DNA from: Jaapia argillacea MUCL 33604
Taxonomy: Eukaryota > Basidiomycota > Agaricomycetes > Jaapiales > Jaapiaceae
Reading direction: 5' to 3'
Assembly: GCA_000697665.1 (NCBI GenBank)
Contig: KL197723.1
Span: 438,876-502,875 of the forward strand
Length of the DNA stretch: 64,000 nt
Shown: positions 1 to 64,000 of the stretch, in pieces
Layout of the letters: each line of letters begins with the position of its first letter
Position numbering within the stretch: position 1 is the first letter of the stretch
The notes under the pieces: model-generated
Databases searched by the model: none
Told to the model about the DNA's origin: nothing
The model's input: only the letters and a program-made list of their open reading frames with translations
Translations under genes and position numbers: made by a program

Positions 1-1169
1 GGACGTGGAGACGCTTCCCGAACCTACGAGACACAGCCCGGTTCCCTTGAATACTCTGAATGCACATCCGCAAATGCGAATCCCGAAAATGCAGGGCACC
101 GCTCCCTGGGACCTACATGAAGAACACAGATTAGGTGACACGGCAAGGCCCAAAGCACATGCACAATACCGTTACACTGACCGGAATCTCCAACAAAGGG
201 AATTCTTCCTAGTTACGGGTTCTAACGACGCACAGAATCGTCACTGTCGTGCGATGACCATGGACAGAGGCACTACCGGTGTACCTGGGACAATAAGACA
301 GTCAGCTATCGCCAATCACGAAAGCACTCGTCGTCACGTCGACGAGAGCACACGGTAACGGGTAGATACTCACCTTTGTTGTTCTTGTGATGTCGGTGGG
401 TGAGTGGACCCACTTACCCAACGCCCATATGGTGCAAGTACTGGGCAAGATTTGGCTGCAAAGAAACGGAGGGTAGCAAAACATGAGGCTTCATTGCCAA
501 CAAAGTTGAAGGTAACGTCTCCCAGTTATCCACCGCCTTGTTTTCGAGGACAAAAGAGAGAACAAGGTCGCGGTAGATTCACGTAACTGCGCCTTGATCG
601 GATCGAGTTTCCGATGAGAAGAGATCATGTAGGGCTGGGAGAGGGACACACAACAAACGGATGGTAACCCAGGCCGACGTTTATGATTATAGAAATCCCA
701 AAGCCTGAGGGCCGATGAAGCTGGAGGTAAAAGTTCTGATGGTATTCGCGAACCATTCGAATTTCGCGGACTCTGATTGCAATAAGCTCGCTGACCTTCA
801 ATTTTGTCATGGCATGGTTGACCAGCATCTCCGAACGCCATGATGCATGAACGGTCCTCAAGATTTAACCCCATCCTTTGACGGGCTATCGGACAAAATG
901 TGATCATCCTGCGAGGCTAAGGGTACGTCGAATACCAGTATCGATATTTCCTATCGACCTCTAGAACTCACGCAATAGTCGCCAGTTTTCGATACGAGAT
1001 CCCTCTACCAGTGGAGATCTTAGTTCAATCTCGCGACCAAGAGTTGAACCTGTATTGACTCTATAATTTAAGAGTCAAGGACCGATTGATCGGTGTCGAC
1101 CCCTTCTCGCCCTAAGTTCGTCCCGCTTGCCGTTCAGAACTCACCGACGATCAGTTTCTCCACCATCCT
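1..1169. other. No recognisable gene
   Basis: This stretch lies downstream of the lyase gene, which is read leftward. Short open frames occur on both strands, the longest being about 138 codons on the minus strand at 491-907. None shows a recognisable motif, repeated composition or convincing splice structure. A tRNA-like B-box (GGTTCAACTC on the minus strand near 1040-1055) is present, but no cloverleaf can be built around it. It is probably 3' flanking or intergenic sequence. Confidence 0.4.
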
Positions 1170-2601
1170 TTACTCGTCCTCACCTCCCTCTAAGACCTTC
1201 CGTACCATCTCTGCTGATAACCCAAGATAGTTTGCAGGGTCGCACAGTGCAACCAGGCGTGGCCTTTCCAACCCGCTTTTCCTGATGTTCTCATCTTCGA
1301 GTAGCAAATCCAACAATGGTCGACCTTCCTTCGCGGTCCGCGTGCATAAATCGTAGACGAGGTCATGCGCATACTGTCTCCCCAACGTTGGACCCAGACC
1401 CATCATGACCGCTTCGGAAACGATGGTTCCTTTCGTCAGATCCAAATTCCGTTGCATGGCCTCGGGATACACCTCGAGTCCCGCAATCAGATCGGAAGTC
1501 TGCTCCAGGGTTGCGTGCATGAGTGTTGAGATCTGTGGTAAAACTATCCACTCGATCTCCCAAGGACCCGTGGATCGTTCGTGGTCCTCGACCATGGCAT
1601 CGTACAACGCAGCAGAGAGCTGTCGGATGGTGGAAGACATGGCAGTGATGTATACGCAGGAGATGGGGTTGCGTTTTTGTGGCATCGTACTCGATGAGCC
1701 TCGCTGGTGTTGGTAATGTTCGGAAACCTCTCCCACTTCTGTTTGCATCATCAACTTTACGTCTAGTGCGAACTTGGAGCAGGATCCAGCAAGGAGTGCG
1801 AAAAATCCACCGACTTCTGCTATACGATCCCTCTCCGTATGCCATGCAATCTCAGGAACTCCCAGTCCCAGCTCTTTTGCCAGCTGTTCCTGACATGCGA
1901 GTGCTTTACCGGTATTGGCGATCGTAGCGAGAGTACCTGCCGCACCGCCGAACTCAAGAACTAGCAAGCGCTCGCGGATTTGTTCCAACCTAGCTTGGTG
2001 TCGTTGAAACGTCGCGAGAAGTCTTGCCATTTTGAACCCGAATGTAATCGGAACAGCTTGTTGCAGATTACTCCGGGCTGCCATGGGTGTATTGATATGC
2101 TCTGAGCAAAGTTTGCGGAGATTGCTGGTGATCTTTGATAACGCAGTTGAGACGAGATCCAAGGTGTCTCGAAGTTGGAGGACAGTCGCAGTGTCAGTGA
2201 CATCCTGTACATAGCGGTAGTGGTAAAGGTGAGCGTTTGCTATTCATATCGGACAGCCAATGACTTACCTGCGTCGTAGCTCCCCAATGGGCCCACTCCC
2301 CAAGGCCCTTCTCAACCTGATTGACACTCCTCACAAGTTGCTTCACCACTCCAAGCGCGGGATACCCAATATTTTCCGTTTGTCTCCTCAACTCCTCCCA
2401 ATCGATCAACTCAACCTTACATTTAGCAGCAATCTCTTCAGCAGCCCGCTCGGGGATAATCCCTAGTCGAGCTTGAGCACGGGCAAGAGTGGACTCGAAG
2501 AGGAGGTAGTAGGACGTTCGCTGAGTGTCGGACCAGATACGTGCTGATTCTGCGGTAGAGAAGATGTTTCTGAAGATTACAGAGTCTGAGACGCTGGTCA
2601 T
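1170..2601 (-). CDS. Class-II fumarase/aspartase superfamily lyase, 3-carboxy-cis,cis-muconate cycloisomerase-like (PcaB type)
   Basis: Two exons, 2269-2601 and 1170-2204, joined across an intron with GTAAGT donor and TACAG acceptor, give 455 residues, the usual length of this superfamily. The ATG at 2599-2601 begins MTSVSDSVIFRNIF. The superfamily signature is GSSTMPQKRNPISC (about residues 270-285), preceded by the conserved LLMQTEVGEV-like segment (here LMMQTEVGEVSEHY). The later block ERSTGPWEIEWIVLPQ and the C-terminal DPANYLGLSAEMVRKVL match what I recall of bacterial PcaB better than fungal adenylosuccinate lyase, whose signature reads more like SSAMAYKRNP. Such enzymes make or break C-N or C-O bonds by beta-elimination through a tetrameric active site. 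PcaB acts on 3-carboxymuconate in the protocatechuate branch of aromatic breakdown. Substrate is inferred only; adenylosuccinate-lyase-like activity is the alternative. It sits about 510 bp from the 3' end of aconitase on the same strand. Confidence 0.72.
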
Positions 2602-3113
2602 TTTCGTCGACCTCGCTCTGAGTGCTGAGGGTATGGAGATTCCACTGCACTGTGTTTACTTGTGGAAACGATGACGTAGGATGGCTTCAACATAGTACTC
2701 CAGGGCAAAGGTGGGGAAGAAGCAAGGGACCATTTATCTATCAGTAGAAGCAACATGTCGCGTTGGCGTCGTACTCCTGAGTTATCAGACGAGTTCGACG
2801 CAAGCAAGGTGGAATATGCCCCTACAGAACATCGCGTCGACGTCGATCTACGTGCAAGTACGAACAAACAACATCGCAACTCCTTCAAGAAACGACATCA
2901 CAACTCCTTCAAGTCTTCACACCAAAGTATTAGTCTCGGACACCTAAGTAATCCGTGTCATTTTGAGCATTGGTCAGTCATTACATCGAATGAGACAACA
3001 AGACAGCGATAGACTATACACTAGAAGAAGGCGGAAATAAAAAAAGAGTAAATTCCACACATGATAACTTCCTCTCCTCCCCTCCCCTTTCCTCACTCGT
3101 CAACGCCCGATCC
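2602..3113. other. Intergenic: lyase promoter and aconitase 3' flank
   Basis: Both neighbours are read leftward, so this stretch holds the 3' untranslated region of aconitase and the promoter of the lyase. No further gene or clear promoter box was seen. Direct duplications such as 'cgacatcacaactccttcaa' near 2880-2910 are short and local. Confidence 0.4.
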
Positions 3114-5934
3114 TCATGCAGAAGCACGCTTCTTCGCCATCTACAAGTGATCCATCCAATCAATAACCATCAACAAGAACACACCAAAAAACCACTCACC
3201 AAGTTCAAAGCAGACCCAGCCTTGAACCACTCAATCTGTCCCTCATTGAACGAATGAGCAAGCGCAATCTCCTCTTTAGACCCATCCTCATGCTTGATCG
3301 CAAGAGTCAAATTCTTCCCAGGGGAGAAACTCTCCAATCCCAAAATATCAACCTTATCCGAAGGCTTAATCTTATCATAGTCGGCGGGGTCGACGAAAGT
3401 CAACGCGAGCATACCCTGCTTCTTCAAGTTGGTCTCGTGGATACGAGCAAAGGAGCGAGTGATGATGGCAAGACCACCGAGGAATCGGGGCTCGAGGGCA
3501 GCGTGTTCACGGGATGAACCTTCACCGTAGTTGTGGTCACCAATGACGACCCACTTGATGCCCTTCTCGCGGTACGCCTGAGCAGTGGCGGGGACTGCGC
3601 CCCACTCGCCGGTGAATTGGTTCTTGACCTTGTTAGCTTCGCCGTTCTCAGAGTTTATAGCACCGATGAGGCAGTTCTCTGAAAAGCAAAGCGGGAGGGT
3701 GAGACAAAGAACAACATACGACAAGACACTTCGCGTACGGGAGATGTTCTCGAGATGTCCGCGGTACTTGAGCCAGGGTCCACCAGCAGAGATATGGTCA
3801 GTCGCTGCGTAGAAGGGATACAATCAACAACGATTCAAAACGAGAGGCTCATGATCAACACGACTTACTGCACTTGCCCTTAACCTTGATCAAGATGGGG
3901 AGGTCGGCAGGGGTCTTTCCATCCCAGGGTGCGAAAGGCTTCAACAATTGGAGACGGTCACTCTTGGGGTCAACAGCAACCTGGACGGCGGCACGATCTT
4001 CAGGAGGGGGCTGGAAGGTATCCTGTCCGGGGTCATATCCACGAGGGGGGAGCTCATTACCAGAGGGGTCGGAGAACTTGAAGGGTTTGCCATCCGATCC
4101 AATCAAAGTATCGGTCAAAGGGTTGAAAGTAAGATCACCAGCAAAAGTCATGGCAGTGACGATATCGGGGGAAGCGACGAAAGCGTGGGTAGCGGGGTTG
4201 GCATCGTTACGACCAGTGAAGTTACGGTTGTAAGAGGTGATGATAGAGTTAACCTCGCCCTTCTTGACGTCCTGCCTGTCCCATTGACCAATGCAAGGTC
4301 CGCAAGCGTTGGCCAAGACGACACCGCCGACGTTCTCAAAGATGCCGATTTGACCGTCACGCTCGATGGTGGCACGAACCTGCTCGGAACCGGGTGTGAT
4401 GGTGAACTTGGACTTGCACTCGAGACCGTGGTCGGCAGCTTCCTTGGCGATCGATGCAGAGCGGGACATGTCCTCGTACGACGAGTTGGTGCAGGAACCG
4501 ATGAGACCGACTTTGAGTTCTGCAGGCCAGTTGTTCTTCTTGACCTCCTCAGCGAACTTGGAGATGGGGGTGGCAAGATCGGGGGTGAAGGGACCGTTGA
4601 TATGGGGCTCAAGCTCGGACAAGTTCTGCGTTGGCAATGAGAATCCACATAACAGGATGTCATTGCGCAAAGACTTACGATCTCGATCCGTTCGTCGTAT
4701 TCAGCATCCTTGTCGGCGGCCAAGTTGTGTTGGAACCGTTCAGCGTACTTGGCGATATCACCACGCTTGGTAGCGTTGAGGTAGTCAGCCATGCGGGAGT
4801 TGAAGGGGAAGAGCGAGGTAGTCGCGCCAATTTCGGCACCCATGTTGCAAATCGTAGCCATACCAGTGCAAGACAGGGATTGAACACCAGGACCAGTGTA
4901 TTCAACGATGGCACCAGTACCACCCTTGACCGTGAGAATTCCAGCAACCTTAAGGATGACATCTGTCAAAGATGAGAAGCAAATCAGGAACACCCACATC
5001 ATCGAAGTTGCGAAGACATACCTTTGGGTGTGGTCCAGCCGCCGATCTTGCCAGTCAAGTTAACACCGATAACCTTGGGGCACTTCAACTCCCAAGGAAG
5101 ATCCGCCATGACGTCGACAGCATCAGCACCTCCGACACCGACAGCAATCATACCGAGACCACCAGCATTAGGGGTGTGCGAATCAGTACCGATCATGAGA
5201 CCACCGGGGAATGCATAGTTTTCGAGGATGATCTGGTGAATAATACCAGAGCCGGGTTTCCAGAAACCGAGACCATACTATGTGAACGATCAAGAAATTA
5301 GTCACATTTCTCACTGTGGGGTATGTGCGTGAGACGGTGTTACCTTGGCGGTACCAGTAGCCAAGAAATCGTAAACCTCTTTGTTGATCTGAATGGCACG
5401 CTCCAAATCCTTGACACCGCCAACCTGGGCCTCAATCAAGTGGTCACAGTGGACGGTGGTGGGGACGGCAGCGGTGGGCATGCCGGCGGACATGAATTGG
5501 AGGAGAGCCATTTGAGCGGTAGCATCCTGGCAAGCAACTCGCTGCGCGGGAAGCGTTGTCAGGGACTTGGAACCGTGGAATCTGATAGTGGAGGAAAACG
5601 TACGTCTGGCCTCAACTTGAGGTAACTGACTCCTCGCGTAATGTCCTGGGTATGAGGCTCGTCCAAATGACCGTACAAGATCTTTTCGGAAAGCGTCAAG
5701 GGACGCTTCAATCTGAGAATGGGTTAGTCCCGGGCAAGACTCAAGGTATCGGAATACAAACCTGTCACGAACGATGACAAGGTTGTCCTCGATGCGCTGG
5801 TAGTTAATGTACGCATCCTTCTCCAACAAGGACATGGGGACTTTGGTGTCGCCGATACGAGACTCGGCGGCAGTGGCCATGCCAGCGGCAAGGCGCCGCA
5901 TGGCATTTCCTGTGCGAGAAGCGAGGTTGAACAT
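3114..5934 (-). CDS. ACO1: Aconitate hydratase, mitochondrial (aconitase)
   Basis: Nine exons in transcript order are 5762-5934, 5604-5712, 5344-5541, 5022-5277, 4679-4962, 3869-4625, 3739-3804, 3200-3678 and 3114-3140. They sum to 2349 nt, or 782 residues, the normal length of mitochondrial aconitase. The enzyme isomerises citrate to isocitrate in the TCA cycle using a [4Fe-4S] cluster. Visible landmarks are an Arg/Ala-rich N-terminus without acidic residues (a mitochondrial presequence), [34 protein letters not shown] with a cluster cysteine, [11 protein letters not shown] with the other two, [26 protein letters not shown] and [16 protein letters not shown]. The start is the ATG at 5932-5934; the frame is open a little further but only through a TTG. 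The last exon is only 27 nt and codes MAKKRASA plus the stop. Two donors are GTACGC and GTACGT rather than GTAAGT. Introns are 49-66 nt. The frame is intact throughout. Confidence 0.95.
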
Positions 5935-7967
5935 CGTCAAGGCTGACGACGGCAGAGGTCAGACGACAAGCTGGGCGACTTGGACGACGTTGACGTCGAC
6001 GAAGATAGAGTCTGAGGAAAAGGAAAGATTCGGCAACTTGCGGGGGAAGAGCAGCCCAATTTATGAGTCTCGATTCGGCATCTTCTCGTGATAGCTTTCC
6101 CGGCAGCCAATCCGCGTTCTTGCGTTACCACGACCGGGTCCCTCCCAGCTGTCCTCGCCGGCACCCCGCTCTTTCTCCGCCATCGTCCTTGGTCGAGATG
6201 TTCATCATTGCCAACCGACTTGGTCCGTGCGCCCAAACGTCTGGGGAATATTGCAAATAAATCTGGGGATCGATCCTCGACGTTTCTTGGTCTTGCGTCA
6301 ACCTTCGCCTTATCGCGTCTCCAATCCCGCGTCATACCTCGCTGCGAGTCTCCGAGTGCTCTCCTCACGCATGACGTCGGACAAAGTTCACAATCACAAG
6401 GGAGTTTCTCGTCTCCGAACGCCTCCAACCCAACACCACGCGCATTTTGATGGCACGTCCATTTTCCTCTGATTGGCAAATCCACACATCAATCCGGATT
6501 GGCCCTCCATTTCATATCTCCGCAATCTTCGTCAACGTCCAGTTTTGAACTCAACGCCTCGGTTTTGTCGGCCTATATCACAAAAACGCCAACCAACCTT
6601 GAAGCAACCGCTATCGTTCTTGCTCGGGATGTCCTCGTCCATCCACGTTCACATTTGATCCGCACCCTCTTCGGAGCCGGACCGTCGATCCCTCTTCCTC
6701 CGAGAACCCACGGTCCAAAAGGCCGAAAGGGAAAACAACAGTCAGACATTCACAAGATCCTCACGTCGTCGACTCTTCATTGGTTTCTCCAGCACCCAAC
6801 ACTCTCGCTATCACCCATCCAACACTTGTGAGACTCGCTTTCGTGAGCAAATGCCGTTACTCTTTGTCCACCCCCTATCCGGTTCCACTCAAAGTTCTCA
6901 TACGCTGTGTAAGCCTACACTATATATAACCCTCAATCTACCTTTCAGTCACCCCAATCACCTACGAGTTCCTCACACTCTTGATAGCAGTTTTCGGTGA
7001 TTCTCTACTCCTTTGTCATTGATCCGTACAACCACATGTCAATTTGACACAGTGTTCATTCTTATGTCTCCGATTCAAGCCAAATTCACGTCTCCTAATG
7101 CCAGGTCTGTAGTCTCCCGGTCCGGCTGCAAGTGAATGGGATGTATGTAGGAACTGCCCCTTTCTTGAAGGGTTCGTGTTTCGCATCCGCTTCGTAACCC
7201 AACACACAACCGTGGGTATGCACCCTCCCTACTTACCACGGTCTGTGCTTTCAGGGAAGCCTGTAGACTGAGGCACGCACGCCGGCCGTCATGTTCTTCT
7301 TCATCGTCCCCCTGGGATCTTCGAAGTCAGAATCATATTTTGTGTCCGGCATCGGCTTCGTTTCACCTATAAACAGTCATGTCAATAGAACTTTAGGTGA
7401 AGCACTCGACGCGCCACGAGTGTCTGAAATGGATGAGTAACAGTAGTGGATCGTCGGTGGACGCTCCGCCTATTTGCATCAGTGCCCAACAAATTCGACG
7501 TGAGGCGCGATGGGCTTCGGGGCGGGGTTTTTATGCCCAACCAAGCTATGTGAGAATGAGAGAAATCGAGTCAGGTCGCGCCCAATTTCCCAAACGACGC
7601 GTTTGAGAGGGAGTATGCTCATCTCCTCTCGTCCTGAACAGCAAGCTCACTCGTCGTCCAGCGTTACGACCGAAGCCTCTCCCGAAAGCACGGGAAACCG
7701 TACAACCATCGAACAACGATTTCCTCATCTCGTTTCCTTCTTATCTCTTCACTCGCTCACAACTTAGCTTGGCATCCTCTGTACCCTGAGTATACGTTGG
7801 CTCACCCAGTCCAAAGACATAACCGGCCGAGTTGTTCGAAGGAGCCAGAGTATAGTACATTTAGGGGGGGAAACCATCATCAGGAGGATCAATTAACCAA
7901 AATGGCAGATAAGAGTTGGTCGATAATGTAACCAACTGTGATGCCAATGCAGATGGGGGAAGAGGGT
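5935..7967. other. Aconitase promoter and unassigned region
   Basis: The first several hundred bases must hold the aconitase promoter, read leftward. On the plus strand a TATA-like box lies at 6921-6929, followed by a tiny ATG frame at about 7063 (MSPIQAKFTSPNAR...) and GT/AG signals near 7105 and 7255. No product of useful length comes from any frame. It could be a short or noncoding transcript, but the sequence gives no proof. Beyond about 7400 nothing was seen until the duplicated block that starts near 7968. Confidence 0.35.
6921..6929 (+). promoter_or_regulatory. TATA-like box
   Basis: The sequence TATATATAA on the plus strand is a textbook TATA box. No downstream coding region could be confirmed, so its function is unproven. 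Confidence 0.3.
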
Positions 7968-8136
7968 ATGGGCGAATGATAAGTCAAGTCTGTGGTGACA
8001 GCCCGAGATCGAAAGAGTTGGGGCTCTGAGCGGGGGGCACCAAGTTAACCCATGAAGATAAATCTGACCACCGTCAGATGATAGGTTCTTCGCCCGAAAA
8101 CGCACAAATGTCGCGGGTAGAGGTGGAACACAAGTG

Positions 8137-8163
8137 TGGGGGCGGGGGGCGGGGGGCGGCGAG
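8137..8163 (+). other. G-rich tract with quadruplex potential
   Basis: Runs of G5-G6 separated by single C bases (GGGGGCGGGGGGCGGGGGGC) fit the simple quadruplex pattern. The duplicate block at about 23120 has a shorter tract (GAGGGGAGGGGCGG), so the run is recent or unstable. Confidence 0.5.
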
Positions 8164-8880
8164 TAAAGCACCTGGAGCGGCAATGCAAGTGCATGATGGG
8201 TCCTAAAGCCTTGTAGCTAACAGGGCTCAGACTGCCAGAGACAACGACGCTACTAGTTCAACGGAGAGAAGCAGTTCGTCACACATGTCACGGTGGTCAC
8301 TCCACCTTTCTCCTCCTGACCTCCCACAGGCTCACTTGCAATTAGCTAGCCGTCGCTCCTTCGAGGCAGGTATTGAGATTTCAAGCAGTTCTCGACGTAA
8401 CAATGCCTCCGTGCAGTGGTGCCAAATCCCAATGGTCAGCAGGGCTCTATCGTGGCTGTCCGTCCACCTACTTATCTCGGATGGATTGTCCTAGCCCATG
8501 GGCCACGAAGGTTCGCAAATCCCCCTCATATATCCATCCTTGGCTCTAGAATACCGCATTGAAGAGTATTGAATAGTCAACCCTGAACATGAGTTCACCA
8601 CGCCCCCGCTAGTACAGCTTCCTGGTAAGTATGAAAGGCTAAGTAGAAAATAATAGACGCTCACCGCTCGACCGTCGATCAAAACTCGGAGGCTGACTTT
8701 CCAACCTAATGCACAGCTATAGGGACATGGCCACTGAGTGCGAGACCTGCACATGCAGCGCCCGTGTAAACCCAACCGATAAACCTCCCATTGTTCTCTC
8801 CAGACATCATCACCCAGTGTGAGCCCCCTCAAACCTCTCCTCCCTCATAGAAATCTCCTCCCAATCGCACCATCCTCATC

Positions 8881-9553
8881 ATGCGATTCTTGACGTTCGT
8901 CGCGATATCTCTCCTCTACCCAATAATCGGCTGTTCCGCTTCCCAATGCACAGTCAAAAACATGCAAATGCCCAGCACGCCCTCCCAATTCACCGACGGC
9001 CAAGGTACCTACATCACCTCCGATTCCACCAACTACTCAGGCAAAGGCAAATGTTGGCTCGACTATTACGTCGTCTCTCAATCCGCCTCATTCGCACCTC
9101 AAGTCCAAAACAGCGACGAGATCGATTGCGAGGATGCTGATACTTGTACTTTGGAAAGGACGGATGGTTATTTGACTTGTGAGGTATGGAGTGAGATATT
9201 TGGTGGGGGTGTTTCTGCTGGGATTTTCAATTTTGGTGCGAGGGCTTTTCATTCGTTGACGAAATGTTGGAGTGCGAATAGTGAGTACCCGTCTCACATC
9301 TTTTCTTGTACTTCCGTTCCCCTCATATGTGTTTTATTGCAAAGGTTCCTATACGTGTGGTTGGACGTCCGGTTGTCACGTCATCTTCAGCTCTCAGCAG
9401 ATAGTGACACAAGAAGGGTACAAAAGGTGTAGGTGCAACATGGATGGTAAAAAGGACAACGACGTCACGGAATGGTTGGAGGATTGGACTCATACCGCGC
9501 CCACAAATTCAGTGATCTATAGTTGTGGTGATGTCGATTGTCCTTCTGACTGA
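8881..9553 (+). CDS. Small secreted cysteine-rich protein, copy 1
   Basis: Exons 8881-9280 and 9345-9553 (donor GTGAGT, acceptor GCAAAG) give 202 residues. The N-terminus MRFLTFVAISLLYPIIGCSAS is a clear signal peptide with likely cleavage near Ala/Ser 20-22, so the product should be exported. The mature part has many cysteines, spread as QCTVKN, GKCWLDYY, EIDCEDADTCTLE, YLTCEVW, TKCW, YTCGWTSGCH, CRCN, YSCGDVDCPSD, probably forming disulfides. There is no transmembrane segment or known catalytic motif. A paralogue lies at 23800-24467 with the same intron and a relic near 42400. The family is not recognised; an effector-like or cell-surface role is only a guess. The gene sits next to DUF6533 copy A, in convergent orientation. 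Confidence 0.8.
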
Positions 9554-10081
9554 AGGATAATAGCTTGAGCTTCTGGGTCTGCTCTTGTGCGTTTCCGTTT
9601 TCCTCGTCCCCGTCGTATGACGCGTTCGCACAAGACGAGATATTTCCCGTTTGTACCTGTCTGGATGGACTTGCCTCATCTCCCTGACTTCTGCTTCTAC
9701 CCAATTTCAATGTATGAATGTTTCCATGTCCAATAATTGTCTCGATAGGAAGAACGAAGCGTTTGTGATCGCCAACGAGCCCCTCCAATATTCAATCGAG
9801 ATGATACTCCCCACTCAAGAACTAGCATTCCGTAAACACAGAGCTTCGGAGCGACATCGTCATGGTGCATGGCAAGTATGTACCGTCATCTTTCTTGCAC
9901 TTAACATCAGGACAAAGTGGAATTTACTCATCCGCGAACAGATTCGGGACTATCAAGCCGTTCATTCGATTAGTGGTAACATTTTCGTAACGTGTCGTTA
10001 CAAGTGAGCGTAAAGTGATCAATTCACAATAAATCACGCTTTCTATCCCTGACACACCCAAGGGTGGGCAAGGTGGATCCA

Positions 10082-11915
10082 CTATGCTACCTCTTGGCGT
10101 GATTCTTCCTCGATCACCTGGTCCCCACTATCGTCGCGTCTACCAGGAGCCAGGCTATCGGCAGGTTCGGCATCTGAAGATACGACTCCTGGTTGAAGTC
10201 CATCCATCAATTCCCTCAACTGGAAGTTGATCTCCTGCGTACCGACACACTCCTCATGTCGATATGATACTTCTCGGATATTGAGAATAAGCCGACAGCC
10301 TAGCGTGCAAGTTGCTGCGATGTTCAAACTGAGGAAGATCTGAATCCAAATCGGCTGTTCACAGACAGAGGGTCAGGTCCTCGGTATCAGAGAAAAATGG
10401 AGGTAGCATGTATCGGGGAACTCACGGGGAAAGCGAACCAGGCGATGACCGTGAGACAATAAATCGAGAAGATACTGGAAACTGTGAGTTCGATCAACAA
10501 CAAATGAAATCAGATAGACGAACATCAAGAAATATAGGATGTTATCTCTCAGGAGGACCTCAGTGGCGCCATTTCTTGTCCAAGGATGACTGAGCTGGAG
10601 TAAATGCAGCACTGTCTTGTAGAGTGCGAGAAAAAACAAGATTCCCTCAAAAACCATCATTGAGATCCACGTCCCAACTGCATTTGTCGGCATCTGGGTC
10701 ACCATACAGATCGTATAGATACCGAACTTGTTGGCGATGACTGACGAAAGGAGGAAAATCAGGAAATCACAAAATGACGAAGAAGGAAGTGATAGTACAA
10801 TGGACGTCTTGATACAAGGCAAAAAAAGCCATTGAAGTAGCTACTTGAATGATAAAACACGTGAAGGTGAGAGCAAGAACCCATTTCGAGCGGTTGTACA
10901 ATGCATAGACTCGGAACTGCATGACGACTTTGGAGGCAGAGGTAGCAACACAATATGATATTCGACAACAGTGTCAGGGACCAACCTTCGAAGGGTGACT
11001 TTATGCATACCTTGCACAACCCAGGCAGGTATCGCGGTAGCCCATATTTGCAGTAGAAGACGGCTACGACCTGAAAGATGAGAGTTGAGCGCCTTGTCGG
11101 TAGGGAGGAAGTGCACCAACATCTACGTAACCAAGCCAACGTAGGTGGGAGATGAAATAGAGTAAATAAATGATACTTGACTCACGACTGACAGCAGTGA
11201 CAGCAAGCCCATCATGAGTAGACAAATAAAAAGTAAGGTGAGAAGCTCACGCTATCTGAGGTCGCCTCAGTGAGCACAACTAGGCAGTTGATAATCAATG
11301 GGTGGGCCAGATAGACGGAAACGCAAACATACGGATCAAAATCGCGCTGCCATGAGGACGGGGACATTGGCGTGAAATAAACAATCAGGCGTCGCAAATG
11401 GTGACTTACACGACGAGACCATCGCCACAGTATCGAGTCTGTGTCCGGATTAACAGTTGCTTCCCGACGGAGTGAAAACCACACCTACTAGTAGGAAGAA
11501 GATCTTTGCCGAGATTCCTGGACGTTTCTACCAGATCCCCCGGTTCAATGGCCAATAATGGAAAAAGAGATTAAAGAACAAACCCAGATAAGTTCTACCT
11601 AACACAGTGGTTGCCGTCCATTCATCAGCAGACGCAGAGGGAGGAAGACGACGTCATTGCACCACCTCTTGGTCAAATACAATCACTAACAAAGGCATCT
11701 TGTGTTTCCGGTAAATGGGGAGGTATAAGAACGGCGAATACTCACAGTGATCGTAAATGGTGGCAAGGGTCGCCGAAACTAGTGTAAGCACACACAAAAG
11801 ATGAATGTTAGACGCCAATTAACGGTTCTCCACAATTTTTCACTCCGAACTCACGTTGGACAAGGCGGAGAAGGTGCAAGTTTTGAACCAAACCGACGGG
11901 GTCAAAGTCTTGCAT
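10082..11915 (-). CDS. DUF6533-type multi-pass membrane protein, copy A
   Basis: It has the same 15-exon plan as the copy at 39708-41516, from ATG 11913-11915 to TAG 10082-10084. The N-terminal DUF6533 signature assembles across exons as LSATLATIYDH, IVFDQE, VELIW (15-nt exon 11584-11598), KRPGISAKIFFLL, TRYCGDG. Downstream are VMQFRVYALYNRSKWVL, FEGILFFLALYKTVLHL, TEVLLRDNILYF and GCRLILNIREVSYRHEEC, with about seven hydrophobic spans, so it should be an integral membrane protein. Two 2-nt exons are inferred at 11186-11187 and 11121-11122; they yield Ser-Cys before RSRLLLQIW. All splice signals are good; one donor is GTACTA. The cytosolic tail is acidic and ends SRQEVA. No enzyme or receptor function is known for this family. 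It belongs with copies C, H and I. Confidence 0.82.
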
Positions 11916-14912
11916 GTGTGAGGAGAAACGCCGAAGGAGGGGAATGGTCCAGCTAGAACGGCGAGGGCCAAGTTTACGACTCTTGAAAGCCAAGCCCGAG
12001 CGCATCCGACGGTGGTAATAGGCGGGGCTAATTGACGGACAACAGCTCGTCGCAATTGGCGCCGTTGGTACTAGAGGTGAGGAAGCGGTGCGCTAAACCC
12101 AAGTTGCATAGATACATTCTCATCCTTGTTGGATAATCGTTGGGGTTGGCTAGAGTTGTTACAAAAAGAAATCGAAGTCAGATCATAGCATAATCCTCGT
12201 ACTTAATAGAGCGTCGAGGGGCGAGGCCATTAAATTAATCAGGAGCTCTTACCAAATGCCGAATCTCAACGCCGGTTGCATGTCGTGGTATAGGACGAGG
12301 CGTTGACCGCTACGACTCCTTCAAGGTAGAATAATCCTGGTGACTCGGATTGTCAAGTCACTGCATCACTAGATTTGGCGAGATCCTGAACACTCTGAAC
12401 GCTCAAGCAGCAAGTCAGACCCAGGGTGCGAGGACGATCGTCGAGTTAGATGGCCGATGTTTGTGCTTCGACCTTCGTTAAAATCCAGGACAGTACAGGA
12501 CTCCATAGCGGAACCCGGTAGGTAGACCCAAACACGACAGTCGATGAGAAAAAGGTGTTGGCATATGTGGTGTATATCAAGACCAACTGCAGCAAGGCGG
12601 GTGTTATCATAGCTAAGAGGTTTGCGGCTCGGGTGACACCCCGAAGTGTATGCACTGCGAGTTGCCAAATGAAGTTACGGTTGGGTTTCTTCGCCATCGA
12701 CTCGTCCTTCAACCCTTCGAAACTCCACCACCGTTATTCTTTACCGGACCCCCTTCAGGCCGGCGACTCCAAGGTCACGATCGGGGTTATCCAGAGAGAG
12801 TTTCAGAATTAGCGAGTCGATTGTTGCGTGTAGTAGGCGACTTGAAAAGAACGAGGACGCGGGGTCGCGGAGGGGTTGGGCTCGAACATCTGTGTTGACT
12901 CCGAGTGGTGTGTTCAGTGGTTTCCGATTCATGTCACGGTTGAACGTTGAGTCTTGACTTATTCCGTCTGCATAACTTACAGCTCGTGGCACTGGCATCG
13001 CCAACACCTTTACATCGCATCTCCACATTGACGCCAAGACCTCCTTTCCAGTCTACCACCGAACAAATACACCGTCACCGGTGTCGTCGCGAGTAAAGCT
13101 ACGCTCGTCGTCGGCAAACGCGTTCTCGGGCAGCTTCGCCGTCGGTTGCATTTGGGCATAGGGATTGACATTCAGGTGATGGGCAGGTATGGTCGAGCCT
13201 TGACGGGCTCGGATGTGGAGGGTCCGAATACTTTGGATAGTCTGAGAGTGTGACTGACAGAGGCAGCGAAGGAAGAAGAGTAGTATGTTCGCTCGACACG
13301 AGTCAACGTGTGAGTATATGCATGCCCGTAGTCCGGTGACGAGAACTGATAGTGTATATCAACTACATAGCTGACCCATTCGAACGGACACTCTGCATGC
13401 CATGCCATGCCCATTAACACCACGACCGCCACTCATCGTACCACCATACTCGCCGAGTCCCATGGCCACAATCATTCGTGCCAAAATCCCTGCCACTGAC
13501 TGACCGCTTGGGCTGCCAACGGCGCCTAACAGCCAAACCTCCTCAACCGGCGGGCGTACCATCGAAGACAATTTAATCTCGGTTGTTTCCACCAACCGTG
13601 CAGTCTTACAGCATTCTCGAGTGCGAAGCTGATGTGAATACGCTGGGATGACTCTTGGGAGGACTTAGAGGACTATAGTGAGTCCCTATCTATCTAGAGC
13701 TTGAACACACCCACGACCATTGAACGATAGTCGTACATTACTTGAACTTCGAACATTGGTCGCTCTTCGTGGGCGGCTTCGTGGTCCCTCCAAGCCTCGA
13801 GTTTTCCTCTTCGGCAATACTCCATCGGGCCCATCCATCTCACTTACGCGATCAAGGCTATATAAGTGCCTTCCTTGAGGGTTACGCCTTCTCTTGAGTT
13901 CCGAGAAACATATCGTTTTCCAGCTTTTGACACACTTGCTCGGGCTTGATTGATTGGATGGTGCTTGTCCCGGTCTTCGGACGCAGACAACTCTCCATAG
14001 CAGCCAGTGGAAGGAAGCATTTGAAAATGAGACACGCCTGTAGGGTGTCTTAATATTGTCAGTAGCTGTCCTTTAGTGAGTGGAATATGACGCCGTCTAT
14101 CTGGATCATGTGTATCCCACATCGGATTTGATGACCTGGAATCTCGCAACTCCATCGCCCAAGTTGGTGCGTATATCCATTCGTACTACCCACAGAAATG
14201 CGGGGCACAATGGGAAACAGATGGGCAGCCCATCAGGACTGCGACGTGTTTCGGACACTGGCTGATCGGATGCAAGATCAGGCTCTTCGTTGTTCGGGGA
14301 TGGCGACGGGGTAGAATCGCCGATGGCCTCGATGGCTATGCTTTTTGGGGAACCTTTGTACAAGTGAGAATTAGGCGGGCGGGCCAGCGGCAGGAGCCTC
14401 GCCGTTGAATCTCCTCGAGTGTTAGAGGTGTTCCGATGTTGGCAGTCTCTCGGAGTTGACTGTCTCCAAGCCAGATAGTCGAATTTGGGGAAGATTGTAA
14501 TTTTTGGTATTAGAAGGGATGATTGGGTGACCGTCCTAATGGTTTGGGTGCGAAGATATCATGTAAAAGGTGGCCGTGGGGATTGATTACTGGATGCCTC
14601 GGTAGCTAGCATTCGGTAAACAAAGGTCTTCGGAGGGGTATCACTACTCGACATCATGGCGAGTACCGCCATCTTTCTTGCGGTGGCACCAGCCACTCAC
14701 GCAAGTCAATGTCATGCCGTCTTGGTGAACCACGACCATGTGGAAGGAACACTCATTCGTGAGCGAATTCGGGACTATCAAGCCATTCGTTCGATTGGGT
14801 CACATTTTCGCGTAACCAAGTTATCGTTACAAGTAAGCTCCATAAAGTGATGCTTCACAATAAATCACGCACTTCTTCCCTGACATACTCGAGGCTGCGC
14901 GTGGCGGATTCA
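11916..14912. other. Promoter of copy A and decayed duplicated flanks
   Basis: No intact gene was found. The first 450 bases are the upstream region of copy A. About 13380-14640 is a block repeated near 17960-19200, 32290-33540 and 38160-39460; its right part (14100-14640) matches the 3' end and 3' flank of the F-box/LRR gene at 46560-46990 on the plus strand. The minus-strand frame at 13844-14155 (MELRDSRSSNPMWD...) has a partner at 32565-33017 but shows no known motif and breaks in the other copies, so I do not call it a gene. The short stretch 14640-14910 is the conserved spacer between F-box 3' ends and DUF6533 stop codons. Confidence 0.55.
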
Positions 14913-16700
14913 CTATGCCACCTCCTGGCGTGACACTTCCTCGATCGCCTGGTCCCCACTATCGTCGCGTCTACCAGGAGCCAAGCTGTCGGCAGGATCA
15001 ACACCTGAAGACACGACTCCTCGTTGAGCTCCATCCACCAACTCCTTCAACTGGAAGTCGATCTCCTGCGTGTTTACACACTCCTCGTGTCGATACGATA
15101 CCTCTCGGATATTGAGAATGAGCCGACACCCAAGCGTGCAGGTTGCCGTGAAACTCAAGCTGCTAAGGATCTCGGTCCACATGATCTGTTGGCGTGGACA
15201 GAGGGTTAGGTCCTCGATTCTCGAGGAGAAAGGGAGAGTGGTGAGGGAGGAACGCACGGGAAAAGCGAACCAGGCAATGACCATCAGACAGTAAATCGAG
15301 AATATACTGGAAACTGTGTGGTGAGCCAGATCGACAACAACAAAGGAAATTGGAAGACGAACATCAAGAAATATAGGATATTATCCCTCAGTAGAACTTC
15401 AGTGGCACCACTCCTTGTCCAAGGATGATTCAACCGTAGCAAATGGATCACCGTCTTATAGAGGGCGAGGAAGAACAAGATTCCTTCAAAGGCCATTGTT
15501 GAGATCCACGTCCCGGCTGCATTCGCCTGCATCTGCGTGGCCGCACATGTTGTCCAGGGGCCAAACTTAAGGGAAATGACTAATGGGGAGGGCTAAGTCA
15601 AAATCGACGAAGGAGCGTAAAGGTAAGTGATACCTGGGACATATTCGTACAAAGCAAAAAGATACGACGTAATTGCCATTTGGATTATAAAACAGGTGCA
15701 GGTGAAGGCGAGGACCCATTTCTCGCGGTTGTACATTGCATAGACTCGAAACTGCATGATAACTTGGGAGTGAAGGTCAAAACGCGAGATGAGTTTGTAA
15801 GGATAGCCCTCGAAGGACATACCTTGCACGACCCAAGCCGGTATTGCGGTAGCCCACATTTGCAGCATAAGGCGGCTATGGCCTGAAACATAAGAGTTCA
15901 GCGACCTTGTCCATGGAGGATATATGTTTACCAACATCTATGCAACCGACGTAGGTGGGAGATTAAATGGTGTATACAAATGATGCCACACTCACGACTG
16001 AAAGTGGGTGTGCGTCAAAGTTGAGCAGAAAAATGAAGGATAAGCCGAGAAACTCACGACGTCGGTGTTTGCCTTAGTGAAGAGAACTGGGGAACTGAGA
16101 ATCAATCGGGTGGGTCGGATAGGCATGAAGATGAACGTACGGATCGTGATGGTGCTGCACGAGGAGGGGGAGATCGGCATGATGTTGATCATTTGTGAAG
16201 GGGAGACTTACATGATGAGGCAATCGCCGCAGTATCGAGTCTGCACCAGGGTCAACAGTGGCCCACGATGGGGTGGAAATTACTTGTACCAGTAAGAAAT
16301 ATATCTTCGCAATAATTCCCGGACGTTTCTGCCAAATTACGGTTCAGCAATTGATAACTCAAAGGAAATCCAATAACATACCCAGATAAGTTCGACCTAA
16401 CCCATTGGCCATCAATCATTATTAGCTAAGTTCCAGGGGAAAGATGACGTCGTTGCCGACCTCTTGGTCAAAGAGAATCACTGGCCAAACAAAGTTGGGC
16501 TGCCAGTAATTCGGAGAGGAAAAGGTGTGGCGAATGCTTACAATGATCATAAATATTGGCAATGGTCGCTGAAACTGGTGTACACGAAGATGGTTGTGAG
16601 GTGTCGAGTGCACTTTCTACATTTTCCCTCCAAACTCACGTTGGACAAGGCGGAGAATACGCAAGTTTTGAATCAAGACGGCGGGATCAAAGTTTCGCAT
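14913..16700 (-). CDS. DUF6533-type multi-pass membrane protein, copy B
   Basis: The ATG is at 16698-16700 (MRNFDPAVLIQNLRILRLVQ) and the TAG at 14913-14915. Every exon of the shared 15-exon plan is present with correct phase: DH/ILFDQE, VELIW, KRPGIIAKIYFLL, TRYCGDCLI, the 14-nt exon (ITI), LFTKANTDV, the two inferred 2-nt exons giving Ser-Cys, HSR...LQMWATAIPAWVVQ, VIMQFRVYAMYNREKWVLAF, FEGILFFLALYKTVIHLLRL, TEVLLRDNILYF and the C-terminal GCRLILNIREVSYRHEECVNTQE. Predicted as an integral membrane protein of about 320 residues with a soluble C-terminal tail ending VSRQEVA. It groups with copies E, F and G by sequence. No break was found. Function unknown. Confidence 0.82.
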
Positions 16701-19440
16701 GTGAGATGAAATTGCCAAGGATGGGAATGGTCCAGGGAGGTCAAGCGAATAGCGTTGGTCAACGAGCCTTCGAGATTCGACGGCAGGCGCGAGGATCATG
16801 GCGGCCGCCAACACGAAAATATGAGGTTTTGACGATGGAGGTAATAGGCGGGGTCAATCGATTGACGAAAGCTCGTAGTTATTGACGCCGTCAGTACCTA
16901 GCAGATTGAATAGGGGAAACTCATGGCGCGATGCACTAGCCCCAAATTGCATAAATGTTCTCATCCTTTTCTTGGGGTAATAGGCTCGACGGAGGGTAGA
17001 AACTCAATCGATGTTAAATTATAGGATAATCCTCGGATTCAGGACAGAGCACACTCAACGTCAATTAATGTAATGGTCATGTGGCACAGTTATGGGTGAT
17101 CATGCTTCTCCTATGTAAAACAATCGCGGTTAACGCCAACGAGTTCTGGCAATATGGCGTCGAGAGATGGAACCATCATCAACCGAGTCAGAACTTGAAG
17201 GACTACGAAAGTTTACGACCTTACCAATATGCAATCTGATAAGATGTGATCTGAGGTGACGCGAGGAGCGCAGAGGGTAACGCAGTGGCATTTTGGCAGC
17301 TCGAGGTTTTTCCGAAAGTTCGTACCGCTCCATTTACTGAAGCTTGTCGACCCTGTGGGGGTTCAGTTGAATTTGGAAAGAACAATGGAGTATTCAGGGG
17401 GAGTTTGAAGGGGGGAAGTCAAAGTGATGCGGTCTGGAATTCGGACCGTTTAGAATGACGGGTGGGCGAAAGAGAAAGTGGGTGTGTGTGTTGCTGCATG
17501 GAAATGAGATATTTGGTATCATTGCGGAAGGGATGAGAACGTATACCTCCATGCTCCCTCCATCTACCCGCTCCGATGGTCAGTCAAATTGGGTCACGGG
17601 GGTAGAACCTCCCTGTTAACCCCTCCGTTAACCCCATACAGTATTTTTCTGCTATATGGTTGGAATCGTCACGTAAAAGTCGCCCTGACCAATAATCAGG
17701 GGGTGTAGTGAATTGGAGGGATAGTCAAATCCTGAGCGCTGCTTTACGTCGTGAAGTACAAGGAGGAAAGGACTTCCTCCAGCCTAGGTCAGACAAGAGA
17801 CATCATCACGAGATTTCTGATCCCAAGTACTCTGAGCCCGACTGCTTGAGCGACAAGTGGGACTTGGAATATGAGTGATCGTCAAGTCAGAAAGAGGTTG
17901 GTCTTCAACATGTTGGGGTTGCGTGTGACTGGGGGCGTGACTTGGGCGTGACATCACACTGGCTACCACCACGACCACCTCCCGTCGTACCGCCATACTT
18001 GCCGAGACTCAGGGCAACAATCGTTGGTGTCACACTGACTGACCGCTTGGGCTAGCCAACGGCACCTAACAGTAAAACCTCCGAAAACCAGTGGGCGTAC
18101 CCTTGAAGACGATCCAACCTCCCTTCAAAGTTCCACCAACCGTGCAGTCTCAATATTCTTAGGTGCGAAGCTGATGTGAACACACTGGAATGACTCTGGG
18201 AGGACTTCGAGGGCTACAGTGGGTCCCTTTCTACCTAGAGTTACAACACACCCGCGACCATTGAACGAAAGCTACACGTTGCCCGAACTTGGCACATTGG
18301 TCTTCCTCCTCGGGGCGGCTTCATGGCCCTTCCAAGCCAGGATTTTTCCTCTTCCGCGACGCTCCATCTGACCCATCCGTCTCACATACGAGATCAAGGC
18401 TACACAGGCGCCTTCGTTGAGGGGATACGCCATCTTTTGTGCTCCGAAAAAGACATCATTTTCCACTGGCAGCGTTTGACATAGTTGCTCAGGCTTGGTT
18501 GGATGGTGCTTGTCTCGGTCTTCGGACACAGACGACTCTGCATATCGACGGGTAGTAGCGCAGGGAATCATTTCGAAACGGGACATGCCTGTAGGGTGTT
18601 GTAATGCTGTCAGTAGCCACGCCCCCGCCCCCCCGGGAGCCCGGAACAAGAGACCGTCTATCTAGATCCTGTGTATCACACATTGCATTTGACGCTCTGA
18701 AATCTCACAACTCCATCGCCCAAGTTAGGGCGTATATGCATTCGTGCTACCCCACTTCTGTTCGCAGGCAGTTATTCGTCATCACCAGAGCCAGCGTATT
18801 CAAGCCCTCACAGTGCGTGATCGGTCGAATCAACACGGCTTCAAATCGGCCCCAACGGTATGGAGATGGTACGGCGGCCCATGGAGGCACGGCACGCGGA
18901 GGGTAGCTTGGTTGTGGACCGCCTGGCTGGTAGGATGCGACGACATGGAACGAGAGACGCAGGCACGGGGTTGGGGACGGAGACAGTAGAAATTCTGACG
19001 TTGACGGTGATGCTTTGCGGGGAAACTAGTGCGAGTGGACCCAGGGCATGTGGCCGAACAACTGGAGTCTCACTACTGGGCTCCTCGGTGTTGGAGGTGT
19101 CCCGATGTTGTCGGCAATCTCGCTGGAGTTGACTTGTGGATGAATTGGAGTATTTGGGATGAATGAAGATGCTAACTGTCCATTATATAGGACTCGAAAG
19201 TTCATCATGTGAATGTGATCATGGGCTGTGGATAGAAGGATCAGGTAACTGTTTAATGTCTACGTAGCTTACAGTGGAGGCCATTATCACAAAAACCCCC
19301 AGGCACCATCGTGTCTATCATGTTTCTCCCCCAATATCGGTCGGGACAGGAAAGGGTACCGTGGATCGGTGATGTGCCTCCACGAACACCACACTGTCCT
19401 CCGATTATACTGTCCCTTGTCGGGATTCTCGTTCAGCCCT
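16701..19440. other. Promoter of copy B and duplicated blocks with F-box relic
   Basis: The block from about 17340 recurs near 21910, 31580, 37440 and 52330 ('gaccctgtgggggttcag'-like) and runs into a shared stretch near 17570-17690. From about 17960 the four-copy block described at 11916-14912 appears again. About 18780-19000 on the plus strand matches the 3' coding end of the F-box/LRR gene (46560-46745; 'atggagatggtacgg' is shared), but the frame is broken. About 19080-19300 matches the F-box 3' flank. No intact gene was seen. Confidence 0.5.
18780..19000 (+). pseudogene. F-box/LRR gene relic, 3' end
   Basis: The sequence tracks the last 180 bases of the intact F-box/LRR gene at 45323-46744 ('atcggtcgaatcaac', 'atggagatggtacgg', 'gacgcaggcacggggt'), followed by its 3' flank. 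Small insertions and substitutions break the reading frame, and the 5' two thirds of the gene are absent here. It is one of several such relics, each lying just beyond a DUF6533 stop codon. Confidence 0.6.
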
Positions 19441-21237
19441 CTAGTCCCCTTCATCGTCGCATCGACGACAAACCGAGCTGTCGGTGGGATCTCCGCCTGA
19501 AGCCAAGGCTCCCCGATGAAGTCCATCCACCAACTCCCTCATCTGGAAGTCGATCTCCTCCGTATTTACGCACTCCTCGTGTCGATACGATGCGTCTCGA
19601 ATATTGAGGAGGAGCCTACAGCCAAGGGTACAGGTTGCAGTGACGTTCAGGCTGCTTAAGACCTCGACCCAGATGATCTGGTGGTATAACGGTTAGGTTC
19701 ATCCCAGAAACGAATGAGAAAAAGGGGTGTGTATATGGGAACGTACGGGTAAAGCGAACCAAGCGATGACCTTGAAACAATAAATCGAGAATATACTGAA
19801 AACTCACGGATGAGCGAGATTTGCAACGACAAAAGGAATCTGATCGACGAACACTAAGAAATGTAGGATGTTGTCTCTCAGCAGAACCTCAGTGGCGCCA
19901 TTCCTTGTCCAAGGATAATTGAACCAGAGCAAATGTACCACCGTCTTATAGAGTACAAGAGCAAACAAGGTTCCTTCAAACACCATCATTGAGAGCCATG
20001 TCCCGATTGAATATGCTGGCATCTCGGTCACCACGCAGGTAGTCCAGATATCGAACTTGACGGCAATGACTGACGAAAAGAGTAAATCAGCAAATCACAA
20101 AAAATGACGAAGAATGAGCGAGGGGTAAGTGATACCTCGGACGTCTTGATACAAGGCGAACAAAACCATTGAAATTGCTATTTGGATGATGAGACAAGTA
20201 AAGGTGAGAGCAAGAACCCATTTCGCGCGGTTGTACAATGCGTAGACTCGAAACCACATGATAACTTTGGAGGCGGAGGTAGAACGGGACATGAGTTTTG
20301 ACAATAGTGCCAGGAATCGGAATAGCCCTGGAAGGGTGAAATTATGCATACATTGTACAATCCAGGCAGGTATTGCGGCAGCCCATATTTGCAGCAGAAT
20401 ACGATTGTGGCCTGGAACATGAAAGTTGAGCGCTTTGTCGATCGAGAGGATGTGTACCGACATCTATCTAACCAGTGTAGGTGGAAGGTGATATAGTGTA
20501 ATTAAATGATCCTTGACTCACGACTGACAACAGCGGGAGCAAGCCCATGAGTATACGAACAAAGGGCAAGATGAGAAGCTCACGTTATCTGAGGTTGCCT
20601 CAGTGAGAACTACACAGTTGCAAATCAATGGGTGGGCCGGACGAACGGAAAGGCAAACGTACAGATCAACATGGTGCTGCGACGGGAAAGGGGACATTTG
20701 TATAAATTAATCGATGATTTGTTGTAAATGGAGGCGTACATAACGAAGTCATCACCACAGTATCGAGTCTGCGCCAGGATCAACAATGTTGTCACAATGA
20801 GTATGGACACCTGTACCAGTAGGAAGAATATCTTTGCTGAGATTCCCGGACGTTGCTACCAAATTCTCGGGTTCAGCTGTCGATAACGCAAAAAGAGATT
20901 AAACAACATACCCAGATAAGTACGACCTAACCCAATGACATCGAATATTCTCAGCAAAAGTTCCAGGGGCAAAGATGGCATTGTTGTACTACCTCTTGGT
21001 CGAAGACGATCACTAACGAAACGATCTGAGGCTTCTGGTGATTCGGGAGGGCACAGTCGTGATGAATGCTCACAATGATCGTAAATGGTGGCAAAGGTTG
21101 TCGAAACTAGAGTACACAACAGATGGTCGTTAGATGTCAAATGTCGGTGTTCCGCAATTCTCCCTTCTGGACTTACGTTGGACGAGGCGGAGAAACTGCA
21201 AGTGTTGAACCAAACCGACAGGATCAAAATCTTGCAT
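19441..21237 (-). CDS. DUF6533-type multi-pass membrane protein, copy C
   Basis: The ATG is at 21235-21237 (MQDFDPVGLVQHLQFLRLVQ) and the TAG at 19441-19443. The 15-exon plan is complete: IVFDQE, the 15-nt exon here VVLIW, QRPGISAKIFFLL, TRYCGDDFV, the 14-nt exon, a 26-nt exon (3 nt shorter than in copy B, still in phase), two inferred 2-nt exons giving Ser-Cys, HNR.LLQIWAAAIPAWIVQ, IMWFRVYALYNRAKWVLAL, FEGTLFALVLYKTVVHLL, TEVLLRDNILHF and LLLNIRDASYRHEECVNTEE. The tail stops at DDEGD, about ten residues earlier than in copy I, where the frame continues to ESRQGTV; the same codons can still be read past the stop here. The residue before RVY is Trp rather than Gln. Otherwise it seems intact. 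Function unknown. Confidence 0.8.
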
Positions 21238-22603
21238 ATGTGAGAAGAAATAGCCGAAGGAAGGGGGGAGGATCGCCCAGCTAAAACGAGGAGGGTCAAG
21301 TTAATGAATCTTGATCGCCAAGCTTGCGAGACTGGGTTCGATGGCTGCCTAGCAAGTACATCAGACGATATGAAAAGTTTTGACGACGGCGGTAATAGAC
21401 GGGGATCATTGATTGACGGCAGCTCGTCGATATTGACACCTTTAGTAGCTGAGAGGTTGAATAGGGGGAGCGAGAAGGCGATGCACCATCCCCAGTTGCA
21501 CCGATATTCTCATCCTTGTGCGATAATTAGTGAGGTACGTGAGTTGGACAGGCTATAAAAAGAAATCGAAGTCAGATCACAGGCTATCACAGGATGATTG
21601 TCGGACTCAGGGTACACTCAAGGTTGGGTGAAGGGACGGGCGTCCATGAACATGGTTGCAATTAAGTAAGTCGCCAGGACAAACACGCTCGCAATCGGCA
21701 CCAACGGGGTTCTTGCAGAACGGAGGCCATCAAACGACGAACCACCGTCATCCGAATCGCAGCTAGAGGCACCGCCACGGTACACAACCTTATCAGTAGT
21801 CTGCTAAGACGGCGGTGTGAAAAGTGGATCCTGCCTTGGTGCAACAAGTGCAGAGTGCGAACGGTGGTGGTGTAAAAGGCTCAGTCCGAGGGTGCGGTTC
21901 CTTTCGCCGAATCTTATTGACCCTGTGGGCGTTCAATTGAGTTTGTGTTAGTAAATGACGATGCGGGGATTGAGAGGGGAAAATCAAAGCGGTGTGGCTC
22001 GAAAATTCGGATGGTGTCGCAGCGTGTGAAAGAGAAAGAGGGCCTCGGCATAATGATTAGGGGGAAGTGAGAGTTCAGACCTTTATGTTCTGCCTATCTA
22101 CCGACCCCGGTCCCTGATAGGAAACCAAATGAAAGACGAGCGTTCGAAGGGGAGAACCTCTCCGCTGCATCCTATGGAAAGAGCTATCCGCTTTGTACGG
22201 TTAGAATCGTCACGTGTCCTGATCAGTATTGAATCGGAGGGATTGCCAACTTCTTACCGCAGGGTTTTCGCCTTCGTGAAAGTAGAATGAGTAATTGACC
22301 ACTGGCACCAGTGCCCTTCAAGTTGTAAAAACATGGCAACTCGAGGGTTCGCATCAAAAGGTCTGTGAGATCCTGAACATTCTGGATGATTGAGTGACGA
22401 CAGGTACTTGGGATACGAGAACAGCTTTTCGTCGAGTCAGGATGGGTGGTAACTTTAAGGCAGGTAACGCCGCAAAATGTTTCCAGTCTGGACTTGCACG
22501 TGACGTACACAACGCATAATCGACCTGCGAGTTGAGCTCAGGGCTATATGCTGTTCTTGCTGACGAGGCTTAGATCGCTGTAAAGATTTGTCGCTGTATT
22601 GAT
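21238..22603. other. Promoter of copy C and repeat blocks
   Basis: The first half is the upstream region shared with copies H and I. The block from about 21910 to 22520 is a diverged member of the repeat found at 17340, 31580 and 37440. No intact gene was recognised. Confidence 0.45.
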
Positions 22604-22915
22604 ATGCGTTTTGGCGGGAGAGCAGCGCTCTTCCTGCCTATGTTATCGGCCTCTGCCATCCAACAAGCGGCCCATGTACGTCGCTCCATCGTCCTCCCTC
22701 TGATCTCTTCCTAACTGCAATCCCATTGCTGCACCCCCCAGCTAATCAACCAAGTCTACTTCCCCCTCCCTCCTTCCACCCTTCGTGCCCTCCAGCCATC
22801 CCTGTTCAACATTCAACGCAAAGTCGAAGCTTGGGGTCTAGTCGTACCTTATCAGAATAGGAAGGTGAAAGGCCGTGAAGGAGATGGCAATGTTCGGTTT
22901 TGGAGCGAAATCTGA
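22604..22915 (+). CDS. Small two-exon hypothetical protein
   Basis: The ATG at 22604-22606 opens a 72-nt exon, a GTACGT...CCCCAG intron (22676-22741) follows, and a 174-nt exon ends at the TGA 22913-22915. The result is 81 residues, starting MRFGGRAALFLPMLSASAIQ and continuing INQVYFPLPPSTLRALQPSLF to RFWSEI. The N-terminus is basic and then hydrophobic, so it could be a targeting sequence or single membrane anchor. Codon phase is kept across the intron and the composition reads as real protein. It may instead be the C-terminal part of a larger gene carried here by duplication. I do not recognise the family. It lies immediately before the second secreted-protein block. Confidence 0.42.
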
Positions 22916-22919
22916 GGGG

Positions 22920-24742
22920 ATATGGGCGAACGAAAAGACATATCCCTGGTTACACGCCGAGATCGAAGGAGGTGGGGCTAGCGGGAGGCACCATGATTAG
23001 GTTAAACACAGAGATAAACCTAATCGCCAGATGTTAGGTGCCTCTCCCCAAAACCAGCGATGGGCGTGTAGCTCAATGATCACCGCAAATCCGGCCGCGG
23101 GTAGACATGGAGCATAAGTGTAGAGGGGAGGGGCGGCGAGTAAAGCACCTGGATCAGTAACATAAATCCATAATGGCTCCTAAAGCCCTGAAGCAGGCGA
23201 GAGACAACGGTGTTGTTGCTTCGAGAGAAGTCAGTCACACCCTGTCACAGCGGTCACTCCGCCTCTCTCTTCCTCAGGCTCACTTGGCTGGTCGTCGCTC
23301 CTTCGAGGCCGTGATTGAGGATTCGAGCCGTCCTCAGTGCAATAGTACTCACGTGCAGTTGTACCAAGTCCCAATGATCAGCAGGGCTCCATCGTGGCTG
23401 TCCGTCCGCCTATCTAAAATCTAGTCCAAGCGCATACGCCGCGAAGTTAGCAAATCTCACTTCATATATCCATCCTTGGCTCTCAATAGCGGTATTGAAT
23501 AGTTAACCCTGAACATGAGTTCACCACGCGCCCGCTAGTACAGCTTCCTAGCAAGAAAGGCCAAGTAGAAACAATAGACGCCCACCGCTCGACCATCACA
23601 ACTCGGAGAGCGACGTGCTTGCCTAATGCACAACTATAGTACATGGCCTCCGATTGCGAGACCTGCACATGTAGCGCCCATGCAAACCCGACCGATAAAC
23701 TTTACTTTGTTCACTCCAGACATCATCATCTAGTGTGAGTTCTCTTACCCTCCCTCATAGAAATCTCCTTTCAATGACCAAAAACGCGCCATCGTCATCA
23801 TGCGATTTCGGACCTTCGTCGCGATAACTCTCTTCTACCCAATCGTCTGTTTCGCTTCCCAATGCACCGTCAAAAACATGCAAACGCCCAGCACGCCCTC
23901 CCAATTCACTGACGGCCAATGCACCTACATCGCCCCCGATTCCACCAACTACTCCGGCAAAGGCAAATGTTGGTTCGACTATTACGTCGTCTCTCAATCC
24001 CTCTCATCCGCACCTCCAGTCCAAAACAGCGACGAGATCGATCGCGGGGGCGCAGCTACTTGTACTTTGGAAAGGACGGATGGTTATATGACTTGTGAAG
24101 TATGGAGCGAGAAGTTTGGTGGGAGAGTTTCACTTGGGATTCTCAATTTTGGTGTGAGGGCTTTTCATTCGCTGACGAAATGTTGGAGTGCGAATAGTGA
24201 GTACCCTCTCACACCTTTTCTTGCACTTCCGTTCCCTCATATGGGTTTTATTGCAAAGGTTCCTATACGTGTGGCTGGACGTCTGGTTGTCACATCATCT
24301 TCAGCTCCACGCAGATTGTGACTCAAGAAGGGTACAAACGGTGCAGATGCAACATGAATGGTAAAAAGGGCAACGACGTCACGGAATGGTTGGAGGATTG
24401 GACTCATACCGCGCCCACAGATTCAGTGGTATATAGTTGTGGTGACGTCGATTGTCCTTCTGACTGAAGGATAATAGCTTGAGCATCCGGGTCTGCTTTT
24501 GTGTGTTTCCGTTTTCCGCGTCCCCGTCGTACGACGCACTCGCACTCGACGAGATATTTCCTGTTTGTACCTGTCTGGATGGACTTAAGCTTGCCTCATC
24601 TCCCCGACTTCTGCTTCTGCCCAATCTCAATGTATGAATATTTCCATATGCATAATGGTTTCGATAAGACGAACGAAGCGTCTGTGATCGCCAACGAGTT
24701 CCTCCAATATTTAATCGAAATGATACTCCCCACTCAAGAACC
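22920..24742. repeat. Segmental duplication, copy 2 (secreted-protein block)
   Basis: This is the direct-orientation partner of 7968-9823. It carries the second secreted-protein gene, its promoter region and its 3' flank. The right edge breaks after 'actccccactcaagaacc', where sequence related to the 3' end of the TPR gene begins. Confidence 0.8.
23800..24467 (+). CDS. Small secreted cysteine-rich protein, copy 2
   Basis: Exons 23800-24196 and 24259-24467 give 201 residues with the same intron position and phase as 8881-9553. The signal peptide is MRFRTFVAITLFYPIVCFAS. The mature protein keeps nearly all cysteines of copy 1, but the segment EIDCEDADTC of copy 1 reads EIDRGGAATC here, so one cysteine is lost; an extra one is gained in the change from GQGTYI to GQCTYI. 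That pair of changes suggests the disulfide pattern is shifting between paralogues. The product should be exported. Family not recognised. Confidence 0.8.
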
Positions 24743-24990
24743 ACGTCAACAAGCCAAAATCGCTAACAATGTCCAAATCACATGGCAACATCAGGTCCAC
24801 GGAAACCACCACTGTGGCGCCAATTTATCTTCGAGGGATAACATCCCATTCCTCAACCCTTCCTCCATATCCTCTCAACCAAAAGTGTCTCCAGCAAGAC
24901 CTTATCCTGGCGCGCACTCCAGGGTGAATGTTCCCAAACGCGTTTTCTTGTCGACAGCAACTCGGATACGTTTCATCAAGTGAGACCACT
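24743..24990 (-). pseudogene. TPR gene relic, 3' end
   Basis: This segment matches the last exon of the TPR gene at 42578-45008 (42530-42775 in that copy): 'tcaacccttcctccatatcc', 'agcaagaccttatcctg' and 'caactcggatacg' are shared. Only the 3' end is present and the frame is not kept. In both places the TPR 3' end abuts sequence of the secreted-protein block, so one event probably joined them before duplication. Confidence 0.65.
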
Positions 24991-25009
24991 TGTGCCATGT
25001 TCGCGTTCT

Positions 25010-25310
25010 GGTCATGGAACTTTCTACCTCTACGACAAATGTAACTGCTTGGCCCTCAAATTCCCCATCTATCAAGGTGGCTCTCCTCAGTTGTCGTCTC
25101 TTTCCATCCCCGCCCGGCGCCGGCTTAGACTAAGTTAGACGTCAGCTTGGAAACTGGTCCTTTCGTTCCCCTTGCGGCGGTTACCAACCTGTGCCTCGCT
25201 GGCATCTGGCAACTCATGACATCAGATCAGCTTGTTGCTCTGATAGAGGCGATGGCCGCGGGGAGTTCACAGTCCATCAGCCGCCGTCTGTGATAGATTC
25301 CGGGTGTGCA
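25010..25310 (+). pseudogene. F-box/LRR gene relic, middle part
   Basis: The sequence follows 45825-46060 of the intact F-box/LRR gene: tgg-aactttctacctctacg, then the stretch coding 'FPIYQGGSPQLSSLSIP' and 'LETGPFVPLAAVTNL'. It is broken by small insertions and cut on both sides. It lies next to the stop of DUF6533 copy D, in the usual convergent arrangement. Confidence 0.65.
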
Positions 25311-25321
25311 AGGTGGATCAA

Positions 25322-27146
25322 TCATACAACCCCCTCGCGTGATTCATACTCAATCCCGCCGAGCCCGTTATCGTCGTGTCTACCGCGAGCCAAGTTTTCG
25401 GTAGGATCAGCACCTGAAGACACGACTCCCCGTTGAACTCCATCCACTGGCACTAACTCCTTCAGCTGGAAGGCGATCTCCTGCGTGTTTACACACTCCT
25501 CGTGTCGATACGATACTTCTCGGATATTGAGCATGAGCCGGCACCCAAGCGTGCAGGTTGCTGTGATATTCAAGTAGCTTAAGATCTCAGTCCAGATCAT
25601 CTGTTGATGTGGACAGAGAGTCAGGTCCTCGTTACTCGAAGAGAGTTGGAAACGGTGACGGGATGTATCTGGGAACGCACGGGAACAGTGAACCAGCCGA
25701 TGACCATCACGCTGTAAATCGAGAACATACTGAAAACCGTGGGATGAGCCAGATCGAGAACAAAGGAAATCAGAAAGACGAACATCAAGAAATATATGAT
25801 ATTATCCCTAAGTAGAACCTCAATGGCACCATTCCTTGTCTAAGGATGATTCAGCTGTAGCAAATGCATCACCGTCTTATAGAGGGCGAAGAAAAACAAG
25901 ATTCCTTCAAAGGTCATAATTGAGATCCCCGCCACAACTGCTTCTGCTGACTTCTGGGTGGTTGCACAGGCCGTCCAATTAGCGAACTTAACCGAGACGA
26001 CTAACGAGGAGGGTACAATCAGCAAGTCAAAATCGTCAGGGGGGCGTGCAAGGTAACTGATACCTGGAATACAGTCGTGCAAAACAAAAAAAGCCGATAC
26101 AATCGCAACTTGAACGATAAAACATGTGAAGGTGAAAGCGAGGACCCGTTTCTCGCGGTTATACATTGCGTAGACTCGAAACTGCAGGATAACTTTGGGG
26201 TGGAGGTCAAAACACGAGGTGAGATTCGTAGGGATTGCCCTCGAACGGAGAGTTCGTGCACACCTTGCACAACCCAGACTGGTATTGCAGTAGCCCATAT
26301 CTGCAGGAGAAGACGGCTACGACCTGAAACATGAGTTCAGCAATTTTGCCAGCGGAGAAGTTGTGCGCTAACATCTGTGCAACAAATGTAGGTGGAAGAT
26401 TATCCAGTGTAGATGACTGATTTTCCACTCATGACTGACAATAGTGGGACCACGCCAAACGTGAGCAGATGAATGAACGATAAGACGAGAACTCACGCTA
26501 TCCGTGTTTGCCTCAGTAATGGTAACTGGACAATTTAGTCAATCAGGCGGATCGGTTGGACATGAGTCAGGCATACGGATCAAAAGGATGCTACCCAGAG
26601 GGAAAGGGCATAGGCATAAAATTGATCATCGGTTGCAAATGGGAGACTTACATGATGAAACAATCGCCGCAGTATCGAGTCTGCACCAGGATCAACAGTT
26701 GTTCACGGTGGGGAGGAAATTACTTGTACCAGGAAGTAGAAGATTTTTGCAATGATTCCCGGACGTTTCTGCCAAATTACACTTCAACGATCAATAACTC
26801 AAAGGAAAATGATAGCATACCCAGATAAGTTCGACCTAACCCGTTAGGCATCAGCCCTTCTCAGTTGAGTCCCAGAGAAAAGAAGAACGTCGTTACTGAC
26901 CTCCTGGTCAAAGAGAATCACTGTCCAAGAGACGTTGGACTTCCAGCAGTTCGGGGAGGCAAAAGTGAGGTGAATGCTCACGGTGATCGTAAATAGTGGC
27001 AACGGCTGCCGAAACTGGCGTGCGCAAAGATAGTCGTGACTCGTGAGGCTAGTGTAACTTTCCAATGTTTCTGCACTGAACTCACGTTGGAAAAGGTGGA
27101 GAAGCTGCAAGTTCTGAACGAAGATAATGGGATCAAAGTCTTGCAT
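25322..27146 (-). pseudogene. DUF6533-type membrane protein, copy D (decayed)
   Basis: The exon plan of the family is recognisable from the ATG at 27144-27146 to a stop at 25322. The early exons (MQDFDPIIFVQNLQLLHLFQ, ILFDQE, VELIW, KRPGIIAKIFYFL, TRYCGDCFI) are sound. Two lesions are visible. The codon for the conserved Trp in HPWTRN is TAG (25840-25842), which would cut the protein within the fifth or sixth membrane span. The donor after the first inferred 2-nt exon has changed from GTGAGT to ATGAGT. There is also a short deletion near 26330, in the stretch that I read as an intron in the other copies. The C-terminal region remains readable (CRLMLNIREVSYRHEECVNTQE), so decay is recent. It groups with copies B, E, F and G. 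Confidence 0.8.
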
Positions 27147-27311
27147 ATGAGAAGAAACACCCAAGGTTAGGAATGGTCCAGCTAGAACGAGGAGGTCAAG
27201 CGGATAACTCTATCACCAAGCCAGTGCGACATGACGGCCATGAGCATGAAGATACTTATGATGGCTTTGAAAGCGGCTGTATTAAGCGGGGTTAATTGAC
27301 TGACGAAAAGC

Positions 27312-28010
27312 TACTCTGGACTCGTTTGTCAGGTTAGGTTGGATGCCGACACCGTCAGGTCCGCGGGGACCCAATTCAGCCAGCGTGGGTTTGCAGTGAG
27401 CCCGACAAGAGCTAGGAAATGACGGAGGTCGTTTCGACCCATCAGCGGATGCGTATTCCCGCTACCTTGGTAGCGGGTTTACACTGAGGTATCCTGTCAA
27501 CTTTCCTATCATTCCTGCAATCCAATTGATTCGATTTAGGGCCGGCATCTGAGTTTCGGCCTTTTCCTTCTGTCTTGGTTTCGCCCTCGTCCACCGATTT
27601 TCTCCAAGTTACATCCCTTGCCTGACTTCTCCACTATAGTGCTGCTTTCACTGTATATTTCTTACCACGGTGTTCTTAGATCCGTTTACTTCTGCACTTC
27701 TGGGCCTCGTGATTTATGTCCATGGAGGCTTGTGTCATCCCATACCTTTGAGTGACTCGTAGCAGTCCTCGGAGATTCTCGCGTCCCAAATCAAGTCTCC
27801 GGGACCATAGCCACGACTTCTCACTCCCGCTGTGGTCTCTCTGATTACCGTATTCATCTCATGTATTGGTTCAACCTAATACTTAGACTGTGCTGCATTG
27901 TGTTGTAATAAATTTGATAAATCTGCTGGCTGTCAATAGTTTGTGTCAATCCGTGTGCGCCTCCCTCCGAGTCTCTCGTCGGAAGGTAGCGGGCTGTGCC
28001 GCGCATGCGG
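27312..28010. mobile_element. Possible solo LTR (Ty3/Gypsy-like), fossil
   Basis: About 700 bases without coding capacity interrupt the otherwise shared flank of copy D and the next F-box relic. The inserted stretch includes TGTCAGGTTAGG near 27329, which could be an LTR start. No clear end or target-site duplication was found, so the class is uncertain. It looks like an old, coding-free remnant. Confidence 0.25.
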
Positions 28011-28500
28011 CCTTGGGCCTTATTCAATCAGGAGATCCATCCAAACGATTGCGTCTCAGCACAAGTTTCCAGCTCTTGAGTCACTTGCCATGAAGCATTT
28101 CGATGAAGAAGTGCTTACTGTCGCCACATACGGCCGCCCGGGTTTGCCAGCGGCCCGGGTTCGAAGCACTTGTTAAGGTTGATGAAGCTTTACGTCTCGA
28201 CGGATTCAATCGCGACAAATAATGCATTTCTAGCCCATCGTGGAGATCCACTTCTAGAAGACTCTACAGTAGTATCTGACCATTGCTCTATCCCTTGCAT
28301 GGTCGCTCCTTGGCTCCGTAAGACTGTCTAGTGACTGCCCGGAACCACTAAACGAATTTTTGATAGTCTGTATCCAACACAATATATCATCTGGAGCCTC
28401 AGTGCGTGGTCCGTGGTCAGTCACATCAGCTTCAGAACGGTTCTGATGCTATGGAGATGGTACTGTGAATGGACACACGGCACGAGGATCATAGTGTGGT
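28011..28500 (+). pseudogene. F-box/LRR gene relic, C-terminal third
   Basis: It matches 46215-46660 of the intact gene: 'cgattgcgtctcagc', 'aagtttccagctcttgagtc', then the equivalents of the last LRR-like part and 'atggagatggtac'. Several frame breaks and stops are present. The following 28500-28860 is the F-box 3' flank, and then comes the spacer to DUF6533 copy E. Confidence 0.65.
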
Positions 28501-29129
28501 TTCAGATGCAACAACAGGCTCCTAGTTCGGGGATGGCGACGAGGTAGAATCGTTCTTGTATAGATGGCTATGCTCTTTGGGGAACCGTTGTACAAGTGAG
28601 AATCAGGCCGGCAGGCCAGCGGCAGGAGTCTCGCTGCTGAGTCTCCTTGAGTGTTAGAGGTGTCTCGATGTCGGCAGTCCATTGAAGTCGACTGCCTCCA
28701 AGCCAGATGGTCGTTGGGGAGGATTGTAGCTTTTAGGACTAGTAGGGATGTGTGAGTGACCAGCTTAATGGTTAGGGTGCAAAGATATCATGCGAAGGTG
28801 GCCATGGAGTTTGATTAGAATATCAGGCGACTGCATACTGGGTGCCTCGGTAACTAGCATTCAGGCTTCGGAGGGGATACCACCGTCATCTACCATCATC
28901 TTTCTTGCAGCCGCACCAGCCGCACCATAGTCAACGTCACGCCATCTTGGTGAACCAGGACAAAGTGGTATTGATACCCATTCGTGAGCAGATTCGGGTT
29001 TATCAAGCCGTTCATTCGATTAATTTTCGTAACTTGTCGTTGCAAGGTGAAAAAGTCCATAAAGCGACGCTTCACAATAAAACACGCTCTCAGTCCCTGA
29101 CACACTCGAGGGTGTGCATGGTTGATCCA

Positions 29130-30931
29130 CTATGCTACAACCTGGCGTGATTCTTCCTCAATCGCCTGGTCCCCACTATCGTCGCGTCTACCAGGAGCCA
29201 AGTTGTTGGCAGGATCAACGCCTGAAGATACGACTCCTTGTTGGAGTCCATCCACCAACTCCCTCAACTGGAAGTCGATCTCCTGCGTGTTTACACACTC
29301 CTCGTGTCGATATGATACCTCTCGGATATTGAGAATGAGCCGACACCCAAGCGTGCAGGTTGCCATGATATTTAAGCTGCTGAGGATCTCCATCCAAATG
29401 ACCTGTCGACGTGGACGGAGGGTTAGGTCCTTGGTTCTCAAGGAGAATAGGAGAGTGGTGACGGAGCAACGCACTGGGAAAGTGTTCCAGGCAATTGCCA
29501 TCAGGCAGTAAATCGAGAATATACTGAAAACTGTGTCGTGAGCCAGATCAACGACAACAAAGGAAATCGGAGACGAACACCAAGAAATATAGGATATTAT
29601 CCCTCAGTAGAACCTCGGTGGCACCACTCCTTGTCCAAGGATGATTCAACCGTAGCAAATGGATCACCGTCTTATAGACGGCGAAAAAGAACAAGATTCC
29701 TTCAAAGGCTATCGTTGCGAGCCACGTCCCGGCTGCATTCGTCGGCATCTGGGTAGCCGCGCATACTGTCCAAGGACCGAACTGAAGGGAGATGACTAAC
29801 GGGGAGGGCTAGATTAGAAGGTCAAAATCAACGAAGGAGTGTAAAAGGCAACTGATACCTAGGACGTATTCGTACAAACCGAAAATATACAACGTAATTC
29901 CAATTTGAATTATAAAACACGTGAAGGTGAAGGCGAGAACCCATTTCGCGCGGTTGTACATCGCATAGACTCGAAACTGCATGATAACTTTGGGAGTGAA
30001 GATCAAAACACGAGATGAGTTCGTAGGAATAACCCTCGAAGGGCGATTCGATGCTTGCCTTGCACGACCCAAGCCAGTATTGCGGTTGCCCACATTTGCA
30101 GCATAATACGGCTATGGCCTGAAACAGGAGAGTTCAGCGATCTTGTCCATGGAGGGCATATGTTTACCAACATCTGTGCGACCAACGTAGGTGGGAGATT
30201 GTATGGTGTCAACAAATGATTCTTTACTCACGACTGACAGCGGGGGCACGCCAAAAATGAGCGCACAAATGAAGGATAAGTCGAGAAACTCACGTCATCC
30301 GTGTTTGCCTTAATGAAGGGAACTAGGGAATCGAAAATCAATAGGGTGGGTCGGATAGACATGAAGATGAACGCACGGATCGTGATGGTGCTGTACGAGG
30401 AGGGGGAGATCGACATGACATCAATCATCTGTGGTGAAGGGGCGACTTACATGATGAGGCAATCGCCACAGTATCGAGTCTGCGCCAGGATCAACAGCGG
30501 CCTACGATGGGGTGTAAATTACTTGTACCAGCGAGAAGTATATTTTCGCAATGATTCCCGGACGTTTCTGCCAAATTACGGATCAGTAATCGATAACTCA
30601 AAGGAAATCAAATAACATACCCAAATAAGTTCGACCTAACCCATTGGACATCAATCATTATCAGCTAAGTCTCAGGCGAAAGATAATGTCGTTGCCGACC
30701 TCTTGGTCAAAGAGAATCACTGGCCAAACAAGGTTGGGCTACCAGTAATTCGGAGAGAGACAGGTGTGGCGAATGCTCACAATGATCGTATATATTTGCA
30801 ACGGCTACTGAAACTGGAAGGTGGTTGTGAGGTGTTGAGTGTACTTTCTACATTCTCCCTCCAAATTCACGTTGGACAAGGCGGATAATACGGAGGTTTT
30901 GAATCAAGCTGGCGGGATCAAAGTCTTGCAT
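29130..30931 (-). CDS. DUF6533-type multi-pass membrane protein, copy E
   Basis: The ATG is at 30929-30931 (MQDFDPASLIQNLRIIRLVQ) and the stop at 29130. All 15 exons keep phase: ILFDQE, VELIW, KRPGIIAKIYFSL, TRYCGDCLI, the 14-nt exon, LPFIKANTDD, inferred 2-nt exons 30232-30233 and 30172-30173 giving Ser-Cys, HSRIMLQMWATAILAWVVQ, VIMQFRVYAMYNRAKWVLAF, FEGILFFFAVYKTVIHLLRL, TEVLLRDNILYF and GCRLILNIREVSYRHEECVNTQE. The donor after AWVVQ is GCAAGC, so this is a GC-AG intron; the matching site in copies B, F and G is a GT donor. The tail ends ESRQVVA. No frame break was found. Integral membrane protein of about 320 residues, function unknown. Confidence 0.8.
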
Positions 30932-33793
30932 GTGAGATGAAATTGCCAAGGATGGGAATGGTCCAGGGGAGGTCAAGCGAGTAGCGTTGGTCACCGAGCC
31001 TGCGAGATTGGATTCGACGGCAGGCGCAAGGATAGTTCACATCACTGGCGGCCGCCAGCACGAAAATATGAGCGGCTTTGACGATGGAGGTAATAGGCGG
31101 GGTTAATTGATTGACGAAAGCTCGTCGCCATTGACGCCGCTAGTACCTAGCAAATTGAATAAGAGAAACTCAAGGTACGATGCACTAGCCCCAAATTACA
31201 TAAATCTTCTCACCCTTATACGATAAATCTTGGTGTAAGCTCGACAGGGGAGTACAGAACGAATCGAAGTCAGATCACAGGATAATCCTCGGACTCAGGG
31301 CAGAGTACACTCAACGCAATGTAATGGCCATGTGGCACAGTTATCGATGATCATGCTCCTCCTCTGTAAAACAATCACGGTCGACGCAAACGAGTTTCTC
31401 GCAATACGCTGTCGAAAGATGAAACCATCATCAACCGAGTCAGAAATTGACGAACTACGAAAGTTTACTACCTTACCAATAGTCTGATAAGATGTGATTT
31501 GAGGTGGCGCGAGAATTGCCGAGGGTAGCGCAGTGGCGTTTTAGTAGCTCGAGGTTTTTCCGAAAGTCTGTAGACGTTTATTGACCCTGTGGGGGTTCAG
31601 TTGAATTGGGCAAGAACAATGGAGTATCCAGTGGGAGTTAAAAGGGGGAAGTCAAAGTGATGCTGCTCTGGAATTCGGACCGTTTAGAATGGCAGGCGGA
31701 CGAAAGAGAAAGTGGTGTGAGTGATGCTACATAGAAATCAGATGTTTGATGTCATTGCGGAAGGGATGAGAACGTATACCTCTATACTCCCTGTATCTAC
31801 CCCCGCTGATGGTCAGTCAATGAAAAAATGGGTCATAGGAGGGGAGAACCTCTCCGTCAATTCCTCCGTTAACCCCATACAGTATCTTTCTGTTATGTGG
31901 TTGAGGTCGTCACGTAAAAGTCATCCTGGCCGATAATCAGGGGGTGTGGTGAATCGGAGGGATTGTCAAATCGTCAGTACTGTTTTACGTCGGCGTGAAG
32001 GAGAATGAGGAAAGGACCGGTGTCCTTCAAGTTGAATTAAATTTGGTGACCTGGATGAATATTGTCGAGTCTCTGGTTCCTTTCCTTCAGCCTGGGTCGG
32101 ACTCCAGGAGTCATCATCACGATATTTCGGATACTAAGCACTCTGAATGTTTGAGCGACAAGTGGGAATTGAGAGACGAGAGTCATCGTCAAGTCAGAAA
32201 GATGTGGGTCCTCAACGGAACGCGTCAGCCGACCTCAAGTTGAGTGTGAGGCAGCTGGGATGTGACATCATGCGTTCACAGGTCACTTGCACAGGAAAGA
32301 AGTGACTGATACCACGACCACCACCCATTGTACCACCGTACTCGTCAAGTCTCGGGGCCACAATCTTTCGTGCCAAAATCCCTGCCGCTGACTGGCTTGG
32401 GCGCCTAACAGCGAAACCTCCTAAACCGGTGGGTGTACCATCGAAGACCATTTAACCTTGGTTTTTTCCACCAACCGTGCAGTCTTACAGTATTCTTGAG
32501 TGCGAAGCTGATGTGAATACGCTGGGATGATTCTCTAGAGGACCTAAAGGACTACAGTGAGTCCCTATCTATCTAGAGCTTGAATACACCCACGACCATT
32601 GAACGAGAGTCGTATGTTATCTGAACTTCGAACATTGGTCGCTCTTCTTGGGCAGCTTCGTGGTCCCTCCAAGCCTGGAGTTTTCCTCTTCCCCAACGCT
32701 CCATCGGGCCCATCCATCTCACTTACGCGATCAAGGCTTACGCCTTCTCTTAAGTTCCGAGAAACATATGGTTTTCCAGCTTTTGATATACTTGCTCGGG
32801 CTCGATTGATTGGATGGTGCTTGTCCTGGTCTTCGGACGCAGACAACTCTCCATAGCAGCTGGTGGTGGCGGAGGGAAACATTTGGAAATGGGACACGCC
32901 TGTACGGTGTCCTAATATTGTCAGTAGCTGTCCTTTAGTGAGCGGAATATGACGCCATCTATCTGGATCCTGTATATCCCATATCGGATTTGATGTCCTG
33001 CGGTCTCGTAACTCCATCGCCCAAGTTAGTGCGTGTATCCGTTCGTGTTACCCACAGAAATGCGACACACAATGGGAAACAGATGGGCAGCCCATCAGGA
33101 CTGCGACGCGTTTCGGACTCTGACTGCCAGTGATCAGATGCAAGATCAGGCTTTTCGTTGTTCGGGGAAGGCGACGGGGTAGAATCGGTGATGGCGTCGA
33201 TGGCTATGCTTTTTAGAGATCCTTTGTACAAGTGAGAATGAGGCGGGCGGGCCAGCGGCAGGAGCCTCGCTGCCGAATCTCCTGGAGTGTTAGAGGTGTC
33301 TCGATGTCGGCAGTCTCTTGACGTCGACTCCCCCCAAACCAGATCGTCGAATTTGCAGAGGATTGTAACTTTTAGTACTAGTCGGGATGATTGGGTGACC
33401 ATCCAATGGTTAGGGTGCAAAGATATCATATGAAAGTGGCCGTGGGGTTTGATTAGAATATCAGGCGACTGCGTACTGCATGCCTCGGTAGCTAGCGTTC
33501 GGTAAACACAGGGCTTCGGAGGTATCACCACTCGACATCATAGCAAGTACCGTCATCTTTCGTGCAGTGGCACCAGGACCATAGTCAATGTCACGCCGTC
33601 TTGGTGAACCACGACAAAGTGGAATTGATACCCATTCGTGAGCAGATTAGGGACTATTAAGCCGTTCATTCGATTAATCGTCACATTTTCGCGTAACCAA
33701 GTTATCGTTACAAGCCAGCTCCATAAAGTGATGCCTCACAATAAATCACACACTTCGTCCCTGGCACACTCGAGGCTGTGCGCGGCGGATCCA
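30932..33793. other. Promoter of copy E and duplicated blocks
   Basis: The upstream region of copy E is very similar to that of copy B. About 31560-32280 is the repeat also found at 17340 and 37440. About 32290-33540 is a member of the four-copy block, with the minus-strand frame 32565-33017 (MELRDRRTSNPIWD...) and the F-box 3' flank near 33290-33460. No intact gene is supported. Confidence 0.5.
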
Positions 33794-35604
33794 CTATGCC
33801 ACTTCCTGGCGTGACACTTCCTTGATCGCCTGGTCCCCACTATCGTCGCGTCTACCAGGAGCCAAGCTGTCGGCAGGATCAACGCCTGAAGACACGACTC
33901 CTCGTTGAGCTCCATTCACCAACTCCGCCAACTGGAAGTCGATCTCCTGCGTGTTTACACACTCCTCGTGTCGGTATGATACCTCTCGGATATTGAGAAG
34001 GAGCCGACACCCAAGCATGCAGGTTGCCGTGATATTCAAGCTGCAGAGGATCTGGATCCAAATGACCTGCCAGTGCAGATGGAGGGTTAGGCCCTTGGTT
34101 CTCGAGGAGAACGGTAGAGTGGTGAGGGAGGAACGCACGGGGAAAGTGAACCATGCAATGGCCGTCAGGCAGTACATAGAGAATATACTGAAAACTGTCT
34201 CGTAAGCCAGATTAACGACAAAAAAGGAAATCGGAGAGACGAACACCAAGAAATATAGGATATTATCCCTCAATAGAACCTCAGCGGCACCACTCCTTGT
34301 CCAAGGATGATTCAACCGTAGCAAATGGATCACCGTCTTATAGAGGGCGAAGAAGAACAAGATTCCTTCAAAGACTATCGTTGCGAGCCACGTCCCAGCT
34401 GCATGCGCCGGCATCTGGGTAGGCACACATACTGTCCAGGGGCCGAACTTAAGGGAAAGGACTAACGGGGAGGGCTAAGTTAGAAAGTCAAAATCAACGA
34501 AGGAGTGTAAAAGGTGACTGATACCTGGGACATAATTATACAAAGTAAAGAGATACGATATGATTGCGATTTGAGTTATAAAAAATGTGAAGGTGAAGGC
34601 GAGGACCCATTTCGCGCGGTTGTACATCGCATAGACTCGGAACTGCATGAGAACTTGAGAGTGAAGGTGAAAACACAAGATGAGTTTCTAGGAATAGTCC
34701 TCGAAGGGCGGGTTCATGCTTACCTTCCACGGCCCAAACCAGGATTGCGGTAGCCCACATTTCCAGCATAATATGGCTATGGCCTGAAACATGAGAGTTC
34801 AGCGGTCTTGTCAATGGAGGGGATATGTTTACCAACATCTGTGCGACCAACGTAGGTGGGAGATTATATGGTGTAAACAATGATTCTTCACTCACGACTG
34901 ACAGCGGAGGCACGCCAAAGATGAGTGGACAAATGAAGAATAAGACGAGAAACTCACGTCATCCGTGTTTGCCTTGGTGAAGAGAACTAGGGAATTGAAA
35001 ATCAATGGGGTGGGGTCGGATATACATGAAAATGATCGTACGGATCGTGTTGGTGCTGTATGAGGAGGGGGAGATTGACATGACCTCGATCATCTATGGT
35101 GGAGGGGCGACTTACATGATGAGGCAATCGCCACAGTATCGAGTCTGTGCCAGGATCAACAGGGGGCCACGAAGGGATGGGAATCACTTGTACCAGTAAG
35201 AAGTAAATCTTCGCAATGATTCCTGGACGTTTCTGCCAAATTCCGGTTCAGCAGTCGACAACCCAAAGGAAATCAAACAACATACCCAAATAAGTTCGAC
35301 CTAACCCATTGGACCCCAATCGTTATCAGCTAAGTTCTGAGGGAAAGATGACGTTGTTGCCGACCTCTTGGTCAAAGAGAATCACTGGCCAAACAAAGTT
35401 GGGCTGCCAGTAATTCGGAGAGGGACAGCTGTGGCAAATACTCACAATGATCGTAAATATTTGCAACGGTTGCGGAAACTGGTGTACACGAAGGTGGTTG
35501 TGAGGTGTCGAGTGTACTTTCTGCATTTTCCCTGTAAACTCACGTTGGACGAGGCGGAGAATATGTAAGTTTTGAATCAAGCCGGCGGGGTCGAAGTCTT
35601 GCAT
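33794..35604 (-). CDS. DUF6533-type multi-pass membrane protein, copy F
   Basis: The ATG is at 35602-35604 (MQDFDPAGLIQNLHILRLVQ) and the TAG at 33794-33796. Exons and phases are as in copy G: ILFDQE, VELIW, KRPGIIAKIYFLL, TRYCGDCLI, 14-nt exon (TNTI-like), LFTKANTDD, two inferred 2-nt exons giving Ser-Cys, HSHIMLEMWATAILVWAVE, VLMQFRVYAMYNRAKWVLAF, FEGILFFFALYKTVIHLLRL, AEVLLRDNILYF and the C-terminal GCRLLLNIREVSYRHEECVNTQE. The Gln of LQMW/VVQ is Glu twice here (LEMW, AVE). No break was found. It is an integral membrane protein ending EVSRQEVA. Copies F and G are among the closest pairs in the array. Confidence 0.82.
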
Positions 35605-35966
35605 GTGAAATGAAATTGCCAAGGAGGGGAATGGTTCAGGGGAGGTCAAGCAAATAGCGTTGGCAGCCGAGCCTGCGAGATTGGATTCGACAGTAAGTGT
35701 GAGGATGGTTCACATCAATGGCGGCCGCGAATACGAAGATATGAAGCTTTGACGATGGAGGTATGCAATGGGCGGGGTCAATCGATTGACGAAAGCTCAT
35801 ATAGCTATTGGATGACTTCCCGTAAGAGACTGCAACTCCTCCACGATTTCTAAACCATTGGCACCGAGTCACAGTCTGATATGCAAGGTCACATAAGGAA
35901 AGGCACAGGGAAAAGAAGTTGATTGTCGTCTAAGCGAGGTATCATTAGTACCCAGCAGATTGAATA

Positions 35967-37084
35967 GTAGAGCGGAATGAATAGTAGCAGCCGTCACCCG
36001 CCATGAGCACTCCGTCGAGTCAAATGTCGATGGGTACCTCGGGCACTGGTCCCTTGGTGAACAGGATGGCTTCATGGATTGATTCTAGAAGGATAATTCT
36101 ATCCAGAAACCCCAGTTTCTGCTGGAAACCCGGGTTAAGTGAGAAACCTCCAACTCAACGAAAGCTGAGGAAACTCAGGGAGGGTTGCTGATCCCGGAGT
36201 CCAGCGATTTCAGGCCCGAAGGTGCCTAGTTCTAGCCGAGGAAGACTGATGCCGGGATTAGCCGAGAAGCGCCAAAGTCGAACGTCGGTTGGCGCAGCGA
36301 CGACATAGTCCCGCTCGTCGTTGTGGACTACGTCAAAAATCAAAAACAAATTAAATAAATTTGTATAGTTAGTGATAAAGTGATATATCATTGCAGTTTT
36401 TTGGAATGCTGCTTCCAATTTCTTGGCTTTCGGTAAACCTGCCGCCGCCGCCGTCTCCAACGACGAGCGCGACTATGTCGCCGCCGCACCAACCGACGTT
36501 CGCATAGTTGCTAACAGGGTGTACACACTTTGGCGCTTCTCGGCTAATCCCGGCATCAGTCTTCCTCGGCTAGAATTAGGCAACTTCGGGCCTGAAATCG
36601 CTGGACTCAGGGATCAGCAAACCTTCCTGAGCTTCCTCAGCTTTCGTTGACCCGGAGGTTTCTCGCTTAACCCAGGTTTCCAGCAGAAACTGGGGTTTCT
36701 AGATAGAATTATCCATTCTAGAACCAGAACTGTACCGCCGCCGAAAACAGATTTCCTGTCACGATTTGTCACTCAGCTGTCGTTTCTCGGCAATCTCAAG
36801 GTACTCATTGAACGTTTCCTCGGGCTCAGTTGCTTTGCCTATTCAAGGATCCCTAAGGCACTAGGTGGCACCAAATTTTGGCTGCAATCGTTCGACTTTG
36901 GCCAAATTGATGGGTCAAGATGTGAGAGTGCTCACCACCACCCATTCTATACTTTAGAGATACTCCCTACCTCTGGTTGCCTGTTTCTTGTTCGTCACAT
37001 CTCCATACCCCACGGTTGCTAACTCCGAAGCAATTTCAGGTGTGACGGTCCGAACCCCCGCTGCTACCATTCATTCCGCTACAG
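35967..37084. mobile_element. Non-autonomous TIR element (outer), interrupted by a second element
   Basis: The stretch interrupts a sequence that is continuous in the flanks of copies B and G ('gattgaataaggaaactc'-like). It starts GTAGAGCGGAATGAAT and ends with the inverted form of CTGTAGCGGAATGAAT; 21 of the terminal 25 bases pair. TA flanks both ends (35965-35966 and 37085-37086), in keeping with a TA target-site duplication. Without the nested insert it would be about 485 bp and has no coding frame. Tc1/mariner-like ancestry is suggested by the TA only. Confidence 0.55.
36091..36714. mobile_element. Foldback MITE with long inverted repeats (MULE-like)
   Basis: The two arms, about 36091-36330 and 36455-36714, are inverted copies of each other over roughly 240 bp and start GGATAATTCTATC. 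A perfect 9-bp direct repeat ATTCTAGAA flanks the element at 36082-36090 and 36715-36723, the duplication length typical of Mutator-like elements. The right arm has about 22 extra bases. The centre is AT-rich and noncoding. The open frames through the arms are by-products of the repeat. Confidence 0.75.
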
Positions 37085-39707
37085 TAAGGAAACTCTTAGT
37101 GCAATGCATTAGCCCCGAGTTGGATAAATCATGGCGTATATACAAAACGAAATCGAAGCTAGACAATAGGACAACCCCAGATTCAGGGCAGAGTAACGTG
37201 ACACTCAACATTCAATCAATGTGATGGCTGTGTGGCACAATTGTGGAATCACGTTCGACACCGATGAGGTTCTCGCAATATGGCATCGAGAGATGAAACA
37301 ATCATCAACGGAGTCAGAACTTGACGAACTCCCAAAGTTTGCGACCTTACATACCAATAGTCTGCGGTGGTGTGAGCAGACAATAGTGTTGTAACAGTTC
37401 GAGGTTTTCCCCAAAGGTTGTACCGTTCCATCTACGGAAGCTTTTTGACTTTGTGGAGGTTCGGTTGGATTTGGCAAGAACAATGGAGTATTCAGTGGGA
37501 GTTTGAAAGGGAGAAGTCAAAGTCATGCGACTCTGGAATTCAAATTCGTTTAGAATGGCGGGTGTGTGAAGGCGAAAGTGGTTTGTGTGTGTAGCTACGT
37601 GGAAATCAGATATGGCATCACCGCGGAAGGGGTAACAACGTATACCTTTAGGCCCCCTCTATCCAACACCTCCGATGGTCAGTCAATGAAAACGGGCCAC
37701 AGGAGGGGAGAACCCCTCCGTCAACCCCTCCGTTAACCCCGTACAGTATTTTTCTGCTATGTGGTTAGGATCATCACGTAAAAAGTCGTCCTGACCGATA
37801 ATCAAGGGGCTTGAGTGAATTGGAGGGATTGTCAAATCCTCGACGCTGTTTTATGTCGCCGTGAAGGAAAATGAGGAAAGGACCAGTGTCCTTCAAGTTG
37901 AATTAAATTTGGCGACCTGGATTAATATGGTCGAGTCTCCGCTTCCTTTCCTTCAGCCTGGGTCAGACGTCGTCATCACAAGATTTCCGAGATACTAAGC
38001 ACTCTGAATGTTTGAGCGACAAGTGGAATTGGGAGACAAGAGTCATCGTCAAGTCTAGGAGATGTTCGTGTTTGGCTGGGCGCGTCAGCCAACCTCAAGT
38101 CCAGTGTGAGGGCAGCAGGGATGTGACATCACGCGTTCTCAGGTCACCGCGCAAGCGCTAAGTGACTGATACCCTGACCACCACCCGCCGTACCACCATA
38201 CTTACTCGCCAAGTCTCAGGGCCGGAATCTTTCGTGCCAAAATCCCTGCCACTGACTGACCGCCTGGGCTGCCAACGGCGCCTAACAGCCAAACCTCCTA
38301 AACTGGTGGGCGTACCACCGAGGACAATTTAACCTTCGTTCTTTCTGCCAACCGTGCAGTCTTGTGGTATTCTTGAGTGCGAGGCTGATGTGAATACACT
38401 GGGAGGACTCTCAGGAGGACTTAGAGGACTGAAGTGAGTCCCTTTCTATCTAGGGCTACAATACACCCAAGACCGTTGAACAAGAGTCATATGTTGCCTG
38501 AACTTCGAATATTGGTCATTCTCCTCGGGGCGGCTTTGTGGCCCCTCCAAGCCTGGAGTTTTCTTCTTCAGAAATGCTCCATCGGACCCATCCATCTCAC
38601 CTACGTGATCAAGGCTACAGAAGTGCCTTCCATGATGGTTTCGCCGTCTCTTGTGCTCCGAGAAGCATATCGTTTCCCGGCTTTTGGCATACTTGCTCGG
38701 GCTTGGTTCGATGGTGCTTGTCTCTGCCTTTGGACACAGACGACTCTCCATATCAGCCGGTCGCGGCGAAGGGAAACGTTTGGAAATGGGACATGCCTGT
38801 GAGGTGTCCTAATATTCTCATTAGCTGTCTTTTAGTGAGTGTGGAATATGAGACCATCTATCTAGGATCCTGTGTATTCCACATCGAATTTGATGCTCTG
38901 AAATCTTGCAACTCCATCGCCTAAATTAGGGTGTGTATCCATTCGTGCTACCCGCAGAAATGCAGCACAAACAATGGGAAACAAACGATGCGAGCCACCC
39001 AGGGCGGCCCATCAGGACTGAGACACGTTTCGGACTTTGGCCAATCGGATGCAACATCAAGCTCTTAGCTGTTCGAGGATGGCAACGGGGTAGAACCGTT
39101 GATGGCGTCGACAGCTATGCTCTTCGGAGAACCTTTGTACAGGTGAGGGTTAGGCGGACGGGCTAGCGGTAGGAGCCTCGCCGCTGAATCTCCTTGAGTG
39201 TTAGAGGTGTCTCGAAGTCGGCTGTCTCTTGAAGTTGACTGCCTCCAAGCCAGATAGTCGAATTTGGGGAGGATTGTAACTTTCGGTACCAGTCGGGATG
39301 ATTGGGTGACCATCCTAACGGTTAGGGTGCAAAGATATCATATGAAAGTCGCCGTGCGGTTTGGTTAGAATATCAGGCGACTGCATACTGGATGCCTTGG
39401 TAGCTAGCGTTCGGTAAACACAGGGCTTCGGAGGGGTATCACCACTCGACATCATGGCAAGTGCCGTCATCCTTCGTGCAGTGGCACTAGCACCATAGTC
39501 AACGTCACGCCGTCTTGATGAACCATGACAAAGTGGACTTGATACCCATTTGTGAGCAGATTCGGGACTATCGAGCCATTCATTCGATTGGTGGTCTCGT
39601 CTTCGCGTAACCAAGCCATCGCTACAAGTAAGCTCCATAAAGTGATGCTTCAAAATAAATCACGCACTTCGTCCCTGACATACTCGAGGCTGCGCATGGT
39701 GAATCCA

Positions 39708-41516
39708 CTATGCTACCTCCTGGCGTGATTCTTCCTCGACTGCCCGGTCCCCACTATCGTTGCGTCTACCAGGAGCCAAGCTGTCGGCAGGATCAACACC
39801 TGAAGACACGACTCCTCGTTGAAGTCCATCCACCAACTCCCTCAACTGGAAGTCGATCTCCTGCGTGTTTATACACTCCTCGTGTCGATATGATACCTCT
39901 CGGATATTGAGAATGAGCCGACACCCAAGCGTGCAGGTTACCATGATAGTCAAGCTGCTGAGGATCTCGATCCAAATGATCTGTCGGCGTGGACGGAGGG
40001 TTAGGTCCTGGGTGCTCGAGGAGAATGCGAGAGTGGTGAGGGAGGCACGCACGGCGAAAGTGAACCAAGCAATGGCCGTCAGGCAGTAAATCGAGAATAT
40101 GCTGAAAACTGTGTGGTGAGCCAGATCAACGACAGCAAAGGAAATCAGAGAGACGAACACCAAGAAATATAGGATATTATCCCTCAGTAGAACCTCAGTG
40201 GCACCACTCCTTGTCCAAGGATGATTCAGCTGTAGCAAATGGATCACCGTCTTATAGAGGGCGAAGAAGAACAAGATTCCTTCAAAGGCTATCGTTGCGA
40301 GCCACGTCCCGGCTGCAATCGTCGGCATCTGGGTAGCCGCACATGTTGTCCAGGGGCCGAACTTAAAGGAAATGACTAAAGGGGAGGGCTAAATTAGAAA
40401 GTCAAAATCAACAAAGGAGTGTAGAAGGCAACTGATACCTAGGACATATTCGTACAAAGCAAAAAGATATGACGTAATTGCGATTTGAATTATAAAACAC
40501 GTGAAGGTGAAGACGAGAACCCATTTCGCGCGGGTGTACATCGCATAGACTCGAAACTGCATGAGAACTTGGGAGTGAAGGTCAAAACACGAGATGATTT
40601 CGTAGGAATAACCCTTGAAGGGAGATGTCATGCTTACCTTGCACGACCCAAACCAGTATCGCGGTAGCCCACATTTGCAGCATAACACGGCTATGGCCTG
40701 AAACATGAGAGTTCAGCGATCTTATCCATGGAAGGGATATGTTTACCAACATCTATGTGACCAACGTAGGCGGGTAATTATGTGGTGTAAACAAATGATT
40801 CTTTACTCACGACTGACAGCGGGGGCACGCCAAAGATGAGCGGACGAATCAAGGATAGGACGAGAAACTCACGTCATCCGTGTTTGCCTTAGTGAAGAGA
40901 ACTAGGGAATTGAAAATTAATGGGGTGGGTCGGGGAGACATGAAAATGATCGTACGGATCGTGTTGGTGCTGTATGAGGAGGGGGAGATCGACATGACAT
41001 CGATAATCTATGGTGAAGGGGCGACTTACATGATGAGGCAATCGCCACAGTATCGAGTCTGCGCCAGGATCAACGGGGGGCCACAATGGGGTGGAAATTA
41101 CTTGTACCAGTGAGAAGTATAGCTTCGCAATGATTCCCGGACGTTTCTGCCAAATTACGGATCAGCAGTCCATAACCCAAAGGAAATCAACAACATACCC
41201 AAATAAGTTCGACCTGACCCATTGGACATCAAGCGTTATCAGCTAAGTTCCAGGGGAAAGATGATGTCGTTGCCGACCTCTTGGTCAAAGAGAATCACTG
41301 GCCAAACAAAGTTGGGCTGTCAGTAATTCGGAGAGGGACAGGTGTGGCGAATGCTCACAATGATCGTAAATATTTGCAACTGCTGTTGAAACTGGTGTAG
41401 ACGAAGGTGGTTGTGAGGTGTCGAGTGTACTTTCTCCATTTCCCTGCAAACTCACGTTGGACAAGGCGGATAATGCGGAGGTTTTGAATCAGGACGACGG
41501 GATCAATGTCTTGCAT
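39708..41516 (-). CDS. DUF6533-type multi-pass membrane protein, copy G (reference exon model)
   Basis: Exons in transcript order are 41456-41516, 41359-41391, 41278-41297, 41199-41213, 41108-41146, 41030-41058, 40956-40969, 40873-40901, 40811-40812, 40751-40752, 40638-40697, 40439-40567, 40159-40375, 40053-40101 and 39708-39980. They total 972 nt, or 323 residues. The DUF6533 domain is residues about 20-65: STAVANIYDH, ILFDQE, VELIW, KRPGIIAKLYFSL, TRYCGD. Then come TNTILLFTKANTDD, the Ser-Cys made by the two 2-nt exons, HSRVMLQMW, VLMQFRVYAMYTRAKWVLVF, VISFKFGPWTTCAATQ, FEGILFFFALYKTVIHLL, TEVLLRDNILYFLVIFSIYCLTAIAWF and GCRLILNIREVSYRHEEC. About seven membrane spans are likely, with a charged C-terminal tail of about 60 residues. 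In the family as I know it, the DUF6533 segment is N-terminal and followed by the same order of motifs. The biochemical role is unknown. Confidence 0.85.
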
Positions 41517-42577
41517 GTCAGATGAAATTGCCGAGGATGGGAATGGTCCAGGGGAAGTCAAGGGAATAGCGTTGGTCACCGAGCCTGCGAGATTGGATTC
41601 GGCGGCAGCTGAGGTGCGAGGATAGTCCACATCAATGGCAGCCGCCTACACGAAAATATGAGCTTTGACGATGGAGGTAATAGGCGGGGTTAATCGTTGA
41701 TGAAAGCTCGTAGCTATTAACGTCGTTAGTAGATTGAATAAGGGAAACCCATGACGTGATGGATTAGCCCCGAATTGTATAAACTTTCTCATCCTCGTGC
41801 GATAAATCTTGGGGTAGGCTTGATGGAGGGTACAAAATGAATCGAAGTTAGATCACAGGATAACCCTCGGATTCACGTCAGAGTACACTCAATGTAATGT
41901 AATGGCCATATGGCTCAGTCATGGATGATTATCCTCCCATGTAAAACAATCGCGGTCGACGCGGCAACGAGCAAGAAACGACCTATCCTCCCAGTTGAAT
42001 TAACCTTGGTGACATGGATTGTCGAGTCTCCGCTTCCTTTCCTCCAGCCCAGGTCAGACAAGAGTAGTCATCACGAGACTTTCTGAAACGGGTGGGCATA
42101 CCATTGAAGGCAATCCATCCTCCCAGTCGGTTCAACTTTCCACCAACCGTGCAGTCTTACAGTATTCTCGGGTGCGAAGCTGATGTGAATACACTGGTAT
42201 GACTCTCGGGAGGAGTTTCTTCTCTGGATCTTCATGGCTCACATATGTGGTAGGACCATACCGCGTTTTGCGTTCCAATATACTCTTGAGGGCGTAGGTA
42301 TTGTGTGTAGTACAGGACGAATTGGACGGCTACACGCATAGCTGACCTGCAAGTTGAACCGCCCCGGTTTGTTCATCGGGGCAGATAGATGGTTATGCGA
42401 CTGGTGAAGTCCGGAGGTGGAGTTTCACTTGGGATGTTTGATTTTGGTGTTCGGGCGTTTCATCACCGGAGGAACGAAGTGTTTGTGATCGTCAAAAAAG
42501 ATGGTTTCTCCCAAGAATTAGGTCAACAAAAACATCGCTACGCTTACTGTAGCAGCGTCCAAAAGCACGGCGGGACA
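41517..42577. other. Promoter of copy G, repeat remnant and secreted-protein relic
   Basis: The upstream region of copy G is followed at about 41990-42230 by a shortened member of the repeat seen at 17960 and 38000. About 42400-42530 is a relic of the secreted-protein gene. No intact gene lies here. Confidence 0.5.
42400..42530 (+). pseudogene. Secreted cysteine-rich protein relic (third copy)
   Basis: The segment carries the 'gtttcacttggga' stretch and the equivalent of FNFGVRAFHS from the secreted-protein genes, then jumps to their 3' flank ('gaacgaagtgtttgtgatcg'). The start, the second exon and most cysteines are missing. It runs into the 3' end of the TPR gene in the same order as at 24640-24990. 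Confidence 0.65.
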
Positions 42578-45008
42578 TCAGGACCACGGAAAATACCACT
42601 TTGGCGCCAACTTATCTTCGAGGGAAAACATCCCACTCTTCAACCCTTCCTCCATATCCTCCTCAACCCAAAGCGTCTTCAGCAAGACCTTATCCTGCCG
42701 CGCGCTTGAGGGAGAATGTTCCCAAATCCGTTTCTTTTTGTCAACAGCAACTCGGATACGCTTCATCAAGGGAAGAGTCTCTTTCAGTGGTGTACCGCAT
42801 GACCAGAGGTTCTCGAGACCACATTGAAGGCACCCTGATCTCGCAGGTGATCCCAGGGGTACTACGTTAGTAATGTCTTCTTCATAGAACAGGAGAAACT
42901 CACAGGCATGGTCCTCCTCGTCTTCGGGATACAAACGGGTAGCTTCTAGATAGAAATTAGCAGCCGTTCGAAGGTGATCGTCAATGACGCTGGTGTCAAC
43001 GGTTTCGTCATCCTTCGAGATCAATGCCTTCTGCTTGTGAAAATAGCCTTTCGTCCTATGGGAATCCGGATTAGCAGATCAATGAGAAAGTGATGGAAAA
43101 CGCAGGAAGATACGAAAGGTCAACGCACATTAAGGCGAGGGCTCTGGGGTATATGTAGAATGATGAAACGAAGCCGGGATCTTGGAGGGCGCCGGTACTG
43201 GGCGAGCGCTCGCCCTTGATGGGAGGGTGTTCATCCAAATCTTTAATCACCATGTTTGCTATATTCATCAAGGCTTCAAGCGTATACTTGGAACCAGGCC
43301 CGTGAAAATCGTTCCATGCCTGTTTCCGTGGGCGTAGATATTAATTATCCGAGTTGATGAAGGAAACTGGACGGATTCCGGGAACACGGTACTTACCTCC
43401 AGGTAAAATCTCATATACATCACTCTGACACCCCTCGTAAACGTATCACAGAATATCATCCCTCGGTCGACGTCCCGGGCATTCTTCCATGCCTTTCGTC
43501 CCCAGTCAAGCACGTGCAATGCCTTTTCCATGTTTTCGACAGCTTTTTGTGATTGTCCGCTAAACGATGCGAGGGCGCCGTACAGTATCCATGATCTTCG
43601 TTCATTGCATCACGACAGGGTGGAATGAAAAAGGCGAGGAGATATGTTAGCAGGTGACGGATGTCCAGCCTAAATCGAGTGGTACTCACCTGACAGTTCT
43701 GGATAACCGTCTTTGTACTGCATCCCAACCGAGATCAATCTGGCGAGCGTAAGCTTGTTGAGTCACGGTAACTGCATCTCCACGGGACCATTCCGTCGCT
43801 CCACTTTCCTGCAGTTCGAGTTCCACTGTGTCGTGTATGTAACTCAGGTCAATGTGAAAGGATTCCGCAGAAATGGAATGCGACACAAACAATGGGAATT
43901 AAACGATGCGAGCCACCCAGGGCGGCCCATCAGGACTGAGATACGCATGTCTCGCATCAGAGCACTTGTGAAATCCACCACAGCCTAAAAGAGGTGGAGA
44001 TCAGGATTGCTTTCGAAAGAAATTGTAAGGACGCTCGCGGTTAGATTTATGGCGACGGTACACATCATAGGCCCCTTGGCTAGCGCTTCTTGAGTGACCT
44101 TTGTGATCTTGTCCATCGTCGCATTGCCTATTCACGAAAGAACCTTCGGAAAAAGGCTGAGCCGTCGCCATTGAAAACGGACCTTGTTCAAAGTCCTGGC
44201 CTCTAAGGTAAGTAGAATACAGGAAAGAAGAGATGGAAAAAACGTAAGGATGAATGGCGTACCCGGTATGCAAACAGGATCACCCACGCCTATAAGTTTG
44301 GGGTCAGCCCAAAAACCAAACGAGTCAAGACCCAAACCCCACACTGCTAGAAGCCATGTTATCGGTAGCTCGTACAAGCTCGCTAGTCATGGCCTTAGCA
44401 CGATCCCACGGCATCTCTCCAGGTTTGAAAGGGCGGGCATCAAAATCCTTCTCAATTGCTGCTTTCAAGGCTGTTTCGTAACTCTCCTTCTGCTTTTTCT
44501 CCTGTGGAGTGAGTTGCGATTTGTGTAGACCCTCCAGAGCCTTGATCCAAGACGGGGCAGCCGGCATGCCCAGGGCCTATTTTAGAGGTAGGAGCACATA
44601 GGGTGTTCCTCGAGGGCGCTTTCCACTTACTGTCTGTGCAGCGGCTAATCGCGCCCAAGCCTTTGTGTAATGTGGATCCAGTTTGGTTGCCTAGAAGGTT
44701 TGCAATGCAAACCTGGGTCAACTGATATGAAAGTATTAAAACACAATTGCGATCCTCACCTTGGTAGCGTCCGTCGAAGCTTGAGGAAACCTGTTCTCTT
44801 TCGTTCACGAGCTGATACTAGACAGTAATGTTCGGCGATACCTTTCTAACTGCAGGCTACACGCCGCCCGGTTGGAATATAGAACCGCGTTATTAGGGTC
44901 TTGTTGGATCGCCTTGGTGTACTTGGAGAATGCACCTGATCAATCACCGCTAGAAAAAAGAGTATCTCCTTCGTCCTTCAAACGTTCAGCAAGGGGTTTT
45001 GTCGACAT
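42578..45008 (-). pseudogene. TPR-domain protein, probably disrupted
   Basis: The gene reads leftward from the ATG at 45006-45008: MSTKPLAERLKDEGDTLFSS, then a TPR helix pair (GAFSKYTKAIQQDPNNAVLYSNRAACSLQLER, FPQASTDATK, ATKLDPHYTKAWARLAAAQT, ALGMPAAPSWIKALEGL). Later exons are LQESGATEWSRGDAVTVTQQ, VLDWGRKAWKNARDVDRGMI, DPGFVSSFYIYPRALAL, and the final TPLKETLPLMKRIR...IWEHSPSSARQDK, matching what I recall of agaricomycete TPR proteins. Between the first two blocks the frame reads GGT GAT TGA TCA GGT (TGA at 44940-44942). Read literally this stops the protein after about 22 codons. The middle, near 43860-43960, contains sequence shared with 38950-39030 and may be disrupted. It could be a recent pseudogene, or the TGA may be bypassed by an unusual splice. 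TPR proteins usually act as adaptors, for example to chaperones. Confidence 0.6.
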
Positions 45009-45322
45009 AGCAGAGTATTCAGCTGGTGGAGGCCGACTCAGAGGGGAAGTAAGTTAATTGCCTCATATTGAACGGCGAACTTGGATCTGTGGCGCAGTGA
45101 GCCTAAACCTGAACATTTTGGGACAGACACGAGGTGTCACAAGGTCATGCTGCAGTGTGTGACATTGTGCTTCTTGATCTCTCCTTCCGTTACTGTGGTC
45201 TCCATCGCGTCCCCTCGTGAGTGCTTACCACTCTAGGAATTTGGAGGTTCACGAGCGTTTTGCCCAGGTTGTCTATAAATACCTGCAACTACGTCGACTT
45301 TTCTATAAACGTCGCGACGCTT
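45009..45322. promoter_or_regulatory. Divergent promoter region between TPR and F-box genes
   Basis: The two flanking genes are read away from each other across about 310 bp. A TATA box CTATAAATA at 45273-45281 lies about 45 bp before the F-box ATG on the plus strand. No equally clear box was found for the TPR side. Confidence 0.5.
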
Positions 45323-46744
45323 ATGTCCTCCTTTTGCCATCGCAGGGCTGCGGTCGTGCCCCCTATCGAGAAGGTACCCATCGAACTCCTCGGAGCCATA
45401 TTCGTGGCTGGCCACAGGTCACAATGTCTCGCCTTCGAAGGCGGATGGAATTTCAGTTTTCGCAGCACTATATCCCTCGTTTCGCGGGGGTTTCGCGAGG
45501 TTGCGATACAAACCCCCGGCCTCTGGGGAGACATCCTCTTGTCTGTCGGACACTATGACGACGATGATCATACCGAGAGACCTCCCATGGAGTACCTAGA
45601 AATGTGCCTACGCAGATCAAGCAACATTCAACTCCAAATCTTCGCCGCCAGGCTGTGTGATAAATGTCACAACGGGGATAACAGTTGTCCGCGCCTGGAT
45701 CGCTGCATGGAGTTGATTGCCCCCCACCTTACCAGGATCCAGGCGATCGCACTTGTAGTCAATACGATGGAAGTCCCCGATAATCTCTTCGACCACTTGC
45801 GTGATGTTCACGTTCCAGCCATGGAAACTTTGTACCTCCACGACGAATACGACTGCTTGATCCTCGACTTTCCTATCTTCCAAGGTGGCGCTCCTCGGCT
45901 TTCATCACTTTCTATCCCCGCCGGCTTAGATGTTAGGTTGGAAGCTGGCCCTTTCCTTCCCCTTGCGGCGGTTACAGACCTCTATCTCGATGGCACATTC
46001 CAAACCATGACATCGGACCAACTCGTCACTCTGACAGAGGCAACACCGCAGTTGCGAGAGCTATCCTTGTCTCATCCGAGTGTCATCGTCATCAACCGTC
46101 CTGAACATCAAGTGCCATGCATCCGCCTCCCCAATTTGACTTCGCTCACTCTTTTCGGGGACGCTTCCAATTTCATCTCGCATCTGCATTCACCCACAGT
46201 CCAACACCTCTGCCTCAGCGGGTATTCGATCCCGAGATCGGTGAAAATCATTGCCTCTCAGCGTAAGTTCCCGGCTCTCGAATCTCTCAGCATGGACCAG
46301 TACTACGAACAAGAGCCCACGATATACACACCTGAATTGGCTCGGAGCACCCCCTTGCTGAAGGATCTTCACTTGCCGACGGACTCAACCGCGGCGAACG
46401 CATTTCTAGCGTTTCTTCGAGAACCACTTCCCGAAGATCCTACAGTGCCGGGCTGTTGCTCGCTCCCCTGGCCCCTTCTCCAATCCCTGAGACTGTCCAG
46501 TGTCAGGCCCGAACCACTCCGCGAACTCTTGATAGCTCGTATCCAACATGGTATCCCTATTCAAAGCCTCACAGTGTGTGATCGATCGAACCAACTTCCA
46601 AGCGGTGCTGACGGTATGGAGATGGTACGGTGGATAGAGGCACAGCACGCCGAGCGTAGCTTGGTTGCAGACCGCCTGGCTGGTTGGATGCGACAACATG
46701 GAATGAGAGACGCAGGGACAGGGGCGGGAACGGAGACGGGGTAG
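45323..46744 (+). CDS. F-box/LRR-type protein (intact copy)
   Basis: A single uninterrupted exon of 473 residues. I start at the ATG 45323-45325 (MSSFCHRRAAVVPPIEKVPI) because a TATA box sits just upstream; the frame is open further 5' but has no earlier ATG. The N-terminal PIEKVPIELLGAIFVAGHRS and the following LVSRGFREVAIQTPGLWGDI form an F-box-like segment. The rest is leucine-rich with repeated 'PxLxSLTLFG / LQSLRLSSV'-type units, as expected for an LRR substrate-binding part. F-box proteins link substrates to Skp1-Cullin ubiquitin ligases; that role is inferred. A cysteine cluster at CDKCHNGDNSCPRLDRC is notable. It converges on DUF6533 copy H and is the source for relics at 18780, 25010, 28011 and flank pieces elsewhere. 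Confidence 0.78.
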   Translation: MSSFCHRRAAVVPPIEKVPIELLGAIFVAGHRSQCLAFEGGWNFSFRSTISLVSRGFREVAIQTPGLWGDILLSVGHYDDDDHTERPPMEYLEMCLRRSSNIQLQIFAARLCDKCHNGDNSCPRLDRCMELIAPHLTRIQAIALVVNTMEVPDNLFDHLRDVHVPAMETLYLHDEYDCLILDFPIFQGGAPRLSSLSIPAGLDVRLEAGPFLPLAAVTDLYLDGTFQTMTSDQLVTLTEATPQLRELSLSHPSVIVINRPEHQVPCIRLPNLTSLTLFGDASNFISHLHSPTVQHLCLSGYSIPRSVKIIASQRKFPALESLSMDQYYEQEPTIYTPELARSTPLLKDLHLPTDSTAANAFLAFLREPLPEDPTVPGCCSLPWPLLQSLRLSSVRPEPLRELLIARIQHGIPIQSLTVCDRSNQLPSGADGMEMVRWIEAQHAERSLVADRLAGWMRQHGMRDAGTGAGTETG

Positions 46745-47172
46745 AACGGCTATGCTTTGGGGGAAACTTTGTGCGAGTGGTATCGGGCGGACAACTGGAG
46801 TCTCACTATTGGGCTCCTTGGGTGTTACAGGTGTCCCGATGCTGTCGGCAGTCTCGTGCAGTTGACCGCCCTTGAAAGCTGGGTGGATTCGGGTATTTGG
46901 GGAATGTCGTAGCTTGAGGGATGGGATGAATGAGTGACCATACTAATGGTCCATTGGGATTCAAAAAATTTATCATTTGAAGGCGGTCATGGGGTGTGAA
47001 TGGAAAGATCAAGTAACGGCTTAATATCTACTTAGTGTACAGTGGATATCATTATGACAAGTAAACCCGCAGCACCATCGTGTTTATCATGTTTCTTCCG
47101 TAATGTCAGTCGGGATGGCAAATGTTACTAGTCAATCATCGACGCGCCTCCAAGCGCTACGCCGTCCTCCGA
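46745..47172. other. F-box 3' flank and spacer before copy H
   Basis: This stretch is the 3' flank of the F-box gene. Its segments recur at 14400-14600, 19080-19300, 28640-28860, 33290-33460, 39190-39370 and 49540-49740, each time just before a DUF6533 stop. It marks the ancestral tandem unit. Confidence 0.6.
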
Positions 47173-49038
47173 CTATGCTACCTCTTGTCGCGATCCCCCC
47201 TCACCCCTCTCGTCCCTCTCGTCCCCATCATCTTCGTGTCTATCACGAGCCGAGCTTTCAGCAGGATCAGCACCCGAAGACAACTCTCCCTGATGTATTC
47301 CATCTGCCAACTGCCTCAACTGGAATTCGATCTCCTCCGTGTTTACACAGTGCTCGTGTTGATATGATACCTCCCGGATGTTGAGGATGAGCCGACAGCC
47401 TAGCGTGCAGGTCACAGCGATATTCAAACTGCTTAAGATCTCGATCCAGATTATCTAGTGATACAGCTAAGTCTTCAGTGCCCAAAAAGAACGGAAAGGA
47501 GCAAGCTCACAGGTAAAGCAAACCAGGCAATGACCGTGAGACAATAAATCGAGAAGATACTGGAAACTGTGGGATGAGCTGGATCAACAATAACCGAATC
47601 GGATAGACAAACATCAAGAAATATAGGATGTTATCTCTCACGAGGACCTCAACAGCGCCGTTTCTTGTCCAAGGATGATTGAGCCGGAGTAAATGTAACA
47701 ACGTCTTGTAGAGGGCGAGAAAGAATAAGATTCCTTCAAAAACCATCATCGCGATCCACGTCCCGACTACATTCGATGGAAAATTGGTCACTACACAATT
47801 CGTCCAGATGCCGAGCTTGATGGCGATGACTGGCGAGAAGCGAGAAGAGTTAAATCAGCAAATCACAAAAAAAAATTGATGAAGGATCATGTGATACCAT
47901 GGACCTCTTGATACTTGGCGAAAACAGCCAGTGAAGTTGCCATTTGGACGACGAAACATGTGAAGGTGAGAGCAAGAACCCATTTTGCGCGGTTGTATAA
48001 TGCATAGACTCGGAATTGCATGATAACTTTGAAGGCAGAGGTAGGAACGCGAGATGAGACTTGACAATAGTGCCAGGTATAACGCTGCAAGGGCAATGTC
48101 AATGCATACCTTGCACTACGAAGGTAGGTATTGTGGTACCCCATATTTGTAGCAGAAAACGGCCGTGACCTGGAGCATGACAGCTTAGCAATTTAACAAT
48201 AGAAAGGACGTGTACTAACATCTAGGTAACCAACGTAGGTGGTAGATGACATAGTTTACACAAATGATCCTTGACTCACGCCTGACGACAGTGGGAGCAA
48301 GTCCATCATGAGTTCAGGAACAAAGGACGAGACGAGAAGCTCACGTTATCTGAGGTTGCCTCAGTGAGGAGAACTATGCATTTACAAATCAATACTAGTA
48401 GGCGTGCCGGACGAACGGCAGGGCAAGTCACTGACGAACGTACGGATCAAAATGGCCCTACCCACAAGAAAGGGAGCATTAGTATGAAATGATCGATCAT
48501 TTATCGGAAATGGAGACTTACACAATGACGCCATCGCCACAGTATCGAGTCTGTACCAAGATCAACAGTAGGTTCGCGGAGGAGTGAGAAATGCCTGTAC
48601 CAGTAGGAAAAATATCTTCGCTGAGATTCCCGGACGCTTCTACCAATTCCAAATTCTCCAGTTCAGTGGTCGATAACACAAAAGAGATTAAAGAACACAC
48701 CCAGATAAGTTCGACCTAACCCGGTGGACATCATACATTCTCAGCAAAAGGTCCAGGGGAAAAGATAACGTTGTTGCACTACCTCTTGATCAAGGGTGAT
48801 CACTAACCAAACAATCATGGCTTTCAGTGATACGGGGGAGAGACAAGCATGGGGAGTGCTCACGATGATCGTAAATTGTGGCAAAGGTTGCCGAAACTAG
48901 CGTAAGCGCACACAAAATATGGTCGTTAGATGCCAAGCGCCGACTTCCACATTGTTTCACTCTGAACTCACGTTGAAGGAGGCGGAGAAGCTGCAAGTGT
49001 TGAACCAAACCGACGATATCAACTTGAAGGTCTTGCAT
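47173..49038 (-). CDS. DUF6533-type multi-pass membrane protein, copy H
   Basis: The likely start is 49036-49038 (MQDLQVDIVGLVQHLQLLRLLQ), matching the other copies; an in-frame ATG lies two codons upstream at 49044. The stop is at 47173. Exons carry LSATFATIYDH, ITLDQE, VELIW, KRPGISAKIFFLL, TRYCGDGVI, a 14-nt exon (AIL), LLLTEATSDN, inferred 2-nt exons 48280-48281 (GC here, not TC) and 48220-48221 giving Ala-Cys, HGRFLLQIWGTTIPTFVVQ, VIMQFRVYALYNRAKWVLAL, FEGILFFLALYKTLLHLLRL, VEVLVRDNILYF and GCRLILNIREVSYQHEHCVNTEE. All donors and acceptors are normal. The DQE context reads ITLDQE, closest to the family consensus. Function unknown. Confidence 0.82.
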
Positions 49039-49863
49039 GTACATGTGTGAGAAGAAATACCAAAGGAAGAGGGTTAGAATGGGCCACAGCTAAAATGAGG
49101 GGGGGTAGGTTGGTCCTGCGAGACTGGATTCGAATTTTGATGGTGGCCAGCACGAAATATGAGGGTTTTGACGATGGCAGTAACAGGCGGGTTTGATTGA
49201 CTGACCACTCCTCGTCCGACCCATTGGCGGTTAGTACCTGATAGTGAATGGGGTCTATGTCAGGTTTACGTGGGGTGAGTTGTCTTCTAAGTGGGTTGGT
49301 GTAGGTCGTGATGCGACTGTCAATGATCTCGACAAGTGTACAGGTAAACTGATCCTGCAGATCTCGGAAACGAGCCTTTTGTGGTATGGGCGGCGGCAAC
49401 AGCCCCCGCGTTGCTTCGTCCGCCCACCGATTTGATGCGCGTTCCTGGGCCACTCAGACCCCATGTGAGGGTTCCGTGAAGTCTTCCTACATCGCGAGCC
49501 AAAGCAACATGAGGTTCCATCATCCTGGTGCTACAGCATTCGTCGTCTCGTGAAGTTGACTGGCCTTGAAAACTGGATGAAGTCGGGTATTGGGAAGATC
49601 GGAGTGTGTTGATGGGACTCATGAGTGAGTGACGATGCTGACAGTCCATCAGAACTCTAAGGTTCATCAGGCAAGGTAGTATGGGGAGCGAATAGAAAGA
49701 CCATGTAACCGATGTCTATGTAGCTTACAGTGGATGTCATTACGCAAGTAAAACCCCTTGTTGCCATCATGTTGATCGTGTTTCTCGCACAATGTCAGTC
49801 GGGACAAGAAAGGGTACCGGTGGATCACTGATGTGCTTCCACTAACACCACACTATCCTCAGA
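49039..49863. other. Promoter of copy H and F-box flank relic
   Basis: The upstream region of copy H leads into about 49540-49740, which matches the 3' flank of the F-box gene, and the spacer before copy I. An F-box coding part is no longer visible here. No other gene was seen. Confidence 0.45.
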
Positions 49864-51696
49864 TTATACTGTCCCCTGTCGTGATTCTCCTTCAGCCACC
49901 TCGTCCCCTCCATGGTCGCATCGACCACGAGCCGAGCTATCGGCAGGATCACCTGAAGACAGGACTCCCCGATGAACTCCATCCATCAACTCCCTCAACT
50001 GGAAATCGATCTCCTCTGTGTTTACGCACTCCTCGTGTCGATACGATGCCTCTCGAATATTGAGGAGGAGCCTACAACCGAGCGTGCAGGTCGCCGTGAC
50101 ATTTAGGCTGCTTAAGACCTCGATCCAGATGATCTGTTGGTATGAAACAAACGGTTAGGTCTGACCCAGAGAAGAATGGGAAATCTGTGTCTGGGAACGC
50201 ACGGGTAAAGTAAACCAAGCGATGACCGTGAAACAGTAAATCGAGAATATACTGAAAAAGCTGGGATGAGCAATTTTCAACGGCAAAAGGAGATCGGATG
50301 GACGAACACCAAGAAATATAGGATATTGTCTCTCAGGAGAACCTCAGTGGCTCCATTCCTTCTCCAAGGATAATTAAGCCGGAGCAAATGTATCACCGTC
50401 TTATAGAGCACAAGAAAAAACAAGATTCCTTCAAACGCCATCATTGAGAGCCATGTCCCGACGGACTGTGTTGGCATCTGAGTCACCAGACAGTTCGTCC
50501 AGATACCGAACTTGAGGGCGATGACTGACGAAATCAGTGAAATCAGCAAATCACAAAGAATGACGAAGGAGCGCGAGGAGAGTGGTGTTACCTCGGACGT
50601 CTTGATACAAGACGAACAAAGCCATTGAAATTGCTATTTGAATCACAAAACACATGAAGGTGAGACCAAGAACCCATTTCGCACGGTTGTACAATGCGTA
50701 GACTCGAAACTGCATGATGACTGTAGAGGTGGAGGTAGAAACGCGAGATGAGATTCGACAATAGTGCCAGGGATTGGAATATCCCTAAAAGGGCGACGCA
50801 TGCGTACCTTGCACAAACCAGGCAGGTATTGCGGTAGCCCATATTTGCAGCAGAAGACGATCGTGGCCTGGTAAATGAGAGTTGAGCATTTTGTCGATAG
50901 AGATGATGTGGACCAACATCTATGGGACCAACGTAGGTGGAAGATGACACAATGTAAACAAGTGATTATTGACTCACGACTGACAATGGTGGGGGCAAAC
51001 CCATCATGAGTAGACGAACGAACGGTAAGACGAGAAGCTCACGCTATCTGAGGTTGGCTCGGTGAGCATAACTACGCAGTTGAAAGTCAATGGGGGCCGG
51101 ATGGACGGAAAGGCAAACATACGGATCAAAATGGCGCTGCCACGAGAAAGGCGACATTGGTATCAAATCATTGATCATTTAGTGCAAATGGAGACTTGCA
51201 TGACGAAGCCATCGCCACAGTATCGAGTCTGTGCCGCGATCAACAATGGTATCATGGCGGAGTGAAAACACATTTACCAGTAGGAAGAATATCCTTGCCG
51301 AGATTCCCGGACGTTTCTACCAAACTCTCAGATTCAGCGATCGATAACGCAAAAAGACATTAAACAACATACCCAGATAAGTTCGACCTAACCCAACGGC
51401 GTCAAACATTCTCAGCACAAATTTCAGGGGAAAAGATGACGTCGCTTCATTACCTCTTGATCAAAGACAATCACTAACGAAAGGATCTGGGGCTTCCGGT
51501 GATTCGGGGGGATACAAGCGTGGTGAATGCTCACAATGATCGTAAATGGTGGCAAAGGTTGCCGAAACTAGGGTTCAAAAAGATGCTTGTTGGAGGCAAA
51601 ACACCGAGCCAACACATTCTCCCCTCTGAACTCACGTTGGAGAAGACGGAGAAGCTGCAAGTGGTGAACCAAACCGACGGGATCGAAGTCTTGCAT
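49864..51696 (-). CDS. DUF6533-type multi-pass membrane protein, copy I
   Basis: The ATG is at 51694-51696 (MQDFDPVGLVHHLQLLRLLQ) and the TAA at 49864-49866. All exons keep phase: IVFDQE, VELIW, KRPGISARIFFLL, TRYCGDGFV, the 14-nt exon (AIL), TEPTSDS, two inferred 2-nt exons giving Ser-Cys, HDRLLLQIWATAIPAWFVQ, VIMQFRVYALYNRAKWVLGL, FEGILFFLVLYKTVIHLLRL, TEVLLRDNILYF and LLLNIREASYRHEECVNTEE. The donor after TRYCGDGF-Val is GCAAGT, a GC-AG intron; the same position is GT in the others. The tail ends ESRQGTV. This is the right-hand end of the array and is closest to copy C. Confidence 0.82.
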
Positions 51697-52560
51697 ATGT
51701 GGGAAGAAATAGCCGCAAGATAGGAGGGGGGATGGTCCAGCTAGAACGAGGAGGGTCAAGTTAATGACTCTGGTCGTCAAGCTTGCGAGCCTGGATTCGA
51801 TGGCCCAGTAAGTACATCGGAAGATATGAGAGGTTTTGAAGACGGCAGTAATAGACGGGACTAATTGTTCGTTGCATTTAGCGCCGTTAGCACCTGAGAT
51901 TGAATGGGGGGAACCGAGGCGGTGATACGTCCATCCCCAATCGCACCGGTATTCTCATTCTTGTGCCATAACTATTGAGGTCGGGGTGAGGCAACAAAAA
52001 GAAAACGAAGTTAGATCATAGGATAATCGTCGGAATCAGGGTACACTTAAGGTTCATTGATGGAAGGAACGTCGACGAGATGGCTACCATCAAGCTCAAG
52101 TAAGTCGCCATGACCAACTCGCTCGCGATCGGCGCCAACGGGGTTCTTGCAGAAACGAGTCCATCGAACGATGAACCATCATCGTCCGACTCGGAACTAC
52201 GACCTTATCAGTAGTCTGATAAGACGGCGGCCCGCCTTGGTCCGATGCAGAGTGCGACCAGTGGCATTGTAAAAGGCTCAGTCCGAGTTGAGTCCGAGGG
52301 TCTTAACCGTCCCTCTCGCCGAATTTTATTGACCCTGTAGATGTTCAATTGAGTGTGTGGTAAATGATACTGGGGGGGTTCAGAGGGGGGAAATCGAAGT
52401 GATGTGGATCTAGGATTCGGATGGTGTAAGTACACGTTGACTGGCGCACCGCGCGAGAGTAAGCGGGTCTGGGCTTGGGCGTGCTGGTGACCCTTCGCGT
52501 TCGTGATAAAAACGCGTGACGTCACGGAAAACGTGTCAGCCTTCCTCACTCTCGACCATC
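51697..52560. other. Promoter of copy I and right edge of the array
   Basis: The upstream region is shared with copy C, followed by a short member of the 'gaccctgtag...ttcaattgagt' repeat near 52330-52440. The array repeats end before the F-box gene that starts at 52561. No gene was seen. Confidence 0.5.
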
Positions 52561-52702
52561 ATGATGACCACCGCACCGACGCTGTCGCCTGAACTCACGG
52601 ACAAAATTATTGACCACGCCGCGAATCTTTGCAGATTCGACGACCGACCTCTTCGATCCTGTGCACTTACGTGCCGAGCGTGGCTACCACGATCCCGTTT
52701 TT

Positions 52703-55700
52703 TTATTTTATTTAGACAAGCGTCTATCACCAGGTGGCTACTGACTATCGGTACAGTGCCAGCACGGCGAGCTCTACGAGCGCGCTATAGCGGGGCTACC
52801 ACAGGGGCTGCCCCGGTCCGAGGGAAAATGCGCTTATGCACACCCCAGCATAGGCCAGGGTAGTGTGAGACTCCGTACGCCGCCTGGTCGTTCCGTTAAG
52901 TGGGAACCCTGGGCGGCCTGATACTCACTAAAACCTCGAGGGCAGAGGCCCATTTTTCGTCCAGTTCAGATTCGTTATCAAGTGTGCCTTTCCAAGTCTG
53001 TCTCACCAGGCTCGCTCTTGCTCGCGTCCGCACGAGCCTGCCCGCCACCACTCTATCTATCGCCAGTCGTTTATTGATGGCGGCTATCCATCGGGCAGTG
53101 ATGCTCTTTGTCGTATGGGTTCATTCCTGTATCACTCGTTCGCATTGGATGACCCAGATGAGGTATGCTGACTCCGATATGAGAATTCGCAGTAATCGCG
53201 AGGCTCCCCAGTTGGGGGAGGCCTCCACTCGGTTGTCCTGGTCTCTCGCAGGCTGGGATCGTCTTCGTCTCATTGTTAAGGAGCCTGCACCCAAGATCGT
53301 GCCCAGGTGTATCTCGGGCCACTCACCTTTCGACACTGGCCACAGGTCTTTTGCCAGGGTCCATACCGTCGAGATCGCGGGCTCTACCTGGCATTCGGTG
53401 AGAATGTGTTCCATTGATTCATCTTCGGCCCCGCAGCTGGAGCATCGAGCACGTTCTTGTTTGTTCGGGATGGGAAGCCAATACTTCCCCACTTTTTGTG
53501 TCTTATGGAGAGTTTTGTAAATGAATTGTTGTATTGGGTTCCGAATATCTTTGTTCCGGCAACCTTTCCAGATGGTTGCATCTGTTTCACCATCGGGAGA
53601 TAGTTCCTTAAGAGCCGCGCGTGTGATTTCCAGCCTAGTCCGTGCCCCCGGTCGTGTTGGAGGTATACTTCTGCTCTGAATCCCCTGATAGGCTATTGCC
53701 TGGGTCATTGTAGCCAGCTTAGCACCCTGTAGATCGAACTCCTTTGGAACCAATAGATCAAGCTGGTCTGGTATCAGCTTTGCTGCTCCCGCTGCTGCCA
53801 TTCTGTCGGCTGCATCATTTCCTTGGTCACCACTGTGTCCCTTCACCCACCAGAATGTCGTTGTCGCTGACCGTGTTCTCAGACGATAGGCAGCTGCCTT
53901 GAAGAACTCACTGTTCTCTACCCCAATCCAGCCTCGGTCTTCCCACTCTGGGAGGTGTTTTGTGAGGCCATCAATAACATACATCGAGTCAGTTACAAAG
54001 GTAATCGGGGCAAACCCCTCTATGATCTGGGCTGCTACCAGAACTGCCACTATCTCGCCAACTTGGTTGGACTGCTTATTACCCGGCACTCGGATGGAGC
54101 GGTTTTTTGGGTGTCCCTCTTCGATCCAAATTCCACTCCCACACTGTGCATTTGCTTTCCCGTTGTTTGTGCAGGAGCCATCTGTGTACACTGTCAGATG
54201 TTCATGGAGCATGTTCATGCCTCCGACAGGTTCGGTCAGCCGGTACCCTGGGATGTTGGAGATGCTGTCTGGGTGTGTAAAAATGCGGAAGCATTCCGCG
54301 ATGCTCGCCCGTACAGTGACGGTTGGGTCAAACAGTATATCGCCTCTATCTTGGTGTGCCTGTCTGTTCTTCTCCTTGCGATGATGGGTTAGTGTCAGGC
54401 CGTCAGCCAGTGGCCTGACTGTCAGATTAAACTTGGGTGGGGTTTTCTGCAGGATTTTCGCCGCTCTTTTGCAGCAGACGGTGGGGTTTTCACACCCCAC
54501 TCTGTGGTCGTCTTTGCACAGTTGGCACTTACAGTCTTTCCTCGGCTTGTGTCTGCTGTCATCAAGACGGCGTTTCAGTCCCAGCAGGGTGGCTACTGTG
54601 GTTGTTCCATGGGTGTCCTTGATGCACTTGTGGGTTGCTGAGTTGTACGTTCCCGGTGGTACACCAATGTGGAACCACGCAGGAAGTTGTTTTTGCAGGC
54701 GCTCGTCTATTGCAAGGGGAGCGAAGCTGACGTCGAACATTTTTGCCGTGCGTAGCATTGATAGGACATCGCTCAGGAGTGAGTTTGCTCAGCATCCCTG
54801 TGTAGGGACATCCCAGTTTTGTAGGAATGTATTCAGGCTGGCCTTGTCATAGATCCCCTTAGGCACCAGTTTGTTAATCATGATGTCGGTGACAAATGCC
54901 CACGCTGGGCGGTGTGGGCTGATGTTAAGATATGACCGGGCCCATGTGATCTCAATAGCCTGGTTTCTCGCTATTATGTTCAGCAGGTTTATACCTCCCT
55001 CAGCTCGGGGGCGGTAGAGGCACTCGATGGCTATTGCAGACTGTTTTCCTTCCCACACAAACTTCCGTATCATATCTATCAGGAGTACTTCAATGGCTTT
55101 CGGCATACCCTGGACCTTGGTGAGGTACTGAGTCATGCCTCCAACAACCATCTGAACGATCAGTCGTTTAGCGTCCATGGTTGGGTGGCCGAGTTGCCAC
55201 CTGTCGAGGTGCGACTGAATTTTTACGAGGATGGGCTCCCATGGAGTTACATTGCTGACTTTGTTCCCTATCCACGCTCCCAGCGAACGGACTGGATCGC
55301 CATCCTTTGCAATGTGGATTCTGGCGTCCAGTGGTTCATCGTCTGGGTGGATTCTTCTGGTTGTTATAATCCTCTCCCTGTGCTGCTCACTTCCAATGGG
55401 GATAATCTCAGTCTTTCCTATATTGAATTTGGCCCCAGATGCCTGGCACCACGATTGTAGGAGTTCTTGTAGGTCACTATATCGGTCATTCGCGCTTAAG
55501 TAGATCGTCGCGTCGTCAGCGAACAGGTTGATCAAGAGTTTCCGTTTCAGTCCCAGGATCTTATAGCCCTCAAGTTTGTCTGAGTTACGGAGCATGCAGG
55601 CAAGTGGCTCAATCGTGAGGTCGAAGAGGAGGCACGAGAGAGGGTCACCCTGCCGTACTCCTCAGGTAACTTGAAATGGTTCACTGAGAATTCTGTTGAC

Positions 55701-57823
55701 CATCACACTGGTCTTGGCATCAGAGTATAGAGTTTTCACTGTGTTAATGAACAGGGAGGGTAGGCCGAATGCTGCAAGAGTTTCCCAGAGGTAGTCATGG
55801 TCTATTTTGTCGTACGCTTTTTCTTGGTCGAGAGCAATGATGACCCCGTCTTCGTCTGTGGCCTCGGCATAGTCTATCATCGCCTTCGAGAGTCTCACCA
55901 GATCAAAGATAGAGCGTCCTGGTACGAACCCTGCTTGGTCCTCGTGGATAAGCTGCGGGGCTATTGTTGCGAGCTGCATAGCCATTGCTTTGGTGAATAG
56001 TTTGTAGTCTGAGTTGAGTAGAGTTATGGGGTGGTAGTTCGAGATATCGCTCCTCTTGTTTTTCTTGTATATTGGGCACATCCAGCCCATAGTGAATTCA
56101 GTGGTTTTGTTGAGTCCATTGGTTTGTATGTCATTAAATACTTTAGTCATGACTTGAATCACATTGAAGGATGGCTTGCCTGTTTTCGACATCGTGGTGT
56201 GGGGGTTGTTCAGGGCTTTCCACAGTTCGTATGGGATGCCATCAATCCCTGCTGCGCTGTTCCGTTTTGCTGCTCGCAGAGCCTCAAGGGTATGCTGTTC
56301 CGTTAGAAGCTCACTGAGCTTGCTTGTGGCTGGGTCCTCCACCGTCTGGCTTTCCGGGATCTGTCTTAGGACGTTATGTGTATTCAGGGCATCCAGGATA
56401 GGATTCACTGCTGCATCTCCCCTATCCCTTTGGATACTGTCATGGTGGTCCCGGGCAATCGCTGCCATTCTCATTGAGTGGGAGGTGAATCGCTTAGGGT
56501 TTGATTCAGGGATTGCGAGGCGGTGAATGAGGTCGCGGGGCTTTTTCGGGCTGTTTACTTTCGACCAATACTTGCTGATTGTCTCGCCTTGCTGGCTCCA
56601 CTTTGCCTGGCCATACTCTGTGGCTTTCTTCCGTCTCTTCCATTGGAGGTGATCTAATTCACTGTTGAGGATTGCTTCCTGGGCTCTTACATCCTCACTC
56701 GAGTCAACTTCCGGATTGTTCGCAGTTTCTGCGATGTCAGCCTTCAGTGTCTTTATGCGTTGGTTTATCTTGTTCAGGTTGACTTTGGCATGTTTCTTCG
56801 CCACTTTGCGTATCTCTTTTTTGAAGTTGTCCCACAGGACTTGGGGGTCCTTGTCTGGATTCGTCCCAGCACCCTGGGCTTGGATCTGGGTTTGCAGAGT
56901 GAGGCCTAGTGTCTCAACTGAGTTCAGTAGTGTTTCGTCATTTACAAGACCAAGCGGCCACGTCCACCTCCCTTGTCCCACTTGGGGCGCGTTGATCGGT
57001 GCGAATCTCACCGAGACCATTGAGTGGTCCGTGGGGACTGTTGAGGGGCCAGTTTCCCATTCAAAGAGGTTCCCCTCATGCTGTGGAGAGGAGTATATCC
57101 GATCGAGCCTTGACTTCATCTGGTTATGGGTACGGAAGGTGAACATACGAGTTGTCGGAAACGCCTGTCTCCAGGTGTCATCCAGTTGGAGCGCTGTTCG
57201 GAGATCTTGGAGTGCCGTTGTTGCCGTTGGGTCATCAAGTCTGGCTGGTGCGCGGTCTAGGGCCTCTTCAACGATATTAAAGTCTCCCATCATGAGGTCG
57301 GGACGTCGGATCGACAGTGTTCTGCACTTGTCACCGATTGTTTTCCAGAAGTTTGGGTGGGCGGCATAGTCGTTTGGAGCATAGACGTTGAGGATGGTCA
57401 TTTTCTCGGAGTTATGCCACTTGGTCGTGAGTGTGATTGCTCTTCCAGGTATCAGTTCATGAAAAGACAGGCTGGAGGTGTCTGTAATTTCTCGGTTCAG
57501 TACGAAGGCTATGCCTGCCGACGCGCCTGGACACTCTGCATCGCTAGAGTTGAACACTAGTAGCCTCCGACCAAAGAGCCGGTTGATTTGTTCAATGTTT
57601 TCATCAGTCAAGTGTGTCTCTTGCAGTGCCATAATACCAATGCGTTTCTGCTTCATTGTGTTCTGAATTTCGGTCCACTTAGATATTGGTCCCGCGTTTA
57701 GACTTACTGCGGCACGTCCTTTGACATTTAGGGTGGCAAGGGTTATGTTCGCTCTCGTGTTGCGGTGGTACGTTCGTTCTGTTGTTCCCCGTGTTGGTGG
57801 TGGGGAGGGCCTTGGTGTGGGCG
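52703..57823 (-). mobile_element. Tad-like LINE (EN-RT-RNase H), 5' truncated
   Basis: A perfect 14-bp duplication ACGATCCCGTTTTT flanks the element (52689-52702 and 57824-57837). On the minus strand the 3' end is an A-rich tail (aaataaaataaaaaaa) and the 5' end falls in the start of ORF2. An ORF1 is missing, so insertion was 5' truncated. In order it carries an APE-type endonuclease (ALQETHL, DRIYSS, DHSMVSVRF), a reverse transcriptase (LDQEKAYDKIDHDYLW, GVRQGDPLSCLLFD, NLFADDATIYLS) and an RNase H (TVYTDGSCTNNG, TFVTDSMYVIDGL, WWVKGHSGDQGNDAADRMA), then a CSSC-H-C knuckle. That order fits the Tad clade of fungal LINEs. Confidence 0.9.
52896..57823 (-). pseudogene. LINE ORF2: endonuclease, reverse transcriptase and RNase H
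   Basis: One reading frame runs the length of the element apart from three TGA codons: 55662-55664 between FQVT and GVRQGDPLSC, 54789-54791 after PTQGC, and 53121-53123 after RVIQE. In each case the change CGA to TGA explains the stop, and Arg is the expected residue at least at the first (VTRGVRQGDP). The frame then ends at a TAA, 52896-52898. No frameshift was noticed. The element would no longer code a complete ORF2, but decay is slight. Confidence 0.85.
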
Positions 57824-59205
57824 ACGATCCCGTTTTTACCTCTTCAAGAGCATCTGCCTTTACAAGGCAAATGTCTTCCATAACTTCCTCGCGGTTTTGC
57901 AGCAGTCTCCAGATGTCGCCGCGTTTATTCATTCCATAGATGTTCAAGATCCACCCGAACGAGACTACTCGAATGATCCAATCTTGCACCAGTGGTATAT
58001 GCGAGGTTGGGGTCCTTGGGTCGACGCGAATATTTGCGATTTGCCAGTGTCTGCGTTCCCTAACCTCGAGACCCTCCGTCTAAACTTGAAATGGGGCATC
58101 CTTAGCGAGAGGACGGCGCAGTTTTTAAGCACCAGCTTCAAGTCAATTACGGAGCTGCACCTTGGTCCCTGTTCCTTTCCGACGGCGAATGGGTTTGGGC
58201 GTCTTGTTCACTCCATGCCACTGTTATCCCACCTCTCGGTTCGAGAAGTTTATTGGGACGAAGACGGAGACGAGCTGACAGGGTGGGAACCTCTCCGCCT
58301 GAAGTTCCTCGGCGTCGGTTCACGCGAGTCCCTGCTATTCCCATGGCTGCTTCATGGTCATCTGGCGGGCGGCGTTGAGTCATTGATGATAGAGCCAGTC
58401 CCATTGGAGAGTGTCCCCTTGGTCGGGGACCTCCTTCGATGTGCCGGTGCGTCTCTAAATCGCCTTTACATTGGCTTGGCAGCTGGTGCTGGTGAGAGTA
58501 AGCATTAGTTCATTCCCATTCTTCTTCTCAATCAAATGATGTTTTTCCAGTCTTGATTGAATCCGGAACCTTCTTTATTCTCGACAACAACAACAATATC
58601 CGCCATCTCGAATTTACCGCCTGTGACGAGTCGCCCCGCGTCCGACACTCTGGCTCTCACAGCTGGATTCATATCATCCTCTCTCAGGTCAAATCAGAGA
58701 TCCAGACAATCTCGATGACGTTCTACTTCCTCAAGCCTGGTGACAACGTCGCTTGGATTAATTGGAACACGGTTAATGCTATCCTAGCCACAGCATTTTT
58801 CAAGAAACTGGAGAGCTTTGAAATCGTGGTTGATCACCGTTGTGGTATCGAAGGGGACGAGGCTTGTAACACCTTCAAGTCTCTCCTTCCTACCTTGACA
58901 AGGCGGCCAGGCATCTTGCGATTGGTACATCGTCGAACGGGTGATGGCCCAAGTGAAACCACCTATCTTTGAGGTACTGCTTCCTTCCCATCGAATGCGT
59001 ATGTTATGGGTTAACCGAACGTAAACCACTTTCTTATATAGCATCCAATTGTGACCTGCAAAGCCGTAGCCCTCGTCCACCAACTCCCGCGTCCTATATG
59101 GGTTTGCGAGTTGGATATTACTTACGCTTTACAATAATTTCATTCCTTGCTATCTTCCTTCCAAGATAAGTGTAGGCGAACTTGTTAGTTAGAACGCGTG
59201 ACATC

Positions 59206-60505
59206 ATGGAAAACGTGACAGCCCTCCTCTCGACCATGACCACCACGCCGACGCTGTCGCCTGAAATCACAGACAAAATTATAGACTACACTGCGAGTCT
59301 TTGCGTATATGACGATCGACCTCTTCGTTGCTGTGCACTTACTTGTCGAGCGTGGCTACCCCGCTCTCGTTTTCACCGCTTCAAGAACGTCACCCTTTGC
59401 AAGGCAGATGTCTTCCGTACCTTCCTGAATGTCCTTCAGCAATCTCCAGGCGTCGCCGAGTATATTCGCTCCATTGTCATTCAAGATCCGCGCGAGCGCG
59501 ACGACTCGGGCGATCCATACTTGCCGCAGTATATGGAGAGGTGGGGTCCGTGGGTTAGCGAGAATATTTGCGATTTGCCAGTGTCTACGTTCCCTAAACT
59601 CGAGACCCTCCGTCTATCCTTGACATGGGAGAGACTTGACGAGAGGACGGTGTAGTTTTTCCTCAACAACTTCAAATCGATTTCGGAATTGCACATTATC
59701 CCTGGTTCCTTCCGAACAGCAAATGATTTTGGGCGTCTTGTTCACTCCATGCCGCGGCTATCTCGGCTCTGGTTAAGACAAATTTATTGGGACGGAGATG
59801 GGGAGGAGTTTACAGGATGGGAACCGCTGCGCCTGAAATTCCTCAATGTCGGTTCAGTCCAGTCCCGTCTACTCCCTTGGCTAGCCCGTGGACATTTGGG
59901 TAGCGGTGTGGAATCGTTGACGATCGAGCCCATCTCATTGGAGAATATTCCCTTGATCGGGGACCTCCTTCGACTTGCTGGCGCGTCTCTCAATCGTTTG
60001 AACATCGGCTTTGGGTCAGGTGGTGCGGAAGACGGTAGGCATTGTGTTATTCCCATTGCTCTTCTCAACCAGCTGATAGCATTCAGTGCTACTTACATCC
60101 TCCTTTGCTCTCGGCCACAACAACAATCTCCGTCATCTGGGGCTCACTGCCTGTGATCTGTCTCTCCTTGCCCGACACTCCCGCTCTCACAGTTGGATCC
60201 CTCTCGTCCTGTCTCAAGTTAGATCAGAGATCCAGACAATCTCGATGACCTTCTACTTCCTTCAGCGCGGTGACAACGTCGCTTGGATCAATTGGAACGC
60301 GGTCGATGCTATCCTAGCCACAGAATTTTTCAAGAAACTGGAGAGTTTTGAGATTGACGTCGATCATCGTTGTGACATTGAGGGGGGAGAAGCATGGAGC
60401 ACTTTCAAGTCTCTCCTTCCTATCTTAGTAAAACGACCAGGCATTTTGCGATTGAGATATCTTCGAACGGGCATCGATGACGGAAGTGAAGTCACCTATG
60501 CTTGA
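59206..60505 (+). pseudogene. F-box protein paralogue with premature stop
   Basis: The gene starts at ATG 59206-59208 (MENVTALLSTMTTTPTLSPE; a second ATG fits the MTTTPTLSP start of its neighbour). It codes ITDKIIDYTASLCVYDDRPL and CALTCRAWLPRSRFHRFKN, then leucine-rich sequence, an intron at about 60033-60084, and the end VTYA at 60505. The codon at 59653-59655 is TAG where the split neighbour has CAG (ERTAQF versus ERTV-stop-F), a single C-to-T difference. Beyond it the frame is open and well conserved to the end. It could be a recent pseudogene or yield a truncated F-box-only protein of about 150 residues. It is a tandem paralogue of 52561-58972. Confidence 0.72.
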
Positions 60506-60775
60506 GGTATCGCTTCGTACTCATTGAATACTTATGCCATGGAGTCGAACTAATGCGAACCACTTTGTCATACAGTATCCCATTTTGCAAAGCTGTAGCT
60601 CTCGCCACCAAGTCCCATGGCCCATGCGTGCGGGTGGCCTGGGTATTACTTGTTCTATGCACTTTATAATGCAGTGCCGATCTTGCCCCATGTAGAGAAG
60701 CCGGGCTTGAGCCCATCGACAACTTAGTACAACAGCGGTTTGAGTTCCGCGTAGCTCTTCCCATTGACATCTGGG
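60506..60775. other. Convergent spacer between F-box and importin genes
   Basis: Two genes end here from opposite sides within about 270 bp. No further feature was recognised. Confidence 0.4.
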
Positions 60776-63700
60776 TCACATATTCACAACAGACGTGTAG
60801 CCAAAACTCGATCCTTCCAGTCCTCTCGCAACCAAAGTAAACTCCTGAGCAGCCTCTTTCGTTCGTTTCATCGATCTCGACCCAGCCACCGCCTTCACAA
60901 ACTTCTCTTTTGCTTCCCGAGACGCTTTTGAAGGTATAAAGTCATCCTATGAACTGCATCAGTCTTACATTATCGAAGAACAAGAAGAAAACGCACAGCC
61001 AGTATGATTTCGTGGATCCACGCCCTGCTTTCTGTGGGACAGCGAGCAAGCAGCGTTGAGAGAAGCTCATACAAATTCGGTGTTGCTGTTCGAGGGGCAA
61101 TCCCAGCGAAACCAAACAACAGCGAGCGCATGATGGCCTTTCCATGACCTTGTACAAGGATTTCTCTAGCATCACCGAGGTCGTCACTTCTCGTCGTACG
61201 ATTAACGAGTGATATCTACACAGAAAAGCAATGTGAGAAAGGTGCCAGCGACCGGGATGTCGGTTGGATGCACTGACCAGGAATGTACAAGCCGATACAA
61301 GAGAGTACCGCTCCTGAAGTGAGAGGGCTTTGATGGTACATCGCATGAGAGCGTCAAACGCCCCTGGTGGGAGACGATAGAAGGCCTCGATAAAGTGAGC
61401 CGCAATCTAACGAAACACATAAGTTCGATGACAGAGCGATAAACCGAATGAAACTACGCACAGTATCCATACACCCAAAAAACGCCTGCGCGATATCCGG
61501 GTTCTGCGTTTACAAACACCCAACAATCAACAACCCATCACACTAAAGTAGCAACCAAAAACACTCACCGACTCCATCGCCCCTTCCTGCCCAAGCGCAC
61601 TCAACGAGATCTGCAACAACACTGGTAACGCACTGGTCACCACCGCCCAATTCTCCGGACTAACCGCCGACTTGAGTGTAACAGGCGACGGAGGATCTAA
61701 CTGTACGAAAAGCATACTAGCCAACGACAACCACACGGCTGTTAGTTGTCTTTGAGCTGCGAGGCAGAGAAGTTCAAGGAGAGGTCCTGCGGGGAGTGAG
61801 AGGAGGGTCATGTCGAAAGGAAGACTCGTTATGGATTTGAATAGGTCACTTAGAGCCTATTTTGCGTCCCAAGGAAAAGTTGAGCGACGACGAGAATTGG
61901 AGGCACGAATGGATTATGCAAGACTCACCTCACTAACACCAGCATCAGTCGACATCAACTCCACACACCCACGAATTGCTCCTAGAATCGCCTCTCGAAG
62001 CTTAACCATCCTCTCATCACCTCTAGCCCTATCCATCCTCTCAACATGCAACTTCTCTACATCCTCATCCGCAAGCAACGCATCAGTCCCATTGGTCAAA
62101 CCCTTCGCTACACCCGACAAAGCTTGAAGTTGTTGGATTGCAAGTGAACGAGCCTCTTCAGGGAGTTGGGTTGATGATTGAAGGGCACCAAACAGTCTGG
62201 AGACGACTGGACTGACGATTGCCTGAATCAGTCAAGGTGGGATATGTTAATGAGGTAAGGGGGAGAGTAGGAATGATAAGAAGAGGAGACGTTACCTCAA
62301 CAGGTGCGATTTCCTCCTCCGGCAGCAATCCCTGTATCACACTGGCAATACTCTGCAGCACCTTGCTCTTCTCCGTATCCTACATCAACGAGAAAAAAAA
62401 CAAGTAAATCAACCAACACCAAATCGACCGAAAAGATAAACCACTCACAGGTATCCCATTCAGCCCCGCATGCAACTCTCCAAATGCCCCAACATGAGGG
62501 GCGAGTGCCGCCCTATTCGCATCACACAGATCCCTCAAAGCATTCGCCGCATGTAGACATAGAGCCTGCTCGGGCAGGGCAGAGACGACATAGGATATGG
62601 CGTTCATTAGTAGCGAGGGATTTGACGGTGGCGTCGGTGGGAGACAGGTAAACCATGACGAGTAATTGCCTAGTCCGCCACAACATAGAAGAGTCAGTGA
62701 TAATGGCGAAGAAAGAGTCAGGGGAGAGAAGAAGCCTACCGATAAGCCCAACCATAGTCCTCCTAACCCGATGATGCCCACTCGTCGGTAACCTTCCTAG
62801 CACTTCCGGTCCAAAAACCCTAACCAGATGTGGGTTATCTGGCTCATCCATAGGTACGGCTTCCTGGATCGACATTATACAATGTAAAGTGGCTTCGATT
62901 TCCTGAGAAGCGGTTGCATGAGTAACTGAGGCAAGAATGTGGAAAGAGTGAGGACCAAAGAAGTAAATAAACGCGAGCATAAAGGAAACGATGAAGAACA
63001 CAAGGGCTGAAGTCAAACCACAACAGGTGGATATATGCAGGCTGATGAACCAACCACGAACACCAACATGAGAAATAACAAGTCCAAAAGCTTACCTCCC
63101 ACCCCTCATCCCCCCTCATCCCATTCAACCTCTCCACAACATCATTAACATAAAACGCCAACATATCATTTCGCAAGATATAATACCTAATCAAACACCC
63201 ACAAACGCCCTTCAATTCTACAGCCCGAAGAAAAAGGATGGGATGGGGACGTACGCGTTTATGAGAGTATCGCCAACGTCCCTTCGATACCTACCATGCA
63301 CAAAACCCATCAACATCTCCCTCTCTCTTCGTGCAACGAACCACTCATAAAAACGCTTACTCACACTTGAAACTTCTCTCTCTGATCTAACAACCCAATT
63401 CCCCAAATCAGCTCCACACTCAAAAAAGCGAGTTATACAAAATGGGGAAAGGGACCTCACCTTTAGCCCACCCGGCGACTTCATCCCTCCCAGGCCAAAC
63501 ACATTTCCTCCTTAGCACACCCACCAACTCTCCATAAACAGCTTTAGCAACCCTCCACAAGTCTTTCTCCGCCTTCTCTCTCTCCCTCTCCCGCTCCATC
63601 TCCTTCTCACTTTTCACTTCTTCCTGCCTACACCCACCAGGGACCCCCCACCCCTCATCCTTATCCTTATCCCTAACCTCAACCCCCCAATCCCAAACCT

Positions 63701-64000
63701 TATCATCCGCATCAACCACACCCACACCCTCTCCCTCCTCGTCCCCACTCCCCTCCCCACCCCACTGAACACCCCACAAAGCCTCCTGAAACAAATACCA
63801 AAACCCAAGCGTCATCTCACTCTCCTCTTCATCCACTCCATAAAACCCAGGTAGCGAAGTGAACGAAAGGAGGTGATGTAAATACGTTTGGATTAACGTG
63901 CTTTTGGGTTTTGGTTCCGGTGTTACTTGTTGGTTTTGAGGGAAGGTTGGAGGTGCGAGGAACCCCGCTCCCGCCCCCGAACCAGACCCAGAACCGAAAT
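60776..64000 (-). CDS. Importin-13-like karyopherin (3' part, runs off the window)
   Basis: The 5' end lies beyond position 64000. Many exons separated by short introns code ARM/HEAT-like helices. Landmarks in order are KDLWRVAKAVYGELVGVLRR, WFVARREREMLMGFVHGRYR, YYILRNDMLAFYVNDVVERL, EIEATLHCIMSIQEAVPMDE, SYVVSALPEQALCLHAANAL, VLQSIASVIQGLLPEEEIAP, NPDIAQAFFGCMDT, AAHFIEAFYRLPPGAFDALM and the C-terminus SKASREAKEKFVKAVAGSRS, KRTKEAAQEFTLVARGLEGS, SFGYTSVVNM. The last block strongly resembles the C-terminus of importin-13/Kap122-type transport receptors as I recall them. Such proteins shuttle cargo through nuclear pores under Ran control. The stop is TGA at 60776-60778. No break was seen in the part present. 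A Glu/Asp-rich, low-complexity loop lies near 63600-63760. Confidence 0.72.

Follow-up and report, generated by a model that had tools for sequence, protein, structure and literature searches.

The 64,000-nt stretch of Jaapia argillacea DNA analysed here (the window, within which all positions below are counted) carries a family of related genes on its minus strand. One of them, copy G, can be modelled as 15 exons separated by introns of 49-72 nt and encoding 323 codons plus stop. In this model, exon 1 with the start codon (61 nt, 41456..41516) is followed by exon 2 (33 nt, 41359..41391), exon 3 (20 nt, 41278..41297), exon 4 (15 nt, encoding VELIW, 41199..41213), exon 5 (39 nt, 41108..41146), exon 6 (29 nt, 41030..41058), exon 7 (14 nt, 40956..40969) and exon 8 (29 nt, 40873..40901), which ends with the residues TDD in phase 0. 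Downstream lie exon 11 (60 nt, 40638..40697), exon 12 (129 nt, encoding QFRVYAM..., 40439..40567), exon 13 (217 nt, with a conserved W-T-x-C motif, 40159..40375), exon 14 (49 nt, 40053..40101) and exon 15 with the stop codon (273 nt, 39708..39980). Exons 7 and 4 are themselves tiny, and their lengths of 14 and 15 nt are the same in all nine copies of the gene in the window. The product of copy G, the copy scanned against Pfam, matches DUF6533 (PF20151) with an E value of 9.6e-11 and 42.1 bits against a cut-off of 24.1; the match covers residues 19-61, encoded by exons 1-6.

Exon 8 closes on a complete codon (phase 0), and the opening two bases of exon 11 are positions 2 and 3 of a codon, so that 1 nt modulo 3 must be supplied between them. 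The initial annotation proposed that this is done by two successive exons of 2 nt each, TC and AT, set between good acceptors and donors, and the bases and splice signals of copy G are just as it described them. The minus strand reads GATGAC/gtgagt...cag/TC/gtgagt...tag/AT/gttggt...cag/GCCATAGCC, with exon 11 beginning at 40697 (cag/GCCATAGC). Exon 9 (TC, 40811..40812, in the context cag/TC/gtgagt) would provide the first two positions of a Ser codon, and exon 10 (AT, 40751..40752, in the context tag/AT/gttggt) the wobble base of that codon and the first base of a Cys codon, which the initial GC of exon 11 completes to TGC ahead of HSRVMLQMW. The four bases thus give TCA TGC, or Ser-Cys, in copy G. 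The three introns in a row, anticipated at about 53-60 nt, prove to be 60 nt (intron 8, upstream of the first 2-nt exon, 40813..40872, GATGAC/GTGAGT...CAG), 58 nt (intron 9, separating the two, 40753..40810, GTGAGT...TAG) and 53 nt (intron 10, downstream of the second, 40698..40750, GTTGGT...CAG), all of them GT-AG.

When the 15-exon model of copy G was transferred by alignment to the other copies in the window, both 2-nt exons and the frame were kept in all eight intact copies, as had been claimed, and seven of the eight have no internal stop. The pairs, all on the minus strand, lie at 11121..11187 in the 11k copy (TC 11187-11186, AT 11122-11121), 15936..15997 in the 16k copy (TC 15997-15996, AT 15937-15936), 20462..20523 in the 20k copy (TC 20523-20522, AT 20463-20462), 30172..30233 in the 30k copy (TC 30233-30232, AT 30173-30172), 34837..34897 in the 34k copy (TC 34897-34896, AT 34838-34837), 48220..48281 in the 48k copy (GC 48281-48280, AT 48221-48220) and 50918..50979 in the 51k copy (TC 50979-50978, AT 50919-50918). 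Seven intact copies have TC as the first 2-nt exon, and the GC of the 48k copy turns Ser-Cys into Ala-Cys, a substitution the initial annotation had already noted. The ninth copy, at 26k, is a pseudogene (26373..26434; TC 26434-26433, AT 26374-26373): the donor after TC, which had been reported as lost, has indeed changed from GT to AT, and there is a stop in exon 13 as well. Exon lengths are constant among the intact copies save for in-frame changes in exon 8 (20k), exon 1 (48k) and exon 15 (51k). The 20k copy has an early stop in exon 15, a dozen codons short of the C-terminus of the other copies, and the region projected for the 48k copy stops short of its stop codon. A GC donor stands after exon 11 in the 30k copy (30057-30058), in place of the GT of the other window copies, and another after exon 6 in the 51k copy.

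The whole window was also scanned for the bare pattern of two consecutive 2-nt exons of this form. Chains of this kind end at 14 of its 3139 YAG sites. Of the 14, 13 belong to the eight family sites, where an additional AG 7 nt further on makes five sites count double, and the remaining one is elsewhere. This last, at 44202 on the minus strand (CA, GC), lies outside the family and is probably due to chance.

We searched for relatives in one genome (43.7 Mb in 95 contigs), and the resulting lists of relatives are lower bounds. Further members of the subfamily lie past the window on the same contig (C15, 449-628 kb), and this lower-bound list includes other matches on C8, C75, C47, C6, C9 and other contigs. 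Among viral contigs in IMG/VR, 20 stretches matched a pattern, and no relative was confirmed. Matches to exon 12, taken at E values up to 0.01, yielded 55 distinct upstream segments, 44 of which contain a 60-nt exon 11 with its signature; the other 11, all from the loci of the Pfam search (30 loci of 70 matches), were set aside. In the 44, the chain was scored automatically as AG/2 nt/GT...AG/2 nt/GT...AG with introns of 40-90 nt, and the encoded residue was not used in the scoring. It was found in 40 of the 44, and in all 40 the four bases encode the cysteine. The next size class, with exons of 2 and 6 nt, occurs in five members, and none of 8800 mononucleotide shuffles of the upstream stretch gave a 2-nt, 2-nt chain ending at the conserved acceptor.

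The four automatic exceptions are the 26k copy, L021, L086 and L074. In L074, the chain is present with a weaker upstream donor, and this locus, which has a stop further down, is counted as having the chain. Ten further members were read by eye, and eight of them have the chain, L100 and L101 being the exceptions. The chain, in which each 2-nt exon has its own AG acceptor and GT donor, is thus found in 49 of 54 members, nine of the 49 (including L074) having been read by eye with the pattern already in mind. The sixteen extra regions examined contributed eight of the 49 and the two in which a site is lost (L100 and L101), while L093, L097, L098, L102, L103 and L104 are left uncounted. Across the 49 genes, the three introns span 47-79 nt, and pairwise identity over the compared segment of 60-63 residues ranges from 19 to 92 percent, with a median of 40.

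The chain is not intact in five members. L021 and L100 have lost the donor of the second microexon and L101 the upstream donor, so these three are likely to be decaying copies or to use a rare donor. In L086 (on C29), the first microexon appears by eye to be 8 nt and not 2, a change which would add two codons while keeping the cysteine. The fifth is the 26k pseudogene. Such damage, together with the stops elsewhere in the 26k copy and in L074, is what one would expect if the block were mis-spliced or non-productive in vivo, with the copies decaying and the pattern a relic. The coding sequence of the window copies is, however, under purifying selection (pN/pS = 0.39), and the splice sites and frame are kept in the eight intact copies, the GC donors in two of them aside. 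We consider a relic of this kind very improbable.

The base composition of the two microexons follows the codons that they would help to form. Among the 49 chain members, microexon 1 is TC in 21, GC in 11, AT in four, GG in three, GT, TT, CA and AG in two each, and GA and AC in one each. Microexon 2 is AT in 40, TT in five, GT in two and CT in two, and exon 11 starts with GC in 28 and GT in 21. From these counts, the first codon is free (Ser, Ala, Ile, Val, Gly, Gln, Glu, Leu, Thr or Phe), while the second is always Cys, as TGC in 28 genes and TGT in 21, and the microexons are thus conserved as coding in both sequence and frame. On a tree of 48 members (L074 was left out), built from 63 columns and weak at many of its forks, the minimum number of changes is 14 for microexon 1, seven for the wobble base, and zero for both the T and the G of the Cys codon, whose third base changes at least nine times and only between C and T. 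The second base of microexon 2 is T in all 48 of these members, and its first base may be A, T, G or C. The base changes therefore obey codon rules: wobble bases vary, and the bases that define Cys stay the same. Apart from coding use of the four bases, nothing known to us would explain this pattern.

The same pattern bears on whether some other small internal exon, for instance of 4, 10 or 13 nt and bounded by other GT-AG sites, could supply the missing nucleotides. We enumerated the GT-AG paths that preserve the frame through one or two internal exons, and found 1-27 per gene. By pattern, a path with a single exon of 13 nt exists in 19 of the 49 genes, of 4 nt in 11 and of 10 nt in nine. The class with two exons of 2 nt is present in 49 of 49 by selection, the genes having been picked for that chain, but every other class occurs in fewer than 20 of them, so that none is widely common, and such exons leave both the invariant T and G and the codon-rule changes unaccounted for. 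We have rejected other single or double small exons, which seem to us a most unlikely source of the missing bases.

The position of the cysteine offers a comparison with relatives that have no introns at this point. In 46 of the 49 microexon genes, a regular expression finds the encoded cysteine in the arrangement C-x25-VYA. The remaining three are L077, in which Arg is replaced and the spacing is 25 by eye, L074, with its internal stop, and the 30k copy, which is missed because of its GC donor after exon 11 and whose spliced protein does have C-x25-VYA. We also considered 34 other loci of DUF6533 type, 30 from the Pfam search and four from the extra regions. In 25 of these 34, a single unbroken exon encodes a Cys that precedes the V-Y-A of the following exon by exactly 25 residues; 23 of the 25 come from a scan permitting spacings of 23-29, and two, L040 and L064, from a scan of spacing 25 only. 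Outside the 25 are L039, L041, L043, L059 and L062, found through Pfam, and L098, L102, L103 and L104; a spurious-looking match in L062 and a second match in L065, at spacing 24, were not counted. Because C-x25-VYA is shared with the one-exon loci, the microexon bases appear to place the cysteine just as in relatives lacking these introns. The suggestion in the initial annotation that two real, frame-restoring 2-nt exons put Ser-Cys after TDD is thus supported by the chain in 49 of 54 members, by the codon rules and by the Cys spacing.

This spacing also weighs against a competing structure which the initial annotation had itself named as the one that would refute its proposal. In it, one long intron would begin after the TDD exon and end at the acceptor preceding ATGTTGG, so that intron 10 would be coding and add 17-18 codons without a Cys. 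Intron 10 can be read through in frame and without a stop in 21 of 40 genes, among them all eight intact window copies, and this counts in favour of the competing structure. In the other 19 of the 40 genes with the chain, the read-through is out of frame or stopped. Taken as an open reading frame, AT plus intron 10 has a pN/pS of 1.02 (pooled pairs from the eight intact copies), as compared with the 0.39 of the coding sequence, and so intron 10 behaves as non-coding. Read-through would, moreover, leave the conserved TC/GTGAGT site unexplained and lose the cysteine of C-x25-VYA. Retention of intron 10 as coding sequence was accordingly rejected, as it fails in frame in so many genes and shows no coding constraint, and we give it hardly any weight. 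Retention of intron 8 is workable in seven of 40 genes. Retention of intron 9 is workable in none of the 40. A nested twin intron (stwintron) does not fit the model, as excision between the outermost sites would contribute 0 nt and leave exons 8 and 11 out of frame with each other.

It is thus highly probable (about 94%) that TC and AT are two constitutive 2-nt coding exons of a 15-exon DUF6533 gene, together spelling a variable residue and the cysteine. As far as genomic DNA can establish such things, the splice signals, the frame, the codon-rule evolution and the position of the Cys are all in place, and from them we infer that the spliceosome would join 2-nt exons in vivo, constitutively and in sequence. 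The three short introns would each be recognised singly, by intron definition. Only 2 nt separate each splice site from its neighbour, and two spliceosomes would hardly fit there together, so the introns should leave one after another, each step leaving a 2-nt remnant that abuts the next donor, in a process that would resemble recursive splicing with an exon of nearly zero length. On completion, the four bases and the first two of exon 11 would be read as two codons, the first for a residue that varies (Ser in copy G) and the second for a Cys that does not. In a loose scan, a motif resembling a YTNAY branch point lies in the expected range in 40, 31 and 25 of 40 genes for introns 8, 9 and 10, respectively, and intron 10 may use a variant motif. 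Guo and Liu applied the same sequential reasoning to the 1-nt exon of Arabidopsis (PMC4674806).

As for the protein, the cysteine of the W-T-x-C motif in exon 13 is present in every one of the 33 distinct matched sequences reaching that far. The microexon cysteine is probably at the outer end of helix 3 and, by analogy with GPCRs, may pair with this second conserved cysteine. The encoded DUF6533 protein is probably a membrane protein of the seven-helix type, a helix count that we take from the description of SNB1 (snowball) of Coprinopsis, a DUF6533 protein with seven transmembrane helices and an extracellular N-terminus (PMC10949477). The DUF6533 domain, common to SNB1 and the present proteins, has been called basidiomycete-specific, and microexons go unmentioned in the available portions of the description of SNB1 (PMC10949477).

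Ultra-short exons as such are already known; what would be new here is that two 2-nt exons are conserved in tandem. Exons of 1 nt have been established in plants such as Arabidopsis, in APC11 and VPS55 (PMC4674806, PMC8831610), and the present exons resemble them in falling short of a full codon, in being conserved (in that case across land plants) and in being absent from annotations (PMC4674806, PMC8831610). In most monocots APC11 is intronless, with the base inside one exon, a situation comparable to the one-exon DUF6533 genes considered here. The plant genes differ in having a single 1-nt exon that has been demonstrated from RNA. Ours, which form a large fungal family, are predicted from sequence to have two in succession, of 2 nt each, with three introns interrupting a run of four coding bases. 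Two tiny neighbouring exons also occur in plants, as microexons of 5 and 12 nt, although these are longer and belong to an unrelated gene, Peptidase M1 (PMC8831610).

Among fungi, basidiomycete P450 genes likewise have many small exons and introns of 45-55 bp, the shortest exon there being 6 bp (PMC1184071). Xlr2 of Trichoderma virens also contains a functional microexon of a filamentous fungus, but that one is regulated and serves as a switch in an ascomycete transcription factor, in a field of research described as limited (PMC11121469). Fungal stwintrons resemble the present arrangement in requiring several consecutive splicing reactions at one place; in a stwintron, however, the internal intron splits a splice element of the external one, whereas here 2 coding nt would stay behind at each step. 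In the open-access PMC literature, as far as it was accessible, we found no tandem pair of 2-nt exons, nor did we find mention of 2-nt exons in the available portions of PMC3990503 and PMC12409088.

If this reading is true, the spliceosomes of a fungus routinely join two consecutive 2-nt exons. That would agree with intron definition and a strict sequence of splicing steps, and would be hard to reconcile with exon definition. We lean towards the broader view that the pair is ancient and family-wide, with 98 such exons in one genome kept through deep divergence of the paralogs. A block of about 170 nt would then be removed in three obligatory sequential steps by way of stepping stones, the four bases placing a structural Cys, and the same arrangement would probably exist in many Agaricomycetes, unseen by annotation. 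The roughly 50 paralogs would provide a natural series for studying minimum exon size and the order of intron removal. Gene finders that disallow 2-nt exons would err in this protein family at the conserved cysteine. Two tandem 2-nt exons would stand at the edge of known splicing, where ordinary gene annotation easily misses them, and intron-rich fungi may have more 2-nt exons than their annotations would lead one to expect.
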